A DNA stretch of 64,000 bases from NCBI RefSeq assembly GCF_003966735.1, contig NZ_AP017378.1, forward strand, positions 791,501-855,500, written 5' to 3'. This DNA is from Desulfovibrio ferrophilus. Lineage in GTDB: Bacteria > Desulfobacterota > Desulfovibrionia > Desulfovibrionales > Desulfovibrionaceae. The notes under the pieces are model-generated. The model was not told the DNA's origin. It saw only the letters and a program-made list of their open reading frames with translations, and searched no databases. Both the position numbers and the translations under genes were made by a program. Positions 1 through 64,000 of the stretch are shown here, piece by piece. Numbering within the stretch: position 1 is the first letter of the stretch; each line of letters opens with the position of its first letter.

Positions 1-267
1 TGGCGTATTTGGGGCGCTGGACGCGCTTTGCAGTATATCTCTGGATAGTAGTCAGGAACACTCCCTTCTTTGAAACTAACGCATGACGCGTCCAAACCCT
101 GCGCATAAAAAAATCCCAGCAGCTGAAATCACGGAGATTACGGTGTGATCTGTGGCGTTGCGGGAAGGGCGGTGAGCACCATCGCAGAGTTGGGAGACCC
201 GCGGCTTCCGGGCACCATGTCCGCGAAGTGGAAGACAGATTTATCAAAGGGGAATGGGGAAGGCAGC
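1..267. other. gene-free left end of window
   Basis: No credible gene was found here. The open frames on both strands are short, lack ribosome-binding sites and match no family I recognise. An upstream gene may lie outside the window. Confidence 0.5.
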
Positions 268-307
268 GAAAAAAGAGAAAGGTCCATGACGACCGCCGCC
301 ATGGACC
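268..307 (-). terminator. intrinsic terminator downstream of tdh
   Basis: Read on the minus strand, an 8-bp perfect stem (GGTCCATG pairing with CATGGACC, arms at 300-307 and 281-288) with an 11-base loop is followed by a T-rich tail at 280-268. It lies 64 bases past the tdh stop and should end the kbl-tdh transcript. Confidence 0.8.
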
Positions 308-371
308 CTTCTCGTACGTCAGTTGCGCGTTCATTCGTGGAGGAGAACGAAGCGCGCGTGTGAATCAATAT

Positions 372-1406
<1,035 letters not shown>

Positions 1407-1420
1407 GGCTGTGGCCTCCA

Positions 1421-2611
1421 TCAGTTGATCACTCCCAGTTCGCGGCCCACCTTGATGAAGGCGTCCACCGCGCGATTGATTTGGTCACGGGTGTGGGCAG
1501 CGGACATCTGGGTGCGGATGCGTGCCTTGCCCTTGGGCACAACAGGGAAGCTGAAGCCGATGACGTAGATGCCTTTTTCCAGCAGCCCTGCGGCCATTTT
1601 CTGGGCCAGAACAGCGTCGCCAAGCATCACCGGGATAATGGCATGTTCGCCAGGAACCAGATCGAATCCGGCCTCCTGCATGCGGCTGCGGAAATGGTGG
1701 CTGTTGTCAGTCAGGCGTTCGCGCAGTTCCGTTGTCTCGGACAGCATGTCCAGCACGGCGATGGACGTGGCCGCGATGACCGGGGCCAGACTGTTGGAGA
1801 AAAGATACGGGCGTGAACGCTGCCTGAGCCACTCTATGATTTCCCTGCGCCCGGAGGTGTAACCGCCGGAGGCACCGCCCAGAGCTTTGCCCAGGGTGCC
1901 GGTGATGATGTCTACCCTGCCCATGACCCCGCAGTGCTCATGAGTACCGCGGCCTGTTTGACCGACAAAGCCCACTGCGTGGGAGTCATCCACCATGACC
2001 AGTGCTTCGTACTTGTCGGCAAGGTCGCAGATGGTGGCGAGGTCGGCGATGATACCATCCATGGAGAACACGCCGTCGGTAACGATGAGCTTGGTCCGGC
2101 AGCCGTCTGCTTCCTTGAGTCTGGCTTCGAGCTCGACCATGTCGTTGTTGGCGTAACGGAAGCGCTTGGCCTTGCACAGGCGCACGCCATCGATGATGGA
2201 AGCGTGGTTCAGTGCATCGGAGATAATGGCGTCCTCGGGGCCGAGGATGGCTTCGAAAAGACCGCCATTGGCGTCGAAGCAGGAACCATAGAGGATGGTG
2301 TCCTCAGTTCCCAGGAATTGTGTGAGTCTGGTTTCCAACGTGGTGTGGATATCCTGGGTGCCGCAGATGAAGCGCACCGAGGACATGCCGAAGCCGTAGG
2401 TGTCCAGCGCTGACTTGGCAGTGTTCACCAGTTGCTGGTTGTTGGATAGTCCCAGATAGTTGTTGGCGCAAAAATTGAGCACCTCGGGTCCGTTGCCCAC
2501 GGTGATGGCCGCCTGCTGTGGCGAGGTGATGATTCGCTCTTCCTTATAGAGACCTTCGCGGCGCAATTGCTCGGCATCCGCTTTCAGGCGTTTGAGAAGG
2601 GGGTGGCTCAT
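1421..2611 (-). CDS. kbl: glycine C-acetyltransferase (2-amino-3-ketobutyrate CoA ligase)
   Basis: PLP-dependent alpha-oxoamine synthase that cleaves 2-amino-3-ketobutyrate with CoA to glycine and acetyl-CoA, completing the Tdh pathway. The N-terminal [16 protein letters not shown] stretch, the NYLGL substrate loop and the PLP-lysine motif [14 protein letters not shown] are clear. Length is 396 residues, as expected for Kbl. The start at 2611 is preferred because GGAGG lies six bases upstream and it matches family N-termini; an in-frame upstream extension to 2641 lacks such a site. It is first in a kbl-tdh operon and divergent from an Lrp/AsnC gene, the usual arrangement when such a regulator controls its neighbour. 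Confidence 0.97.
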
Positions 2612-2655
2612 AGGGGTCCTCCATGGCTGGCTGTTTCTCATTCGGTAAGAAACAT

Positions 2656-2698
2656 AGCAATAAATTGCTTGTCAAGGTCTTCAATCGTAATTTGATTG
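2656..2698. promoter_or_regulatory. inverted repeats in the kbl/lrp intergenic region
   Basis: AGCAAT-AA-ATTGCT (2656-2669) is a perfect dyad, and CAATC-N7-GATTG (2682-2698) is a second. Both lie 45-90 bases upstream of kbl in an AT-rich divergent spacer. They are plausible operators for the adjacent Lrp-family protein, whose sites are typically AT-rich dyads. The role is inferred. Confidence 0.45.
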
Positions 2699-2759
2699 CG
2701 CGTTTCGTAATCGATGGGGTCAAAGATTAAAATTATAAGTTTATTCCCTATATCATAGT

Positions 2760-2789
2760 TTGACGTGGATGTGTGCCTGCGCCTATGAT
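2760..2789 (+). promoter_or_regulatory. sigma-70-type promoter of the Lrp/AsnC gene
   Basis: TTGACG (2760-2765) and TATGAT (2784-2789) are separated by 18 bases. Transcription would start near 2796, leaving a leader of about 50 bases before the AAGGAG site of the regulator gene. Confidence 0.6.
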
Positions 2790-2845
2790 TCCGCGAAAAT
2801 CGATTATGCATGGCAACGTAAAGAAACGCGAAACAAGGAGCGGTG

Positions 2846-3319
2846 ATGGAAGAGAGGAAAATTGTTCTGGATGACGTTGATCGGGGAATCATCGAAGAAT
2901 TGCAGGTCAACGGACGTGAATCCTACAAGAGCATCGCGCGCAAGCTTGGTGTTTCCGACGGGACGGTTCGTCTGAGAACCGAACGCATGATTCGCGCTGG
3001 CTACTTGCGTATTTCCGCCTCGGTGGATCCCCTGTTTTTCGAGAACACAGTGACCGCACTGGTGGGCATTAATTTGGAGCGTCGTGCTGATCGTGCCTTG
3101 ATGGAACAGTTGGCGGCCCTGCCTGGGGTTCAGTCCGTCATCAACGCCACTGGCCGATATGATCTGATGATCGAGGTCTCCGTGTCTTCACGCCGGGGAC
3201 TGCGTAAATTCCTGGTGGACGGCCTGTCCGACATCGGTGGAGTGATTGCCTCGGAGAGCTATGTTTACCTGGATGCCATGGGGAAGTGGGTCGAACAAAA
3301 GGAAGCCGAAAGCGATTGA
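2846..3319 (+). CDS. Lrp/AsnC family transcriptional regulator
   Basis: DNA-binding regulator of 157 residues. An N-terminal winged helix-turn-helix (about residues 8-58: LDDVDRGIIEELQVNGRES onward, with a KLGVSDGTVRLR recognition region) is followed by a C-terminal RAM-type ligand domain (about 65-145) ending in a conserved SESYVYLD-like strand. The ATG at 2846 has AAGGAG five bases upstream; a GTG at 2843 is too close to that site. It is transcribed divergently from kbl-tdh, so control of threonine catabolism is the natural guess. The effector cannot be read from the sequence. Confidence 0.9.
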   Translation: MEERKIVLDDVDRGIIEELQVNGRESYKSIARKLGVSDGTVRLRTERMIRAGYLRISASVDPLFFENTVTALVGINLERRADRALMEQLAALPGVQSVINATGRYDLMIEVSVSSRRGLRKFLVDGLSDIGGVIASESYVYLDAMGKWVEQKEAESD

Positions 3320-3517
3320 TAAAAGGGTGCCAGCGTTGGTGCATCAAAAACAAGCCCTCGTGTACGTTTGGTACGCCACGGGCGGGATAATTTCGCGCCT
3401 GACTTCCGACCATTTTTGAGCCACTTGCGAGTCGCTTCGATTAATGAGTCCGAGATGTAGCGTTTTAAACGTGTGACAAGGCTTGCCAAGCCTCTCAGTG
3501 GGGTTTATTTGCCCTCC

Positions 3518-4321
3518 ATGTTCTGCGATATCGAAAAATGCAAACGGTGCGGCGCCTGTGTGGCCGAGTGTCCGTTTGAAGTTGTGGTTGAGGATAAGGA
3601 AGGCTTTCCCAAGCTCAGGCCTGCGGCAAAGAAGCTGTGCATCGGGTGTGGTCACTGCGTGGCCATTTGTCCGGTGGGCGCGGTGACTCTGCCTGACCTG
3701 CCAGTAGCGCCGCGCATGGGGCCGGATGATTGCCCCGTGGTGGAGCGTGCCTGGAATATTGACGCTGGACAGGCCGCTCAGTTTATCGGCACCCGCCGAT
3801 CCGTGCGCACCTATCGGGACAAGACCATTCCCGGAGACGTCATGGAACGTCTGTTTGAGGTTGCGGCCCAGGCTCCTAGCGCGCACAACTCTCAGACCGT
3901 GCACTGGAGCGTGACCCGCACGCCAGAAGCTACTCGTCATCTGGCCGGGTTGGTGGTGGAATACATGGCTCAGATGAATGTCTTCCCGGGCATCGTGCGC
4001 CACTGGAAGAACGGGCGGGATAAAATTCTGCGCGGAGCGCCGCATGTGGCTGTGGCCTGTGCTCCTGTGGACAGCCTGAGTCCCTGCGAAAATTCCAGTG
4101 TGGCCGCTTCGTATCTGGAACTGGCCGCCCATGCCGAGGGGCTGGGCGCGTGTTGGGCCGGTTTTTTACAGGACGCCGCCAAGGATTACGAGCCATTGCG
4201 TCGGGCCATCAAGGTCCCCGATGGTCATCAAGTCTACGCCGCCATGATGCTCGGCTATCCCAAATTCCGCTACAAACGGATTCCCTGTCGCAAGGGAGCG
4301 GATATCCACTGGATTGATTAG
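3518..4321 (+). CDS. ferredoxin-domain nitroreductase family protein
   Basis: Fusion of an N-terminal two-cluster [4Fe-4S] ferredoxin domain (CKRCGACVAECP and CIGCGHCVAICP, within about the first 60 residues) with a C-terminal FMN-dependent nitroreductase domain (RRSVRTYRDK, APSAHNSQ, GLGACWAGF). Such proteins are common in anaerobes and probably pass electrons from the clusters to FMN; the substrate is unknown. The ATG lacks a good ribosome-binding site, and in-frame GTG 3473 or TTG 3509 are alternatives, so the N-terminus is uncertain. It appears to be monocistronic and ends at a strong terminator. Confidence 0.88.
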   Translation: MFCDIEKCKRCGACVAECPFEVVVEDKEGFPKLRPAAKKLCIGCGHCVAICPVGAVTLPDLPVAPRMGPDDCPVVERAWNIDAGQAAQFIGTRRSVRTYRDKTIPGDVMERLFEVAAQAPSAHNSQTVHWSVTRTPEATRHLAGLVVEYMAQMNVFPGIVRHWKNGRDKILRGAPHVAVACAPVDSLSPCENSSVAASYLELAAHAEGLGACWAGFLQDAAKDYEPLRRAIKVPDGHQVYAAMMLGYPKFRYKRIPCRKGADIHWID

Positions 4322-4339
4322 ATTTGTTGGGTTTTGTCC

Positions 4340-4379
4340 AAAAAAAGGCCGGGCAGCGTTGCTGTCCGGCCCTTTTTTT
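4340..4379. terminator. bidirectional intrinsic terminator
   Basis: An 11-bp stem (4347-4357 with 4361-4371, loop GTT) is flanked by an A-run on the left and a seven-T run on the right. It can therefore stop the nitroreductase transcript on the plus strand and the sixA transcript on the minus strand. Confidence 0.9.
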
Positions 4380-4429
4380 GGCTTTTTGCTGTGATACTAT
4401 CGTCAACAGGCTCGTATAACCAGATGGTG

Positions 4430-4918
4430 TCAACGGCCTGCAATAAGTTGTAATTGCATGGGCGAGAGCATCCAGCGCAGGACAGCGTTGTTCGTGGGCA
4501 GAGTGTCTGCATCGATACGCATCAGTCCGCCGTTTTCGATTCCCAGGCGAAGTTTGTTCGGGCTGGAGAGCAGGTACGAAGCCAGTTCGCCCAGATTGGG
4601 CAGGTGCCCGGCGATGATTATTGACTCGGCCCTCAGGTTACGCAGGAAGGTCACGGTTTCCTCCGGGCGTTTCATGGCTTTGACAGATTCAGTGATAGTC
4701 AGACTCGATGCGTTCAGTCCCAAGGCCTGAGTCACGGCTTCGGCGGTCTGCACGGCGCGTAGCTTCGGGCTGCACACGATGGCGTCGAATCCCAGACCAA
4801 GGCGGCGTATGGCATCAGCGCTTTTGAATATCTGATCCCTGCCCACCGGAGACAGGGGCTGGTCCGGATCGATCTCCTTGGATAGGCAACTGCCGTGTTG
4901 CATCAGGTACAGTTCCAT
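4430..4918 (-). CDS. sixA: SixA-type phosphohistidine phosphatase (histidine phosphatase superfamily)
   Basis: Small 162-residue histidine phosphatase. The N-terminal LYLMQHG holds the nucleophilic His8, and SPKLRAVQTAE and IIAGHLPNLGEL supply the second arginine and second histidine of the fold. SixA removes phosphate from phosphohistidine in phosphotransfer proteins in E. coli. The first arginine of the usual RHG signature is Gln here (QHG), which may alter substrate or activity. AGGAG lies a few bases before the ATG. It stands alone, divergent from the amidase gene. Confidence 0.85.
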   Translation of the reverse strand: MELYLMQHGSCLSKEIDPDQPLSPVGRDQIFKSADAIRRLGLGFDAIVCSPKLRAVQTAEAVTQALGLNASSLTITESVKAMKRPEETVTFLRNLRAESIIIAGHLPNLGELASYLLSSPNKLRLGIENGGLMRIDADTLPTNNAVLRWMLSPMQLQLIAGR

Positions 4919-5076
4919 GAGCTACTCCTGGCTGCGGTTTTGGCGAGCCTACCAGAGGGGGGCATGGCGAGCAACGATAGTCCGATGTGTTTCATGTTTC
5001 TTGCATGAAGAATGAGGGAGAGGAAGGCTTTTCCCCTGTGTTGTGAGGCAAGGTGAAGAACAGGCAAGAAAGTAAA

Positions 5077-6225
5077 ATGATTTCAAGGCGCAAGGCGCTT
5101 CAATCTCTGGCTGCGTTGTCCGTCGCCACGATGACACACGCTCTGTGGTCCCCTCTGGCACGAGCAGCGCAATCGGCTTTGGAACTCGGACTGCGAGGTC
5201 AGGATTTATTGGCTGCCGGCGATGCTCCGACGGCGTTAAAGGTCTTAGCCAAGGCTGTGGCCCAGCGGCCCGATGACCCCTGGTTGCATGGGTTGATGGG
5301 CCGGGCTCGCCTTGCTGCTGGCGATCGTCGTGGTGCGCTGGAGGCTTTTCGTTACGCTGTTTCCCTGGATTCCAACGACAGCTATTCGCGCATGATGGCC
5401 GATCGTATCATGCAGACGCCGTTGCCGCCTGCCCCTGCGCGTGTCTTTCATAGCCCCTCAGCCGTGGAGCGTCAGGCTGAGCAGGAGCGACGCGAGGCTG
5501 CATCAAGGCAGGATTCCAGACGAGGAGCAAGCGGTTTTTCCGTGCGCCGGGTGGTGCTGGATGCCGGGCATGGTGGCTTTGATCCCGGAGCCATGGGCCG
5601 CGGAGGCCTGATGGAGAAAAAAGTGACCCTTGATCTTGCCTTGCGCACGGAGCGTATCCTCGCGAGGACGGCACCGGGACTGAAACTCTATCTGACCCGG
5701 CGGGACGATTACTATTTGCCCTTGTCCGCACGCACGGCGGAGGCCAATCGGTTTTCCGCTGATATCTTCGTGTCTCTGCACATCAATGCGGGTGAACGCC
5801 GCGCTGCGCAAGGGGTGGAAACATATTCCTGTTCCGAGAAGGCCTCCAGCCTCGAAGCAGAGCGGTTGGCGGCTTACGAAAATTCTGTTCTCAAGCTGGA
5901 GGGCAAACAGCGGGAGCAGCCCGGTTTCATAGATATGGAAGAACTCTTGTTCCGGTTTGAGAGGCGGCGCTACTGGGATGCCGGGGCTCGTGCAGCCCGA
6001 CGGGTGCAGAATGTGCTGACGGGGATGCTGCCCATGCGGGATCGAGGGGTGCACAGCGCTGATTTCTATGTGCTGCGCAAGGCACGGATGCCCTCGGTAT
6101 TGTTGGAGACGGGGTTCATTTCCAACCCTGATGAGGAAGCAGCGCTCAGGCGGGAGGATCACCGCGAGCGGATTGCCTCCGCCGTGGCAACGGCGGTGGC
6201 AGGATTGTACCGGGAGGGCGTATGA
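5077..6225 (+). CDS. N-acetylmuramoyl-L-alanine amidase, Tat-type signal
   Basis: Exported peptidoglycan hydrolase cutting the bond between N-acetylmuramate and L-alanine. The N-terminus (ISRRKALQ then a hydrophobic stretch and ARAA) looks like a twin-arginine signal. A TPR-like segment follows (about residues 35-100), then the zinc amidase_3 domain (about 155-380) with DAGHGG, the downstream zinc Glu, SLHINAG and the catalytic Glu in LLETGF. No AMIN domain was seen. The start is ambiguous: GTG 5053 has GAGG four bases upstream and would add eight residues. The 3' end overlaps the next gene by ATGA, so both form one operon. E. coli AmiA and AmiC are also Tat substrates. Confidence 0.9.
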   Translation: MISRRKALQSLAALSVATMTHALWSPLARAAQSALELGLRGQDLLAAGDAPTALKVLAKAVAQRPDDPWLHGLMGRARLAAGDRRGALEAFRYAVSLDSNDSYSRMMADRIMQTPLPPAPARVFHSPSAVERQAEQERREAASRQDSRRGASGFSVRRVVLDAGHGGFDPGAMGRGGLMEKKVTLDLALRTERILARTAPGLKLYLTRRDDYYLPLSARTAEANRFSADIFVSLHINAGERRAAQGVETYSCSEKASSLEAERLAAYENSVLKLEGKQREQPGFIDMEELLFRFERRRYWDAGARAARRVQNVLTGMLPMRDRGVHSADFYVLRKARMPSVLLETGFISNPDEEAALRREDHRERIASAVATAVAGLYREGV

Positions 6226-7058
6226 CCTTGCGGGTACTGTTCCTTGGGTTGCTGTCGCTATTGGTCACTGTGCTGATGGCGACACCTGCCCTGGCTACGG
6301 AAGATCTGGTTTTGGCTGGTGCAGATGCTCTGTATCGCGGTGATGTCTCGGCGGCGGAACAGGCTTTTAGCGAGGTTGTGCGTCGTGATTCCAGCGATGA
6401 TTTTGCCATGAACCAATTGGGATTGACTCTGGCACGCCAGGAACGGTTCGACGAAGCCAGGGTATTTTTTTCGAAGGTGGCCGACCGTTCGCTGGATAAT
6501 GTGTTTTCAAGGCTTTGGCTCGGAATCATTTCCTTGCATGATGACGATCCCGAGGGCGCGCGGGGCTGGTTTCAGGATGTGTTGCAACGCAGTCCCGATC
6601 ATCCTGGAGCGCTGTACCTGTTGGGCGTGGAAGCGGCGTCCCGGCGTGATCTTGCCCAGGCGGTGGAATTATTCGCAAGGGCAGGGCGTTCGGGTCATGA
6701 TGATGCAGATGTGCAGTTCCGCTTGGCGGAGGCGTATCGAGGTCTGGAGTTGTCTACCAACGCCCGGTTGCATTATCTCCGGGCTCTTGAAATCAACCCC
6801 CGGCATGCTGCGGCTCTGGTGGGACTCGGGTGGCTTTACTATAACCTCGGGCAGCGCAATGTCGCTTTGAAAGCCTGGACTCGCGCCCTGACGGTGGCCC
6901 CCAGGCATGACGAGGCACGGGCCAGCCTGGCTGCCGTGTTGGTTCGTGAAGGAACAGACTTGAGGCACAAAGGGCACCTTGAAGCCGCACAAGCACGTTT
7001 TCAGCAGGCTCTGGAATACGACTCCGGCAACAAGGCAGCGCTGTTTTACTTGCGCTGA
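6222..7058 (+). CDS. exported tetratricopeptide-repeat protein
   Basis: 278 residues with a Sec signal peptide (about 1-25, ending ATPALA) followed by about seven TPR units over the rest of the mature chain (for example GADALYRGDVSAAEQAFSE and LGWLYYNLGQRNVALKAW). It has no catalytic motif and is probably a periplasmic scaffold for protein contacts. Translation is coupled to the upstream amidase through ATGA, which suggests a role with peptidoglycan remodelling, but the partner is unknown. Confidence 0.85.
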   Translation: MTLRVLFLGLLSLLVTVLMATPALATEDLVLAGADALYRGDVSAAEQAFSEVVRRDSSDDFAMNQLGLTLARQERFDEARVFFSKVADRSLDNVFSRLWLGIISLHDDDPEGARGWFQDVLQRSPDHPGALYLLGVEAASRRDLAQAVELFARAGRSGHDDADVQFRLAEAYRGLELSTNARLHYLRALEINPRHAAALVGLGWLYYNLGQRNVALKAWTRALTVAPRHDEARASLAAVLVREGTDLRHKGHLEAAQARFQQALEYDSGNKAALFYLR

Positions 7059-7130
7059 CGGGATGTTGCGGGCTACGACGATGATAAGGTCGCCTGGGGA
7101 TTCGGGTGGCGTAACCAAGGAGCAATGGGC

Positions 7131-7985
7131 ATGAAAATTCTGAAGCAGGCACTGTTGATGGTCCTTGCACTGCTACTGGTGGCAGGCCCTGCGGTTGCAC
7201 AGCAGGACGCCCCCTCTGGGGAAGACTACGTGCAGCAGGCTGAGAGCGGTTCCATCAACTGGGACAATGGCTCGATGATTGCCACGGGCGTGGGTGCACC
7301 TCCGGCCAATGCTGTCAATGCGGCTCAGGCCAGAGGAATGGCCAAGAGGGCGGCCACGGTCATTGCGCGACGCAATCTTCTGGAGTTGATCAAGGGCGTG
7401 CAGATCGATTCCAGCACCACGGTGGAGAATTTCATGGTCTCCAGCGATGTCGTGGTCTCCAGGATACGCGGGTTCCTGCAGAATTCACAGATTCTGGACA
7501 CCGCCTATATGTCTGATGGCTCGGTGGAAGTGACCGTGGGCTTGAAGCTGCGCGGAGGCATTTCCGATGTGGTACTGCCCAAGGCCGACAGGTTCAAACT
7601 CCAGGCTCCGGCGGCTGCGCCCAAGCCGGAACAGCTTGTTCCCGGTGCGTATACGGGACTGGTCGTGGATGCCCGGGGGTTGGGTGTGCGTCCGGCCATG
7701 AGCCCGCGTATTCTCGATGAGGACGGCAAGGAGTTGTATGGCACGGTCATGGTCAGCCGCGAGTATGCCATCCAGCAGGGCATGGCGGGCTATGCCAAGG
7801 ACCAGGATAAGGCCATGACCAACCCCAGGGTGGGCAGCAACCCCATGACCGTGGCTGCCGTGGCAGTCAAGGGACGGTCGCGTTCCGATCTGGTGATTCC
7901 CACGGCCAAGGCCGAGGAAATTCGAACTCAGGCCGAGAGTAAAGAGTATCTGGGGCAGGCCCGGGTCATGATTCTGCTGGATTGA
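7131..7985 (+). CDS. LPP20-like exported protein
   Basis: 284 residues with a signal peptide ending VAGPAVAQ. The region of about residues 45-130 (GVGAPP, then ARGMAKRAATVIARRNLLEL) has the alternating Ala/Arg helix typical of LPP20/FlgP-like envelope proteins, followed by a strand-rich part (VTVGLKLRGG). It is not a lipoprotein, as no lipobox cysteine is present. AAGGAG lies eight bases before ATG 7131; an ATG at 7125 is only two bases from it and is disfavoured. The function is unknown, and the gene sits in a cluster of envelope proteins. Confidence 0.7.
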   Translation: MKILKQALLMVLALLLVAGPAVAQQDAPSGEDYVQQAESGSINWDNGSMIATGVGAPPANAVNAAQARGMAKRAATVIARRNLLELIKGVQIDSSTTVENFMVSSDVVVSRIRGFLQNSQILDTAYMSDGSVEVTVGLKLRGGISDVVLPKADRFKLQAPAAAPKPEQLVPGAYTGLVVDARGLGVRPAMSPRILDEDGKELYGTVMVSREYAIQQGMAGYAKDQDKAMTNPRVGSNPMTVAAVAVKGRSRSDLVIPTAKAEEIRTQAESKEYLGQARVMILLD

Positions 7986-8055
7986 GCGAGAATGCCCAAG
8001 GGCATACGTTGAATAGCCTGCCTGCTAATCTGCGGCGGTGATGGGAGGAACTTCT

Positions 8056-9237
8056 ATGTGGTTTCAAGCGGCGAAACGACTGACTATTCTGGCTGGGGTG
8101 ATGCTCCTTGCCCTGGCTTTGGGCGGTTGCGGAAGCAAACAGCCTCGGGTGCCTGTGGGTGTCATGGACAGCCCCGCGCATCATTTCAATAATGGCCTCA
8201 AATTTTTGGATGAAGGCAACGCGCTCATGGCGGATCGGGAATTCGATCTGGCCCTGTCCATCGAGGCTGAGTATCCACCGGCCCTGGCGGGCAAGGGTGT
8301 GGTCATGGCCATGAATGGCAACGAAGATGCCTTGGACCTGGTGGACGACGCGCGAGACGCGGCAGACGACTGGGGGCCGGAGGTTCGCATGTGGCCCGAA
8401 GTGATGGAATTGCGGGTTCTGACCGAGATGTATTCTGCCCGGATGCTGTCACGTGAGGATTTTCTGGAAGAGATTGTCGATATTCAGGAAGAAGCCTTGG
8501 AGATGGCTCCTCATGCGCCCCAACCGTATTTTTACATGGGTGAAGCCTATGTACGGGCCTTGGAATTCGGTCCTGCCGAAGGGCAGTTCCACAAGGTGCT
8601 GCTTTTGGCCAAGGGCTATGAAGCCCGGGCCGAAAAGCGCTGGCGTTTGGTGCAGGACGTGAACCGTGCCGCACCCAATACCGTCGTGGGAAAGAAGATC
8701 GCTCTTGTGGAAGCCCTGACCCGTGCCGATCTGGCGGCGCTGATGGTCGAGGAATTGGACGTGGACAAGTTCTATACGCGCACGGACATTCCCTTGGCGG
8801 GTGAGTTTGTGGAGCCTGTAGCGGACCAGATGATTTTGGATACGACCCTGGCGGTGACCGATATTACCGAGCATCCCCTGCGGGCCGATATCGAAAAAGT
8901 CCTGCATTATGAAGTCAAAGGGTTGGGATTATATCCTGATCGTTCCTTCCATCCTGACGAACCGGTGACTCGTGCTGAAGCGGCAATGATCTTCGAGGAT
9001 GTGGTCGTGCGTTCCACGGGGCGCCTCGAATTGGCGACCCAGTTTATCGGACAGGAAAGCCGCATCCCGGATATGCGGGGTGATCATCCTGCTTATAACG
9101 CGGCCATGCTGAACGTCACACGGGGCATTATGGATGCCGACATCCGCACCGGGCTGTTCCGCCCGTTGGATACGGTTTCCGGCATTGAGGCGCTCTTGGC
9201 CGTGAAGGCCTTGCGACGTGAGTTGAGCCTCTTCTGA
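8056..9237 (+). CDS. SLH-domain/TPR lipoprotein
   Basis: 393-residue lipoprotein. A signal peptide with lipobox LGGC gives a lipidated cysteine near residue 27. A TPR-like region (about 45-220, including MDSPAHHFNNGLKFLDEGN) is followed by one or two S-layer-homology-like units near the C-terminus (PDRSFHPDEPVTRAEAAMIF and LFRPLDTVSGIEALLAVKAL). SLH units commonly bind cell-wall polymers or the outer envelope. GGAGGA lies six bases before the chosen ATG; ATG 8041 would overlap that site. An intrinsic terminator follows. Confidence 0.8.
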   Translation: MWFQAAKRLTILAGVMLLALALGGCGSKQPRVPVGVMDSPAHHFNNGLKFLDEGNALMADREFDLALSIEAEYPPALAGKGVVMAMNGNEDALDLVDDARDAADDWGPEVRMWPEVMELRVLTEMYSARMLSREDFLEEIVDIQEEALEMAPHAPQPYFYMGEAYVRALEFGPAEGQFHKVLLLAKGYEARAEKRWRLVQDVNRAAPNTVVGKKIALVEALTRADLAALMVEELDVDKFYTRTDIPLAGEFVEPVADQMILDTTLAVTDITEHPLRADIEKVLHYEVKGLGLYPDRSFHPDEPVTRAEAAMIFEDVVVRSTGRLELATQFIGQESRIPDMRGDHPAYNAAMLNVTRGIMDADIRTGLFRPLDTVSGIEALLAVKALRRELSLF

Positions 9238-9266
9238 GCCGGTTCGGCATCGCTCTTGATCAATGG

Positions 9267-9301
9267 ACGGAACGGGTGATTTGCATCCGTTCCGTTTTTT
9301 A
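9267..9301 (+). terminator. intrinsic terminator after the SLH lipoprotein gene
   Basis: A 12-bp stem (9267-9278 with 9284-9295, one G-T pair, loop ATTTG) is followed by a T-run. It separates the lipoprotein gene from the next exported-protein gene. Confidence 0.9.
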
Positions 9302-9335
9302 CTTTTCAAAGGAAAAGGTGTATTCGCCCGGAATC

Positions 9336-10421
9336 ATGAAACGCAACTTCGTCACTCCCCATATTGTTCGTTTTGGCGCCCTTGCAATGGCGCTTCTGGT
9401 CTTGATTTGTGCCGCCTCGCCGGTGTGTGCCCGCATGGTCGAAGTCAACTGGTCACCAGAGGACGAGCAGGCCGAGATTCGCACCCGTGACGCCGCCCGG
9501 ACTGTAGGTTTCAAGCGTGCGGTCTACGATGAGGCACTGGATCTGTTGCCTGGTTCATTGAATGAGCACCGCAACGGGCTGCTGTACCAGTATCTGGCAC
9601 CTAAAGCCGCCGGATTTGTGCTCAGTTATTCCGAGGTGGTGCAGGCCGGGATTCCACAAGAGTCCTTGGCTCCTTCTGTCGATACTCCTGAAGGTGCACA
9701 AAGCGTAGCTCCGGGCTCCCTGACCCTTGCCCCGGGGCAGGGAGAAGCACTCTCCGTTATTGCCGCTCCCAACACGTTGCGCATGGAAGTGACCGTGAAC
9801 AGGACCGGACTCAAGGCTGAGCTCAAGCGTGCCGGTGTGTATTTCACCGTATCTTCGCCCCAGCCCTACGATTTGAGCCTGTTGGGTTCCGCTGCCGGAG
9901 CCTGGGATGAAATCGGTCGTTTGCAGGCCTTGTCTGGTGTCACTGTTCGTCGCGGAACGGAGCCGTTGCTGGAAGTGGATACCACTTTGGTGGAGCCTAC
10001 CGAGCAGGAAATCAAGGATGGTCTCGCGGAAGCTGCACCCATGTGGTCCGGTAGTTTGACGGCGCAAGGCAGGACCTGGAAAGCTTCGAATCGCAGCCTG
10101 GAAGAGGTGTGGTTCGAGTTGTGGGGCGGGTTCTTTACCCGGCCCGGAGCCGAAGCCGGAACCGTTGAACGAGTTCCTTTGAGTGTGTCCGGCTGGTACG
10201 CCCCGGATGGAGTCCAGGCCTTTGACAAGGAACTGGCCGCCTGGGATGAGGTCGTGGAAAGTGCACAACTGCGCGAGGTGCTGATGCTGCCCGATGGCAT
10301 CGCCGCCGTCTGGAGTGTGAGAACTCTGGATCGAGCTTCACTGCGACTTAAGTTGGATCAGAATCTGCCTGACCGAGGGTTGTCCTGGGATTTTTCCGGG
10401 CAGCCTGAATCCAGAGAATAA
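9336..10421 (+). CDS. exported protein of unknown function
   Basis: 361 residues with a signal peptide (hydrophobic FGALAMALLVLICAASPVCA). The mature N-terminus (EIRTRDAARTVGFKRAVYDEAL) resembles the amphipathic helix pattern of FlgT-N/DUF2066-type envelope proteins, but I do not recognise the family with certainty. There are no catalytic motifs and no TPR. The ATG has only a weak GGA; an in-frame GTG at 9318 with AAAGGA four bases upstream is an equally good start. It lies just after a terminator and 19 bases before pgsA, so it may share a transcript with pgsA. Confidence 0.65.
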   Translation: MKRNFVTPHIVRFGALAMALLVLICAASPVCARMVEVNWSPEDEQAEIRTRDAARTVGFKRAVYDEALDLLPGSLNEHRNGLLYQYLAPKAAGFVLSYSEVVQAGIPQESLAPSVDTPEGAQSVAPGSLTLAPGQGEALSVIAAPNTLRMEVTVNRTGLKAELKRAGVYFTVSSPQPYDLSLLGSAAGAWDEIGRLQALSGVTVRRGTEPLLEVDTTLVEPTEQEIKDGLAEAAPMWSGSLTAQGRTWKASNRSLEEVWFELWGGFFTRPGAEAGTVERVPLSVSGWYAPDGVQAFDKELAAWDEVVESAQLREVLMLPDGIAAVWSVRTLDRASLRLKLDQNLPDRGLSWDFSGQPESRE

Positions 10422-10440
10422 CTCCCGGGGGGGGACGACC

Positions 10441-11016
10441 ATGACCATGCGTGAGAACAATTGGACGATCCCCAACCTGCTGACTGTGGTGCGCATTATG
10501 CTCACTCCGGTCGTTGTCATGGCCTTCATTCATAAGCGTGTGGACCTGGCGTTGCTTTCTTTTTTTGTGGCCGGGATTACAGACGCTCTGGATGGTCTGC
10601 TGGCCCGGTTACTTAAGCAGCGGACTGAACTCGGGGCCATGCTTGATCCGCTGGCTGATAAGGTGCTGATTGTGGCCACTATCCTTTGCCTGGGGATTCT
10701 GGAGTGGGTTCCGGCATGGCTGGTCGTTATTGTCATCACGCGGGACCTGATCATCGTGGGTGGCCTGATGCTGGTCAACCTCTGGGGGGTGGACGTACGC
10801 TCCCAAATCCGTCCGACCTTTGCTTCCAAGACCAATACCTCTGCTCAGATCGTGTTGATTCTGCTGATACTCACCGAGCGCATGGACTGGATGTTCTTGC
10901 CCTGGCTCCAGCCTGTGGTCTTGTATCTGACGGCAGTTCTGACTGTGTATACCGGTATTGATTATGTGATGCGCGGGTTGGCCCTGATTCCATCGGGAGA
11001 AGATGGAAAGGGCTGA
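10441..11016 (+). CDS. pgsA: CDP-diacylglycerol--glycerol-3-phosphate 3-phosphatidyltransferase
   Basis: Inner-membrane enzyme forming phosphatidylglycerophosphate, the committed step to phosphatidylglycerol and cardiolipin. The CDP-alcohol phosphotransferase signature DGx2ARx8Gx3Dx3D is complete (DGLLAR, then G, then DPLAD). Four or five hydrophobic segments are visible in 191 residues, the usual PgsA length. A G-rich stretch precedes ATG 10441, with a second in-frame ATG two codons later. The transcript ends at a strong bidirectional terminator shared with tatA. Confidence 0.95.
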   Translation: MTMRENNWTIPNLLTVVRIMLTPVVVMAFIHKRVDLALLSFFVAGITDALDGLLARLLKQRTELGAMLDPLADKVLIVATILCLGILEWVPAWLVVIVITRDLIIVGGLMLVNLWGVDVRSQIRPTFASKTNTSAQIVLILLILTERMDWMFLPWLQPVVLYLTAVLTVYTGIDYVMRGLALIPSGEDGKG

Positions 11017-11057
11017 TGTTTGCGATGTGTGCGGAACCTGTGCTGAATAGGGCATGC

Positions 11058-11094
11058 AAAACGCCCCGGGAGCCAGAGGCTCTCGGGGCGTTTT
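11058..11094. terminator. bidirectional terminator between pgsA and tatA
   Basis: A very long hairpin (11058-11074 pairing with 11078-11094, loop AGA) carries AAAA on the left and TTTT on the right, so it works for both convergent genes. Confidence 0.92.
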
Positions 11095-11115
11095 GGTGGA
11101 AATATCTGGACGGGC

Positions 11116-11319
11116 TTACGCCTTGTCCTTTTCCTCTTTCTTTTCTTCGGATTTGTTGGGGGTCACATCGATTTCATCGGGCTCGTTGGTCGCCTTTTTG
11201 AAATTGCTGATGGCCCTGCCAAGGCCTCCGCCGATCTCGGGGAGCTTTTTGGCGCCGAAGATCACCAGGACGATAAGCAGAATGATGATAAGTTCCCAGA
11301 AACCAGGTGCTCCGAGCAT
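11116..11319 (-). CDS. tatA: twin-arginine translocase subunit TatA
   Basis: 67-residue TatA/E protein: one N-terminal membrane helix ([14 protein letters not shown]), the FGAKKLPE hinge, a [12 protein letters not shown] amphipathic helix and a charged Lys/Glu tail. It oligomerises to form the conduit for folded Tat substrates. The start at 11319 has GGAGGA six bases upstream and is followed by the usual short periplasmic N-terminus; a longer frame to 11358 has no such support. No tatB or tatC lies in the window. The amidase at 5.1 kb has a Tat-like signal and could be a client. Confidence 0.95.
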
Positions 11320-11442
11320 TGTCTTTCCTCCGTTGGATTGGATTGTTGCGCTATACACTTCGGCTTTGGGCAGGTCAAGAAGGCTTACAAAATCCAGAAG
11401 AATAATCGGCTTGCCATTTCCGGGGATTACTGGAAGAAAACC

Positions 11443-11469
11443 AAGTGACCGGTAGGTTTCCGGTTACTT
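11443..11469 (+). promoter_or_regulatory. inverted repeat upstream of the Cys-rich protein gene
   Basis: AAGTGACCGG (11443-11452) and CCGGTTACTT (11460-11469) pair with one mismatch around a seven-base spacer, 31 bases before the start codon. It could be an operator or an mRNA hairpin. No T-run follows. Confidence 0.35.
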
Positions 11470-11500
11470 ACTTTGCTGGAATTGAGATAAGGATGACTTC

Positions 11501-11899
11501 ATGGCCGACAACGTCCGGCATTTTCCCGCGTGCGCCTGCAGGCACTATGAATTAGGTCATTGCCTGTATGAGGAACGTCTGAATCCTGGGTTTCGGGAGC
11601 GCTGGCGTTGCAAGGTGCTTACTGAGTGGGAAAAAGCCTATGATGATTTTCTGCTCCGGGCAGAGGCCTTCCACCTGAAGCCAGAAGAAGCTGTGGAATT
11701 GTGGGAAGCTCGATTGGAACGGCTCATGGCTCAGGCTCGGCAGTGTCCTGATTTTTCGGCAGGGGCCGAAGAGTCTGCTACGGGCTGTCTGAACGAACTC
11801 GAAGGTCTGTGCATGAAGATGTTGCCTGAGTGTGACGGGAGATGCCGTCATTACACCATCCTTAAATCAGATAACAATATTAACGGCTGCGACGATTAA
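11501..11899 (+). CDS. small cysteine-rich protein of unknown function
   Basis: 132 residues with ten cysteines, arranged as CAC near residue 11, further singles in the first 40 residues and a second group near the C-terminus (GLCMKMLPECDGRC and GC). No signal peptide or membrane segment is visible, so the cysteines probably bind metal in the cytoplasm. I do not recognise the family. AAGGA sits about eight bases before the ATG. It is followed after 26 bases by another unrecognised gene and then a HAD phosphatase, probably one operon. Confidence 0.7.
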   Translation: MADNVRHFPACACRHYELGHCLYEERLNPGFRERWRCKVLTEWEKAYDDFLLRAEAFHLKPEEAVELWEARLERLMAQARQCPDFSAGAEESATGCLNELEGLCMKMLPECDGRCRHYTILKSDNNINGCDD

Positions 11900-11925
11900 C
11901 GCCGCCGGGAACGTGGAGAACGACC

Positions 11926-12732
11926 ATGCCCCAGCCTCGTCTGGTCATTTCATTCCCTCAGATGCACCCTAGGTCCCGCCCTGAACCTGTTTCTGGCGTG
12001 ACGTATCTCGACCCTGGCCTGGCCCCCGAAGACGCGGGGCAGCTTATGCCGGAAGCATTGCCCCTGACCCGGGCCGAAGCTGCCGGTTGGTTGGCTCAGG
12101 CCGTTGGCTATGCCGATCTGTTCAGGAAACCTGGTGAGCTTCTGGCTGCGTATACGGCTGGAGGCAACGATTTTTATTCTGAAACGGCGCATGCCATTGT
12201 CAGCGAGCTGCGGGCCATGGACAAACCCCGTGAAGATGATGCCCAGAGCAAGGAGCTCATTCGTGCCCAGGCCTTATTGCTGTTGTCCTGGCAGCGTGAA
12301 CAATCTCTGATGGAGATCGGTAGTCTGGACAATGGAGTCGAGGCCTCCTGGGATGGTATGGGAGAGGCTTTGGGCTTGGAGCCGGACGATGCCGCCGAGT
12401 TGGCCGAAGTGGCCGCGCATATTCGCCCGGATCTGCATACGTCGCTTTTCTCCGTTGCCGATGAATGGCTCCCTGTACTGGATGCCATGCTCAGATTGAT
12501 TCCGGCGCAAGCTGCTCTGTATGTGGATGATGCAGGTGTGCTGGCTCATTGGCGCGAACTCGGGCTGAAATTCGTCCCTGCAGAAGCTGAGGACTGCGAA
12601 GATCTGCCCGAGGGCGAGTGGCAGATGCTGCGCGCCACAGGATACGATCTGCTGGGGGCAAAGGGAGACGCTGCAGAATTCCTGGCCGAGCGTCTGGTTT
12701 TTGCACCTGCTGGAGTTCTGGATGCCGCGTAG
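11926..12732 (+). CDS. protein of unknown function, acidic
   Basis: 268 residues, acidic and mostly helical, with no signal peptide, membrane segment or known motif; a segment near 150-215 (LEPDDAAELAEVAAHIRP) is Ala/Glu-rich. No family was recognised. It lies between a cysteine-rich protein and a HAD phosphatase with which it overlaps by 11 bases, so coexpression with the phosphatase is likely. Codon use is like its neighbours. Confidence 0.7.
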   Translation: MPQPRLVISFPQMHPRSRPEPVSGVTYLDPGLAPEDAGQLMPEALPLTRAEAAGWLAQAVGYADLFRKPGELLAAYTAGGNDFYSETAHAIVSELRAMDKPREDDAQSKELIRAQALLLLSWQREQSLMEIGSLDNGVEASWDGMGEALGLEPDDAAELAEVAAHIRPDLHTSLFSVADEWLPVLDAMLRLIPAQAALYVDDAGVLAHWRELGLKFVPAEAEDCEDLPEGEWQMLRATGYDLLGAKGDAAEFLAERLVFAPAGVLDAA

Positions 12733-13402
12733 TGCCTTGATCTGTAATGATTTTCTGTCAACTGATTTTCTACGTGGCCTCAAGGGAATTGCCTTTGACT
12801 GCGACGGTGTCCTGTTTGATTCTTGGGAGGCCAACAAGGCCTACTACAATGGAATCCGCGCGGGGTTGGATTTTGGCCCCATGGATGCCGACATGGAGCG
12901 CTATGTCCATGCTCATACGGTCAAGGAATCCATTCATTACGTCACGCCTGAGGACCGCTGGGACGAGGCGTTTACCGTCGCCAAGAGCCTTGAATATCGT
13001 GATCTGCTGCACCACATGATCCCCGAGCCCGGATTGGAAACCATGCTGGGTGCCGCACGCGAGGCAGGGCTCAGGTTGGGGATCTTCACCAACCGCACCA
13101 ATACGATGGAACTGGTACTGGATATTTTTGGCCTTGAGCAGTATTTTTCACCGGTGATGACAGCCGGAAAAGTGGCGCCCAAGCCTCGCCCCGATGGATT
13201 GCATCGTATTTTGGACGAGTGGGGCGTGCGTCCCCATGAAATTGTTTTTGTTGGTGATTCGCATCTGGACGGTGATGCTGCCCGTGCCGCAGGTGTTCCC
13301 TTCTGGGCATACAAAGCTCCGTCTTTGGTGGCAGATTTGCACCTGCCGGATTTCTGGAGTCTCCTGCGTCAGTTACGGCGTGCGTACAGCCTTGATCCTT
13401 GA
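12722..13402 (+). CDS. HAD-superfamily hydrolase (phosphoglycolate phosphatase-like)
   Basis: 226-residue HAD phosphatase. Motif I is DCDGVLFDS, motif II FTNRT, the motif III lysine is in VAPKPRPDG, and motif IV is FVGDSHLDGDA. The helical cap lies between motifs I and II (subclass IA), as in Gph and PGMB-like enzymes. The substrate is unknown. GGAG lies six bases before ATG 12722, within the end of the preceding gene. An upstream in-frame ATG at 12701 has no such site. Confidence 0.85.
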   Translation: MPRSALICNDFLSTDFLRGLKGIAFDCDGVLFDSWEANKAYYNGIRAGLDFGPMDADMERYVHAHTVKESIHYVTPEDRWDEAFTVAKSLEYRDLLHHMIPEPGLETMLGAAREAGLRLGIFTNRTNTMELVLDIFGLEQYFSPVMTAGKVAPKPRPDGLHRILDEWGVRPHEIVFVGDSHLDGDAARAAGVPFWAYKAPSLVADLHLPDFWSLLRQLRRAYSLDP

Positions 13403-13518
13403 ACCGTATTCTTTGAATTTTTTCTTGATAACCGCACCTGTCTGTGCCAACACTTTGACTACGCCACCATCAGCCTTTTGGCTTAATGAGGGCGTTGAAC
13501 ATCCTTAAGGAGGACGCG

Positions 13519-13812
13519 TTGGGCCTGTTCATACAAGGAATTGCCGAAGTCCTGTCGATCGTTTTGAATCTCTATATGTGGATCGTGATCATCTCTGCCC
13601 TGCTGAGTTGGGTAAACCCCGATCCCTATAATCCTATTGTTCGCACGTTGAGAAACCTGACCGAACCCGTTTTTTGGCGGGTCCGGAGTTGGTTGCCATT
13701 TTTGAATATCGGGGGCCTCGATCTGACCCCCATTGTGATTCTGCTGGGCATTGTCTTCCTGAAGACTGTCCTGGTGGGTAACCTGTTCAGGCTCGCCATG
13801 CATATGGGCTAG
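13519..13812 (+). CDS. yggT: YggT family integral membrane protein
   Basis: 97-residue membrane protein with two YGGT-type hydrophobic units; the N-terminal (GIAEVLSIVLNLYMWIVII) and C-terminal (ILLGIVFLKTVLV) helices flank the WVNPDPYNPIVRTL loop typical of the family, which is linked to cell division and plastid or nucleoid partitioning. The TTG start is chosen because a perfect AAGGAGG lies five bases upstream; an in-frame ATG at 13486 has no site and would give an unusually long N-terminus. The gene leads into divIVA. Confidence 0.88.
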   Translation: MGLFIQGIAEVLSIVLNLYMWIVIISALLSWVNPDPYNPIVRTLRNLTEPVFWRVRSWLPFLNIGGLDLTPIVILLGIVFLKTVLVGNLFRLAMHMG

Positions 13813-13821
13813 GGAGTGGCC

Positions 13822-14328
13822 ATGGCTGTTACCAAAATCGATGTTCTGAATAAGATTTTTGGGCGTTCGTTTCGGGGGTATACCTGCAACGAAGTGGACG
13901 CTTTTCTTCAGGACATCGCCGAATCCTTGGGCGGCTTGGCCGAAGAGAAGGATGCGCTGGGATCGCGTGTGCAGATGCTGGAAGAGCAACTCGAAGAGCA
14001 CAAGGGGCGCGAGCAGACTCTGCGTGATACCCTGATGACCACCCAGCGCATGATGGATGATATGAAAGCCAACGCCCAAAGAGAGGCGCAGCTGATCATT
14101 GATGCCGCCAACTCCAAGGCCGAGATCATGGTTCAGCAATCGCATCAGCGTTTGGCTCAACTGCACGGTGACATTTCCGAGCTCAAGAAGCAGCGCACAC
14201 AGTTTGAGATCAAGCTGCGCTCTATTCTGGATGCACACGTACGCATGCTGGAAGCCGATAAGGAAGAACAGAACGAGCTTGATGTCGCTGAATCCAAGCT
14301 CAAGTTCATTGCCAAGCCGGGGGCCTAG
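13822..14328 (+). CDS. divIVA: DivIVA domain protein
   Basis: 168-residue coiled-coil protein. The first 40 residues contain the membrane-binding DivIVA/GpsB module (KIDVLNKIFGRSFRGY, then EVDAFLQDI), followed by a long coiled coil to about residue 150. DivIVA proteins sense negative membrane curvature and organise poles or septa. AGGGAG sits five bases before ATG 13822; a GTG at 13816 overlaps that site. It is tightly packed between yggT and yggU, a conserved arrangement that also occurs in Gram-positive bacteria. Confidence 0.92.
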   Translation: MAVTKIDVLNKIFGRSFRGYTCNEVDAFLQDIAESLGGLAEEKDALGSRVQMLEEQLEEHKGREQTLRDTLMTTQRMMDDMKANAQREAQLIIDAANSKAEIMVQQSHQRLAQLHGDISELKKQRTQFEIKLRSILDAHVRMLEADKEEQNELDVAESKLKFIAKPGA

Positions 14329-14334
14329 CGGCCT

Positions 14335-14619
14335 GTGGCTGCGGTGCCCGAATACGCCGAACAGATCGATGGGGCCTGGTGGCTCAAGGTCTGGGTTCAG
14401 CCTGGAGCAAAGAAGTCCCTGCTGGACGGCATTCATGATGGGCGTTTGAAGATCAGACTCCAGGCTCCGGCCGTGGAGAATAAGGCGAACAAGGCCCTTG
14501 TGGCCTTTGTAGCCAAGACTTTTGGAATCAAGAGGAATCGCGTCGCTCTAGTTCGTGGCGAGAAAAGCCGCGCCAAGACGTTGGTTATAGATTCGGAGAC
14601 CTCTCCCGAATGGCCCTGA
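14335..14619 (+). CDS. yggU: DUF167/YggU family protein
   Basis: 94-residue cytoplasmic protein with the family pattern WVQPGAKKSLLDG, the RLQAPAVENKANKALVAFVAK helix region and the ARGEKSR-like basic loop. The function is unknown; yggT and yggU are neighbours in many genomes. No ATG is available; it starts at GTG 14335 or, less likely, GTG 14344, with only a distant G-rich ribosome-binding site, so it may depend on translation of divIVA, whose stop is six bases upstream. Confidence 0.85.
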   Translation: MAAVPEYAEQIDGAWWLKVWVQPGAKKSLLDGIHDGRLKIRLQAPAVENKANKALVAFVAKTFGIKRNRVALVRGEKSRAKTLVIDSETSPEWP

Positions 14620-14662
14620 AAGGAAAGAGGGCTTGAACAACCAAAACCCAGGAGAAGGATCA

Positions 14663-14890
14663 ATGGAAAAGCAGGATCTTGAACTGATCGCAGAACTCTC
14701 CGACATGAACCCTGAAGTGAAGATTCTTTGGGAAGAGCATCTCCTTTATGAGAAGCAGCTTGATAAGCTGGATAAGAAGTCACACCTAACCCCCGAAGAA
14801 GATCGGGTGGTCAAGGAAGTAAAGAAGAAGAAGCTGACGGGCAAGACCAAGTTGCTCAACATATTGGCAAGACATCGCGCGGAGGCTTAA
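14663..14890 (+). CDS. small DUF465/YdcH-like protein
   Basis: 75-residue, highly charged helical protein ([19 protein letters not shown], then [20 protein letters not shown]) fitting the DUF465/YdcH family of short coiled-coil proteins of unknown function. GGAGAAGGA precedes the ATG. It ends one base before ilvB, so it is cotranscribed and probably translationally coupled. Confidence 0.8.
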
Positions 14891-14891
14891 T

Positions 14892-16592
14892 ATGGAGCTC
14901 ACCGGGGCTCAGATCCTTTTGGAAAGTATGAAGAAGGAAGGCGTTGATTCGGTCTTTGGCTTCCCTGGTGGAGCTGTGATCGATATTTATGACGAGCTTC
15001 CGAAGCACCCGGAAATCAAGCATTACCTGGTGCGTCATGAACAGGGGGCGATCCACGCCGCCGACGGCTACGCCCGTGCCACGGGTAAGGTCGGGGTGTG
15101 CCTGGTGACCTCGGGCCCCGGTGCGACCAATACTGTCACAGGTATTGCCAACGCATACCTGGACTCCATTCCAGTGGTCATTTTTACCGGGCAGGTCCCG
15201 TCTCCCCTGATTGGCAACGATGCCTTCCAGGAAGTGGACATCGTGGGTATCACCCGCCCGTGTACAAAGCACAATTATCTGGTCAAGGACATCAACAAGA
15301 TGGCCGAGACCATAGCCGAAGCATTCTATATTGCGCGTACTGGCAGGCCCGGTCCTGTACTCGTTGATCTGCCCAAGGACGTGCTCCAGCAGATGGCGGA
15401 GTTCAAGTATCCCAAGTCTGTGTCCATGCGTAGCTACAATCCGAATACCAAGCCTAATAATAAGCAGATTAAGCGTGCGCTGGATCTGATTTGCAAGGCC
15501 GACAAACCGTTGTTCTACGTGGGCGGAGGCGTAATTTCCGCCAATGCGCATGAGGAACTGACCTGGTTGGCTCACACGCTGAAGGTTCCGGTCACTGCGA
15601 CGCTCATGGGCCTGGGCGCTTTCCCGGGCAATGACGAGTTGTGGCTGGGCATGCTTGGCATGCACGGCACTTATGCTGCCAACAGAGCGGTGCAGGAATG
15701 TGATTTGCTCATTGCCGTGGGTGCGCGCTTTGACGACCGAGTAACCGGTAAGTTGGATACCTTTGCCCCCAATGCCACGGTCATTCACGTGGACGTGGAC
15801 CCCACCTCCATTCGTAAGAATGTGTCCGTTGACGTTCCCATTGTTTCGGACTGCATGCAGGCCTTGTCCGGCATGAAGGAAATGATGGAGAAGGGCGAGG
15901 CTGGCAAGGGCAAATGCAAGGTTCACCAGCAGTGGCGCAAGCGCATTGCCAAATGGAAGACCGATCATCCTCTGACCTACAATGGTGCGGACGACCCCAA
16001 GGTTATCAAGCCCCAGGCCGTGGTCGAGAGCATTTACGAGTTGACCAAGGGCGATGCCATCATCACCACCGAGGTGGGGCAGAACCAGATGTGGGCGGCG
16101 CAGTTCTACAACTACCACGCTCCTCGAACTCTGCTGACCTCGGGCGGACTTGGTACCATGGGCTACGGCTTCCCCGCCGCCATTGGTGCGCAGGTGGCTT
16201 TCCCGGACAAGCTGGTCATCGATGTGGCTGGCGACGGGTCCATTCAGATGTGTATTCAGGAGATGGCCACGGCAGTGTGTTACAACCTGCCCGTGAAGAT
16301 CGTCATCCTGAATAACGGTTTCCTTGGCATGGTCCGGCAGTGGCAGGAGTTGTTCTATGAGAAGAACTACTGCTCCACATGCATGGACTACGCCCCTGAC
16401 TTCGTGCAGCTTGCCAAGGCCTATGGGGCCGAAGGCTTCCGCGTGACCGATCCCAAGAAGGTGAAGTCAACGTTGAAGAAGGCCTTTGCACTTCCCGGAC
16501 CGGTGATTGTGGATATCCCCGTGGCCAAGGAAGAGAACGTCTATCCCATGGTCCCGGCGGGTGCTTCCCTGTCCGAGATGTTGCTCGTTTAG
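14892..16592 (+). CDS. ilvB: acetolactate synthase large (catalytic) subunit
   Basis: 566-residue thiamine-diphosphate and FAD enzyme condensing two pyruvates, or pyruvate with 2-oxobutyrate, the first common step of valine, leucine and isoleucine synthesis. The TPP-activating Glu lies in [15 protein letters not shown], an FAD-domain motif is [10 protein letters not shown], and the TPP/Mg motif is GDGSIQM followed by NN. GGAGG is seven bases before ATG 14892. ilvN follows after 12 bases and ilvC further on, giving a dedicated ilvBN-C operon. Confidence 0.97.
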
Positions 16593-16604
16593 GAGGCTGC
16601 CCCG

Positions 16605-17087
16605 ATGTCGAGACATGTACTCTCTGTTCTTGTGGAAAATGAACCCGGTGTGCTTTCGCGTATTTCCGGGCTGTTCAGTGGCCGCGGTTTCAATATCGAG
16701 TCCCTCAATGTGGGGCCGACCTTGGAACGCGATGTGTCGTTGATGACGATTTCCACCTCCGCTCCTGAAGTGATCATCGAACAGATCATCAAGCAACTGC
16801 GCAAGCTCGTCACGGTCATCAAGGTTGTTGACATGAATGAGCACAAGGCCGTGGAACGCGAGATGGTCTTGGTGAAAGTCAGCGCCATGGATACCTCCCG
16901 TGCTGAAATCCTTCGAATTGTAGATATCTTCCGCTGTAAAGTAGTGGATGTGGCTGCGGACGAGCTGACCATTGAGGCCACCGGAAATCGTGATAAGGTA
17001 GGGGCGATTATCGACCTACTACGGCGATTTGGTATCAAGGAAATTGCTCGGACCGGGACTGTTGCACTCAAGAGAAGTATGCAGTAA
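16605..17087 (+). CDS. ilvN: acetolactate synthase small (regulatory) subunit
   Basis: 160 residues: an N-terminal ACT domain (SVLVENEPGVLSRISGLFSG, about 4-75) and a C-terminal small-subunit domain (about 85-158). It binds valine and confers feedback inhibition on IlvB. AGGAGG lies seven bases before the ATG and overlaps the end of ilvB. Domain order and length are standard. Confidence 0.96.
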   Translation: MSRHVLSVLVENEPGVLSRISGLFSGRGFNIESLNVGPTLERDVSLMTISTSAPEVIIEQIIKQLRKLVTVIKVVDMNEHKAVEREMVLVKVSAMDTSRAEILRIVDIFRCKVVDVAADELTIEATGNRDKVGAIIDLLRRFGIKEIARTGTVALKRSMQ

Positions 17088-17096
17088 TAGATTACC

Positions 17097-17179
17097 CGCC
17101 GGGACGATGACCCGGCGTGGCCCATTCCCAAAACCAATATGAGGATCAGCCGCCGGGGAGTACTCCGGGGGCTGATTTT
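17097..17179 (+). promoter_or_regulatory. two tandem hairpins between ilvN and ilvC
   Basis: Hairpin 1 is CGCCGGG-N7-CCCGGCG (17097-17117). Hairpin 2 joins ATCAGCC (17145-17151) to GGCTGAT (17170-17176) with an inner palindrome GGAGTACTCC, followed by only four Ts. They lie in a 137-base spacer. Partial termination, RNA processing or mRNA stabilisation of the two halves are possible; no leader peptide or known riboswitch was recognised. Confidence 0.45.
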
Positions 17180-17206
17180 GTCTGTAATTTTGAATAGGAA
17201 CATTAA

Positions 17207-18214
<1,008 letters not shown>

Positions 18215-18420
18215 TTAGGAAGCGGCTCGGATCGGCTGCTCTGCATTCGAATGGCTTGTCCCGCGCCGGAGGGCGTTAGGCTGTATCGACTTAGCGCTGC
18301 TAAGCCTGCTGCGCCTTCCTTCTCCGGCTCGTGAACGCTCATCCTCGGTGCGACGAGCAGCGCTCCTCGACGCTTCCTGGGAGCCCTGTTCAACAGTCGG
18401 ACTTCCGAAAGAAGAAAAGA
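18215..18420. repeat. structured, GC-rich non-coding spacer downstream of ilvC
   Basis: Between the ilvC stop and its terminator lie about 200 bases without a credible gene. They contain an imperfect 22-base palindrome (CGACGAGCAGCGCTCCTCGACG) and repeated GCTGC/GCGC words. Length, base composition and position resemble dispersed intergenic repeats or a 3' UTR-derived small RNA; neither can be proved without comparing the genome. Confidence 0.3.
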
Positions 18421-18426
18421 ATCAAG

Positions 18427-18457
18427 GCCGCGTCCCTTTAGGGGCGCGGCTTTTATT
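18427..18457 (+). terminator. intrinsic terminator of the ilv operon
   Basis: A 10-bp stem GCCGCGTCCC with GGGGCGCGGC (18427-18436, 18441-18450; one G-T pair), loop TTTA, followed by TTTTATT. It lies 213 bases after ilvC. Confidence 0.85.
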
Positions 18458-18581
18458 GTGGGGTAAGGATGAAGAGTGGCGTTGGCAGAACATCAACCGA
18501 AGAGGAGTTTGCCCTTGGTAGACAGGGCGGGATTTGGTGGGTATTATCTTGAATAATGGGGAATCCCTTTCAGGAGTAGCC

Positions 18582-19556
18582 ATGAACAAGGCGTATCTGA
18601 TTCACGAATACGGTGGACCCGAGGTTTTGAAGTGGGAGGACGTAGAGGTTGGCGATCCCGGCCCGGGAGAGGTCCGCATCCGACATAAGGCCGTGGGGCT
18701 CAATTTTATCGACGTCTATCACCGTACCGGATTATATCCGCTGCCTGCATTGCCTGCCGTGCCGGGTATGGAAGGTGCGGGTGTTGTAGAAGCGGTGGGC
18801 AAGGATGTGACGGAATTCAAGCCGGGTGATCGAGTGGCTTACGCCCATCCACCGGGAGCCTATAGCGAAACGCGACTTATCCCGGAAGCCAAGCTGGTGC
18901 ATCTGCCCGGTGAATTGTCCTTTGAGCAGGGTGCGGCCATGATGCTTAAGGGCATGACCGCCCGCTATCTGCTCTATGGGTGCTTCAATGCCATGGCTGG
19001 TGATGTTGTGCTTGTCCATGCTGCTGCCGGCGGAGTGGGGCAGATTGTGGTTCAGTGGGCCAAGGACAAGGGGACAAATGTCATTGCCACCGTGGGTTCG
19101 GCAGAGAAGGCTGCCCTGGCGACGGAACTTGGGGCTGACCATGTGATCAACTATCAGACCGAGGATTTCGAGGTTCGCGTCAAGGAGATTACTGGCGGTA
19201 AGGGTGTAGATGCCGTGTATGACGGGGTGGGCCAGGCCACGTTTATGAAGTCGTTGGATTGCCTGCGTCCCATGGGGACCATGGTTTCCTTCGGCAATGC
19301 ATCGGGACCTGTGGAGCCGTTCAATATTGGGCTGCTTGCTACCAAGGGATCGCTGTTTCTGACGCGACCCTCCCTCATGACTTATACCGCGACGCGTGAC
19401 GGATTATTGGCCCACGCTCGCGATCTGTTTGAAGTTGTTGCGCGTGGCGCGGTGAAGATCAGTGTGGGCAGGACGTATCCCCTTGTGGATGCGCCGCAGG
19501 CTCATCGGGACCTTGTGGCACGCAAGACCACCGGATCGACGATTTTGATCCCCTGA
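18582..19556 (+). CDS. quinone oxidoreductase (zinc-independent MDR family)
   Basis: 324-residue NADPH-dependent oxidoreductase of the QOR type. The GroES-like N-terminal domain (GPEVLKWEDVEVGDPGPGEV) lacks the zinc cysteines of alcohol dehydrogenases. The Rossmann domain carries HAAAGGVGQIVVQWAK, and the C-terminal KTTGSTILI is typical. It likely reduces quinones or other electrophiles by one or two electrons. AGGAG is six bases before ATG 18582; an in-frame extension to 18534 has no support. It is a single-gene unit between two terminators. Confidence 0.9.
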   Translation: MNKAYLIHEYGGPEVLKWEDVEVGDPGPGEVRIRHKAVGLNFIDVYHRTGLYPLPALPAVPGMEGAGVVEAVGKDVTEFKPGDRVAYAHPPGAYSETRLIPEAKLVHLPGELSFEQGAAMMLKGMTARYLLYGCFNAMAGDVVLVHAAAGGVGQIVVQWAKDKGTNVIATVGSAEKAALATELGADHVINYQTEDFEVRVKEITGGKGVDAVYDGVGQATFMKSLDCLRPMGTMVSFGNASGPVEPFNIGLLATKGSLFLTRPSLMTYTATRDGLLAHARDLFEVVARGAVKISVGRTYPLVDAPQAHRDLVARKTTGSTILIP

Positions 19557-19579
19557 TTTCCGTTTGTTTGTCAGGAATG

Positions 19580-19609
19580 AAAAAGCCGCCGGGGTAACCC
19601 GGCGGCTTT
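19580..19609. terminator. terminator between qor-like gene and cstA
   Basis: GCCGCCGGG (19585-19593) pairs with CCCGGCGGC (19598-19606), loop GTAA. Its minus-strand reading ends in TTTTT, a good stop for cstA. The plus-strand tail (TTT) is weak. Confidence 0.8.
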
Positions 19610-19629
19610 GCTGTTTATGTGCAGTGTCT

Positions 19630-21366
19630 TTACGCCGTACTGGGGTCAGGCTCGGGCTCGGAACCCGAAAGGGACTTCAGTACGATGACCGACTCGATGA
19701 TCATCCAGATTTCGAGCAGGAATACGGCCAGACCGATGCCGAACAGCATCCAGTTCTGCTTGGCCATGAAGTTATTCAGATTGTATACCATGGCCCAACC
19801 GGTCATGGCGACCATGAAGACCAACGGAACGGCGGTGAACACGGTGCGGACCTTTTTGCGGGCCAGATACACGGTGATAACCAGCAGAGCCATGGCGGCC
19901 ATCAGCTGGTTCACGGTACCGAACAGGGGCCACAGGGCCAAGGCTCCCTTCTTGACTGCGCCGATGCTGGTTCCATCGTGGAAGCAGAGCAATGCGGCGG
20001 TGCCCACGGCTACCAAGGTTGCGCCGATGGGGGTCGTGGCGGGCTTGAAGTTGTAAGCTTCTGCAAGCTCGGCGACCACGTAGCGTTGAATACGAGTGGC
20101 GCTATCCAGAGTGGTGGCGGCAAAGCTGACCAGGAACACGCCCATGATGGTCAGGGCGATCTGGCCGGGGATTCCGTAGCTGGCCATCAGGTTGGCCGAC
20201 CCTTGGACGAAAGCACCCAGCTTGGCGCCAAGACCTGCCGCAGTGGACCAGTTGGCGTAGTGGGTGGTGAAGGCGGTGGTGCCTGTGATCACGCTACCGT
20301 CGGAGGTGGTCAGACCCAAGCCAATGCCTGCGCCCACAGCCACGATAACCAGAGTGGACAGGGCCGCCTCAGTCAGCATGGAGCCGTAACCGATGAATTG
20401 ACAGTCGCGTTCGTTTTCACACTGCTTGGCGCTGGTTCCAGAGCTCACCAAGGAGTGGAATCCGGAGATTGCGCCGCAGGCGATGACCACGAACAGGAAC
20501 GGGAAGATGGGCGGTGCGCCAGCTGGATTCATGTTCACGGCCGGAGCCACGAAAGCGGGGGCGGCAACCAGGGCGCCGATGGCCAGCAGGCCCAGGGCAA
20601 CGATCAACTGGTGACCGTTGATATAGTCACGTGGTTGCAGCAGGAATTGCACTGGCAGGGTCGACGCTATAAATGCGTAGGCCAGCATAATTACAACCCA
20701 GATCACGATGGGGTTCATGCCGCCGATGGTGGGCATGGACAGCGGTACGTAGGCACCGACAACGACGGTTGCATACATGATGATGACGGCCAGGATACCC
20801 AGACCTGTGTGGCCTGCACCCTTTTTGTAAACCATGTAGCCCAGCAGGATGGCAATGGGTACTTCACCCCAGACAGGGATGACCGAGGCCGGGTACATGT
20901 TGAACAGGATGCCGATGATCAGGGCGAAGACTGCGATGACGATCAACAGCTCGAAGAAGATGATGAGCAGGAACAGGGTGCGCACGCGCGAGCTGATCAG
21001 GCTGGAAGCCACATCGCCAACCGAGCGTCCTTTGTTGCGCATGGAGACGATCAAGGAGCCAAAGTCATGCACCGCGCCCATGAAAATGGATCCGAAAAAG
21101 ACCCAGATTACGGCCGGGACCCAACCCCAGATGATGGCGATGGCCGGGCCGACGATGGGGCCGAGGCCAGCGATGGATGTGAAGTGATGGCCGAAAAGGA
21201 CTTCTTTTTTGGTGGGGACATAGTCCTTGTCATCCTGGAGCGAGCAACTCGGGCACTCAAGTGCTTCGTTGGTCTGAAAGATTTTTTTGGAGAGGAATTT
21301 GCCGTACGTATGGTAGGCCACGACGTAGCCAACGAAGCACAGCAGGGCAATGACGAGAGAATTCAT
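19630..21366 (-). CDS. cstA: carbon starvation protein CstA family transporter
   Basis: 578-residue integral membrane protein with about 15 hydrophobic segments. The CstA family pattern is clear at the N-terminus (YGKFLSKKIFQ and KKEVLFGHHFTSIAGLGPI) and at SGFHSLVSSGTSAKQ. CstA proteins import peptides or pyruvate when carbon is scarce. It is shorter than E. coli CstA (about 700) and belongs to the shorter version common outside enterics. The start at 21366 has a G-rich site (GGGGG) five bases upstream. It stands alone with a structured leader. A long antisense frame opposite it is only a codon-bias shadow. Confidence 0.93.
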   Translation of the reverse strand: MNSLVIALLCFVGYVVAYHTYGKFLSKKIFQTNEALECPSCSLQDDKDYVPTKKEVLFGHHFTSIAGLGPIVGPAIAIIWGWVPAVIWVFFGSIFMGAVHDFGSLIVSMRNKGRSVGDVASSLISSRVRTLFLLIIFFELLIVIAVFALIIGILFNMYPASVIPVWGEVPIAILLGYMVYKKGAGHTGLGILAVIIMYATVVVGAYVPLSMPTIGGMNPIVIWVVIMLAYAFIASTLPVQFLLQPRDYINGHQLIVALGLLAIGALVAAPAFVAPAVNMNPAGAPPIFPFLFVVIACGAISGFHSLVSSGTSAKQCENERDCQFIGYGSMLTEAALSTLVIVAVGAGIGLGLTTSDGSVITGTTAFTTHYANWSTAAGLGAKLGAFVQGSANLMASYGIPGQIALTIMGVFLVSFAATTLDSATRIQRYVVAELAEAYNFKPATTPIGATLVAVGTAALLCFHDGTSIGAVKKGALALWPLFGTVNQLMAAMALLVITVYLARKKVRTVFTAVPLVFMVAMTGWAMVYNLNNFMAKQNWMLFGIGLAVFLLEIWMIIESVIVLKSLSGSEPEPDPSTA

Positions 21367-21419
21367 GCTACCCCCAAGGAAGGAATGTTGGGAAACAAAC
21401 AGATATATCAGCAACCGGC

Positions 21420-21479
21420 AATGCCTCCTCGGCATTACAGGGTGAGACTGTTTGGCGATGCAGTTTCTCCTGCAGAAAC
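21420..21479 (-). promoter_or_regulatory. two GGA-loop hairpins in the cstA leader
   Basis: On the minus strand GTTTCT-GCAGG-AGAAAC (21479-21463) and AATGCC-GAGGA-GGCATT (21436-21420) form 6-bp hairpins with GGA in or at the loop, 50-110 bases before the cstA start. GGA-bearing loops are the core of CsrA/RsmA targets, and cstA is a known CsrA target in E. coli. The link here is inference, as the flanking bases do not match the full CsrA consensus. Confidence 0.4.
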
Positions 21480-22132
21480 CCTCTTACTGTGAATCGGAGC
21501 AAGGCAACTCTGGAATAAAAGCCCCTTCTTGACTGGTTACTGGATTGTTCGATCCAGTTGCGATGCCATGCTCCACACTACATCGCATCATCGATTGTGA
21601 TTTCTATGACAATGCAGCCTAAGAGTCAAATGTGGTGGGTTTGTTTTTGATGATTTGCTCGCAATTAAGGCTGCTTGCCGTTGATATAGGCTGTGCGGCG
21701 CTAGTTGAGAGACAAATCTGTTGTGATTTGGCTTCGCCGTCGAAACAGTTATTGGTGTGTATGATTGAACTCAGTATTTGTGGGGATATTATTTGTAATG
21801 GAGGGCGATTTGGCCTGAAGTAAGATATCTACCGAGGGCAGGCTAGGCGTTGCTTCTCGGGCTTTTGGGAGATACTCTCTAGAAAATATCTAACGGATAG
21901 AGATAACTATTTTCAGATTGACTTTGTCGGGATTAAACTTATTTGTTTGAACTCGCTTGATTAGAATGATCTGATTGAGCTAGACGGATTGCGAAAATAT
22001 GGGTATGCCTTTTTTTGTTATCTGAATAAAAACGAGTTGCTTTTTTGTCGATTCGAAAATTAAGCGTATTTCAAAGCCGTTGTGAGTTTGTTTTAGACGA
22101 TGCTTGAAACTCGCGATTCAGGGAGGTGGCTT
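21480..22132. other. AT-rich gene-free region between cstA and hdrC
   Basis: About 650 bases, clearly richer in A+T than the flanking genes. They hold the dyad ACTGGAT-N6-ATCCAGT (21539-21558), the inverted repeat GAAAATA-N19-TATTTTC (21882-21914) and a possible promoter for hdrC. Short frames (for example 21632-21823) have no ribosome-binding site and no family. No RNA gene was recognised. Confidence 0.6.
21918..21945 (+). promoter_or_regulatory. possible promoter of the hdr-flx operon
   Basis: TTGACT (21918-21923) and TATTTG (21940-21945) are separated by 16 bases, just after the inverted repeat at 21882-21914. It would give a leader of about 180 bases. The -10 is weak and the AT-rich context makes chance matches likely. 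Confidence 0.3.
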
Positions 22133-22690
22133 GTGACGGTCCTGGACCTGACCCAGTCATTTGATGCTTCATTTGCTGATAAGGTTGCCAAGGAGAGCGG
22201 GCAAGACCTGTCCTTGTGCTACCAGTGTGGCAACTGCACCGCCGGTTGCCCCTATACCTTCGCTTACGATCTTCCAGTCTCCAAGGTCATGCGCGCCCTG
22301 CAGTGGGGCCAGAAGGATATTGTACTGACGTGCAAGTCCATCTGGTTGTGCGCTACCTGCAAGACTTGCACGACCCGTTGCCCCAATGGCATCGATGTGG
22401 CGCGCATCATGGATGTGCTGCGGCAGATGTCACGCCGTCAGGGCTATGCCCCGGAAAAGAAGATCAAGCAATTTCAGGATAGTTTTCTTGATTCCGTGAA
22501 GAAGCACGGGCGAGTGTTCGAACTGGGCACCATGCTCCGGTTCATTGCCCGTTCGCGCCGGCTGACGGATCTGGATCTTGGCCCCAAAACCGCCATGAAG
22601 GGCAAGCTGCATTTCCGGGCCCGCGATATCTGCGGCCGTGAGGAAGTGGAGAAGATTTTCGCACGTTATCAAGAGGGCTTGGACGAGTGA
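22133..22690 (+). CDS. hdrC: HdrC-like iron-sulfur subunit of the Flx-Hdr complex
   Basis: 185-residue ferredoxin-type protein with two classic [4Fe-4S] motifs, CYQCGNCTAGCP (about residue 27) and CATCKTCTTRCP (about 70). In heterodisulfide reductases HdrC passes electrons from HdrA to the HdrB active site. GTG 22133 is chosen because GGGAGG lies six bases upstream; an ATG at 22100 has no site. The stop overlaps hdrB as GTGA. It is the first gene of the seven-gene hdrCBA-flxDCBA operon. Confidence 0.92.
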   Translation: MTVLDLTQSFDASFADKVAKESGQDLSLCYQCGNCTAGCPYTFAYDLPVSKVMRALQWGQKDIVLTCKSIWLCATCKTCTTRCPNGIDVARIMDVLRQMSRRQGYAPEKKIKQFQDSFLDSVKKHGRVFELGTMLRFIARSRRLTDLDLGPKTAMKGKLHFRARDICGREEVEKIFARYQEGLDE

Positions 22691-23571
22691 GCAAGGATAT
22701 CATTATAGGCTATTATCCCGGCTGTTCCCTTGAGGGAACTGCCGAGGAATACGACCGCTCGGCCCGCGCCTGTTGCCAAACCCTTGGCATCCAGCTGGAA
22801 ACCATTCCCGACTGGAGCTGCTGCGGAGCTTCGCCTGCCCATTGCGTGGACCATGTACTGTCCGGTGCGCTTTCTGCGCGAAATCTGGCGTTGGCTTCCA
22901 AGGCCGGGATGTCTGCGGTTGCGACCCCGTGCCCCAACTGTCTGGTCAATATGCGAACTGCTGGGCGTGACCTGGAAGACCCGGAGACGCGGAAACGAAT
23001 CAACCGCTTGCTGGATACTCCCTGTGAGGATTCGGTGGAGGCCATCTCCCTGTTGCAGCTTCTGGTGGAAAAAGTGGGCATTGAGGAAATCACTAGCAGG
23101 GTGACTCGTCCCTTGGCGGGTTTGCGTGTGGCCTGCTATTACGGCTGCATCATGAATCGTCCTCCTGAACTCATGAATTTTGATGATCCTGAAAATCCCA
23201 TGGCCATGGACAGGGTTCTTGAAGCCGCTGGTGCCGTGGCCGTGCCCTTTCCGCACAAGACTGAATGTTGTGGAGCCGCCTATGGTGTGCCGCGCAAGGA
23301 TCTTGTCATGGAGCTGTCCGGACGTATCCTGGATGCTGCCCATGAGTTGAAGGCCGACGCCCTTGTGGTTGCCTGCCCGTTGTGCCAGATGAATCTGGAC
23401 CTTAGGCAGGGCCAGGTCAGTGCGCACAAAGGAGTGGAGTATGATGTGCCGGTGTTCTATTTTACCCAACTGCTCGGATTGGCCCTTGGCCTGCCTGACA
23501 AGGATTTGGGTTTGAATAAGTTGGCGGTATCTCCGGAGAAGTTCCTCTCCAAGCTGGAGAGGGAGGGCTAG
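22687..23571 (+). CDS. hdrB: HdrB-like catalytic subunit (two CCG domains)
   Basis: 294 residues. Two CCG domains are visible: YYPGC, WSCCGAS and CPNC in the first half, then YYGC, TECCGAAYG and CPLC in the second. Each set of cysteines binds a noncubane [4Fe-4S] cluster in HdrB, the site of heterodisulfide or DsrC-trisulfide reduction. It starts at GTG within the hdrC stop (GTGA), so translation is coupled. In sulfate reducers the likely disulfide partner is DsrC; that is family knowledge, and dsrC is not in the window. Confidence 0.93.
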   Translation: MSKDIIIGYYPGCSLEGTAEEYDRSARACCQTLGIQLETIPDWSCCGASPAHCVDHVLSGALSARNLALASKAGMSAVATPCPNCLVNMRTAGRDLEDPETRKRINRLLDTPCEDSVEAISLLQLLVEKVGIEEITSRVTRPLAGLRVACYYGCIMNRPPELMNFDDPENPMAMDRVLEAAGAVAVPFPHKTECCGAAYGVPRKDLVMELSGRILDAAHELKADALVVACPLCQMNLDLRQGQVSAHKGVEYDVPVFYFTQLLGLALGLPDKDLGLNKLAVSPEKFLSKLEREG

Positions 23572-23576
23572 TCACC

Positions 23577-25559
23577 ATGCGCATCGGCGTTTTTATCTGC
23601 CATTGCGGCAGCAATATCGCGGGTACGGTGGATTGCGAGGCCGTGGCCGAAGCGGCTCGTTCCATGCCCGATGTGGCCTTTGCCACGGACTCCATGTACA
23701 CCTGCTCCGAACCCGGTCAGGAAGCCATAATCAAGGCTGTGACAGAGCATCGCCTTGATGGGATCGTGGTGGCGTCGTGCACCCCGCGTATGCACGAGCG
23801 CACCTTCCGACGTACGGTGGAGCGTGCCGGGTTGAACCCCTATATGTTCGAGATGGCCAATATCCGAGAGCATGTCTCCTGGATCGGTCGAGACAAGAAG
23901 GCCAATACGACCAAGGCCGTGGATCTGACTCACATGGCTGTGGAGAAGCTTCGCCATAACCGGCCGTTGCAATCCAAGAGTTTTGCCGCGACTCGTCGCG
24001 TGCTGGTAATCGGTGGTGGTGTAGCCGGGATTCAGGCCGCGCTGGACTGCGCCGATGCCGGGCTGGAAGTTGTGCTTGTGGAGCGCAATTCCACCATCGG
24101 TGGCAAGATGGCCCAGTTGGACAAGACCTTCCCCACCGTGGACTGTTCCTCCTGCGTGCTCGGCCCCAGAATGGTGGATGTGGCACAGCATCCTAACATC
24201 ACATTGTATGCCTATTCGGACATTCAGGCCGTGAGCGGATTTGTGGGCAATTTCGAGGCCACCATTCGCAAGAAGGCCTCCTATGTTGACTGGGACAAGT
24301 GTACCGGTTGCGGCGAATGCATGGAAAAGTGCCCGGTCAAGGATGCCCCGGACGAATTCAACGAACATCTGGCCACCACCCGCGCTATCAATATTCCTTT
24401 TCCCCAGGCCATTCCCAAGAAGGCCGTTATCGATGCCAGCCGCTGCAAGCGCCTGATCACAGGCAAATGTGGGGTCTGTGCTAAGATCTGTCCTTCGGAC
24501 GCCATCGATTACGAGCAGCAGGATACCATCATTACCGAGAAGGTCGGGGCGATCATCATCGCCACGGGCTATGGCCTGTTCGACCATAAGGTTTATGGTC
24601 AGTATGGTGCCGGGCGTTTCCCGGATGTAATTACTTCAATTCAGTACGAGCGCATGCTTTCGGCCTCCGGTCCGACCGGTGGGCATGTTCAGCGCCCGTC
24701 CGATGGCAAGGAACCCAAGAATGTGGTGTTCATCCAGTGCGTTGGCTCCCGTGACAAGTCCGTGGGACGGCCATATTGCTCGGGGTTCTGCTGTATGTAT
24801 ACGGCCAAGCAGGCCATCCTGACCAAGGACCACATCCCGGATTCCCAATCGTACGTCTTCTATATGGATATACGTTCGCCCGGAAAGGGCTACGACGAAT
24901 TCATCCGCCGCGCGGTGGAGGAGTATGGCGTACGCTACGTGCGCGGGCGTGTGTCGCGCATTTTCCCCCAGAACGGACACCTTGTGGTTCGTGGAGCCGA
25001 CACCCTGATGGGTGCTCAGGTGCAGGTGGAGGCCGATCTCGTGGTGCTGGCCGTGGGCGTGGAGAGTGCCCCGGGTGCCAAGGAGCTGGCCGAGACCCTG
25101 CGTGTATCCACCGATACCTATGGATTCTTCCTGGAAGGGCATCCCAAATTGAAGCCCGTGGAAACCAACACCGCCGGAGTGTATCTGGCCGGTGCCTGCC
25201 AGGGGCCCAAGGATATCCCCGCATCCGTATCCCAGGCCAGTGCTGCAGCAGCCAAGGTTCTGGGGTTGTTTGCCAAGGGCGAACTGACCAGCGACCCACA
25301 GGTCGCCACCGTGGATCAGCGTCGTTGCGTGGGCTGTATGAAATGTGCCAAGACTTGCCCCTTTGGCGCGGTCAAGGAAGTCGAGGACCGGGCGGGCGAT
25401 CCCAAGGCCGAAGTCGTGGAAACCGTCTGCCAGGGCTGCGGCATCTGTAGCGCCACCTGCCCGCAGGGGGCCATTCAACTCAATCACTTTACCGACGACC
25501 AGATTCTGGCGGAGGTCAATGCCCTATGTCAGCCGAATCTCGGCCTGAACTCCGAATAA
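23577..25559 (+). CDS. hdrA: HdrA-like flavoprotein, electron-bifurcating subunit
   Basis: 660-residue FAD protein. The order is an N-terminal cysteine-containing domain (VFICHCGSNIAG and VASCTPRMHE), a dinucleotide motif GGGVAGIQAALDCADAG near residue 145, two central [4Fe-4S] motifs (CTGCGECMEKCP and CGVCAKICP) and two C-terminal ones (CVGCMKCAKTCP and CQGCGICSATCP). HdrA is where flavin-based bifurcation occurs, with ferredoxin as low-potential acceptor. It sits five bases after hdrB and overlaps flxD by 34 bases. Confidence 0.95.
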   Translation: MRIGVFICHCGSNIAGTVDCEAVAEAARSMPDVAFATDSMYTCSEPGQEAIIKAVTEHRLDGIVVASCTPRMHERTFRRTVERAGLNPYMFEMANIREHVSWIGRDKKANTTKAVDLTHMAVEKLRHNRPLQSKSFAATRRVLVIGGGVAGIQAALDCADAGLEVVLVERNSTIGGKMAQLDKTFPTVDCSSCVLGPRMVDVAQHPNITLYAYSDIQAVSGFVGNFEATIRKKASYVDWDKCTGCGECMEKCPVKDAPDEFNEHLATTRAINIPFPQAIPKKAVIDASRCKRLITGKCGVCAKICPSDAIDYEQQDTIITEKVGAIIIATGYGLFDHKVYGQYGAGRFPDVITSIQYERMLSASGPTGGHVQRPSDGKEPKNVVFIQCVGSRDKSVGRPYCSGFCCMYTAKQAILTKDHIPDSQSYVFYMDIRSPGKGYDEFIRRAVEEYGVRYVRGRVSRIFPQNGHLVVRGADTLMGAQVQVEADLVVLAVGVESAPGAKELAETLRVSTDTYGFFLEGHPKLKPVETNTAGVYLAGACQGPKDIPASVSQASAAAAKVLGLFAKGELTSDPQVATVDQRRCVGCMKCAKTCPFGAVKEVEDRAGDPKAEVVETVCQGCGICSATCPQGAIQLNHFTDDQILAEVNALCQPNLGLNSE

Positions 25560-25996
25560 TCGGATTCTTGTGCAACTGGTGCTCCTATGGCGGGGCTGAC
25601 ACTGCCGGTGTGGCGCGTTTGAATCAGCCAACTGACCTGCGCATCGTCCGTGTGCCGTGCTCGGGTCGCATGGATCCCATGTTCATCGCCAAGGCCTTTT
25701 ATGGTGGGGCTGATGGCGTACTTGTTTCAGGTTGCCACCCGCGCGACTGCCATTATTCCGAGGGCAATTTCTACGCCCGCCGTCGTCTGGAGCTGTTTCT
25801 GCGTTTTCTGCCTGTACTGGGCATTGATCCACAGCGTTTTCATTACACCTGGGTGTCGGCCTCCGAAGGCCAGCGCTGGCAGCAGACCGTGACCGATTTC
25901 GTGGAGCGTATTCACTCGCTGGGTCCTCTACCGCAGCTCTGTGAATCCGATCCTGCCATGAAGCAGTTGGCCCAGTGCCTGGGTGGAGGAGAGTAG
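25526..25996 (+). CDS. flxD: FlxD, MvhD-like [2Fe-2S] subunit
   Basis: 156-residue MvhD-family protein. Cysteines in LCNWCSYGG, RVPCSGR and GCHPRDCHY are the expected [2Fe-2S] ligands. In methanogens MvhD joins hydrogenase to HdrA; here it should link HdrA to the FlxABC NADH dehydrogenase part. It overlaps hdrA by 34 bases in another frame, a tight coupling that suggests fixed stoichiometry. Confidence 0.92.
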   Translation: MSAESRPELRIIGFLCNWCSYGGADTAGVARLNQPTDLRIVRVPCSGRMDPMFIAKAFYGGADGVLVSGCHPRDCHYSEGNFYARRRLELFLRFLPVLGIDPQRFHYTWVSASEGQRWQQTVTDFVERIHSLGPLPQLCESDPAMKQLAQCLGGGE

Positions 25997-25998
25997 CC

Positions 25999-26955
25999 AT
26001 GGCCGTGATCGACGATCTCAGAAGTGCCGTGCGCAAGGCTCTGGAAGAGGGCCGGGTGGATATGGTTCTTGGCTGGCGGGAATGTTCGGATCCGTTACGT
26101 GATGCTCCTTTTTATGCCCGTAGCCCCGAGGATGCTGACAAGTTGGTCTTCGGACGGGGCAGTGTGCGGAACCTGGCTGCCTATCTGCCCCGTTTGAAGG
26201 GACAGAAAGTGGGCGTGGTGGTCAAGGGCTGCGATAGTCGCAGTGTTGCGCAGTTGCTGTCCGAAGGGCTGATCAAACGAGATGATCTGGTGATTTTCGG
26301 TTTGTCCTGCGATGGGGTTCTGGATCGGACCAGATTGGGCAGGCAGGTTGACGGTGTGGTGCTCGGTGCAACGGAAGACGCCGGGACCGTTCGTGTCAGT
26401 ACAGCTGCTGGTGAGTGCGAAGTCGCTTTGGACGATGCGCTTGACGAACGCTGCCTGCGCTGTCGTTATCCCAACCCCGTTTTGGCCGATGAAAATTTTG
26501 GCGAACAGGTTGCGCCGCGTGAACCTGAAGGCGGAGTCTGGGCGGATGTCGACGCTTTTCTGGAGTTGCCGCTGGAGGAGCGCTTTCGACATTGGGAGCG
26601 CGAGCTGGGGCGCTGCCTGCGTTGTTACGCCTGCCGTGATGCCTGCCCGCTGTGCGTGTGTCGTGATCACTGCGCTGCCGAATCACGCAGCCCGCATTGG
26701 CTGTCCGCCGATTCGGGTGTGCGCGAGAAGCTCCTGTTCCAGGTGATGCACTGCCTGCACACCGCCGGGCGCTGCACGGAATGTGGTGAATGCCAGCGTG
26801 CCTGCCCCGTGGATATCCCCATTCTGGCGCTGAGGCGGGCTTTGGCCCGGGATGCCGAAGCTCTGTTCGGGCATGTGGCCGGGACAGACCCGGAAGGTCT
26901 GGCGCCACTGCTGACCTTCAAGGCTGAGGAAGAAACCATTCCGGAGAGGGACTAG
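25999..26955 (+). CDS. flxC: FlxC, 4Fe-4S subunit of the Flx NADH dehydrogenase
   Basis: 318 residues. The N-terminal two thirds resemble the FrhB/coenzyme F420 hydrogenase beta-subunit type domain (VVVKGCDSRSVAQLL and CRYPNP). The C-terminus bears two [4Fe-4S] motifs (CLRCYACRDACP and CTECGECQRACP). It should relay electrons within FlxABCD. ATG 25999 with GAGAG upstream is chosen over an in-frame ATG at 25975 lying inside flxD. Confidence 0.88.
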   Translation: MAVIDDLRSAVRKALEEGRVDMVLGWRECSDPLRDAPFYARSPEDADKLVFGRGSVRNLAAYLPRLKGQKVGVVVKGCDSRSVAQLLSEGLIKRDDLVIFGLSCDGVLDRTRLGRQVDGVVLGATEDAGTVRVSTAAGECEVALDDALDERCLRCRYPNPVLADENFGEQVAPREPEGGVWADVDAFLELPLEERFRHWERELGRCLRCYACRDACPLCVCRDHCAAESRSPHWLSADSGVREKLLFQVMHCLHTAGRCTECGECQRACPVDIPILALRRALARDAEALFGHVAGTDPEGLAPLLTFKAEEETIPERD

Positions 26956-26958
26956 GGC

Positions 26959-27987
26959 ATGAAATTTTTGCATGACGATGGTCTGGCCCCCTGGCTGGAA
27001 GCGTTGATGGCCAAGAGGCGGGTGGTCGCCCCGGTTGATGAAGGAGGCTGTCTTTTGTTTCGGCCTTTGGATAATCCTCAGAATGTGGTGCTTGACCGAT
27101 CCGCTGCCGTGTCCCCCAAATGGGTGCTGCTGCCCCAAACCGAAGAACTGTTTCGTTACGAGAAATCCGTCGATCCCGAATCAGGTGAACCGCGGGTCAG
27201 GCAACAAGTGCCATCCGCTCCACCGGAGACAGTGGTCTTTGGTCTGCACCCTTGCGATATGCAGGGCGTGGATACGTTGGATCAGGTCTTTTTGAATGGT
27301 CGAACCCGTGACCCGTACTATGCTGCCCGACGCGAAGCCACGGCGTTCATCGCTCTGGCCTGCGGTGGTCCTCAGGATGGAGCCTGCTTCTGTCACTGGA
27401 CCGGTGGTGGACCGGCTCAGGCTCCGGGAGCGGACGTTTTACTGATTCGTCTGGGTAAGGGCTATGCCGCGCTCCCTCAGACTGAGCTGGGCGAGGCCCT
27501 GATTGGTTTGGCATCCACGGTGGAGAACGATATCGATATCGAGGTTCAGAGTACTTGCACAGCTGCCCATGAGGCCATGGGAACAGCCCCGGATATCGTT
27601 GACGCCGAGCAGCGCTTTCGTGACGCCTTTGATGATACTGATTTTTGGGAACAGGCCGCCGGGCCATGCAACGGCTGCGGTGCTTGCACCTATGTCTGCC
27701 CCACCTGCCAATGTTTCGATATTACCGAGGAGACTGCTGGCAATGCCGGGCGCCGGATTCGGACCTGGGATAGCTGCATGTCTGCCGGATTCACTCTGGA
27801 AGCCAGTGGGCACAACCCCCGGCCCAGTAATGCCTCCCGTTGGCGGAACCGCCTGGGGCACAAATTCAGCTATCACCCTGAGAACAGTGGTGGTCTTGGA
27901 TGCACCGGCTGTGGCCGTTGCGTGCGGGCCTGCCCGTCCTGTGTGGATATTCGAGACCTGCTGACGGCCTTGATGGAGCGCTCATGA
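26959..27987 (+). CDS. flxB: FlxB, AsrA/hydrogenase beta-like iron-sulfur subunit
   Basis: 342 residues related to the sulfhydrogenase beta/AsrA family: a substrate-domain region with FGLHPCDMQGVDTLD, then two ferredoxin motifs (CNGCGACTYVCPTC and CTGCGRCVRACP) in the last 120 residues. It transfers electrons from FlxA to FlxC/FlxD. The stop overlaps the flxA start as ATGA. Length and motif order match the family. Confidence 0.9.
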   Translation: MKFLHDDGLAPWLEALMAKRRVVAPVDEGGCLLFRPLDNPQNVVLDRSAAVSPKWVLLPQTEELFRYEKSVDPESGEPRVRQQVPSAPPETVVFGLHPCDMQGVDTLDQVFLNGRTRDPYYAARREATAFIALACGGPQDGACFCHWTGGGPAQAPGADVLLIRLGKGYAALPQTELGEALIGLASTVENDIDIEVQSTCTAAHEAMGTAPDIVDAEQRFRDAFDDTDFWEQAAGPCNGCGACTYVCPTCQCFDITEETAGNAGRRIRTWDSCMSAGFTLEASGHNPRPSNASRWRNRLGHKFSYHPENSGGLGCTGCGRCVRACPSCVDIRDLLTALMERS

Positions 27988-28817
27988 CAGAACTTCCTAA
28001 TCCCTATCTGCCCGAGCCAGCCACCATTATCGAGGTGCTGGACGAGACTCCAAACATCAAAACCTTCCGAGTCGTGCTGGATGATGAGCAGAAGATGCGT
28101 GACTTCAGCTTCGACCCCGGGCAGGTGGGCCAGATGACGGCCTATGGCGCAGGAGAAGCGACTTTCGTCATCAACTCTCCGTCGACTCGCATGGATTATC
28201 TGCAGTTCTCCGTGATGCGTACGGGCGAAGTCACCGAAGCCCTGCATGGCTTACGGGCTGGTGACAAAGTCGGACTGCGTGCTCCCCTTGGCAACAGTTT
28301 TCCCCTGGCTGCACTTAAGGGCAAGGATGTGGTCATCGTGGGAGGCGGTATTGGCATGGCTCCGCTCAGGACGTTGCTGCTGACCATGCTGGATAATCGA
28401 GCTGATTACGGTAGCATCACCGTGCTCTATGGGGCACGTAGCCCCGAGGACCTGAGCTACCGCTACGAATTTGATGAATGGACCGGAGGCGGGGCGGATT
28501 TGACTTTGACCGTGGACGCAGAGGCCTCTGGCTGGGAGCACCGGGTCGGGTTGATCCCCCATGTGTTGAAGGATCTGGCTCCCAGTGCCTCCAATGCCGT
28601 GGCAGTGACTTGCGGGCCACCCATCATGATCAAGTTCACCGTACAGGCTCTGGAGGAGCTTGGCTTTACGGATGAAGCGATCATCACCACTCTGGAGCGG
28701 CGCATGAAATGTGGTGTCGGCCTCTGCGGGCGGTGTAATATCGGTCCCAAGTATGTGTGCGTGGACGGACCGGTCTTCACCTGGGCTGAGTTGAAGGAAT
28801 TGCCAGCCGAATTGTGA
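27984..28817 (+). CDS. flxA: FlxA, NAD(H)/FAD-binding oxidoreductase subunit
   Basis: 277-residue flavoprotein of the PyrK/AsrB/sulfhydrogenase-gamma type: FAD-binding barrel (about 10-100), NAD-binding domain starting VVIVGGGIGMAPLRTLL, and a C-terminal [2Fe-2S] motif MKCGVGLCGRCNIG. It is the NADH entry point of the complex. ATG 27984 overlaps the flxB stop. It is the last gene of the operon, followed by a terminator. Confidence 0.92.
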   Translation: MTELPNPYLPEPATIIEVLDETPNIKTFRVVLDDEQKMRDFSFDPGQVGQMTAYGAGEATFVINSPSTRMDYLQFSVMRTGEVTEALHGLRAGDKVGLRAPLGNSFPLAALKGKDVVIVGGGIGMAPLRTLLLTMLDNRADYGSITVLYGARSPEDLSYRYEFDEWTGGGADLTLTVDAEASGWEHRVGLIPHVLKDLAPSASNAVAVTCGPPIMIKFTVQALEELGFTDEAIITTLERRMKCGVGLCGRCNIGPKYVCVDGPVFTWAELKELPAEL

Positions 28818-28844
28818 TCCGATCATTTTGAGTGAAGTTTCTGG

Positions 28845-28868
28845 AAGGCCTCTGATGAGGCCTTTTTT
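28845..28868 (+). terminator. intrinsic terminator of the hdr-flx operon
   Basis: AAGGCCTC (28845-28852) pairs with GAGGCCTT (28857-28864), loop TGAT, followed by a T-run to 28868. Confidence 0.9.
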
Positions 28869-29456
28869 GTGCCTAAAAATGAGGTTGGGGGAATGATATC
28901 GTCGCCGTCAGGTGCTGAAATGGTGTGTGTTTATGTGTGGGGGAGTCGATGTTTTGAACCTGAGAGGATGGATAATGGCGTGCAATTATGTCTTTGATTT
29001 TTGATTTATGCGACTCGTGTTTGTTGTTTGCCATCGCATGTTCATCACGGTTGAAGGTATTTTGAGCCTCAGTATTCAATGTTTTTTGATCGGAAGTTTT
29101 CAATGGGGGCGCAGGGGAGAGGGTGTCTGCTTAACGATATCGCTTGGGTTTTTCTTTGAAAGAAAAGAGGGTTTGTTCAAGCTGGATAGGGTTTGAAGAT
29201 TGATGGGCTTGATTTCAGTTGCTGTTGTAGTTCGTTTTGTGAGTATTCTTGACCAAACAAATCGTAAAATGCGGATTGAATACTCGACGGATCGTCGCGA
29301 TTTGAATGTCTCAAAACGACACTGAATGATAATGATTTGCTTGCGAAAATCGTCAATTCAGTGCATGAAAAGACGATTTTTCACGCAAGAGTCGCAGCAT
29401 TTTTGTGAATCACGGAATGCTGGAGGTTCTGGCATCATTATTTGCTAGGAGGCAAC
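28869..29456 (+). promoter_or_regulatory. AT-rich leader region with four dyads upstream of the amino-acid ABC operon
   Basis: There is no credible gene in these 590 bases. Inverted repeats are GAGTATTC/GAATACTC (29241-29248, 29278-29285) enclosing a TTGACC, CGACG-GAT-CGTCG (29285-29297), a 15-bp stem from CTTGCGAAAATCGTC (29340-29354) to 29372-29389 with a small bulge, and CAGCATT/AATGCTG (29395-29401, 29416-29422). The last two fold in the RNA leader just before the ribosome site. No T-run follows, so they look like operators or translation-control hairpins. Confidence 0.45.
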
Positions 29457-30203
29457 ATGAAACGCTTTGTGACGATGCTTTGTGCGCTGGCCATGTCTGT
29501 GGCTCTTTGTGCTCCCGCGATGGCGAAGACCCTGACCGTGGGTACTGACACCAACTTCCCTCCCTTTGAGTTCAAGGATCCTGCCAGTGGCAAGCACACC
29601 GGCTTTGATGTTGAATTGTGGGCAGCTCTGGCCAAGGAAATTGGCGCTGAGTATGATCTCCAGCCCATGGACTTCAACGGCATCATCCCCGGCCTGCAGT
29701 CCAGCCAGGTTGATGTGGGTATCGCAGGTATCACCATCAAACCCGAGCGTGCCAAGGTCGTTGATTTCTCCGATGGCTACTACAACGCCGGTCTGTTGAT
29801 CCTTGTCAAGAAGGACAACAACGAGATCACCGACGTTGCCACTCTGAAGGGCAAAGTTGTTTCCACCAAGTTGGGCACCACTTCCGAAGATTTCGTGAAG
29901 AAGGAAGCCCATGCCAAGGACGTGAAGTTGTTCCCCAACAACGACGCCATGTTCATGGAACTGATGGCTGGCGGTGCTGACGCCGTTGTCTTTGATTCTC
30001 CGGTTATCGCCGACTTCATGCGCAAGGCCGGCAAGGGCCAGGTCAAGGTCGTTGGTCCCCTGTACAAGGGCCAGTCCTACGGCATCGCTTTCCCCAAGGG
30101 CAGCCCTCTGGTTGTCAAGGTGAACGCTGCTCTGGCTCAGATGAAGGCCGACGGTCGCTACCGTGACCTGTACGTGAAGTGGTTCGGCACCGAACCCAAG
30201 TAG
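29457..30203 (+). CDS. polar amino-acid ABC transporter, periplasmic binding protein
   Basis: 248-residue solute-binding protein, family 3 (GlnH/HisJ type). The signal peptide ends CAPAMA; TVGTDTNFPPFEFKD and TGFDVELWAALAKEIG are family hallmarks, and the C-terminus YRDLYVKWFG is typical. It probably captures glutamine or another polar amino acid. TAGGAGG is seven bases before ATG 29457. Permease and ATPase genes follow in the same order as glnHPQ. Confidence 0.93.
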   Translation: MKRFVTMLCALAMSVALCAPAMAKTLTVGTDTNFPPFEFKDPASGKHTGFDVELWAALAKEIGAEYDLQPMDFNGIIPGLQSSQVDVGIAGITIKPERAKVVDFSDGYYNAGLLILVKKDNNEITDVATLKGKVVSTKLGTTSEDFVKKEAHAKDVKLFPNNDAMFMELMAGGADAVVFDSPVIADFMRKAGKGQVKVVGPLYKGQSYGIAFPKGSPLVVKVNAALAQMKADGRYRDLYVKWFGTEPK

Positions 30204-30233
30204 TTTCATCTGCTTGATCATGCACTTATCTCA

Positions 30234-30253
30234 GGGGCGGCAAATGCCGCCCC
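30234..30253 (+). other. intergenic hairpin after the binding-protein gene
   Basis: GGGGCGGC-AAAT-GCCGCCCC, with no T-run. Such stems after a binding-protein gene usually protect its mRNA and raise its level over permease and ATPase. Confidence 0.7.
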
Positions 30254-30278
30254 TGTCTTGTATCCCTGAAGGTACCTA

Positions 30279-30950
30279 ATGGCGTTTCAATTTGAACCAA
30301 GTGTGATTATCGAGACTCTGCCCATGTTGATGCGGGGTCTGAAGTGGACAGTGGGCATCACCCTCGGTGGTTTGAGCCTGGGCTTTGCCCTGGGTGCCAT
30401 CGCTGGAATGATGAAGCTGTCGCGTAATATTGCCGTGCGCAAGCTCGCTGGGACCTACGTGGAAATCATTCGCGGAACCCCGATGCTGGTGCAGGCCATG
30501 TTTTTGTATTTTGGTATACCCATGGCCTTGGGAATACGCATTCCACCCTTGGTGGCAGGCATTCTCATTATCGCCGTCAATTCTGGTGCTTATATTGCCG
30601 AGATCGTGCGCGGAGCGGTGCAGTCCATCAATGTTGGCCAGATGGAAGCCGGGCGCTCCATCGGGCTGACACACGCGCAAACCATGGGCTATATCATTTG
30701 GCCCCAGGCGTTTCGGCGCATGATTCCCCCTCTGGGTAACCAGTTTATTATCAGTCTGAAGGACACCTCTCTGCTTATGGTCATCGGTGTGGGCGAACTG
30801 CTCAGGACCGGTCAGGAAATCGTGGCAGTGAACTTTCGGGCGTTCGAGGTCTATTTTACGGTGGGGCTGGTCTATCTGGCCATGACCATGACCATCGCTT
30901 ATGGCCTTCGAAAGTTGGAGAATCATTTGGCCAGCCGGACGACGCGCTAG
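30279..30950 (+). CDS. polar amino-acid ABC transporter permease
   Basis: 223-residue HisM/GlnP-family membrane protein with about five hydrophobic helices. The family features [16 protein letters not shown] at the N-terminus, an [11 protein letters not shown] motif and the EAA loop ([20 protein letters not shown]) are clear. It forms the membrane channel, probably as a homodimer since no second permease gene is present. AAGG precedes ATG 30279. Confidence 0.93.
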
Positions 30951-30960
30951 GAGATATGCT

Positions 30961-31692
30961 GTGATCACTATTGAAAATTTGCATAAAAGCTTCGGGAAAC
31001 TGAAGGTTTTAAAAGGCATTGATCTGCACGTTGCCACTGGTGAGGTTGTTTGCATTATTGGTCCTTCCGGGTCGGGCAAGTCCACGGTGCTTCGATGCAT
31101 TAATCGTCTGGAAGACCCGACCTCAGGGCGTATTGTGGTGGACGGACATGATATTACCGACCCCAATACCAATATCAATCTCGTGCGGACCGAGGCCGGA
31201 ATGGTCTTCCAGCAGTTCAACCTGTTCCCGCATATGAGCGTCTTGAGCAATGTGACTCTGGGCCCGATCAAGGTTCGGGGAGTATCCCGGCCCGAGGCCG
31301 AGGAACAAGGGCGCAAGTTGCTCGCCAAGGTTGGTCTGGCCGACAAGGCTGCTAATTTCCCCGAGCAGTTGTCCGGCGGGCAGAAGCAGCGCGTGGCTAT
31401 TGCCCGTGCCTTGGCCCTTAATCCCAAGGTCATTCTTTTTGATGAGCCGACCAGCGCATTGGACCCCGAATTGGTGGGAGAGGTGCTGGAAGTTATGAAG
31501 AAGTTGGCGCGTGAGGGCATGACCATGGTTGTGGTGACCCACGAAATGGGTTTTGCCAAGGAAGTCGCTGACCGGGTGATCTTCGTGGATGAGGGCGTTA
31601 TCCAGGAAGAGAACGCCCCGCACGAGTTCTTTGCAAATCCGAAAAATCCACGCTTGCGAGACTTTTTGAGCAAGGTTGTTTCCCACGATTAA
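30961..31692 (+). CDS. polar amino-acid ABC transporter ATP-binding protein
   Basis: 243-residue ABC ATPase of the GlnQ/HisP type: Walker [10 protein letters not shown], signature LSGGQKQR, Walker [15 protein letters not shown], and the switch histidine in [10 protein letters not shown]. It starts at GTG 30961 with AGGAG upstream; the neighbouring ATG at 30956 is out of frame. It completes the transporter and is followed by a terminator. Confidence 0.95.
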
Positions 31693-31721
31693 TGTGGTGC
31701 ACCCTGCCTCTGGTGTCTTGT

Positions 31722-31757
31722 AAAAGGCCCGGTTCCCTTTGGGGACCGGGCCTTTTT
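31722..31757. terminator. bidirectional terminator after the ABC operon
   Basis: A 12-bp stem (31726-31737 with 31741-31752, loop TTT) flanked by AAAA and TTTTT, serving the converging ABC operon and the minus-strand binding-protein gene. Confidence 0.9.
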
Positions 31758-31778
31758 CTGTGAGTTCATGGTGCAGGT

Positions 31779-32522
31779 TCAATGATCGTCGGGCAATTCT
31801 CCGAACCATTTGTAGTAGATGGTCTTGTAGGTGCCGTTTTCCCTGATCCGCCACAGGGCGTCGTTGAAACGGGCAATCCAGAGTGAATCTTTGGGCAGGG
31901 CGATGCCGTAGGGCTGGGATTCATACAGAGGCCCAAGGGGTCGGACCTTGTCCTTCCCTTTGGTCATGGCAAAGTAACCGATGGCGGAGGAATCAAAGAA
32001 GATGGCATCCAGCCTGCCGTGGATCAATTCGTCATAGGCATCGCTGATGTGGGGGAACAGGCTGACTGTTGCATCGGGCACGTTGTCATACAGGAAGAAT
32101 GAACCGTCGGAACCGAGCTTGGTGCCAACGTTTTTCCCCTTAAGGCCGTCCACCGTGAAGAAACCGGTTGTATTCGCGGCGACGAGCATGCGCTGGCCAC
32201 CATGGAAATAGGGATCGGAGAAGGCCACATGAGATGTTCGTTTATCGGTAATGGCGATGCCAGCCATAGCTGCATCAAGCTTGCCTTGCCGCAAGGCAGG
32301 GACCAGGTCCTGAAATGGCATGGGCTTGATCGTGAAGCCGATTCCCATGATATCGCAGAGGGCACTCATGATATCCACATCGAAGCCGGAGTAGCTTGTT
32401 TTGTCGATAAAGGAAAAAGGTTCGTAGTTGTCGTCCATGCCTACGGTGATGTCTTGCGCGTCGGCCTGTTGCGAAGCAAGAAGCAGAAGGATGGTCAGGG
32501 CTATGGAAATAATATGGGGCAT
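31779..32522 (-). CDS. orphan family-3 solute-binding protein
   Basis: 247 residues with a short signal peptide (IISIALTILLLLASQQADA) and the SBP_bac_3 pattern (ITVGMDDNYEPFSFID, YSGFDVDIMSAL, YYKWFGELP). The ligand is unknown; amino acids are typical. No permease or ATPase is adjacent on this strand, so it may feed the neighbouring ABC transporter or act as a sensory protein. ATG 32522 and GTG 32534 are both possible starts, neither with a good ribosome-binding site. It may be cotranscribed with the upstream GDSL gene. Confidence 0.8.
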   Translation of the reverse strand: MPHIISIALTILLLLASQQADAQDITVGMDDNYEPFSFIDKTSYSGFDVDIMSALCDIMGIGFTIKPMPFQDLVPALRQGKLDAAMAGIAITDKRTSHVAFSDPYFHGGQRMLVAANTTGFFTVDGLKGKNVGTKLGSDGSFFLYDNVPDATVSLFPHISDAYDELIHGRLDAIFFDSSAIGYFAMTKGKDKVRPLGPLYESQPYGIALPKDSLWIARFNDALWRIRENGTYKTIYYKWFGELPDDH

Positions 32523-32578
32523 GGATGGGTACACTCGGGAGTTGATGCAGATAAGGGGCTATGCAAAGCGATTAGATT

Positions 32579-33241
32579 TTATTGAGGGCTGGAGTCAAGG
32601 GCGGGCAAGGCGCCACTTGCCCGTAGTAGCGCATCAATATGTTGCGCGAGTTTGGCATATCCTTTGGCGTTGGGGTGGATAGTGTCGGATTTCAGGGCCC
32701 CATCGGCCAGGATATCCTGAAGGACTGTCGATTCCAACGGTATGCCGAATTCATAGGCGATTTCGGTGTAAGCATCGGCAGTTTTGAGGAACAGACCAGG
32801 GGCCGGGACACCAATGAGGATGACTTGGGCATCTGAATTCTGAATAATTCGAACCATGTCGGAAAGGTGTTGTTTGAGTGCTTGATGGGGGAGGCGCCGC
32901 AACAGGTCATTCCCCCCATGACAAAGAATCACGAGTTCGGGCTGCCACCGATCCAGAGTTTGCTGCAATCTATTGAGTCCTTGGGCGGAGAGTTCCCCCG
33001 GTTTTCCGGCATTGATGACGGGATGCCCCGTCAGGAGTTCCAGCTCGGCAGGGTAGGTACGTTCCGGCGAAGCAAAGCCCAGACCGCCCGATCCCGTACC
33101 GTAAGTCAGGCTGTCGCCAAAGGCGAGGATGATGGACTCTGGCGACAGAGGGCGAAGCATGACTGGCTCGGGGGTGCATCCACCGATGGCAAAGAAGAAT
33201 ATCAGGATAAGTGTGTTGATCAGGGGGGTGAGCTTTGCCAT
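32579..33241 (-). CDS. GDSL/SGNH-family lipoprotein esterase
   Basis: 220-residue lipoprotein (lipobox IGGC) with the SGNH blocks: block I AFGDSLTYGTG (nucleophile Ser), block II Gly, block III CHGGNDLLRR and block V DTIHPNAKGY (Asp and His). It resembles TesA-type lysophospholipase/arylesterases anchored to the membrane. AGAGGA lies eight bases before the ATG. It faces away from the small gene at 33406. Confidence 0.88.
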   Translation of the reverse strand: MAKLTPLINTLILIFFFAIGGCTPEPVMLRPLSPESIILAFGDSLTYGTGSGGLGFASPERTYPAELELLTGHPVINAGKPGELSAQGLNRLQQTLDRWQPELVILCHGGNDLLRRLPHQALKQHLSDMVRIIQNSDAQVILIGVPAPGLFLKTADAYTEIAYEFGIPLESTVLQDILADGALKSDTIHPNAKGYAKLAQHIDALLRASGALPALDSSPQ

Positions 33242-33405
33242 GGTTATTATCCTCTGCGAAACCCTAAAGAAGTCCTGTAAGTGACCGATGAGAAAGACTG
33301 ATGAGCAATGGTCAATGATTCGGCCTGCAGCTGGTGGTTTGGTTGCGTTTTGGCAACGGCCATGGCATTTTGAGTTGGACTACACACACATTGCAAGCGA
33401 GCACT

Positions 33406-33660
33406 ATGACTATGATCGTTCGAAATAACAGCGTCAATGCACATGCGGTTGTGACCAATAGTGGCGAGAAGATGGCTAAATCCATCCTGCGCGACAAAGC
33501 AACCAACAATGCCGAGATGACTGTCGCCGATACGACTGCTGCTGGATACATGTGGTCACGTGACGTTGGCGGGCAGTATCCCAGCATCCTTGATCTGCCT
33601 CGGCGCACCGCCGTTGCCTCCGAGCATCTGCTCGGCCTCATCAGAAGCCTCAAAATCTAG
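33406..33660 (+). CDS. small protein of unknown function
   Basis: 84 residues, no signal peptide or membrane segment. The N-terminal half (MIVRNNSVNAHAVVTNSGEK) is Asn/Val-rich and faintly recalls flagellin N-termini, which is not enough to assign it. The ribosome-binding site is weak (GCGAG), and ATG 33412 is an alternative start. A 6-bp hairpin (33662-33676) follows the stop. It may be a genuine small gene conserved in relatives. Confidence 0.5.
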   Translation: MTMIVRNNSVNAHAVVTNSGEKMAKSILRDKATNNAEMTVADTTAAGYMWSRDVGGQYPSILDLPRRTAVASEHLLGLIRSLKI

Positions 33661-33753
33661 TCAACGCTTCGCGTTGTCTACTTCAGAAGGCTTTCTCCAA
33701 ACATTTTGCCAGAGTGGGGAGTTCTTCCCGCACGTCCGGCTACAGGAAATCCC

Positions 33754-34953
33754 ATGTTTTCATCCTCCCAGCTTGAACAATATGCCGAAATTATGCTTTG
33801 GGCTCTGGATGCATCCAGGCCTGCCCCCATTGAGTCCGGCGACGCCGTGCTTGTCAGGTTTGATATCCCTGCCCTTGAATTGGCGGAAGCTTTGCATCGG
33901 CGTCTGGTGAAGCGGCACGTGAATACAGTTATCCGCATGAACAGGACCGCGGCGATGGAAAAGGATTTCTATATGAATGCCTCTCCGGGGCAGTTGTCCT
34001 TCGTGTCCCACGGAACTTCTGATCTGTTCGAGCAGGTGGCGGGCTCCATTCATCTGCTGGCGCCCCAGGCCTTGACGCATCTTGCCGATGCGGACCCTGC
34101 GGATATAGCGGCTGCCGCCCGTGCCCGGAAACCGTTTCGGGATATTTTGGATCGCAGGGAATTGAAGGGGGATTTTTCATGGACGTTGTGCCTGTATCCC
34201 ACCGCAGGGTTGGCCGAAAAGGCCGGCTTGTCCCTTGAGGAATATGCCCGGCAAGTGGCGAAGGCATGCTACCTGGACAGACCTGACCCCCTTGGGGAAT
34301 GGAAGCAGACCATGAAGCGGGTCAAGGAATTGCGGAGCTGGCTGGACGGCTTGGACGCGCGCCGGTTTCGGGTTGAATCCGAGCATATGGATATCGAGAT
34401 CGATCCCGGCGAGGCACGGAGTTGGGAAGGTTTGACCGGTCACAACATCCCCAGTTTCGAGCTCTATCTGTCCCCGGACTGGCGCGGGACACGTGGCGTG
34501 TATTATGCGGATCAGCCTTCCTATCGCGGTGGGAATTATGTGGAGGGGGTCCGCTTGGAGTTCGTGGACGGCCGGGTGGTGGATGCCACTGCCGACCGGG
34601 GCGAACATTTTCTGCAGGAACAACTGCGCATGGACGAGGGTGCATCCAAATTGGGAGAGTTCTCTCTGACGGACAAGCGGTTCTCGGGGATCAGCAAGTT
34701 CATGGCCATGACGTTGTTTGATGAAAACTTTGGTGGTGATTTCGGAAACTGCCACGTGGCCCTTGGAGCGTCATACCCTTCGACTTACGCTGGAAATCCG
34801 GCGGAACTCAGTGACGAACGCAGGCGCGATTTGGGATTCAACTCTTCCGCATTGCATTGGGATCTGGTCAATACGGAACCCAAGATCGTTACAGCGACCC
34901 TGGCAGACGGGAAAACCAAGGTTGTCTACGAGAATGGCCTTTTTGCCTGCTAG
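33754..34953 (+). CDS. aminopeptidase, M29 (thermophilic) family
   Basis: 399-residue metallo-aminopeptidase of the AmpS/PepS type. Two metal-binding glutamates occur in the GVRLEFVDGRVVDATAD and LGEFSL regions, and the His/Asp ligands in FGNCHVALG and HWDLV. It removes N-terminal residues from peptides in the cytoplasm. AGGAAA lies six bases before ATG 33754; the in-frame ATG at 33706 has no site. Confidence 0.92.
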   Translation: MFSSSQLEQYAEIMLWALDASRPAPIESGDAVLVRFDIPALELAEALHRRLVKRHVNTVIRMNRTAAMEKDFYMNASPGQLSFVSHGTSDLFEQVAGSIHLLAPQALTHLADADPADIAAAARARKPFRDILDRRELKGDFSWTLCLYPTAGLAEKAGLSLEEYARQVAKACYLDRPDPLGEWKQTMKRVKELRSWLDGLDARRFRVESEHMDIEIDPGEARSWEGLTGHNIPSFELYLSPDWRGTRGVYYADQPSYRGGNYVEGVRLEFVDGRVVDATADRGEHFLQEQLRMDEGASKLGEFSLTDKRFSGISKFMAMTLFDENFGGDFGNCHVALGASYPSTYAGNPAELSDERRRDLGFNSSALHWDLVNTEPKIVTATLADGKTKVVYENGLFAC

Positions 34954-34967
34954 GGGCCTGCTCAGCA

Positions 34968-35279
34968 ATGATTGGACGCAGGAACATCGAGAAGGCTCTT
35001 TTGGCTAAACTCGCTGAGCTCCCGGTTCGCCACGCCTTGGAAATCAGGACCTACAAGCGTAATCGTTCAGTGCTCTTCGTCCGACTTGATATCGGTCAGT
35101 TTCGGGTTGTGCAAAATGGGTTCAGTCAGAGGGACTGGGTTGTGGGCCAAGGTGAGTTGAAAAAGACGATTCGTCGTTTGTTGGCCGAAGAATTTCCACG
35201 GAGCAACAAGATCCGATTGTATCCTCTCGGGGAGTTTGATCCAGATGTCGATATTCAAAAACATCTTAAAATCATTTGA
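34968..35279 (+). CDS. small basic protein of unknown function
   Basis: 103 residues, basic, predicted soluble (IEKALLAKLAELPVRHALEI, then a strand-rich middle and a charged helix LKKTIRRLLAEEFPRSNK). No family recognised. It lies 14 bases after the aminopeptidase gene and is probably cotranscribed, although the AGGGG ribosome-binding site is 11 bases away. Confidence 0.65.
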   Translation: MIGRRNIEKALLAKLAELPVRHALEIRTYKRNRSVLFVRLDIGQFRVVQNGFSQRDWVVGQGELKKTIRRLLAEEFPRSNKIRLYPLGEFDPDVDIQKHLKII

Positions 35280-35385
35280 TTTAGTTATGCTCCTCTATTA
35301 ATCGCTGTGAGCGGTGCGGCTTGTTTTTTCATGCCGGTGCCCTTTGGACCAAGGGGGTGGAAAACCCCGATTTTCATTCTAGGTC

Positions 35386-35414
35386 TTGATTCAATGGGTT
35401 GATCAGCTTAATGT
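35386..35414 (+). promoter_or_regulatory. possible sigma-70-type promoter of the che operon
   Basis: TTGATT (35386-35391) and TAATGT (35409-35414) with a 17-base spacer, 66 bases before the first gene. No sigma-28 or sigma-54 promoter was seen in this spacer. Confidence 0.4.
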
Positions 35415-35480
35415 GAGTGATGATAATAATATGCGCCTTCCCCAAAAGGGCGCGCGAACATCCGGGCAAAATAGTGTCGC

Positions 35481-37454
35481 ATGATAGAAGAACCAAAGGC
35501 TGAGATTCCCTTGGAGGCATTGACTGGGCTGTTGACGGCCCACGTTGATGTTATGAGTGGTTTGTCTTCTGGTCTTGCCGAGCTTGTCTCCAGCAGAGAG
35601 GAAGAGTTCCTTGGGTTGGGCGCCAGTTTGATGGAGTTCACCTCCCGGTCCCAATCCCTTGCGCAGAGCGCATCCGCATTGACCGAGCTTTGCTCTGGCG
35701 AGGAAATTGCTGAAAACACCTCGGCATTGTCCAATGAGCTGGCGAGTCTGTCGGCAATCTACAACTCTGAAGAAGCGAGGACCGGGCTTCAGGCCCTTGA
35801 GCGTGTCATGGGCTTGGTCTCCAATCTTGACGGTCAAGTCGTCGAGTTTGGTCGGATCATCAAAAGTTTGACCATGCTCGGGATATCGACTCGTATCGAG
35901 AGTGCCCGTCTGGGAGATCAGGGGCTTGGATTCAGCACCCTTGCCGATGATGTGGAAACCCTGGCCAACAAGATTGTTCAGGATTCGTCCTCCATTGCCG
36001 AAAAATCAAAATCTCTTGGCACGTTGCTCGAATCTGTTCGCCATCGTACCAGGGCTCTTTCCAGAGAGCAGGATGAATGCTCCGATGGTATTCTTTCGGA
36101 TATTGATTCCAGTCTGACCGCGTTGAACGAGATGATGGAGCGTTCCAGAACCGGAGCCAGCCATATTGCCCAGCGTAGTGAAATTGTGGCTGCCAACGTG
36201 GCTGAAGTCGTCTCTTCTCTCCAGTTCCATGACATTGTGCGTCAGCAGGTGGAACATATTGAAGAAGCCCTTGATGAGATGATTCTTCAGACCCGCGCTT
36301 CCATTGAACGTCCCGTTGTCTCGAATGAGAGTTCGACCGGCGAGGAGGTCCAGGAAGAGATTGCTCCCGATGTCGAAATTGTCAGCGAAGCCGACGAGCC
36401 GCAGCCGCCTTCCGGCAATGGCAATGGCAATGGGATGAAGGATATGGTGGGCTGGGTTGCCGACGTGTCCGAACTCCAGATCTCGCAACTGGATAATGCC
36501 AGTCAGCGTTTTGCCGCTGCGGTCGGCGGGTTGCGCGATGGTTTGGGGGGAATATCCGCTGCAGCAGGTGAAATCGGGACTGATGTTTCCGATATCCTTT
36601 CTGCAGGAGATAGACGTGACGGAGGGACCGTCATGGACCGCGTTGGCGCGAGCACCAAGGCGGTACTGGAGGCTATGGAAACTTTTTCGAAGAAGTCCGC
36701 TGAAATCGCCAACCTGATTGGTTCCGTGACCGGAACGGTTGCCGAGATGACGGAGTTTGTCAGCAACATTGAAGAGGTTGGATCGGAAATCGAATTGATT
36801 GCCTTGAATGCCAGCATCAAGGCTGCACACACTGGCGAAGAGGGAAAGGCTCTGGGCGTTTTGGCTCAGGCGATTCAACGGCTTTCCGTGGATGCCAGAG
36901 ACAGGACCCAGGCCGTGTCAGAAGTGCTGATGGAGATTGCCAACGCCTCTTCCGAGTTGGAGCGGGCTTCGGACACGACACAGAAGCAGGCTCTTATTGA
37001 TCAGTATGCCGAGCGCCAGCGGGAACTGATGGAATCCCTGAATGGACTATCCAGAAGATTGTCTGGAGCTGCCAGTGAGGTCCTTTCACTCTCGTCCGCT
37101 CTCGGCGCCGACATGAATGGGCTTGTGAACTCCATCCGCCTGGATGATGAAATCTGCCCAGGGCTGGACAGTGCCCGGCTTGCGCTGCGTGAGGTCGTTG
37201 ATGCTTCACGCCGGTTGGTCCCTGTCTCGGACGATGAAGGACGTCCAGCGCGCTTGAAGGAAATGTTGTCCCGATACACCATGGAAGCGGAGCGGTTGGT
37301 GCATGAATCCGCGTTTGGATTTGGGGGAGCAAATCCTGTCCTCAATCATGAGGACGAGGGCGAAGTCGAGTTGTTTGACGATGTGGAATTATTTGATGAA
37401 CAGGGCGATGAGGAACCGGCAGGTGAGGATTGGGATAACGTAGAGTTGTTCTGA
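35481..37454 (+). CDS. soluble protein with two tandem MCP-like signalling modules
   Basis: 657 residues, almost entirely helical, with no membrane segment, HAMP or sensory domain. Two modules each contain a receptor-hairpin-like tip: residues about 130-165 (LGISTRIESARLGDQG, then LADDVETLAN) and about 437-472 (IELIALNASIKAAHTGEEGK, then IQRLSVDARDR). An LQFHDIVRQQVEH helix ends the first module, and an acidic Pro/Gly-rich linker (about 280-320) separates them. The C-terminus repeats VELF at 629-632, 635-638 and 654-657, the last at the very end. It starts a che operon and probably presents signals to CheA. What it senses is unknown. Confidence 0.8.
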   Translation: MIEEPKAEIPLEALTGLLTAHVDVMSGLSSGLAELVSSREEEFLGLGASLMEFTSRSQSLAQSASALTELCSGEEIAENTSALSNELASLSAIYNSEEARTGLQALERVMGLVSNLDGQVVEFGRIIKSLTMLGISTRIESARLGDQGLGFSTLADDVETLANKIVQDSSSIAEKSKSLGTLLESVRHRTRALSREQDECSDGILSDIDSSLTALNEMMERSRTGASHIAQRSEIVAANVAEVVSSLQFHDIVRQQVEHIEEALDEMILQTRASIERPVVSNESSTGEEVQEEIAPDVEIVSEADEPQPPSGNGNGNGMKDMVGWVADVSELQISQLDNASQRFAAAVGGLRDGLGGISAAAGEIGTDVSDILSAGDRRDGGTVMDRVGASTKAVLEAMETFSKKSAEIANLIGSVTGTVAEMTEFVSNIEEVGSEIELIALNASIKAAHTGEEGKALGVLAQAIQRLSVDARDRTQAVSEVLMEIANASSELERASDTTQKQALIDQYAERQRELMESLNGLSRRLSGAASEVLSLSSALGADMNGLVNSIRLDDEICPGLDSARLALREVVDASRRLVPVSDDEGRPARLKEMLSRYTMEAERLVHESAFGFGGANPVLNHEDEGEVELFDDVELFDEQGDEEPAGEDWDNVELF

Positions 37455-37479
37455 TCTTAATCCGTACGAAGGAGGACTC

Positions 37480-37803
37480 ATGGCAAAATATGATATGATT
37501 GGTGCCGGGCCCGAGGGGACTTTGGTCTTGTCGGGCGAATGGACCATTGAGAGTGCCTCCATGCTCAAGCAGGCCTTTCAGGAAGCCCTTGAGCGTTTTG
37601 AAGAACTCGCGTTGGATCTTTCGGGCGTGGATCGAGCTGATTTGATTTTTTTGCAAACAGTTTGCGCCGCTCAGGCTGAATTGAAGAGTAAAGGCAAGAA
37701 CTTGAAGGCGGCAGGCTCGACTTCAGCTGCAGTGGAAGAGCTCGCAGGGACCGCCGGATTTCTAATGGGCAGCGTTGATAATTGCTTTTGGAGGAGAAGT
37801 TAG
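37480..37803 (+). CDS. STAS-domain protein
   Basis: 107-residue STAS-fold protein (LALDLSGVDRADLIFLQTVC as the core loop). The serine that is phosphorylated in SpoIIAA-type antagonists (DSSG) is replaced here (ADLI), so it is probably a binding module and not a kinase substrate. Such proteins often sit in chemosensory operons. GGAGGA is in its leader, and it ends directly at the cheY start codon. Confidence 0.85.
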   Translation: MAKYDMIGAGPEGTLVLSGEWTIESASMLKQAFQEALERFEELALDLSGVDRADLIFLQTVCAAQAELKSKGKNLKAAGSTSAAVEELAGTAGFLMGSVDNCFWRRS

Positions 37804-38163
37804 ATGGCTTTGATAATGACCGTTGATGATTCCGCCAGCGTTAGGCAGATGGTGAGTTTTACCTTGAAGAATGCCGGGCACGAAGTGATCGAGGCTTGCG
37901 ACGGCAAGGATGCCTTGAGCAAGCTCTCGGGCCCCATCAAGATGGTGATCACCGACTTGAATATGCCGAATATGGACGGCATTACCCTGATCAAGAATGT
38001 CAGGGCCAATGCCTCCTACAAGTTTGTCCCCATTATCATGCTGACGACGGAATCCCAGGCATCGAAGAAACAGGAAGGCAAATCCGCCGGAGCCACGGGT
38101 TGGGTCGTGAAACCCTTCAAGCCCGAGCAATTGCTGGCTGTGGTGAAAAAGGTGCTCAGATAG
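37804..38163 (+). CDS. cheY: CheY-type single-domain response regulator
   Basis: 119 residues: acidic pocket VDDSAS near residues 8-9, phospho-acceptor Asp near residue 51 in VITDLNMPNMDG, switch Thr in MLTTES and Lys in VVKPFKPEQ. It has no output domain, so it acts by protein binding (flagellar switch or another target). It abuts the STAS gene without any gap. Confidence 0.93.
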   Translation: MALIMTVDDSASVRQMVSFTLKNAGHEVIEACDGKDALSKLSGPIKMVITDLNMPNMDGITLIKNVRANASYKFVPIIMLTTESQASKKQEGKSAGATGWVVKPFKPEQLLAVVKKVLR

Positions 38164-38252
38164 CTTGTACTGAGAGTGGGCGGGGCATTTCCCCACGGGT
38201 AACTCCCGTATGCGAGCCATGTGCGTGATGAGATTTCCAGGGAGATTTGGAT

Positions 38253-40352
38253 ATGTCGCAGGATGATATCAATCGCCAAGCGTTTCTTGAAGAAGCCAAT
38301 GAACTGCTGGCAGAACTGGAAACGGCCTTGCTGGAACTTGAAGATACGCCGGAGGATTCCGAGCTTGTCGATCGAGTCTTTCGTGCGATGCATACCATCA
38401 AAGGCTCCGGTGCCATGTTCGGGTTTGACGATGTTGCGCATTTTACGCACGACGTGGAAACCGTTTTTGATATGGTCCGCGGGGGCGATGTTCCAGTCTC
38501 CAAGGAACTGCTTGATCTGACTTTGGGCGCACGGGATCACATTCTGGAATTACTCGAGGATGACACCGGAAAGGCTGCAGGATCCCCCCAATCCAAAGCC
38601 ATTATCGCGGGATTGCGTAATCTGTCCGGGATGGGCAGTGGTACCGATTCTGTCGAACGGCCTGAGGTCGCTCAGGATGATTCCGGCGATTCCGATTCCG
38701 TTGTCACCTATCGAGTGCGCTTCAAACCCGAGCAGGGTGTCTTCAGTTCAGGGACAAACCCTCTGGCTTTGATCGAGGAATTGACCGAAATGGGCATGCA
38801 TCAGGTTGTTGCTCATATCGAAAATATCCCGCCCCTTTCGGAATTGGATCCTGAAGACTGCCATGTCTGGTGGGATGTCGTGCTGGCCACGGATAAGGGT
38901 GAAGACGGGATTCGTGACGTGTTCATCTTTGTGGAAGACGATTGCGAATTGATGATTCAGACCATCGACAAGCTGGGGGCACTGGAAAACGATACCAGTT
39001 ACAAGCGTCTGGGCGAAATTCTGGTGGAGCGTGGCGATCTGACTCAGGACGACCTGAAGGGTGTGCTGGGCGAACAGAAGCGCCTGGGGGATTTGCTGAC
39101 CGAAGCCGGAGTCGTCTCCGAGGAGCAGATTCAATCTGCGTTGGCCGAGCAGCATGCCGTGCAGTCGATGCGCAAGGTCAAGAAAGAACAGACTACAGCT
39201 TCCAGCATTCGTGTGGCCGCTGACAAGCTCGACTATCTGGTGGATCTGGTGGGTGAACTGGTGATTGTGCAGGCTCAGATCACCCAGGTTGCCGGAGAAA
39301 AGAGCGATCAGGAATTTATTGAGCTCGCCGAGGAGCTTGAGCGGTTGACCGACGAGTTACGTGACTCGACGCTGTCGGTGCGTATGCTGCCCATTGGCTC
39401 TACGTTCTCCAAGTTTCGGCGTTTGGTCAGGGATTTGTCCGACGAGTTGGGCAAGAAGATTGAGTTGACCACCAGCGGGGCGGAAACCGAACTGGACAAG
39501 ACCGTTATCGAGCGTTTGAACGACCCGTTGGTTCATCTGCTGCGTAATTCCATTGATCATGGCATTGAGCCTCCTGAAATCAGGGACGCCGCGGGTAAAC
39601 CGACTGCAGGTACTATTTTTCTTTCCGCAGAACATGCGGGAGGTGAGGTCCTGATCACCATCAAGGATGATGGGGCGGGGATGGATAGCAATACCATCCT
39701 GGCCAAAGGGGTTGAGCGCGGGCTGGTGCCCAAGGATGCCGACCTGAGCGATAAGGACATCTTCAATCTGATTTTTGCCCCCGGATTCTCTACTGCGAAT
39801 AAGGTCACCAGTGTCTCTGGTCGCGGAGTGGGCATGGACGTTGTCAAGCGCGGCATCGATGCCCTGCGCGGGTCCATCGATGTGGATAGCAAGCGTGGCG
39901 AAGGGACGGTGATTACCGTGCGGCTGCCTTTGACCCTGGCCATTATCGACGGTCTGCAGATCAAGGTGGAGGATGAGCATTATGTGATTCCCCTGTCCTT
40001 GGTGGAGGAATGCGTCGAACTCATGCAGACCGAGGAAGAACGGGCCCGTGAACAACAGGTGCTCAACCTGCGTGGCGACATTGTTCCTTATATCCGTTTG
40101 CGTGATTGGTTTACCGTGCCTGGAATTGCTCCCGAGATTGAGCAGGTTGTGGTCACCGGATTTGATGGAAGTCGAATCGGGATTGTGGTGGATAACGTCA
40201 TTGGCGAACACCAGACCGTGATCAAGAGTCTGGGCCGTGTCTATCGTGATGTGGATGGCATCTCCGGGGCGACCATCAAGGGGGATGGGTCCATGGCGCT
40301 GATTCTGGACGTGCCTCAAATTATCCGCACTGCGTCCGCAAGTCGGATTTGA
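38253..40352 (+). CDS. cheA: chemotaxis histidine kinase CheA with helical insert
   Basis: 699 residues. P1/Hpt with phospho-His47 in MHTIKGSGAMFGF; a variable region with a probable P2-like fold; then at about 250-300 two repeats (LGEILVERGDLTQDDLKGVL and LGDLLTEAGVVSEEQIQSAL) that resemble the MshEN/GspE N-terminal motif; P3 dimerisation (SIRVAADKLDYLVDLVGELV); P4 kinase (LRNSIDHGIE, DDGAGM, GRGVGMD); and P5 CheW-like regulatory domain. The extra repeats are not part of E. coli CheA. AGGGAG is eight bases before ATG 38253. Confidence 0.95.
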   Translation: MSQDDINRQAFLEEANELLAELETALLELEDTPEDSELVDRVFRAMHTIKGSGAMFGFDDVAHFTHDVETVFDMVRGGDVPVSKELLDLTLGARDHILELLEDDTGKAAGSPQSKAIIAGLRNLSGMGSGTDSVERPEVAQDDSGDSDSVVTYRVRFKPEQGVFSSGTNPLALIEELTEMGMHQVVAHIENIPPLSELDPEDCHVWWDVVLATDKGEDGIRDVFIFVEDDCELMIQTIDKLGALENDTSYKRLGEILVERGDLTQDDLKGVLGEQKRLGDLLTEAGVVSEEQIQSALAEQHAVQSMRKVKKEQTTASSIRVAADKLDYLVDLVGELVIVQAQITQVAGEKSDQEFIELAEELERLTDELRDSTLSVRMLPIGSTFSKFRRLVRDLSDELGKKIELTTSGAETELDKTVIERLNDPLVHLLRNSIDHGIEPPEIRDAAGKPTAGTIFLSAEHAGGEVLITIKDDGAGMDSNTILAKGVERGLVPKDADLSDKDIFNLIFAPGFSTANKVTSVSGRGVGMDVVKRGIDALRGSIDVDSKRGEGTVITVRLPLTLAIIDGLQIKVEDEHYVIPLSLVEECVELMQTEEERAREQQVLNLRGDIVPYIRLRDWFTVPGIAPEIEQVVVTGFDGSRIGIVVDNVIGEHQTVIKSLGRVYRDVDGISGATIKGDGSMALILDVPQIIRTASASRI

Positions 40353-40363
40353 CGGAGGCGACG

Positions 40364-41254
40364 ATGACAGCATTGGAGTCCTCTTCCTCCACCCACGCAG
40401 CCGGAACGAATTCTCTGTGCCCGACCAGGGCTCGCTCCATGAGTGACAAGGATTTCAAGCGCTTTGCCGAGTTCATCCACGAGGAATGCGGTATCAAGCT
40501 GCCTCCTTCCAAAAAGACCATGCTTGAAGCGCGTTTGCAGAAAAGGCTGCGTGCGTTGGGATATGGGGATTACAGGGAGTATTGCGAATTTCTGTTCACT
40601 CCAGAGGGTATGGAATGTGAACTGTGCAACCTGATTGATCAGGTCACTACGAATACCACGGATTTCTTCCGTGAGCCCAAGCATTTCGAGTATCTGTATT
40701 CAACGCTGCTGCCTAAGTGGATGGCGCGGCAGGGCGCCCAGCGCGCGCTCAACATCTGGAGCGCTGGTTGTTCCATCGGAGCCGAACCCTATACCATGGC
40801 CTGTGTGTTGTCCGACTTCAAGGAGAAGTACTCGCAATTTCGCTTCCGCATCCTGGCGACGGACATCTCCAACGAGGTGTTGGGAAAGGCGGCCCGCGGC
40901 ATTTACACGCAGGAGCAGGCAAGGGGGGTTCCCGGAAACACCCTGCGCAAGTATTTCATGCGTAGCAAGGATCGCAGCAAGAAGCTCGTTCGTGTGGCCC
41001 CGGAGATTCGGAGGCAGGTTGAATTCAGGCAACTGAACTTCATGGAGTCGTTCAAATTTCGCGAGCCCAAGGATATTATTTTTTGCCGTAATGTGATCAT
41101 TTATTTCGACAAGCCCACCCAGGCCGGTTTGATGAAGAAGTTCTGTGCGAACCTAAAACCCGGTGGGTATTTGTTCATTGGCCATTCGGAAAGTCTGGCC
41201 GGTCAGTCTCTGCCACTGGAACAGGTGGCTCCGACGATCTATAGAAAATCCTGA
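40364..41254 (+). CDS. cheR: chemotaxis protein methyltransferase CheR
   Basis: 296 residues. The N-terminal helical domain ([20 protein letters not shown]) and the SAM-binding domain ([38 protein letters not shown]) match CheR. It methylates receptor glutamates with S-adenosylmethionine. GGAGG lies six bases before ATG 40364, just after the cheA stop. Confidence 0.95.
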
Positions 41255-41282
41255 CGGAGCCTGGCTTGTCATGGGGAGATGT

Positions 41283-42359
41283 ATGGGAAAGAAAATCAAG
41301 GTTCTCATTGTTGATGACTCGGCTGTGGTGCGCAACACCATGGCCGATTTGATCTCTTCCGACCCAGAGCTTGAGGTGATGGATACTGCTGCCGACCCTT
41401 TTGTGGCAGCGAAGAAAATGGAGATCGAGGTTCCCGACGTGATTACTCTGGACGTCGAGATGCCCCGCATGGACGGACTGACTTTTCTCAAGAAAATCAT
41501 GAGCCAGCATCCCATTCCGGTGGTGATGTGTTCTACCTTGACTGAAAAAGGTTCCGAAACCCTGATGCGTGCTCTTGAATACGGAGCCGTGGATATTATT
41601 CAGAAGCCGAAACTGGGCACCAAACAGTTTTTGGAAGAATCCAGAATTCGCATCACCGATGCCGTTAAGGCTGCGGCCCGGGTCAAGGTGGAAAAGCTGA
41701 GAGTCCGCAAGAAGATCAAGATTCAGCCCAAATTGTCGGCTGATGCCGTGATCGATGGGCCCGCCCCCAAGATGAATAAGCTGCAGACCACGGAAAAGGT
41801 TGTGGCTGTGGGGGCTTCAACCGGCGGAACCGAGGCGTTACGTATCTTTTTGGAAGCCTTGCCCCGCAACTGTCCTGGGGTGGTCATTGTTCAGCACATG
41901 CCAGAAATGTTCACAGCGGCCTTTGCCCAGCGCCTGGACTCCACCTGCATGATCAAGGTCAAGGAAGCCGCCGACGGAGATACGGTGCTTCCCGGGCAAG
42001 CCCTTATCGCCCCTGGGAATAAGCATATGCTGTTGAAACGGAGTGGGGCACGTTATTATGTCGAGCTCAAGGATGGTCCGCTGGTGCGTCGCCATCGACC
42101 CAGTGTGGATGTGCTGTTCCGTTCATCTGCGAGGTATGGCGGCAGCAATATTCTGGGTGTGATCATGACGGGCATGGGCGACGACGGCGCCGTTGGTATG
42201 AAAGAAATGAAGGACGCAGGGGCCTATAATATCGCTCAAGATGAGGCAAGTTGTGTGGTCTATGGCATGCCCGGTGAGGCCGTGAAGGCTGGCGGTGTGG
42301 ACAAGATTATGCCCTTGGAAGCAATTGCGCCGGAGGTTGTGCGATTGGGGGCAAGTTAG
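41283..42359 (+). CDS. cheB: chemotaxis methylesterase/glutamine deamidase CheB
   Basis: 358 residues: receiver domain ([11 protein letters not shown], phospho-Asp in [10 protein letters not shown], Lys in QKPK) and C-terminal esterase with the triad Ser in [11 protein letters not shown], His in VQHMPEMF and Asp in [11 protein letters not shown]. It demethylates receptors when phosphorylated by CheA. GGAG lies a few bases before the ATG. It is the last gene of the operon and a terminator follows. No cheW or cheD is present. Confidence 0.96.
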
Positions 42360-42386
42360 CCTGATCTGTTGAATGACACTGATCAC

Positions 42387-42416
42387 GCCGTCTGGAGATT
42401 CTTCAGGCGGCTTTTT
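42387..42416 (+). terminator. intrinsic terminator of the che operon
   Basis: A hairpin of about 10 bp (GCCGTCTGGA with TTCAGGCGGC, including G-T pairs, 42387-42411) followed by TTTTT. Confidence 0.85.
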
Positions 42417-42430
42417 GCTGGTTTTCAGGG

Positions 42431-42778
42431 CTATTTCTTTTTGCCGTCGTTGTGGCGGTAGACCAGGACCTGCACCTGTTCGCGCACCACCAGTCCTTCG
42501 CCGATCATCTCGTCGAGCAGCGGCAGGAAATCGTCTATCTTGCTGGGCTCGTCCACGATTTCGGTAATAATGGGCAAGTCTTCGGACAGGCGCAGTATCT
42601 TCGAGGTGTGAACTCGGCTGTTGGCGCCGAAGCCTGCTATACCCCGTAGTACCGTAGCTCCGGCAAAGCCGCTCTTGCGGGCTTGCTCCACGATGGCTTC
42701 GTGCACCGGACGGCCCTTGTAATGGTCGTTTTCACCGGTGTAAATCCTCAGCCGCTCAGCATTTTTTGGTAGCTGCAT
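42431..42778 (-). CDS. DUF190 family protein
   Basis: 115 residues matching DUF190 (RLRIYTGENDHYKGRPVHEAIVEQ trimmed to its core YTGENDHYKGRP, GATVLRGIAGFG, ITEIVDEPSKI). The family has a PII/ferredoxin-like fold and its genes commonly accompany crcB, as here. A regulatory role for the fluoride channel is possible but unproven. AGGAG lies nine bases before ATG 42778. A longer reading of this frame upstream is a shadow of crcB. Confidence 0.88.
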   Translation of the reverse strand: MQLPKNAERLRIYTGENDHYKGRPVHEAIVEQARKSGFAGATVLRGIAGFGANSRVHTSKILRLSEDLPIITEIVDEPSKIDDFLPLLDEMIGEGLVVREQVQVLVYRHNDGKKK

Positions 42779-42807
42779 GGTATTGTTCTCCTGCGAAGTC
42801 CTTGGCT

Positions 42808-43185
42808 TTATGGAACCAGCCGTGCCAACTTGAGCCCGGCGAACAGTACGGCAAAGCCAATCAGGTTCTGTCCCGTGATGTTCACGACTGCAAAGATCCA
42901 TTGTCCTGCACGCATCAGGGCAACGGATTCGAAGGCAAATGTGGAAAAGGTGGTGAACGCCCCCATGAAGCCGGTCAGGACGATGACCCTGGCTTGTGGC
43001 CCGAAGGCAGCACGTTCTTCCAGTATCCCCCAGACCAGGCCGAAGAGCAGACAACCCAGCATGTTGACCGCAAAGGTTCCGAGCGGGAACGAGCCCCCGG
43101 CCCAGCGTTGGACCAATCCTGCCAGTCCATAGCGCGAAAGGGCACCGGCTCCTCCGGCAAGGGCGATGAGCACAAGTTTCTGCAC
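42808..43185 (-). CDS. crcB: fluoride channel CrcB/Fluc
   Basis: 125-residue, four-helix inner-membrane fluoride exporter. [29 protein letters not shown] and [16 protein letters not shown] are the family pore motifs; the last includes the phenylalanine box. Dual-topology homodimers are known for one-gene Fluc. The GTG start at 43185 is set by GGAGGA eight bases upstream and the normal length. I saw no crcB-type fluoride riboswitch in the 90-base spacer. Confidence 0.93.
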
Positions 43186-43275
43186 GCGCGTGTTCCTCCA
43201 TGCGCCGTTGCGGTTTCGCCCGGGACGGTTTACCCTTGGAAAAACAGCCCCTAAGCGGGTGAGGGGAGCATTTCC

Positions 43276-43899
43276 ATGCCGATGGAGACGGAACTCAAAT
43301 ATCTCGGCGTGAACCTGGACGACGTGCGCCACAGGCTACAGGCTTTGGGCGCGGATTTCCAGGGAAAGCGCTTTGAATCCAATATCGTGTTTGACGATGA
43401 GCAGCGTTCCCTCAAGGGGCGTGGTATTCTGGTGCGCCTGCGTGACGACGGGCGGCGGATTCTGACGTTGAAACGACCTCCTGCGGGACCCGTTCCTGAG
43501 GGCGTCAAGGCCTGGGACGAACATGAAACCAGGATTGACGATCCCGGGGTTATCGAAACGTTGTTGGGGACTCTGGGTTACGCTCCGGCTTTTTCCTATG
43601 AGAAAGTCCGTGAGGAGTGGATCTTGGAGGGCTGTCATATCTGTCTGGACCAGATGCCTTTTGGCGACTTCCTGGAGATCGAAGGTGATCCTCTTGCCAT
43701 CCCGGTTGCTGCCTCTGCTCTGGGTGTGAAATCCTGTGAGGCTTCTACCAAGAATTACCATCAGCTCAATCGCGAGCATCGCGAAGCCGTCGGCCTTGAA
43801 CCACGGGAGAGCTTTGTTTTTGATTCCGATAAAAAAAAGGCTCTGCTGGCTCAATTGTCCAAGGCTTCAGAATCTGGACAAATCCCCCACAGGTCTTAG
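43276..43899 (+). CDS. CYTH domain protein (class IV adenylate cyclase-like)
   Basis: 207-residue CYTH-fold protein. The N-terminal METELKYLG contains the family ExExK metal/phosphate motif; further charged tunnel residues occur in [24 protein letters not shown] and FLEIEGDP. CyaB-type members make cAMP, others hydrolyse inorganic or thiamine triphosphate; the sequence does not decide. GAGGGGAG precedes ATG 43276. It is divergent from crcB. Confidence 0.85.
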
Positions 43900-43927
43900 T
43901 TCTGGGGGTGGTTTCAATGTTTTTCTC

Positions 43928-43956
43928 TTGTGGTGACCGGTTGGTTGACGTATTCT
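43928..43956 (+). promoter_or_regulatory. possible promoter of clpS-clpA
   Basis: TTGTGG (43928-43933) and TATTCT (43951-43956) with a 17-base spacer, 70 bases before the clpS start. A moderate match only. Confidence 0.35.
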
Positions 43957-44025
43957 GTTTGTAATGGAGGAATTCCCGTTTCCCAAGGTGGGGCGGGGCT
44001 TCCTGTAACGTAGGAGGAGTCCACG

Positions 44026-44337
44026 GTGGCGGATCCTTTCGCGCGGCCCGGGGAACCGGGTGTCTATATCGAGGATGAGGTTCGCGAGCCGCGTAAGTAC
44101 AAGGTGCTGCTGCACAACGACGACTACACGACCATGGAGTTTGTCGTTCGCGTCCTGACAGCCGTGTTTTCCAAGTCCGAGGTCGAGGCCATGGATATCA
44201 TGCTCAAGATCCACAATGAAGGCATCGGCGTTTGCGGCATTTTCACGGCAGAGGTTGCGGAAACCAAGGTTGCCCTTGTGCGGCAGTTGGCTGCCCGAGA
44301 TGGATTTCCTCTCAAGTGTACAATGGAAGAGGTGTAG
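44026..44337 (+). CDS. clpS: ATP-dependent Clp protease adaptor ClpS
   Basis: 103 residues with the ClpS core: YKVLLHNDDYTTMEFVVRVL, with the N-degron-binding Asn-Asp-Asp and Met, and a C-terminal VRQLAARDGFPLKCTMEE. It binds proteins with N-terminal Leu, Phe, Tyr or Trp and delivers them to ClpA. The GTG start has AGGAGGAG upstream. The stop is immediately followed by the clpA ATG. Confidence 0.95.
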   Translation: MADPFARPGEPGVYIEDEVREPRKYKVLLHNDDYTTMEFVVRVLTAVFSKSEVEAMDIMLKIHNEGIGVCGIFTAEVAETKVALVRQLAARDGFPLKCTMEEV

Positions 44338-46653
44338 ATGCTCTCTAAGCGCCTGGAAAATGTCCTGAGTTCGGCTGTTAAGGAAGTCAAGAGACGCAAC
44401 CACGAATACCTGACGCTGGAACACCTTTTGTACGCGATGCTGCTCGAAGAAACCGGGCGGGACATCATGGTCAATTGCGGCGTAAATGTTATCCGGCTGA
44501 AGCATCAGCTGGAGCGCTTCTTTATTGATCATATGGAGATTCTGCCCGACGACACTCCCAGCGAGGTCGTGCAGACCCTTGGTGTGCAGCGCGTGCTGCA
44601 GCGTGCCATTTTGCAGATTCAGTCCGCCAGCAAGGACAAGGTCCGTGTTGGTGATGTGTTGGCGGCCCTGTTTGAGGAAGAGGATTCCTACGCGGTCTAC
44701 TTCCTGAAGTCACACGGTGTGACTCGTCTTGATGTGTTGGATTATATTTCGCACGGCGGTGGCAAGCCCGAAGATGGTGGTGGTTGGTCCATGCCAGGGA
44801 ATCAGGGGCCGGCCCGTGATGTCGGGGAACCTGAGCGTCCGGTGCGTGAGGGCGATTCCATGCTGGAGCAGTTTACGGTGGACCTTACCGAGACTGCCCG
44901 CAAGGGTGAGATCGACCCCCTTATCGGGCGTGACCACGAGATTCAGCGAGCTGTGCAGGTGCTTTCGCGCCGTCGTAAGAACAACCCGTTGTTTGTTGGC
45001 GACCCCGGAGTGGGCAAGACGGCCCTGGCCGAGGGATTGGCGTTGCGCATTGTCGAGGGCCGGGTCCCGGAGGAATTTCTCGAGACCCGTATCTTTGCCT
45101 TGGACATGGGGTCCATGCTGGCGGGGACCAAGTATCGCGGCGACTTCGAAGCCCGGATGAAGGGTGTGATCAAGGAATTGTCCGCCATCCCCGGCTCCAT
45201 TCTCTTTGCCGATGAGATTCACACCATTGTCGGGGCCGGGGCGACCACCGGAGGCACCATGGATGCTTCGAATATTCTGAAGCCCGTGTTGCAATCGGGC
45301 AAGATGCGCTGCATTGGCTCCACCACCTATGAGGAATTCAAGAACCATTTCGAGAAGGATCGTGCCCTGTCACGTCGCTTCCAGAAGATTGACGTGCCCG
45401 AACCCTCGGTGGACGAGACCTTCGAGATTTTGAAGGGATTGTCTTCCTACTACGAGGCGCACCACGGGGTGCATTATACTCATGGCGCATTGCGTAGTGC
45501 AGCGGAACTGTCAGCCCGGCATGTGGCCGACCGGTTCCTGCCCGACAAGGCCATTGACGTCATCGACGAGGCAGGCGCAGCCTACAAGCTCAAGAAGCGT
45601 CGTCGCAAGGGAGATGATATTCGTCCACAGGATATCGAAGCTGTCATCGCCCGTATGGCGAGAATTCCTGTGAACCGCATCACGACCACGGACCGCGAAC
45701 GCCTGCGCAATCTGGAGCCTGATCTGAAGACCCGTGTCTTTGGGCAGGATAGGGCCGTGGAGGCGTTGTCCCAATCCATCAAGCGGGCTCGTGCCGGGTT
45801 GCGTCAACAGGGCAAGCCCACGGGCAGTTTCCTGTTCGTTGGTCCCACGGGCGTGGGCAAGACCGAATTGGCCCGCCAACTGGCAGCCAGCCTTGGTGTG
45901 AATTTTGTTCGTTTCGACATGAGTGAATACATGGAGAAGCATGCCGTCTCGCGTCTGATCGGAGCGCCTCCGGGGTACGTCGGTTTTGACCAGGGAGGAC
46001 TGCTGACTGACGCCATTCGCAAGAATCCTTATACGGTATTGTTGATGGATGAGATCGAGAAGGCTCATCCGGATGTATTTAACATCCTGTTGCAGGTCAT
46101 GGACTATGCAACACTGACGGATAATAACGGGCGCAAGGCCGACTTCTCGCATGTGATTCTGCTCATGACCTCCAATGTCGGGGCCTGGGAGGCCAGCGGC
46201 AAGGGGGCCATGGGCTTTGGCGATACCATGTATGAGGACCGTTCGGACAAGTGCATGCAGGCCGTGGAAAAGGTCTTCAGTCCCGAGTTCCGCAACCGCC
46301 TGGACGGAGTGGTACCCTTTGCCAGCCTGACCCCTGATGTCATGGGGCTCATCGTGGACAAGTTCGTTGGTGAATTGAATGAACGCATGGCCGAACACAA
46401 GGTGACAATCCGTTTGACACCGGGCGCACGTTCCTGGCTCGCTGAACGAGGTTTCGATAACGCCTTTGGTGCACGTCCACTGTCTCGATTGATTCAGACC
46501 GAGGTGGAGGACCCCATGGCCGATGAATTGCTGTTTGGCGCTTTGGTGCGTGGTGGCGAGGTGGTGGCCGAGGCCCCCAGAAAGCGCCGCAAGAAGGGCG
46601 AGCCTGAAAAGCTGCGTTTCAAGTTTCCCAAGTCTGCAAGTGGCTCGAAGTAG
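44338..46653 (+). CDS. clpA: ATP-dependent Clp protease ATP-binding subunit ClpA
   Basis: 771 residues: Clp_N repeats (about 1-145), AAA+ module 1 (GDPGVGKTAL, ILFADEIHTIVGAG), AAA+ module 2 (GPTGVGKTEL, VLLMDEIEKAH) and a C-terminal D2-small domain. An MGFGDT loop at about residue 620 probably corresponds to the ClpP-binding IG(F/L) loop. It unfolds substrates for ClpP, which is not encoded in this window. It directly follows clpS and precedes a terminator and aat. Confidence 0.97.
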   Translation: MLSKRLENVLSSAVKEVKRRNHEYLTLEHLLYAMLLEETGRDIMVNCGVNVIRLKHQLERFFIDHMEILPDDTPSEVVQTLGVQRVLQRAILQIQSASKDKVRVGDVLAALFEEEDSYAVYFLKSHGVTRLDVLDYISHGGGKPEDGGGWSMPGNQGPARDVGEPERPVREGDSMLEQFTVDLTETARKGEIDPLIGRDHEIQRAVQVLSRRRKNNPLFVGDPGVGKTALAEGLALRIVEGRVPEEFLETRIFALDMGSMLAGTKYRGDFEARMKGVIKELSAIPGSILFADEIHTIVGAGATTGGTMDASNILKPVLQSGKMRCIGSTTYEEFKNHFEKDRALSRRFQKIDVPEPSVDETFEILKGLSSYYEAHHGVHYTHGALRSAAELSARHVADRFLPDKAIDVIDEAGAAYKLKKRRRKGDDIRPQDIEAVIARMARIPVNRITTTDRERLRNLEPDLKTRVFGQDRAVEALSQSIKRARAGLRQQGKPTGSFLFVGPTGVGKTELARQLAASLGVNFVRFDMSEYMEKHAVSRLIGAPPGYVGFDQGGLLTDAIRKNPYTVLLMDEIEKAHPDVFNILLQVMDYATLTDNNGRKADFSHVILLMTSNVGAWEASGKGAMGFGDTMYEDRSDKCMQAVEKVFSPEFRNRLDGVVPFASLTPDVMGLIVDKFVGELNERMAEHKVTIRLTPGARSWLAERGFDNAFGARPLSRLIQTEVEDPMADELLFGALVRGGEVVAEAPRKRRKKGEPEKLRFKFPKSASGSK

Positions 46654-46691
46654 CGTTAGGCGGCGTTGAATACTTGAAATTGACTAACCCC

Positions 46692-46723
46692 GGCGCGGGC
46701 GGTTCGCCGTCCGCGCCGTTTTT
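46692..46723 (+). terminator. intrinsic terminator between clpA and aat
   Basis: An 11-bp GC-rich stem (46692-46702 with 46707-46717, loop TTCG, one G-T pair) followed by GTTTTT. The aat gene starts only 15 bases later and no separate promoter is obvious, so read-through probably sets a lower Aat level. Confidence 0.88.
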
Positions 46724-46738
46724 GGTGGAAGCTGTTTC

Positions 46739-47443
46739 ATGAGTATCGATTTCATTCCACCCCACAACCTCTGGTTCCCCGATCCGAACGAAGCGGACGC
46801 GGACGGGTTGCTGGCCTTTGGTGGAGATCTCTCCGTACAGCGCTTGGTGGAATCCTACGCCCGGGGGATTTTCCCGTGGTACGGGCCGGGAGATCCCATT
46901 CTCTGGTGGTCGCCTGACCCACGCCTGGTGCTGGAACCTGAAGATCTGCACGTCTCGCGTTCCCTGCGTCGGGTGATCAACTCCAGGCGTTTCGAGATCA
47001 GTGTTGATACGGGATTTCGCTCAGTGATCTGCGAGTGCTCACGCGCACCACGCCGAGAAGGTCCCGGCACATGGCTGGTGCCGGAGATGATCTCGGCCTA
47101 TGTGGATTTGCATCATTCGGGGTGGGCACACAGTGTGGAAGCACGTCTGGATGGACAGCTGGTCGGTGGCGTTTATGGTGTTGCCGTGGGCCGGGCCTTT
47201 TTTGGTGAATCCATGTTTTACCGCGAAGCGGATGCCTCCAAGGTGGCGTTTGTCTGGCTGGTACGGCTGTTGGAGCAGTGGGGTTATGGACTCATTGATT
47301 GCCAGCAGACGACGGCGCATCTGTTGCGCTTTGGAGCCAATGAAATCCCACGCCGATCTTTTCTGTCGCGAATTGCGTCGCTTGTGACCGTCCCTGTGCT
47401 GGACGGGGCGTGGACCATTCCTGCTGGCTTTGATCCGTTGTAA
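46739..47443 (+). CDS. aat: leucyl/phenylalanyl-tRNA--protein transferase
   Basis: 234-residue aminoacyl transferase that adds Leu or Phe to N-terminal Arg/Lys, making N-degrons for ClpS. The N-terminal FIPPHNLWFPDPNEAD, LLAFGGDLS, ARGIFPW and WWSPDPR blocks and the catalytic-region FFGESMF are all typical. GGTGGAAG precedes the ATG at moderate distance. It completes the N-end-rule set clpS-clpA-aat. Confidence 0.96.
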   Translation: MSIDFIPPHNLWFPDPNEADADGLLAFGGDLSVQRLVESYARGIFPWYGPGDPILWWSPDPRLVLEPEDLHVSRSLRRVINSRRFEISVDTGFRSVICECSRAPRREGPGTWLVPEMISAYVDLHHSGWAHSVEARLDGQLVGGVYGVAVGRAFFGESMFYREADASKVAFVWLVRLLEQWGYGLIDCQQTTAHLLRFGANEIPRRSFLSRIASLVTVPVLDGAWTIPAGFDPL

Positions 47444-47452
47444 TCCCTCTCC

Positions 47453-48676
47453 CTAAAATGAAACGATCTCCTCGAAAGCCTTGATGGCGAAAGAGTCGGT
47501 CATGCCTGAGATATAGTCCAGAATGGCTCGGGTGTAATCGTCTTCGTCCTCGGGATTGTAGAGTCGGTCAGCCATGTACTTGAGGCTGATGGTGCGCCGC
47601 AGGCTCGGGTGTCCATATTTGATCAGCCAGTCGTAGAAGGTGTCGGCCAGATGGGGGCAGACCTCACGCAACTGGTTGACATTGGAGAGGCTTTTGTCTG
47701 GATGGTAAGTACCTTTGAGTCGTTTGAAAATGGTGTTTACGATTAGTTCTGCATATTCCACGAAATAGGCCAATCGCTCATGAAAATGGATGTGACGGTA
47801 GTTGAATTCCGTCAGTTCGGACATCAGCTCCACATTGGCGCTTGAGAAGCGCAGCCCTGTTTCAGGAGAGCTGCTGCGACACAGGTCGTTGATGAAGACC
47901 TGCATCAGCAGGGAGTTGTTGATGTGGCGGAAGGTGGATTCTCCGAAACGCTGAGCCACCGCACGCAGATATTTCAGTTCATCTCGAGTCAGAATCTTCA
48001 GGCGGATGGCATCCTCGATGTCGCGGCCAAGTGCGGCTACGCGGTCTGCGACCTTGACCACTGCCCCTTCCCAAGTGAACGGCTCGACAATGGTATCCCC
48101 GGGGATTTGTTCCAGTGGAAGGGCTGTGTCTCTGGGGTAGACCGGCCTGTCTCCCATTTGACCGCAGTGACAGACCACGCCATCACGCACCGCATAAGTC
48201 AGATTCAGGTTGTAATGGACCCCGCCCGGGGCTTCCAGAGTCTCGATTCGATCCACGAAATGCAGGCTGTTGTTCTGATGCCGGAATCGGCTGCCCAGTT
48301 CTGTTTCCGCGATGCGGGAAAGGAGTCGTTCACCCGCGTGCCCGAAGGGGGCGTGCCCCAGGTCATGGCCGATGGCGATGGCGCTGGTCAGTTCGGCGTT
48401 CAGGCCCAAGGTCTCGGCAATGGTCCGGGCCACGGCGGTCACGTGATTCACATGCTCGATGCGCGTGCAGACGTGATCGTTTTGCGTGGCGTAAAAGACC
48501 TGAGTCTTGTGTTTCAGGCGGCGATAGGCGGTGCAGTGCAGGGTGCGATTGTAATCCCGCGCAAATTCGCTACGCAGATCGCCCTGGCGGGCGTAGAGCG
48601 GATCTCGGCGGGTGACGGCTTGATCCCATTTGGGATGGCCGGGGTGCATGGCCTCGGACAGAAAGGTGGGTTCCAT
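47453..48676 (-). CDS. dgt: deoxyguanosinetriphosphate triphosphohydrolase-like protein
   Basis: 407-residue HD-domain dNTP triphosphohydrolase. HD metal ligands lie in RIEHVNHVTAVA and IGHDLGHAPFGHAGE, and a later Asp in VVKVADRVAALGRDIED. It converts dNTPs to nucleosides and tripolyphosphate, controlling pools. ATG 48676 has GAGGAG six bases upstream; an in-frame extension to 48700 has no such site. It converges on aat with a nine-base gap and no terminator. Confidence 0.93.
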   Translation of the reverse strand: MEPTFLSEAMHPGHPKWDQAVTRRDPLYARQGDLRSEFARDYNRTLHCTAYRRLKHKTQVFYATQNDHVCTRIEHVNHVTAVARTIAETLGLNAELTSAIAIGHDLGHAPFGHAGERLLSRIAETELGSRFRHQNNSLHFVDRIETLEAPGGVHYNLNLTYAVRDGVVCHCGQMGDRPVYPRDTALPLEQIPGDTIVEPFTWEGAVVKVADRVAALGRDIEDAIRLKILTRDELKYLRAVAQRFGESTFRHINNSLLMQVFINDLCRSSSPETGLRFSSANVELMSELTEFNYRHIHFHERLAYFVEYAELIVNTIFKRLKGTYHPDKSLSNVNQLREVCPHLADTFYDWLIKYGHPSLRRTISLKYMADRLYNPEDEDDYTRAILDYISGMTDSFAIKAFEEIVSF

Positions 48677-48779
48677 GGGGCTCCTCGGGTGCGGGCTCAA
48701 TTCTCGGAATTCAAGAAGTGCTACATCCAGAGGGGCTGTGAGTCAAAGGTGTTGGCCTTGCAGGTTTTGTATCTGGTTG

Positions 48780-49781
48780 TCATTCGGTGCATATTACGTC
48801 GGAAGAACTCCTTCGCACACAACTTTCCGTTGGAGTATAAATCACATTTGGGACAGGCTCGCCATGGTAGATTTTATATAGGATTTCAATGGCTTTCTTA
48901 CCCATTGCGTAGGGTTTCTGGCCAATGTTTCCGTGGGCAAGTCCTTGCTCCAAAAGTTGAAGCTGGTTTTGTAAGGTGTCACCGACGATGATGATTATTT
49001 TCTTGGAATCCAGATCTGCACGGCGTTTGCTCAGACTTGTGAGGTATTCTTCTGGCCTTTGTTGAGGCCAGGCTCCAAGAATGATGATGGTGTCAACGTG
49101 ACCAGTATTCATGCAGCCATCATCAAGGATATACAGCAGTTGATTCAGTGCTACCTCTGGATCGTCTCGGCAAAACAGGGGGCAGCGTTCGTATTGTGTC
49201 CATTTTCCTGAATTGTTTCGATTCAGGGCATTGATGGTTCCTCGCATACGGTCGGCCAGTCCCGGAGCGGATTTGTGCCCACTGATGATGCAATACGTGC
49301 CGCCGCCCGGGCGATGTTGTTTGGCGAGTTCTCCCAACCTTTGACCGAATTGATAATTGTCGGTGCCGATATATGCTTTACGGATATCGTGGTTGTTGGA
49401 AAGGGTTGCTCTGGAAAAGTCCGAATCAAAGGTCACGATGGGAATGCCAGCCTTTCGGGCTTTGGCAATGCTTCGCTCCTCGATGAATTCGGAGTTGATT
49501 ACAGCTACAGCCAAGCCATCGATCCCCTCGTCAATGAGATCTGAAATGATGTTGTTTTGCAGGCGAGGGTCTGCTCTTTCCGGGCCTCTGTAGATGCATT
49601 GCACATCTTCCAAGGCCTCTGCGGCATTCATGCAGCCGTGTTTTACTGGGGTGTAGAATTCGCTGTTTCCTGTCTTGGGGATAATGGCAAAACGCAGTGT
49701 TTTTCCTGTTGCTGTGTTGGGCAAGGGGAAGATCAGAGCGATAAAGAGCGCGATTATCAGGGGTGCTGTGAGTTTGAACAT
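48780..49781 (-). CDS. orphan periplasmic sugar-binding-type protein
   Basis: 333 residues with a signal peptide (about 1-25) and the RbsB-type periplasmic binding fold (LRFAIIPKTGNSEFYTPVKHG, IDGLAVAVINSEFIEE, AYIGTDNYQFGQRLGELA, YCIISGHKSAPGLADRM). It may bind a sugar or an AI-2-like ligand. No permease, ATPase, kinase or receptor gene adjoins it. The ribosome-binding site AGGGAA is unusually close to the ATG. Confidence 0.82.
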   Translation of the reverse strand: MFKLTAPLIIALFIALIFPLPNTATGKTLRFAIIPKTGNSEFYTPVKHGCMNAAEALEDVQCIYRGPERADPRLQNNIISDLIDEGIDGLAVAVINSEFIEERSIAKARKAGIPIVTFDSDFSRATLSNNHDIRKAYIGTDNYQFGQRLGELAKQHRPGGGTYCIISGHKSAPGLADRMRGTINALNRNNSGKWTQYERCPLFCRDDPEVALNQLLYILDDGCMNTGHVDTIIILGAWPQQRPEEYLTSLSKRRADLDSKKIIIIVGDTLQNQLQLLEQGLAHGNIGQKPYAMGKKAIEILYKIYHGEPVPNVIYTPTESCVRRSSSDVICTE

Positions 49782-49849
49782 TTCCCTGATTTGTTATTAC
49801 TTTTAAAGAGGCACTGCAATGTTGTTTCGGTATAATTGTGTGGCTGGTT

Positions 49850-50485
49850 TTAGATAACAGTGGCGATGGCACGCACGGGGGAACCGTCACCATCAACGAT
49901 GGGCAGGGGAAGGGCTTGAAAGTCAAAGCCGTTTCTTGGCAGTTGTTCGAGGTTGCAGAGATTTTCCACGATAATCAGCCCATTGGTGAAAAATACATGA
50001 TGAATTGGATAATCATTGGTATCCACCTCATCTACTGAGATGGCATCGGTTCCGATGCCAAACAGGTTGAAACCAGTCAGCCAGATTGCAGCGGCCTCGG
50101 TCAGTACGGGGAAGGGGTGAAAGTATTCGGGAGTACCCCAAAATTGCTCCCAACCTGTACGCAGGATGGCGAAGGCCGATTGCTCAAGGGCCGGGGTGTA
50201 AGCTTCCAGGTCTGAAGGGAGCGCTTCTTTCATGCCACGCAGATCAAGAATACAACCCGGTCCCATGAAGCGATCTGGAGGGAGATCACTCAGGGAGGCA
50301 CCTTGGGGCAGCATATGTGCCGGAGCGTCCAGATGGGTTCCGGTATGCGAGAACAGAGTCAGGCGTTTCTCAGCATATCCATTGGCCTGGATGGTGGTTG
50401 CCTGTTCGAAGTTTGGAGCTTCGGTGCCGGGATAAATTGGCATGCCGTTCTGCATGGGATGTGAGAGGTCAATGATCTGGGGCAT
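49850..50485 (-). CDS. cyclase/kynurenine formamidase family metal-dependent hydrolase
   Basis: 211-residue cyclase-fold amidohydrolase (IDLSHPMQNGMPIYPG at the start, metal-binding HTGTHLDAPAH near residues 47-57, and IGTDAISVDEV). Family members hydrolyse N-formylkynurenine, isatin or similar amides with Zn or Mn. No other tryptophan-degradation gene is present, so the substrate is open. AGGAA is six bases upstream of the ATG. Confidence 0.88.
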   Translation of the reverse strand: MPQIIDLSHPMQNGMPIYPGTEAPNFEQATTIQANGYAEKRLTLFSHTGTHLDAPAHMLPQGASLSDLPPDRFMGPGCILDLRGMKEALPSDLEAYTPALEQSAFAILRTGWEQFWGTPEYFHPFPVLTEAAAIWLTGFNLFGIGTDAISVDEVDTNDYPIHHVFFTNGLIIVENLCNLEQLPRNGFDFQALPLPIVDGDGSPVRAIATVI

Positions 50486-50500
50486 TGTGATTCCTGAATG

Positions 50501-50536
50501 AAAAAGGGGGCGCAGACCATTGCTGTCCGCGCCCCC
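50501..50536 (-). terminator. intrinsic terminator between two minus-strand genes
   Basis: On the minus strand GGGGGCGCGGAC (50536-50525) pairs with GTCTGCGCCCCC (50517-50506), loop of seven, followed by TTTTT (50505-50501). It ends the transcript of the gene at 50558-51040. Confidence 0.9.
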
Positions 50537-50557
50537 TTTGTTGATGTTGAGTTGGCC

Positions 50558-51040
50558 TTAGGCCTGTTCTTCCACCAGGGGCTCGGCCTGAGACAGGTCA
50601 TAGAGCCCATGCATGGGGAATGGCAGATCGAAGTTCGGCAGCTGAGAGAAACGGATCAGGCCGATGGTCTTGCCTTCGGGGACGGCAGACAGGGGGGACA
50701 GTCCCGTGGGGATGGGGAAGCTCATGGGGGCAGAGGTGGCTTCGATTACACGATCCTCATAACGACGTTCGATGTAGTCGAAAATCTGGTCCCGTTCCTC
50801 TTTGGTGAAGGCCTCCAGCATGAGTTTTTTGCTGCCTTCGGGGTCGGTCAGGTCCGGTTCTACCGGGTCGCCCAAGAGGCCATCCCAGTTGTAGCTGTTG
50901 AATTCTTCTTCGCTGAATTCCGGACGGAAGAGGTGCACCTGCACGTTCTTGCGGCCCTTGAAGCTTTTGATGGTCATGGTCATGACATAGGCCCTGTCAG
51001 AGGGCAGGGGCTGTTCCGAGGCAACGCTGTGTATCTGCAT
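50558..51040 (-). CDS. conserved-looking protein of unknown function
   Basis: 160 residues, acidic, no signal peptide (VMTMTIKSFKGRKNVQVHLF, EEFNSYNWDGLLGDP, then a C-terminal LPNFDLPFPMHGLYDLS). No family recognised. The start at 51040 is set by AGGAG seven bases upstream; the frame runs on to 51196 without support. It has its own terminator and is divergent from the small lipoprotein gene, with a CRP/Rex-like site between them. Confidence 0.7.
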   Translation of the reverse strand: MQIHSVASEQPLPSDRAYVMTMTIKSFKGRKNVQVHLFRPEFSEEEFNSYNWDGLLGDPVEPDLTDPEGSKKLMLEAFTKEERDQIFDYIERRYEDRVIEATSAPMSFPIPTGLSPLSAVPEGKTIGLIRFSQLPNFDLPFPMHGLYDLSQAEPLVEEQA

Positions 51041-51126
51041 GCCGTCACTCCTGTGCGGTTGCGGTTGAGTCCTTTGAGCGCGGTTTACGCACTCAGGTGA
51101 GGTTTGTTTACGAAAAAAGAACGCTT

Positions 51127-51144
51127 CTGTGAAGCCCTTCACAA
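51127..51144. promoter_or_regulatory. CRP/FNR-family or Rex-type operator
   Basis: CTGTGAAGCCCTTCACAA contains a perfect TGTGA-N6-TCACA dyad (CRP and HcpR type) and matches the Rex consensus TTGTGAA-N4-TTCACAA in all but the first base. It lies 79 bases upstream of the small lipoprotein start and 87 bases upstream of the divergent gene, so it could control either or both. Confidence 0.55.
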
Positions 51145-51222
51145 GCGCTTCTTGCCGTTCTTTTGCTTGTGGGGACATTATGATAACGTGCGCCAATCAA
51201 ATCATCGGGAAGGAGATTCTAC

Positions 51223-51375
51223 ATGTTCAAGCGTTTTGTTGTATTGACCTGTTTGTTGGCCTTGCTTGTTCCTGTCTTTGGTTGTGAAAAGGAAGGAAAG
51301 ATGGAAAAGGCCGGGAAGCAGCTGGATCAGGCTGCTGATGATCTGAAGGACAAGACCAAGAAATTGTTCGAATAG
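51223..51375 (+). CDS. small lipoprotein (entericidin-like)
   Basis: 50 residues: [20 protein letters not shown] then the lipobox cysteine (VFGC), leaving a mature peptide of about 30 residues that is a Lys/Glu/Asp amphipathic helix ([19 protein letters not shown]). It resembles entericidin-type small membrane lipoproteins. AAGGAG lies eight bases before the ATG and a good terminator follows, so the gene is complete and monocistronic. Confidence 0.8.
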
Positions 51376-51400
51376 ATTTGTAGGTGATGCACACATCAAG

Positions 51401-51423
51401 GGAGGCTTTGGCCTCCTTTTTTT
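51401..51423 (+). terminator. intrinsic terminator of the small lipoprotein gene
   Basis: GGAGGC-TTTG-GCCTCC followed by a T-run, 26 bases after the stop codon. Confidence 0.85.
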
Positions 51424-51475
51424 GATCTGCAGTTTGGATGTTTACCTCGGACCGGGCTCCGGGTACAAGCACTGT

Positions 51476-53497
51476 ATGCCCTCATTCGATAATGTTACAG
51501 ACACCATTCCCTTTCGTATCCAGAGTCCGTTCGAGCCTCGTGGCGATCAGCCCGAGGCCATTGCCGATTTGGTGGCCAACCTGAGCGCAGGAGTGTCGAA
51601 TCAGGTCCTGCTGGGTGTGACCGGGTCGGGCAAGACGTTCACTGTGGCCAAGGTGGTGGAAGCCTTGCAGCGACCTGCGCTGGTTTTGGCCCCAAACAAG
51701 ACCCTTGCGGCCCAGCTCTATAATGAATTCCGGGGGCTGTTCCCGGACAATGCCGTTGAGTATTTTGTCAGCTACTACGATTACTACCAGCCCGAAGCCT
51801 ATCTTCCGCACACGGATATCTATATCGAGAAGGACTCGTCCATCAACGACGAGATTGAAAAGCTCCGCCATGCTGCAACCCATGCACTACTGACCCGACG
51901 CGATGTGCTCATCGTGGCCTCGGTGTCCTGCATCTATGGCCTGGGTTCTCCAGAATATTACTCCAAGATGGTGGTGCCTCTTGAGCCTGGGCAACGTCTG
52001 TCGCGTGGGCAGCTTATTGATCGGTTGGTGGAGGTCCATTACGAGCGCAACGATTATGACTTCCACCGTGGAACCTTTCGCGTGCGTGGCGATGTGCTTG
52101 AGATCATTCCGGCCTATTCCAATCAGCAGGCCTTGCGCGTGGAGTTCTTTGGGGATGAGATTGATGCCGTATCCGAAACCGACCCCATCACCGGGGAGGT
52201 GCTGAACCGTCTGCCCAAGACCATTATCTTCCCCGCCAGCCATTATGTTTCGGACCGAGCCAATTTGAATCGATCCATGGATGAGATTCGTGATGAGCTT
52301 GCGATTCAGTTGGGGCATTTCAGGGAGCGCAACATGCTTGTGGAGGCTCAGCGCCTGGAGCAGCGTACCCAACTGGATCTGGAGATGATCGAGGAACTTG
52401 GCTATTGCAACGGCATCGAAAACTACTCCCGCTTTCTTGATGGGCGCAAGCCCGGCGAACCGCCGCACACCCTGTTGGACTATTTTCCCGAGGACTTCAT
52501 GATGTTCCTGGACGAGTCACACGTGACCGTGCCTCAGGTCGGGGGAATGTTCAAAGGCGACCATTCGCGCAAGCAGACGCTGGTGGATTTTGGCTTCCGG
52601 CTGCCTTCGGCGCTGGATAACCGGCCTTTGAATTTTGAGGAGTTCAAGCAGCGCATCGGACAGGCGGTGTTTGTTTCAGCCACGCCCGGGCATTGGGAAT
52701 TGGATCAGGCCCAGGGATTGGTTGTGGAGCAGATCATTCGCCCCACTTGGTTGGTGGACCCGGAAATCGAGGTCCGGCCTTCGGCCGGCCAGATGGATGA
52801 TCTGATGGCCGAGTGCCGTAAACGTCGTGATGCGGGTGAACGGGTGTTGGTGACTACGTTGACCAAGCGCATGGCCGAGGACCTGACGGAATACTTACAG
52901 GGCATGGGTATCGAGACGCGCTATCTGCATTCGGATATCGATACACTGGAGCGTGTGTCCATTCTCCAATCCCTGAGGAAGGGTGAGTTCGATGTCCTTG
53001 TAGGGATCAACCTGCTGCGGGAAGGGCTTGATATCCCGGAAGTATCCTTGGTTGCCATTTTGGATGCAGACAAGGAAGGTTTCTTGCGCTCGGTGCGCTC
53101 GTTGATCCAGACGTTCGGACGCGCTGCGCGCAACACCCATGGTCGGGTGTTGATGTATGCTGACAAGGTTACGCGCTCCATGCGGGAAGCCATGGAGGAA
53201 ACTTCGCGTCGCAGGGAAAAACAGCAAGGCTACAACATTGAGCACGGAATGGAACCGACCACCATTCGGAAAGAATTGAATAATGTACTGGATTCGTTAT
53301 ATACACGCTCAGAGAGGGGGAGGGGCAAGACGCCGATTTCAGCCGAAGATATGGCTGGAGACCCCAAGGCAATGGCTGCCGAGATCAAGAGTCTTGAGCG
53401 TGAGATGCGTGTTGCGGCCAAGGATCTGGAGTTTGAGCGTGCAGCACAACTTCGGGATCGGATCACACTGCTGCGGGAACTGATGCGAGCTATTTGA
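51476..53497 (+). CDS. uvrB: excinuclease ABC subunit B
   Basis: 673-residue DNA-damage-recognition helicase of nucleotide excision repair. Walker [10 protein letters not shown], beta-hairpin [12 protein letters not shown], helicase motifs including DESHVTVPQ and [10 protein letters not shown], and a C-terminal UVR motif ([20 protein letters not shown]) that binds UvrC. The ATG at 51476 matches family N-termini but lacks an obvious ribosome-binding site; an in-frame start at 51422 lies inside the upstream terminator. The stop overlaps the channel gene as TGATG. Confidence 0.96.
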
Positions 53498-54582
53498 TGT
53501 GTGCGGATGTATGTAAATTGAGCAAGGGCAGACCCGACAAACATGGCCTGTGTGGCCAGATCAAGCTCAGTAAGCTGCAGCGGCGCTATGGCAGCTTCTG
53601 GCCGCTGATTATGGGCTTGTGCTCTCTGATGCTGATTTTCTTCGGCGGAGTCTACGGCTATATGGCCGTCGAGGGCTGGACCTACCTTGAAAGTTTTTAC
53701 ATGGTCCTTATTGCCCTCTCCACCGTCGGGTTTGAGGAGGTTCATCCTCTTTCGGAAAACGGTATGGTGTTGACCAGTGTCCTGCTCATTTTGGGCGTGG
53801 GCAACTTCGCTTTTCTCATCGGTTCGTTCACGCAGATTCTGGTGGAAGGCCGGCTTCAAACTGTTTGGGGGAGGCACAGAGTGCAAAAAAGTATCGATAA
53901 ACTGACTAATCATACCATTGTTTGTGGTTACGGGCGTATTGGGTCCATTGCCGTGCGGGAGATTGAGCGCGAAGGGTTGCCTGTCGTGGCCGTTGAAATG
54001 GGCGAGGAACTTATCCCTAACATGGAAGAAGACGAGATCTTGTTCATCTCCGGTGACGCCACCTCGGACGATGTCCTGACCCGTGCTGGTATCCATCGTG
54101 CCAAGAATCTGATTACTGCTCTGTCCTCCGAGGCCGCCAACGTCTATGTCTCCCTGACTGCGCGGCAGTTGAATCCTGCACTCAATATCGTGGCTCGGGC
54201 CAATAACGAGTCACACATCAACCGTCTGAAGCACGCGGGTGCAGACCGTGTGATGCTGCCGCATACCATTGGTGGTATTCGCATGGCCCAGTCCGTTGTG
54301 CGACCTGCTGTGACCAGTTTTCTTGAACTGGCAGTCGCTGGTGATGGAGTGGAATTGTCCATGGAAGAGTTGACCCTTTCCGACCGGTCAGAACTCTGTG
54401 GCAAGAACCTGATTGAATCCAAGATTCGTCAGCGGTTCAACGTGATTATCATCAGTCTGAAGCATGCAACCGGAGAGGTTGTCTTCAATCCCGATGCCAA
54501 GACTGTTCTTGCTGCTGGTGACACCGTCATTGCCGTTGGCGACAGGGAAAATCTGGGCAACCTGTGGGAAGTGACTTCGTAA
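53497..54582 (+). CDS. potassium channel protein with RCK (TrkA-N/TrkA-C) domain
   Basis: 361 residues: two membrane helices (about 36-58 and 86-110) around a pore helix, then TrkA-N with CGYGRIGSIAVREIEREG and TrkA-C (about 275-355). The selectivity-filter segment reads TVGFE (residues 76-80), where classical channels have TVGYG or TVGFG. Intracellular RCK domains usually gate in response to nucleotides or ions. The ATG overlaps the uvrB stop, so the two are coupled. Confidence 0.9.
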   Translation: MCADVCKLSKGRPDKHGLCGQIKLSKLQRRYGSFWPLIMGLCSLMLIFFGGVYGYMAVEGWTYLESFYMVLIALSTVGFEEVHPLSENGMVLTSVLLILGVGNFAFLIGSFTQILVEGRLQTVWGRHRVQKSIDKLTNHTIVCGYGRIGSIAVREIEREGLPVVAVEMGEELIPNMEEDEILFISGDATSDDVLTRAGIHRAKNLITALSSEAANVYVSLTARQLNPALNIVARANNESHINRLKHAGADRVMLPHTIGGIRMAQSVVRPAVTSFLELAVAGDGVELSMEELTLSDRSELCGKNLIESKIRQRFNVIIISLKHATGEVVFNPDAKTVLAAGDTVIAVGDRENLGNLWEVTS

Positions 54583-54663
54583 TAGAACCAGACCATTTCA
54601 TCCATTTGAAGTGATTTTCCCTTTTGGTTTTCAGCGAAGGGGATGAGATTTTCGACCACGCGG

Positions 54664-54690
54664 AAAAGCCGGGCATGCCCGGCTTTTTTT
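54664..54690. terminator. bidirectional terminator
   Basis: AAAAGCCGGG (54664-54673) and CCCGGCTTTT (54678-54687), loop CATG, with Ts to 54690. It serves the potassium channel gene and the converging glycosyltransferase. Confidence 0.92.
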
Positions 54691-54721
54691 GTCATTGTCA
54701 TAATCGTGGCCTTGGAAGGAA

Positions 54722-56236
54722 CTACAAGCTCAGGGCCTCTTGTTTGGTGAGGACGTCATCGAGCAGTGCCTGGGCTGCAATTTTACGCATGGCCTTGGCA
54801 TTGTCTGGCCCTATTTTGTACTGAAGTTTTAGCTGGTTGCCGAAGGCATTGCCACTGGCAGCACTGCTCATGGCGCATTTTGTGCCCGAAAGCCGGGCAT
54901 GACGGACGGTCAGATGGCCCGTGTAAACGGGGATGTGACCGGCCAGCAACAGGCGCAGATCGTGCTCCAGGTCATCAAGTTGGGTGGGCGAGAAGCGGAT
55001 GTCGAATTCACCCGCCTGGAGCAGCTTGGCCGTGCTGAACATGTGGCAGCATCCCGTGACCGAGGCGCAGGGACGGATGTAATCGAACTGGCCCAGGTCC
55101 GGGCCTTCGTGATGCAGGTCCGTAACCTCAAACAGGGTTGGTTGGTTGCTGATGTGTGCCAGAGTTGAGTCGTCATATGGTTCGCGCAGGTGCAGGTCCG
55201 CATTCTGGATGATGGCGGGGCGTGCTATATCCACGACCTTGCAACCCCAGACTCCGGCTGCGGGGTAGGCCTCGGTAGCTGCGCCCAAACGGCCCAACCA
55301 GTCGGGAACGAGTTCGACGTCATCGTCCAGATAGACGGTCCAACGTGAATTGCGAACCTCTGGCAAAGTCATCAGCCAGTTGCGCGCCGCAGGGGCGCCA
55401 ATGTTCGATGGCAGACGAATCTTGCTGAAGCGCTTGCCCAGACGGTTGGCCCAGGCGTCCACAACTTGCGGGGTGGCATCGGTGCTGCCGTTGTCCAGAG
55501 TGATGATGCAGGCTTCTTTTGCATCCGAGGCGGCAAGGCTGGCAAGGGTTTTGTCCAGATCGTCGGCTTTGTTCCAGGAGTAGAGCAGCACCACCGTCTC
55601 TCCCTTAGGCATCGAGATGGTCTGGTCCCGTTGCATGACCAGGTCATACAGGCGCATCAGGGTGTTGACTTGCCAAGGAGAAGCCAGCAGTGATTCACGG
55701 TACCGAGTAATGGCCCGTTCGCGGTCCCCTGTGCGTAGGGCGCATTCTGCTTCAAGATTCATAATGCGGGGCAGGGGGACATCCAAGGCTCGGCAAGCCT
55801 CGCCCGCCTGCTCAAAACGGCCTGCCAGGAAGTGTCCTTCGGCTTGGAGCATATGTGCTACAGCGGGGAAAAACGGTTCGATCTGTGAGGCGAGTGTGAG
55901 CATTTCGCTGGCGGACACTTCGTCTCGGGCGTGTGCAAGCGCTGGTTGCAGGCTTCTGAGTTTGCCTTGGGATTTGGAAGCCTGTTTCAATAGGGCTTTG
56001 ATTGGCGCAGGCAGAAGGTGCAGTTTGGCGTCCAGGGAGAGAGTCTGAGTTGCCAGGTTCGCGTCCAGCGGGTCGTGGGTCCAGGCCTCGGCCAATAGCG
56101 TCAGTCCCAAATCCACTAATGGTTGGGGTGCCCCCAGAGCCAATAGCGCAGAACGGGCCAGATGCGCTTTCCCGGTGCTGCCCGTCATAAGAGCTTCAAG
56201 CAGCGGGGTGGGCAGTGTGTTCCACTGAAACGGCAT
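54722..56236 (-). CDS. TPR-containing family 2 glycosyltransferase
   Basis: 504 residues. A helical TPR-like N-terminal half (about 1-220, including ECALRTGDRERAITRYRESL) is followed by a GT-A domain (about 225-440) with ITLDNGSTDATPQVV, GAPAARNW and the metal-binding acidic motif YLDDDVE. It probably transfers a sugar to a protein or surface polymer. ATG 56236 has GAGG seven bases upstream; the upstream continuation of the frame is antisense to the next gene and is not coding. It is divergent from a second glycosyltransferase. Confidence 0.88.
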   Translation of the reverse strand: MPFQWNTLPTPLLEALMTGSTGKAHLARSALLALGAPQPLVDLGLTLLAEAWTHDPLDANLATQTLSLDAKLHLLPAPIKALLKQASKSQGKLRSLQPALAHARDEVSASEMLTLASQIEPFFPAVAHMLQAEGHFLAGRFEQAGEACRALDVPLPRIMNLEAECALRTGDRERAITRYRESLLASPWQVNTLMRLYDLVMQRDQTISMPKGETVVLLYSWNKADDLDKTLASLAASDAKEACIITLDNGSTDATPQVVDAWANRLGKRFSKIRLPSNIGAPAARNWLMTLPEVRNSRWTVYLDDDVELVPDWLGRLGAATEAYPAAGVWGCKVVDIARPAIIQNADLHLREPYDDSTLAHISNQPTLFEVTDLHHEGPDLGQFDYIRPCASVTGCCHMFSTAKLLQAGEFDIRFSPTQLDDLEHDLRLLLAGHIPVYTGHLTVRHARLSGTKCAMSSAASGNAFGNQLKLQYKIGPDNAKAMRKIAAQALLDDVLTKQEALSL

Positions 56237-56356
56237 GGGCAAGCCTCGGATGATTGCGGTTTTTGTGGGTTGCACGTACAGTTCAAGTCCCGGTAATTGT
56301 AGGTCCGGGCGCGCAAAAATGCAAAATAAAACAAGGCCGCACGAACTTGCAGCCTG

Positions 56357-59244
<2,888 letters not shown>

Positions 59245-59266
59245 TATCAATCATTCGGAGAGTATC

Positions 59267-60046
59267 ATGAGCACCTCTATTATCGTTATCGGCGCCAAGG
59301 GGCGCATGGGCGCCATTATTGCGGGCATGGCCAAGGCCGACCCCGAGCTTGAACTGGCCGGGGTTATCGAACGCGCGGGCTGTGACGAAGGTCTGGACGT
59401 TTACGGTTGCCTGTGCGGCACTGAATTGGAAGCCATGTTGCCTGAATGCCCTGGCGCTGTAGTGATTGATTTTACTTCTCCCGCCGTATCCGTAGCCAAT
59501 GCCAGAAAGTGTGTGGCGGCGGGGAACCCCATCGTTATCGGCACCACAGGCCTTTCTGATGACGAGAAAGGGGAGCTGGAAGAGATCGCCCAAAATGGCA
59601 AGGTCTTCTGGGCTCCGAACATGAGTGTGGGTGTGAATGTGCTGCAGAAGGTGCTGCCCATGCTGGTGCGGGCCCTTGGCGAAGGCTACGATATGGAGAT
59701 GGTGGAACTCCATCACAATCAGAAGAAGGACGCACCCAGCGGTACGGCTCTGAAGTTGGCCGAGTGCCTGGCCGAGGCCCGTGACTGGGATCTGAAGGAA
59801 GTGGGCAAGTACAGCCGTGAGGGCATCATCGGTGCTCGTCCCAAGAAGGAAATCGGCGTGCAGACCATTCGCGGTGGTGATGTGGTCGGTGTGCATACCA
59901 TGTATTTCATGGGCCCAGGCGAGCGCATTGAAGTTACGCATCAGGCTCATTCGCGCGATACCTTTGCGGCTGGTAGCCTGCGTGCAGCCAAGTGGCTGGT
60001 TCAGCAGCAGAGCGGAAAACTCTACACCATGAGTGATATCTTCTGA
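59267..60046 (+). CDS. dapB: 4-hydroxy-tetrahydrodipicolinate reductase
   Basis: 259 residues. Nucleotide-binding [11 protein letters not shown] and the signature [20 protein letters not shown] with the catalytic histidines and lysine are intact; the C-terminal RAAKWLVQQ is standard. It reduces the DapA product in the diaminopimelate/lysine pathway. GGAGAG lies five bases before ATG 59267; a longer frame overlapping ligA is a shadow. A strong terminator follows. Confidence 0.96.
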
Positions 60047-60108
60047 TTGCCGATGTGGATGCCTTCGTAGGATCGCTCCTGCCGTATGGCACTCCATAAT
60101 CTTTACAC

Positions 60109-60144
60109 CCGCCATCTTCCATTCCCCGGAAGATGGCGGTTTTT
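60109..60144 (+). terminator. intrinsic terminator after dapB
   Basis: A 12-bp stem CCGCCATCTTCC with GGAAGATGGCGG (60109-60120, 60128-60139), loop of seven, followed by TTTTT. Confidence 0.93.
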
Positions 60145-60206
60145 CGTGGTCCAGATTGTCATGATGGAGTTTTCGAAAGCATTATTCAACCGGGCCACGA
60201 TTGTAG

Positions 60207-61088
60207 CTATTGGCTCCATTCCTGGTCTGATCGGATGAAAGACGTGATGGCCTGCGCCATCTCTTCCGGAGCCTGGTACATGAGCCAGTGACCACCATGT
60301 GGGAATGTGACCAACCGTGCCTTGGGGATGAGTTCAGTCATGTTCTGACTATGAGCTGGAGGAGTGATGAAATCATCCTCGCCGACCAGGAGCAATACGT
60401 CGTTATTCATCGTTTTCAGACGCGCGGTTGCTCCTGCCCATTGTTCGATGGCCATACGCTGTCGGGCAATGATTGCGGGGTCAGGGACAGTTGGTGGGGC
60501 GGGGAGATGTCCGAAGATGTCAGGATGCCCATCAAACCATGGCTTGGGGAACATCATGCCTGCCAGTTCTTCAGGGGCGAGGTTGCCCAGCCTGTCCAAA
60601 ACCTTGACGATCTCGGTTGATTCCGGGGCCGAGGCGTACAGAATCAGGTTCCGTGTTCTGTCGGGCGCTGTAAGGGCCAACTCCTGAGTGATGCAACTGC
60701 CCATGGACCAGCCAAGGATATGGGCGCGTGAGATGTTTAAGGCATCAAGTAGGCCGAGGGCATCACTTGTGAATAATTCATAGGAAAAGGGGGTTTCGGA
60801 GGTGCTGGAATAGCCCATGCCGCGGTTATCAAAGGCGATAACCTGGAAGGATTGCGCAAGGCGTTCCACCAGAGTGTGGTCCCAGACATCCATGGTTGCC
60901 CCGTAGCCAGTGATCAGCAGCAGTGGTTCGCCCTGTCCGAGAATCCGATAGCCGATGGAGATATCATTGACCGCTGCTTGTTTGACGGGAGAGTCGATGA
61001 ATTGGCTTCCGAAGCACGGAAGGCTGAAGATGAATATCGTTAGTATCAGGGTCACAGACGTTGTGTATCTGGAAAGGTTATTTTTCAT
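60207..61088 (-). CDS. exported alpha/beta hydrolase
   Basis: 293 residues with a signal peptide (about 1-28, ending SLPCFGS) and a typical alpha/beta-hydrolase domain: oxyanion region LLLITGYGATMDVWD, FDNRGMGYSS, nucleophile Ser in LGWSMGSCI, acid in VGEDDFITPP and His in HGGHWLMY. It is probably a periplasmic esterase or amidase. AAGG lies nine bases before the ATG. It is downstream of the MBL gene on the same strand (153-base gap) and probably shares TetR control. Confidence 0.88.
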   Translation of the reverse strand: MKNNLSRYTTSVTLILTIFIFSLPCFGSQFIDSPVKQAAVNDISIGYRILGQGEPLLLITGYGATMDVWDHTLVERLAQSFQVIAFDNRGMGYSSTSETPFSYELFTSDALGLLDALNISRAHILGWSMGSCITQELALTAPDRTRNLILYASAPESTEIVKVLDRLGNLAPEELAGMMFPKPWFDGHPDIFGHLPAPPTVPDPAIIARQRMAIEQWAGATARLKTMNNDVLLLVGEDDFITPPAHSQNMTELIPKARLVTFPHGGHWLMYQAPEEMAQAITSFIRSDQEWSQ

Positions 61089-61241
61089 GCGAAATGACCT
61101 TGGCTTGACGTGTGTTCTGTTTTCGGCCTGTGAGTATTCTCGCTACTCGGGCAGCACTGTCTGCTGGGGTATAACCACTGGTGGCATCATCTGTTGCCGT
61201 TCATTCCATTCATGATTGCTTGTTTGGTTCATGAACACAAC

Positions 61242-62345
61242 TCAAATGCCTTTTGACAGCCACCATTTTTGACATGCTGCGGCATGGGGGATGCTGATAA
61301 CTTCACCCGGTAGTGGGGTGAGGATGTGAACTCCCTGAACCGATGCTGCTTTTGTGGCTCGTTGCATGGGATCGAACCAGTTGTGAATGGCAAGATTGAA
61401 TGTGCCCCAGTGGACAGGGACAAGGAGTTGCCCTCGTAAATCCTGATGGGCCTGAATCGTTTCTTCCGGCATCATGTGAACGACGGGCCAGTATTGGCTA
61501 TAGGCACCGCATTCGATGAGCGTGAGATCAAAGGGGCCATAGGTGTCGCCGATGGTCTTGAAATGACCGGCATAACCGGAATCACCACTGAAGAAGACAC
61601 GTTTGTTTCGTCCCAAGATGGTCCATGAAGCCCACAGGGTTTCGTTCCGATCAGTAAGGCCGCGGCCCGAGAAGTGCTGGGCAGGAGTAGCGACAAAGCG
61701 CAATCCGGAACGGTGTTCACTGTTATTCCACCAATCCAGGGCAACGATTTTGTTCTGCGGAATACCCCATCCACGCAGATGCTTGTCCACTCCAAGAGGA
61801 ACGTAGAAAACTTCAGTCCTGGAGGCGAGAGAACAAATGGCATCTCGATCCAGATGATCGTAATGATCATGGGAGATGATCACTGCATCCAGCTTGGGCA
61901 GGTCCTCGGTCGTGATGGGCATGGAGTCATGAAATCGCTTGGGTCCAAGCAAGGGCAGGGGAGACACGCGATTTGCGAACACGGGGTCTGTTAGAATCAG
62001 TTTACCTTCGATGTGGATCAGTGCTGTGGAATGCCCCAACCAGGTCACGCCCAGATCACCGGAAGATTCAAGGGCAGCAAGATTTAGTGTTTGAACTGGT
62101 GGTGCTGATTTGGGAAACCTCTGCTCATCACCACAGAGATAGGCACGGGTCATACCAAACAGATTGTCCATGATATTTATCTGGATTTTATTGATATTGT
62201 GGAATTTTCCATCGTTGAATTGCGGTGAGGCTTTTATTTTCATCGAGAATGGGTCCTTGTTTTCAGTGCGTTCCGCCCCGCAAGACATGATTCCGACGAT
62301 CAGGATGCATACTGCGCAGAAGGCTCGAAATGGCTTAGCTTGCAT
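61242..62345 (-). CDS. NAPE-PLD-like metallo-beta-lactamase-fold lipoprotein
   Basis: 367 residues. A lipobox (IMSC) near residue 22 makes it a lipoprotein. The fold has GVTWLGHSTALI, the loop DPVFANRVSPLPLLGPKRF characteristic of the N-acyl-phosphatidylethanolamine-hydrolysing type, the zinc site HDHYDHLDRD, and GDSGY. NAPE-PLD enzymes release fatty-acyl amides from phospholipids; bacterial homologues have various acyl-linked substrates. The gene starts 138 bases from the divergent tetR, and its promoter region overlaps a tetR operator. The ribosome-binding site is weak. Confidence 0.87.
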   Translation of the reverse strand: MQAKPFRAFCAVCILIVGIMSCGAERTENKDPFSMKIKASPQFNDGKFHNINKIQINIMDNLFGMTRAYLCGDEQRFPKSAPPVQTLNLAALESSGDLGVTWLGHSTALIHIEGKLILTDPVFANRVSPLPLLGPKRFHDSMPITTEDLPKLDAVIISHDHYDHLDRDAICSLASRTEVFYVPLGVDKHLRGWGIPQNKIVALDWWNNSEHRSGLRFVATPAQHFSGRGLTDRNETLWASWTILGRNKRVFFSGDSGYAGHFKTIGDTYGPFDLTLIECGAYSQYWPVVHMMPEETIQAHQDLRGQLLVPVHWGTFNLAIHNWFDPMQRATKAASVQGVHILTPLPGEVISIPHAAACQKWWLSKGI

Positions 62346-62384
62346 GGATTGTCTTGTAGAATTGCTGGTTTAATGTTTTTTAGT

Positions 62385-62407
62385 GTAAACTACACTGTGC
62401 AGTTTAC
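62385..62407. promoter_or_regulatory. TetR-type operator 1
   Basis: GTAAACT-N9-AGTTTAC, a perfect 23-base dyad in the divergent spacer. It lies over the presumed promoter of the MBL-lipoprotein gene (a TTTACA hexamer on the minus strand falls within it). Confidence 0.75.
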
Positions 62408-62424
62408 CTGTTGACTCTACGAAA

Positions 62425-62447
62425 GTAAACTGTAGAGTGTAGTTTTT
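62425..62447. promoter_or_regulatory. TetR-type operator 2
   Basis: GTAAACT-N9-AGTTTTT repeats operator 1 with two changes, centred 40 bases away. TTGACT (62411-62416) and TAGAGT (62433-62438, 16-base spacer) give a possible tetR promoter whose -10 lies inside this site, consistent with autorepression. Confidence 0.7.
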
Positions 62448-62483
62448 AGGGATTGATTTCGACAGAGAAAGGAAGGGGGAACG

Positions 62484-63092
62484 ATGACTTTACCGCGAAA
62501 GTTGCGAAAGGATAAACGCGAGGCGATAGTCACTGCTGCGGCTGCTGAGGTTCTGGAACGGGGGTATCAGGGCAGCAGCATGGACCGGATCGCCCAGCGG
62601 GCGAAGGTTTCCAAGCGTACGGTGTATAATCATTTTGGAAGTAAGGACGTGTTGTTTCGGACCGTGATTGGTGAGCACTGGGAGCAGGCTCAACAGGCTA
62701 TTGCTGTGGATTATGATCCGACTATCTCTCTGCGTGTCCAATTGCTTGAACTCGGACGGCGGGAGGCAGGGCTTTTGATGGATACGGAGTTCATGGGGCT
62801 GACCAGAGCCGTATTGTCTGAATGCATCCGCTCGCCTGAGTGGGCGGAGACCATGTTTACGGATATGAAGAAAGTGGAATCTGGCATCCATATCTTGCTT
62901 TCGCAGATGGTGGCAGATGGAAAGCTGGATATTGCGGATATTGATTTTGCTGCACATCAATATTTGGGCATGATCAAGGGTTTTTTGTTCTGGCCACGGA
63001 TTATTGGTTGGAATCCTGATCCTGGTCCAGAGGAATGCGAGCGGGTGGTTGCGGCCGCTGTGGACATGTTTATCGCCTATTATCGGAGTTAG
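62484..63092 (+). CDS. TetR/AcrR family transcriptional regulator
   Basis: 202 residues: N-terminal TetR helix-turn-helix (about 12-58: EAIVTAAAAEVLERGYQGSS, MDRIAQRAKVSKRTVYNHFG) and a C-terminal ligand domain of the TetR_C type. GGAAGGGGG precedes the ATG. It is divergent from the MBL lipoprotein gene, with two matching dyads between them, so it almost certainly represses itself and the two hydrolase genes. The inducer is unknown; an acyl or aromatic compound is a guess from the targets. Confidence 0.93.
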   Translation: MTLPRKLRKDKREAIVTAAAAEVLERGYQGSSMDRIAQRAKVSKRTVYNHFGSKDVLFRTVIGEHWEQAQQAIAVDYDPTISLRVQLLELGRREAGLLMDTEFMGLTRAVLSECIRSPEWAETMFTDMKKVESGIHILLSQMVADGKLDIADIDFAAHQYLGMIKGFLFWPRIIGWNPDPGPEECERVVAAAVDMFIAYYRS

Positions 63093-63276
63093 GCTCTGCA
63101 ATAAAAGTCTAGGATATGAGGTACTCAAAGGGACGTTGACTGCTGTGCTGCTTATTACCCTCGTATATGGAAGTCCATCCCACGGTTCAAAATGCCTTGA
63201 CGTGAGGCTGGACGGGTTCGAGTTGGCATGGAGAGGTTTGGCTTGCGCACCGTGGGGTAATTTATCGATTTTTTTT

Positions 63277-63513
63277 TTACAGTTTGCTGACTTTTTTCCC
63301 CGAGTAGTTGAAGGCATTTTTGATCATTTTCCAATTCGTTCCCTTATCAATCCCAATGCGACTGCCGCACGGACAGTCGATGGCACCGTCCTGCTCCCGG
63401 GCATCAAGCATTTTCGTGATGCGCGCCTTGTGACAGCGCAGGACTTCGCCTTTGCCAAGTTTGTTGTACTTCCAGAGTTTGGTCTTGCAGTTTGCGCAGC
63501 GGATAGTGAGCAT
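63277..63513 (-). CDS. small zinc-ribbon protein, Com-like
   Basis: 78 residues with the pattern MLTIRCANCKTKLWKYNK, a third cysteine in VLRCHK and CPCGS further on. This recalls the Com translational-regulator zinc fingers of phage Mu type, but the fourth cysteine spacing is different. The chosen ATG has no ribosome-binding site; a TTG at 63549 with AAGGAG 14 bases away would add 12 residues. Function unknown. Confidence 0.5.
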   Translation of the reverse strand: MLTIRCANCKTKLWKYNKLGKGEVLRCHKARITKMLDAREQDGAIDCPCGSRIGIDKGTNWKMIKNAFNYSGKKVSKL

Positions 63514-63668
63514 GTCTGGGGTTGTATCCAAGGGCGACGGGACGTGCAACTGCCGTGAACTCTGCTCCTTTCAACCTTGGCGTCTATTGCTATTGTTTGC
63601 TTTTTTCATATAAATTATGCATGAACCTGCAATAATTGTGGTTGGGTGACATTATACAGGGAGACCAT

Positions 63669-64000
63669 GTGCTTCAACGCCTGAGCGAAATCAAAGATGA
63701 TCTGCTGACTCCATCGATCCTGCTGCCCTCAATGGCGCAGGGCCTGATTATCGGCATCATGTTGGTGATCATCGAATCGTCCTTTGCCAATATGATCTTT
63801 GCCGGTTCTTTATCGAATTTCTCGGCGCAGGCCACGGGATTGCTGATCTTTGGGGCCATGATGATGACCCTGGTCACGGGGGTGACGAGTTCCTTCAAAG
63901 GCGTGGTTACTCTTCCACAGGATATACCGGCAGCTATTTTCGTCGGGATTGCTTCCACCCTTATGATCACCATGGGCTCACAGGAATCCCAAGAGCAGTT
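63669..64000 (+). CDS. SulP family anion transporter (5' part, cut by window end)
   Basis: The first 110 residues of a membrane protein: a cytoplasmic start (LQRLSEIKDDLLTPS) then hydrophobic segments including GLIIGIMLVIIESSFANMIF and GLLIFGAMMMTLVTG, with a VTLPQDIPAAIFVG motif like SulP/SLC26 permeases. Sulfate or bicarbonate could be carried. GTG 63669 is the start, with AGGGAG five bases upstream; the ATG two bases earlier is out of frame and stops at once. The rest lies beyond the window. Confidence 0.7.
   Translation, partial: MLQRLSEIKDDLLTPSILLPSMAQGLIIGIMLVIIESSFANMIFAGSLSNFSAQATGLLIFGAMMMTLVTGVTSSFKGVVTLPQDIPAAIFVGIASTLMITMGSQESQEQ

Follow-up and report, generated by a model that had tools for sequence, protein, structure and literature searches.

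Three genes and a pair of inverted repeats make up the locus studied here. They lie within the window, by which we mean the whole 64,000-nucleotide stretch of Desulfovibrio ferrophilus DNA that was analysed. Open reading frames and Pfam matches confirm the three genes described in an earlier note on this DNA: an alpha/beta-hydrolase gene (ABH), a gene for a NAPE-PLD-like lipoprotein of the metallo-beta-lactamase fold (MBL) and a TetR-family gene. The features are, in order:

60207-61088, minus strand: ABH, predicted exported alpha/beta-hydrolase, esterase-like, 293 aa; Pfam Abhydrolase_1/6
61089-61241, minus strand: gap of 153 bp from the MBL stop to the ABH start
61242-62345, minus strand: MBL, NAPE-PLD/RomA-type metallo-beta-lactamase-fold protein, predicted lipoprotein, 367 aa; Pfam Lactamase_B_2
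62385-62407: dyad 1, exact GTAAACT-N9-AGTTTAC
62387-62405: operator 1, predicted strong site, AAACTACACTGTGCAGTTT, kept in the other genome of the genus and in gamma- and betaproteobacterial TetR-MBL loci
62401-62429, minus strand: likely MBL promoter, TTTACT (62429-62424), 17 bp, TAAACT (62406-62401), assigned by eye
62411-62438, plus strand: likely TetR promoter, TTGACT, 16 bp, TAGAGT, overlapping operator 2
62425-62447: dyad 2, GTAAACT-N9-AGTTTTT, differing in 2 of the 14 fixed letters, both in the right arm
62427-62445: operator 2, predicted weaker site, AAACTGTAGAGTGTAGTTT, 40 bp from operator 1
62484-63092, plus strand: TetR, predicted AefR-like repressor, 202 aa; Pfam TetR_N and TetR_C_7

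On the ABH side, a strong intrinsic-terminator-like hairpin 3' of dapB (60109-60139) separates dapB from ABH. At the other end the unit is adjoined by a 90-residue frame with cysteine pairs (63277-63549, minus strand), zinc-ribbon-like in appearance and without a match in Pfam or NCBIfam.

The two dyads, whose starts a pattern search places 40 bp apart as claimed, had been described as copies of one sequence, GTAAACT-N9-AGTTTAC. This is exact for dyad 1 and does not hold for dyad 2, with its two mismatches. A 19-bp core, AAACTRCACNGTGYAGTTT, is a better fit to both, and in the whole genome (3.72 Mb) it is found in exact form only at operators 1 and 2. With up to two mismatches to the 19 letters there are 4 forward and 6 reverse matches, against 15 and 15 for a reversed control pattern. 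A search for the dyad elsewhere, which the earlier note had called for, thus revealed no spread over unrelated promoters in this genome or in those of 14 relatives. A genome-wide regulon of the dyad is ruled out, the exact core being present in the genome only at the two window sites. This uniqueness is established from the sequence, as are the gene set, the catalytic residues of the enzymes and the conservation of the operator.

The dyads had also been placed over both likely promoters, in agreement with the overlap between them and the candidate hexamers of the TetR and MBL genes. In the MBL candidate, which matches 8 of the 12 consensus letters, the -35 hexamer would lie inside operator 2 and the -10 hexamer inside operator 1; aligned sequences of relatives have TTTACT at a similar position upstream of the dyad.

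Only one other genome of the genus was found (G001, hereafter the congener). It holds ABH, MBL and TetR in identical order, with 73.6%, 64.1% and 71.5% identity to the window proteins, respectively. Both dyads are kept 40 bp apart, in slightly degenerate form, and the candidate TetR promoter has closely similar hexamers, TTGACT and TAGGGT. The genes flanking the unit are likewise conserved between the two genomes, so the adjacency of ABH in the congener may reflect mere synteny and not function. Directly downstream of the congener TetR gene lies a universal-stress-protein-like gene (L109:9412-9837) that is absent from the window.

TetR-family repressors bind dyads as dimers, block the promoters there and are released by a small molecule. 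The window protein scores 53.8 bits with TetR_N (cut-off 24) and 111 bits with TetR_C_7, the AefR-like C-terminal domain (cut-off 22). Its nearest solved relative is AefR itself (3cdl; E 4e-37, 41% identity over 195 residues); at only 41% identity, its ligand may differ from that of AefR. We call it AefR-like and not an AefR orthologue by target, as its neighbour is the MBL gene and the dyad has no further exact site in the genome.

To see how far the arrangement extends beyond the genus, we searched a collection of genomes of bacteria and archaea and took the 80 relatives that best matched MBL. An AefR-like TetR neighbour, defined by E below 1e-20, is present at 30 of the 80 loci; at 29 it is divergent and directly upstream, and at one (L071) it is arranged otherwise. 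With 14 letters scored and 13 or more taken as presence, 24 of the 30 TetR-paired loci have the dyad core, as opposed to 0 of the 50 without TetR (Fisher p 4e-15, a value that overstates independence, as related loci are counted as sequences and not as independent events). Outside the MBL start region, the background amounts to two sites with a score of at least 13 in 771,653 positions. The paired loci with the dyad come from Vibrio, Psychrosphaera, Pseudomonas, Burkholderiales and others, and most paired loci have a second, weaker site 29-51 bp away that aligns with dyad 2 of the window (TTTTACACYGRNYAGTTTACTTT). TetR-paired proteins group together on the MBL tree, where the paired label changes 10 times, against 28 in shuffles. 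When 14 genomes with a TetR-MBL pair were scanned whole, 11 had exactly one exact core each: the TetR-MBL site. The predicted two-site DNA switch is thus kept almost letter-perfect in distantly related bacteria.

A scan of 369 genomes for the dyad alone added five genomes to the starting one, and in four of these the dyad lies upstream of an MBL gene, a TetR gene or both. The contexts differ: TetR with MBL (L174); MBL without an adjacent TetR (L170); the space between an AefR-like TetR gene and a divergent RND adaptor and pump (L172/L181); and the space between TetR and an aldehyde dehydrogenase (L173/L180, genome G604). It is thus the regulator clade that the operator goes with, and the target can change. 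The match in the fifth genome (L169) is a chance one, inside a coding frame. In G604 the TetR gene is split over two frames (L180:3018-3565; ORFs of 98 and 114 aa in L173), perhaps by a frameshift or a sequencing error. A conserved site with one mismatch, common to three Pseudomonas genomes (G279:C99, G280:C4, G281:C15), was considered as an aefR-mexEF site and ruled out: the gene that contains it codes for a major-facilitator protein, and there is no TetR in the vicinity.

Part of this conservation could be explained by the overlap of the dyads with likely -35 and -10 hexamers, in which case they would be promoter features, or chance, and not TetR operators. We consider this extremely improbable: the far arm of the palindrome is conserved too, the dyad tracks TetR among the MBL loci, and it is retained where the target is an RND pump. 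Conservation of the dyads lends strong support to the claim that TetR acts on them over the divergent promoters.

Turning to the putative target, the MBL protein owes its description as NAPE-PLD-like to human NAPE-PLD (4qn9), its best sequence match in the PDB (E 5.9e-61), and this description is borne out by its AlphaFold model (pLDDT 85), whose best fold matches are 4qn9 and 8p90 (E about 1e-29, TM 0.68-0.78). It carries the HxHxDH motif and further H, D and H ligands at the NAPE-PLD positions; these predicted metal ligands, H159, H161, D163, H164, H224, D255 and H312, do not vary among 12 aligned relatives. The N-terminus, ...LIVGIMSC-G, agrees with the proposed lipoprotein, the congener having a canonical ...LLLGLAAC-T. 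A clear lipobox is missing from most other TetR-paired MBL proteins, which means that being a lipoprotein is not a fixed trait of this module.

The substrate is a separate matter. Yeast Fmp30p has the conserved core of NAPE-PLD and no NAPE activity, and is a phospholipase D of PI (PMC13392021). NAPE can therefore not be inferred as the MBL substrate from the fold. Both eukaryotic enzymes share with the window protein the MBL fold and HxHxDH with further ligands; they differ from it, which is bacterial and has a predicted lipoprotein signal, and also between themselves in substrate, NAPE for the human enzyme and PI for the yeast one.

The ABH protein has a predicted catalytic triad of S128 (in GWSMG), D239 and H267, invariant in 12 aligned relatives. 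Its closest solved relatives are the metagenomic Est1 esterases (6eb3, 8v16), which it matches over the whole domain with 34-35% identity and from which it differs by a putative N-terminal export signal. That signal-peptide-like N-terminus, read by eye, is in keeping with the periplasmic location suggested before, and together with the lipobox-like N-terminus of MBL it makes the notion of two exported hydrolases a reasonable one. Most ABH homologues of the family (L143-L152) show a lipobox-like cysteine; the window and the congener keep the cysteine, with a proline before it. Lipidation of ABH may thus have been lost in the genus.

Whether ABH belongs to the switch at all is less clear. Its gene could be an independent one with its own promoter beside the TetR-MBL pair, so that the switch would control one enzyme only; we give this somewhat less than an even chance. 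The distance from MBL points that way and makes co-transcription uncertain: it is 153 bp in the window, and in the congener it comes to roughly 310-520 bp according to which ABH start is taken. So does the distribution of the family, as no ABH homologue adjoins MBL in the 30 TetR-paired loci, neither MBL nor TetR was found in the flanks examined of all ten more distant ABH loci (L143-L152), and in one genome (G242) the ABH and MBL homologues are more than 2 Mb apart. Among the loci searched, the adjacency is seen only in this genus, and its absence from those 30 loci rules out that ABH generally accompanies the module. Arguing against independence, ABH and MBL are on the same strand, we found neither a terminator-like hairpin on that strand nor a dyad or consensus promoter in the gap (61089-61241), and both genomes of the genus have the two genes adjacent.

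The earlier note had gone further and proposed that an acylated amide or phospholipid is cleaved in successive steps. In its fullest form, the two enzymes would act one after the other on an N-acyl lipid or signal (NAPE, an N-acylethanolamine or an AHL), for signal degradation or defence. The proximity of MBL to human NAPE-PLD among solved structures, the serine esterase fold of ABH and the probable export of both are compatible with such a pathway, but the example of Fmp30p, the absence of an ABH partner from the module elsewhere and a TetR that is AefR-like and not an AHL receptor all speak against it, and we hold it to be very unlikely. Sequential cleavage itself found no support, the ABH neighbour being confined to the genus among the loci searched and its nearest solved relatives being general esterases; since ABH and MBL homologues lie apart in related genomes, a two-step pathway would be genus-specific at best. 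For a signal-degrading (quorum-quenching) or defence role we found no evidence. Neither MBL nor TetR had a match in PADLOC, and the ABH match was only a generic one, to a TAP-like alpha/beta-hydrolase (38 residues, 20 bits), so that a defence role has no support from it. Overall, the regulatory side of the earlier proposal is stronger than first claimed, and its enzymatic interpretation is unsupported.

RomA-type MBL proteins occur widely. Of the arrangements described so far, RamR-romA-ramA of Klebsiella and Enterobacter is the closest; there, RamR represses romA and the TetR-type repressor gene is divergent from the MBL gene romA (PMC4310594, PMC3117140); these papers assign no activity to RomA-type proteins. 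It shares with the window a TetR gene divergent from a RomA-type MBL gene and a palindromic operator over the promoter. The operator is different, AAACTRCACNGTGYAGTTT in the window as opposed to ATGAGTG-N6-CACTCAT for RamR, as is the downstream gene, the ABH esterase in place of the AraC-type activator ramA, and the window regulator is AefR-like. This was the only pairing of a TetR with a bacterial NAPE-PLD-like gene found in the openly accessible literature, to which most subscription journals do not belong; within the same literature, no paper was found on an AefR-like version.

The IncHI2 plasmid pC27A-CTX-M-55 of E. coli has, directly ahead of its annotated ramA, a stretch that is most likely the C-terminal remnant of a romA gene (L182:2501-3229) and for which the PLSDB table lists no gene. 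The MBL protein of the window is 44% identical to this probable remnant over 116 C-terminal residues. Similar partial matches to the window MBL occur on many enterobacterial plasmids.

The second system for comparison is AefR of Pseudomonas, described in P. fluorescens as a flavonoid-binding repressor of mexEF-oprN (PMC11915855). The resemblance lies in TetR_C_7, the 41% identity to 3cdl and the matching dyad at an AefR-like TetR/RND operon elsewhere; the window system differs in its target, an MBL hydrolase, and in having its dyad at a single place in the genome. The arrangement is thus real and conserved. It is a local, dedicated switch of AefR-like type that can be set beside RamR-RomA and AefR-mexEF, and a version of a known, probably chemical-responsive kind of switch, not a new system.

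From this pattern we infer repression, induction, localisation, substrate and the co-transcription of ABH as follows. It is likely, in our judgement, that the AefR-like TetR, acting on the two dyads, shuts its own gene and the MBL gene until an inducer allows an envelope metallo-hydrolase to be made, for remodelling or detoxification. A TetR dimer would bind the strong operator 1 and the weaker operator 2 and so close both divergent promoters; a lipophilic or aromatic inducer would release it. The MBL then made, a RomA/NAPE-PLD-type metallo-hydrolase, would be exported, lipid-anchored in the envelope and able to hydrolyse a membrane-associated or lipophilic phosphodiester or ester. The likely purpose would be envelope remodelling or detoxification upon encounter with the inducing compound. 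ABH, a predicted exported serine esterase in this genus, may come from the MBL transcript by read-through. Of the regulators that have been studied, the flavonoid-binding AefR is the nearest.

A broader evolutionary reading would have the AefR-type operator AAACTRCACNGTGYAGTTT kept across classes while its targets were exchanged (a RomA/NAPE-PLD-like hydrolase, an RND efflux pump, an aldehyde dehydrogenase), the genus having gained an esterase partner and with it a ligand-induced, two-enzyme envelope-lipid pathway. Taken as a whole, this appears unlikely. For the local switch, an operator common to hydrolases and to the kind of regulator that governs an RND efflux pump favours a reaction to membrane-active compounds over quorum quenching or defence. 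A conserved, dedicated repressor with a two-site operator also offers a handle on the enzyme: once the releasing ligand is found, the class of substrate that the enzyme acts on could be guessed.
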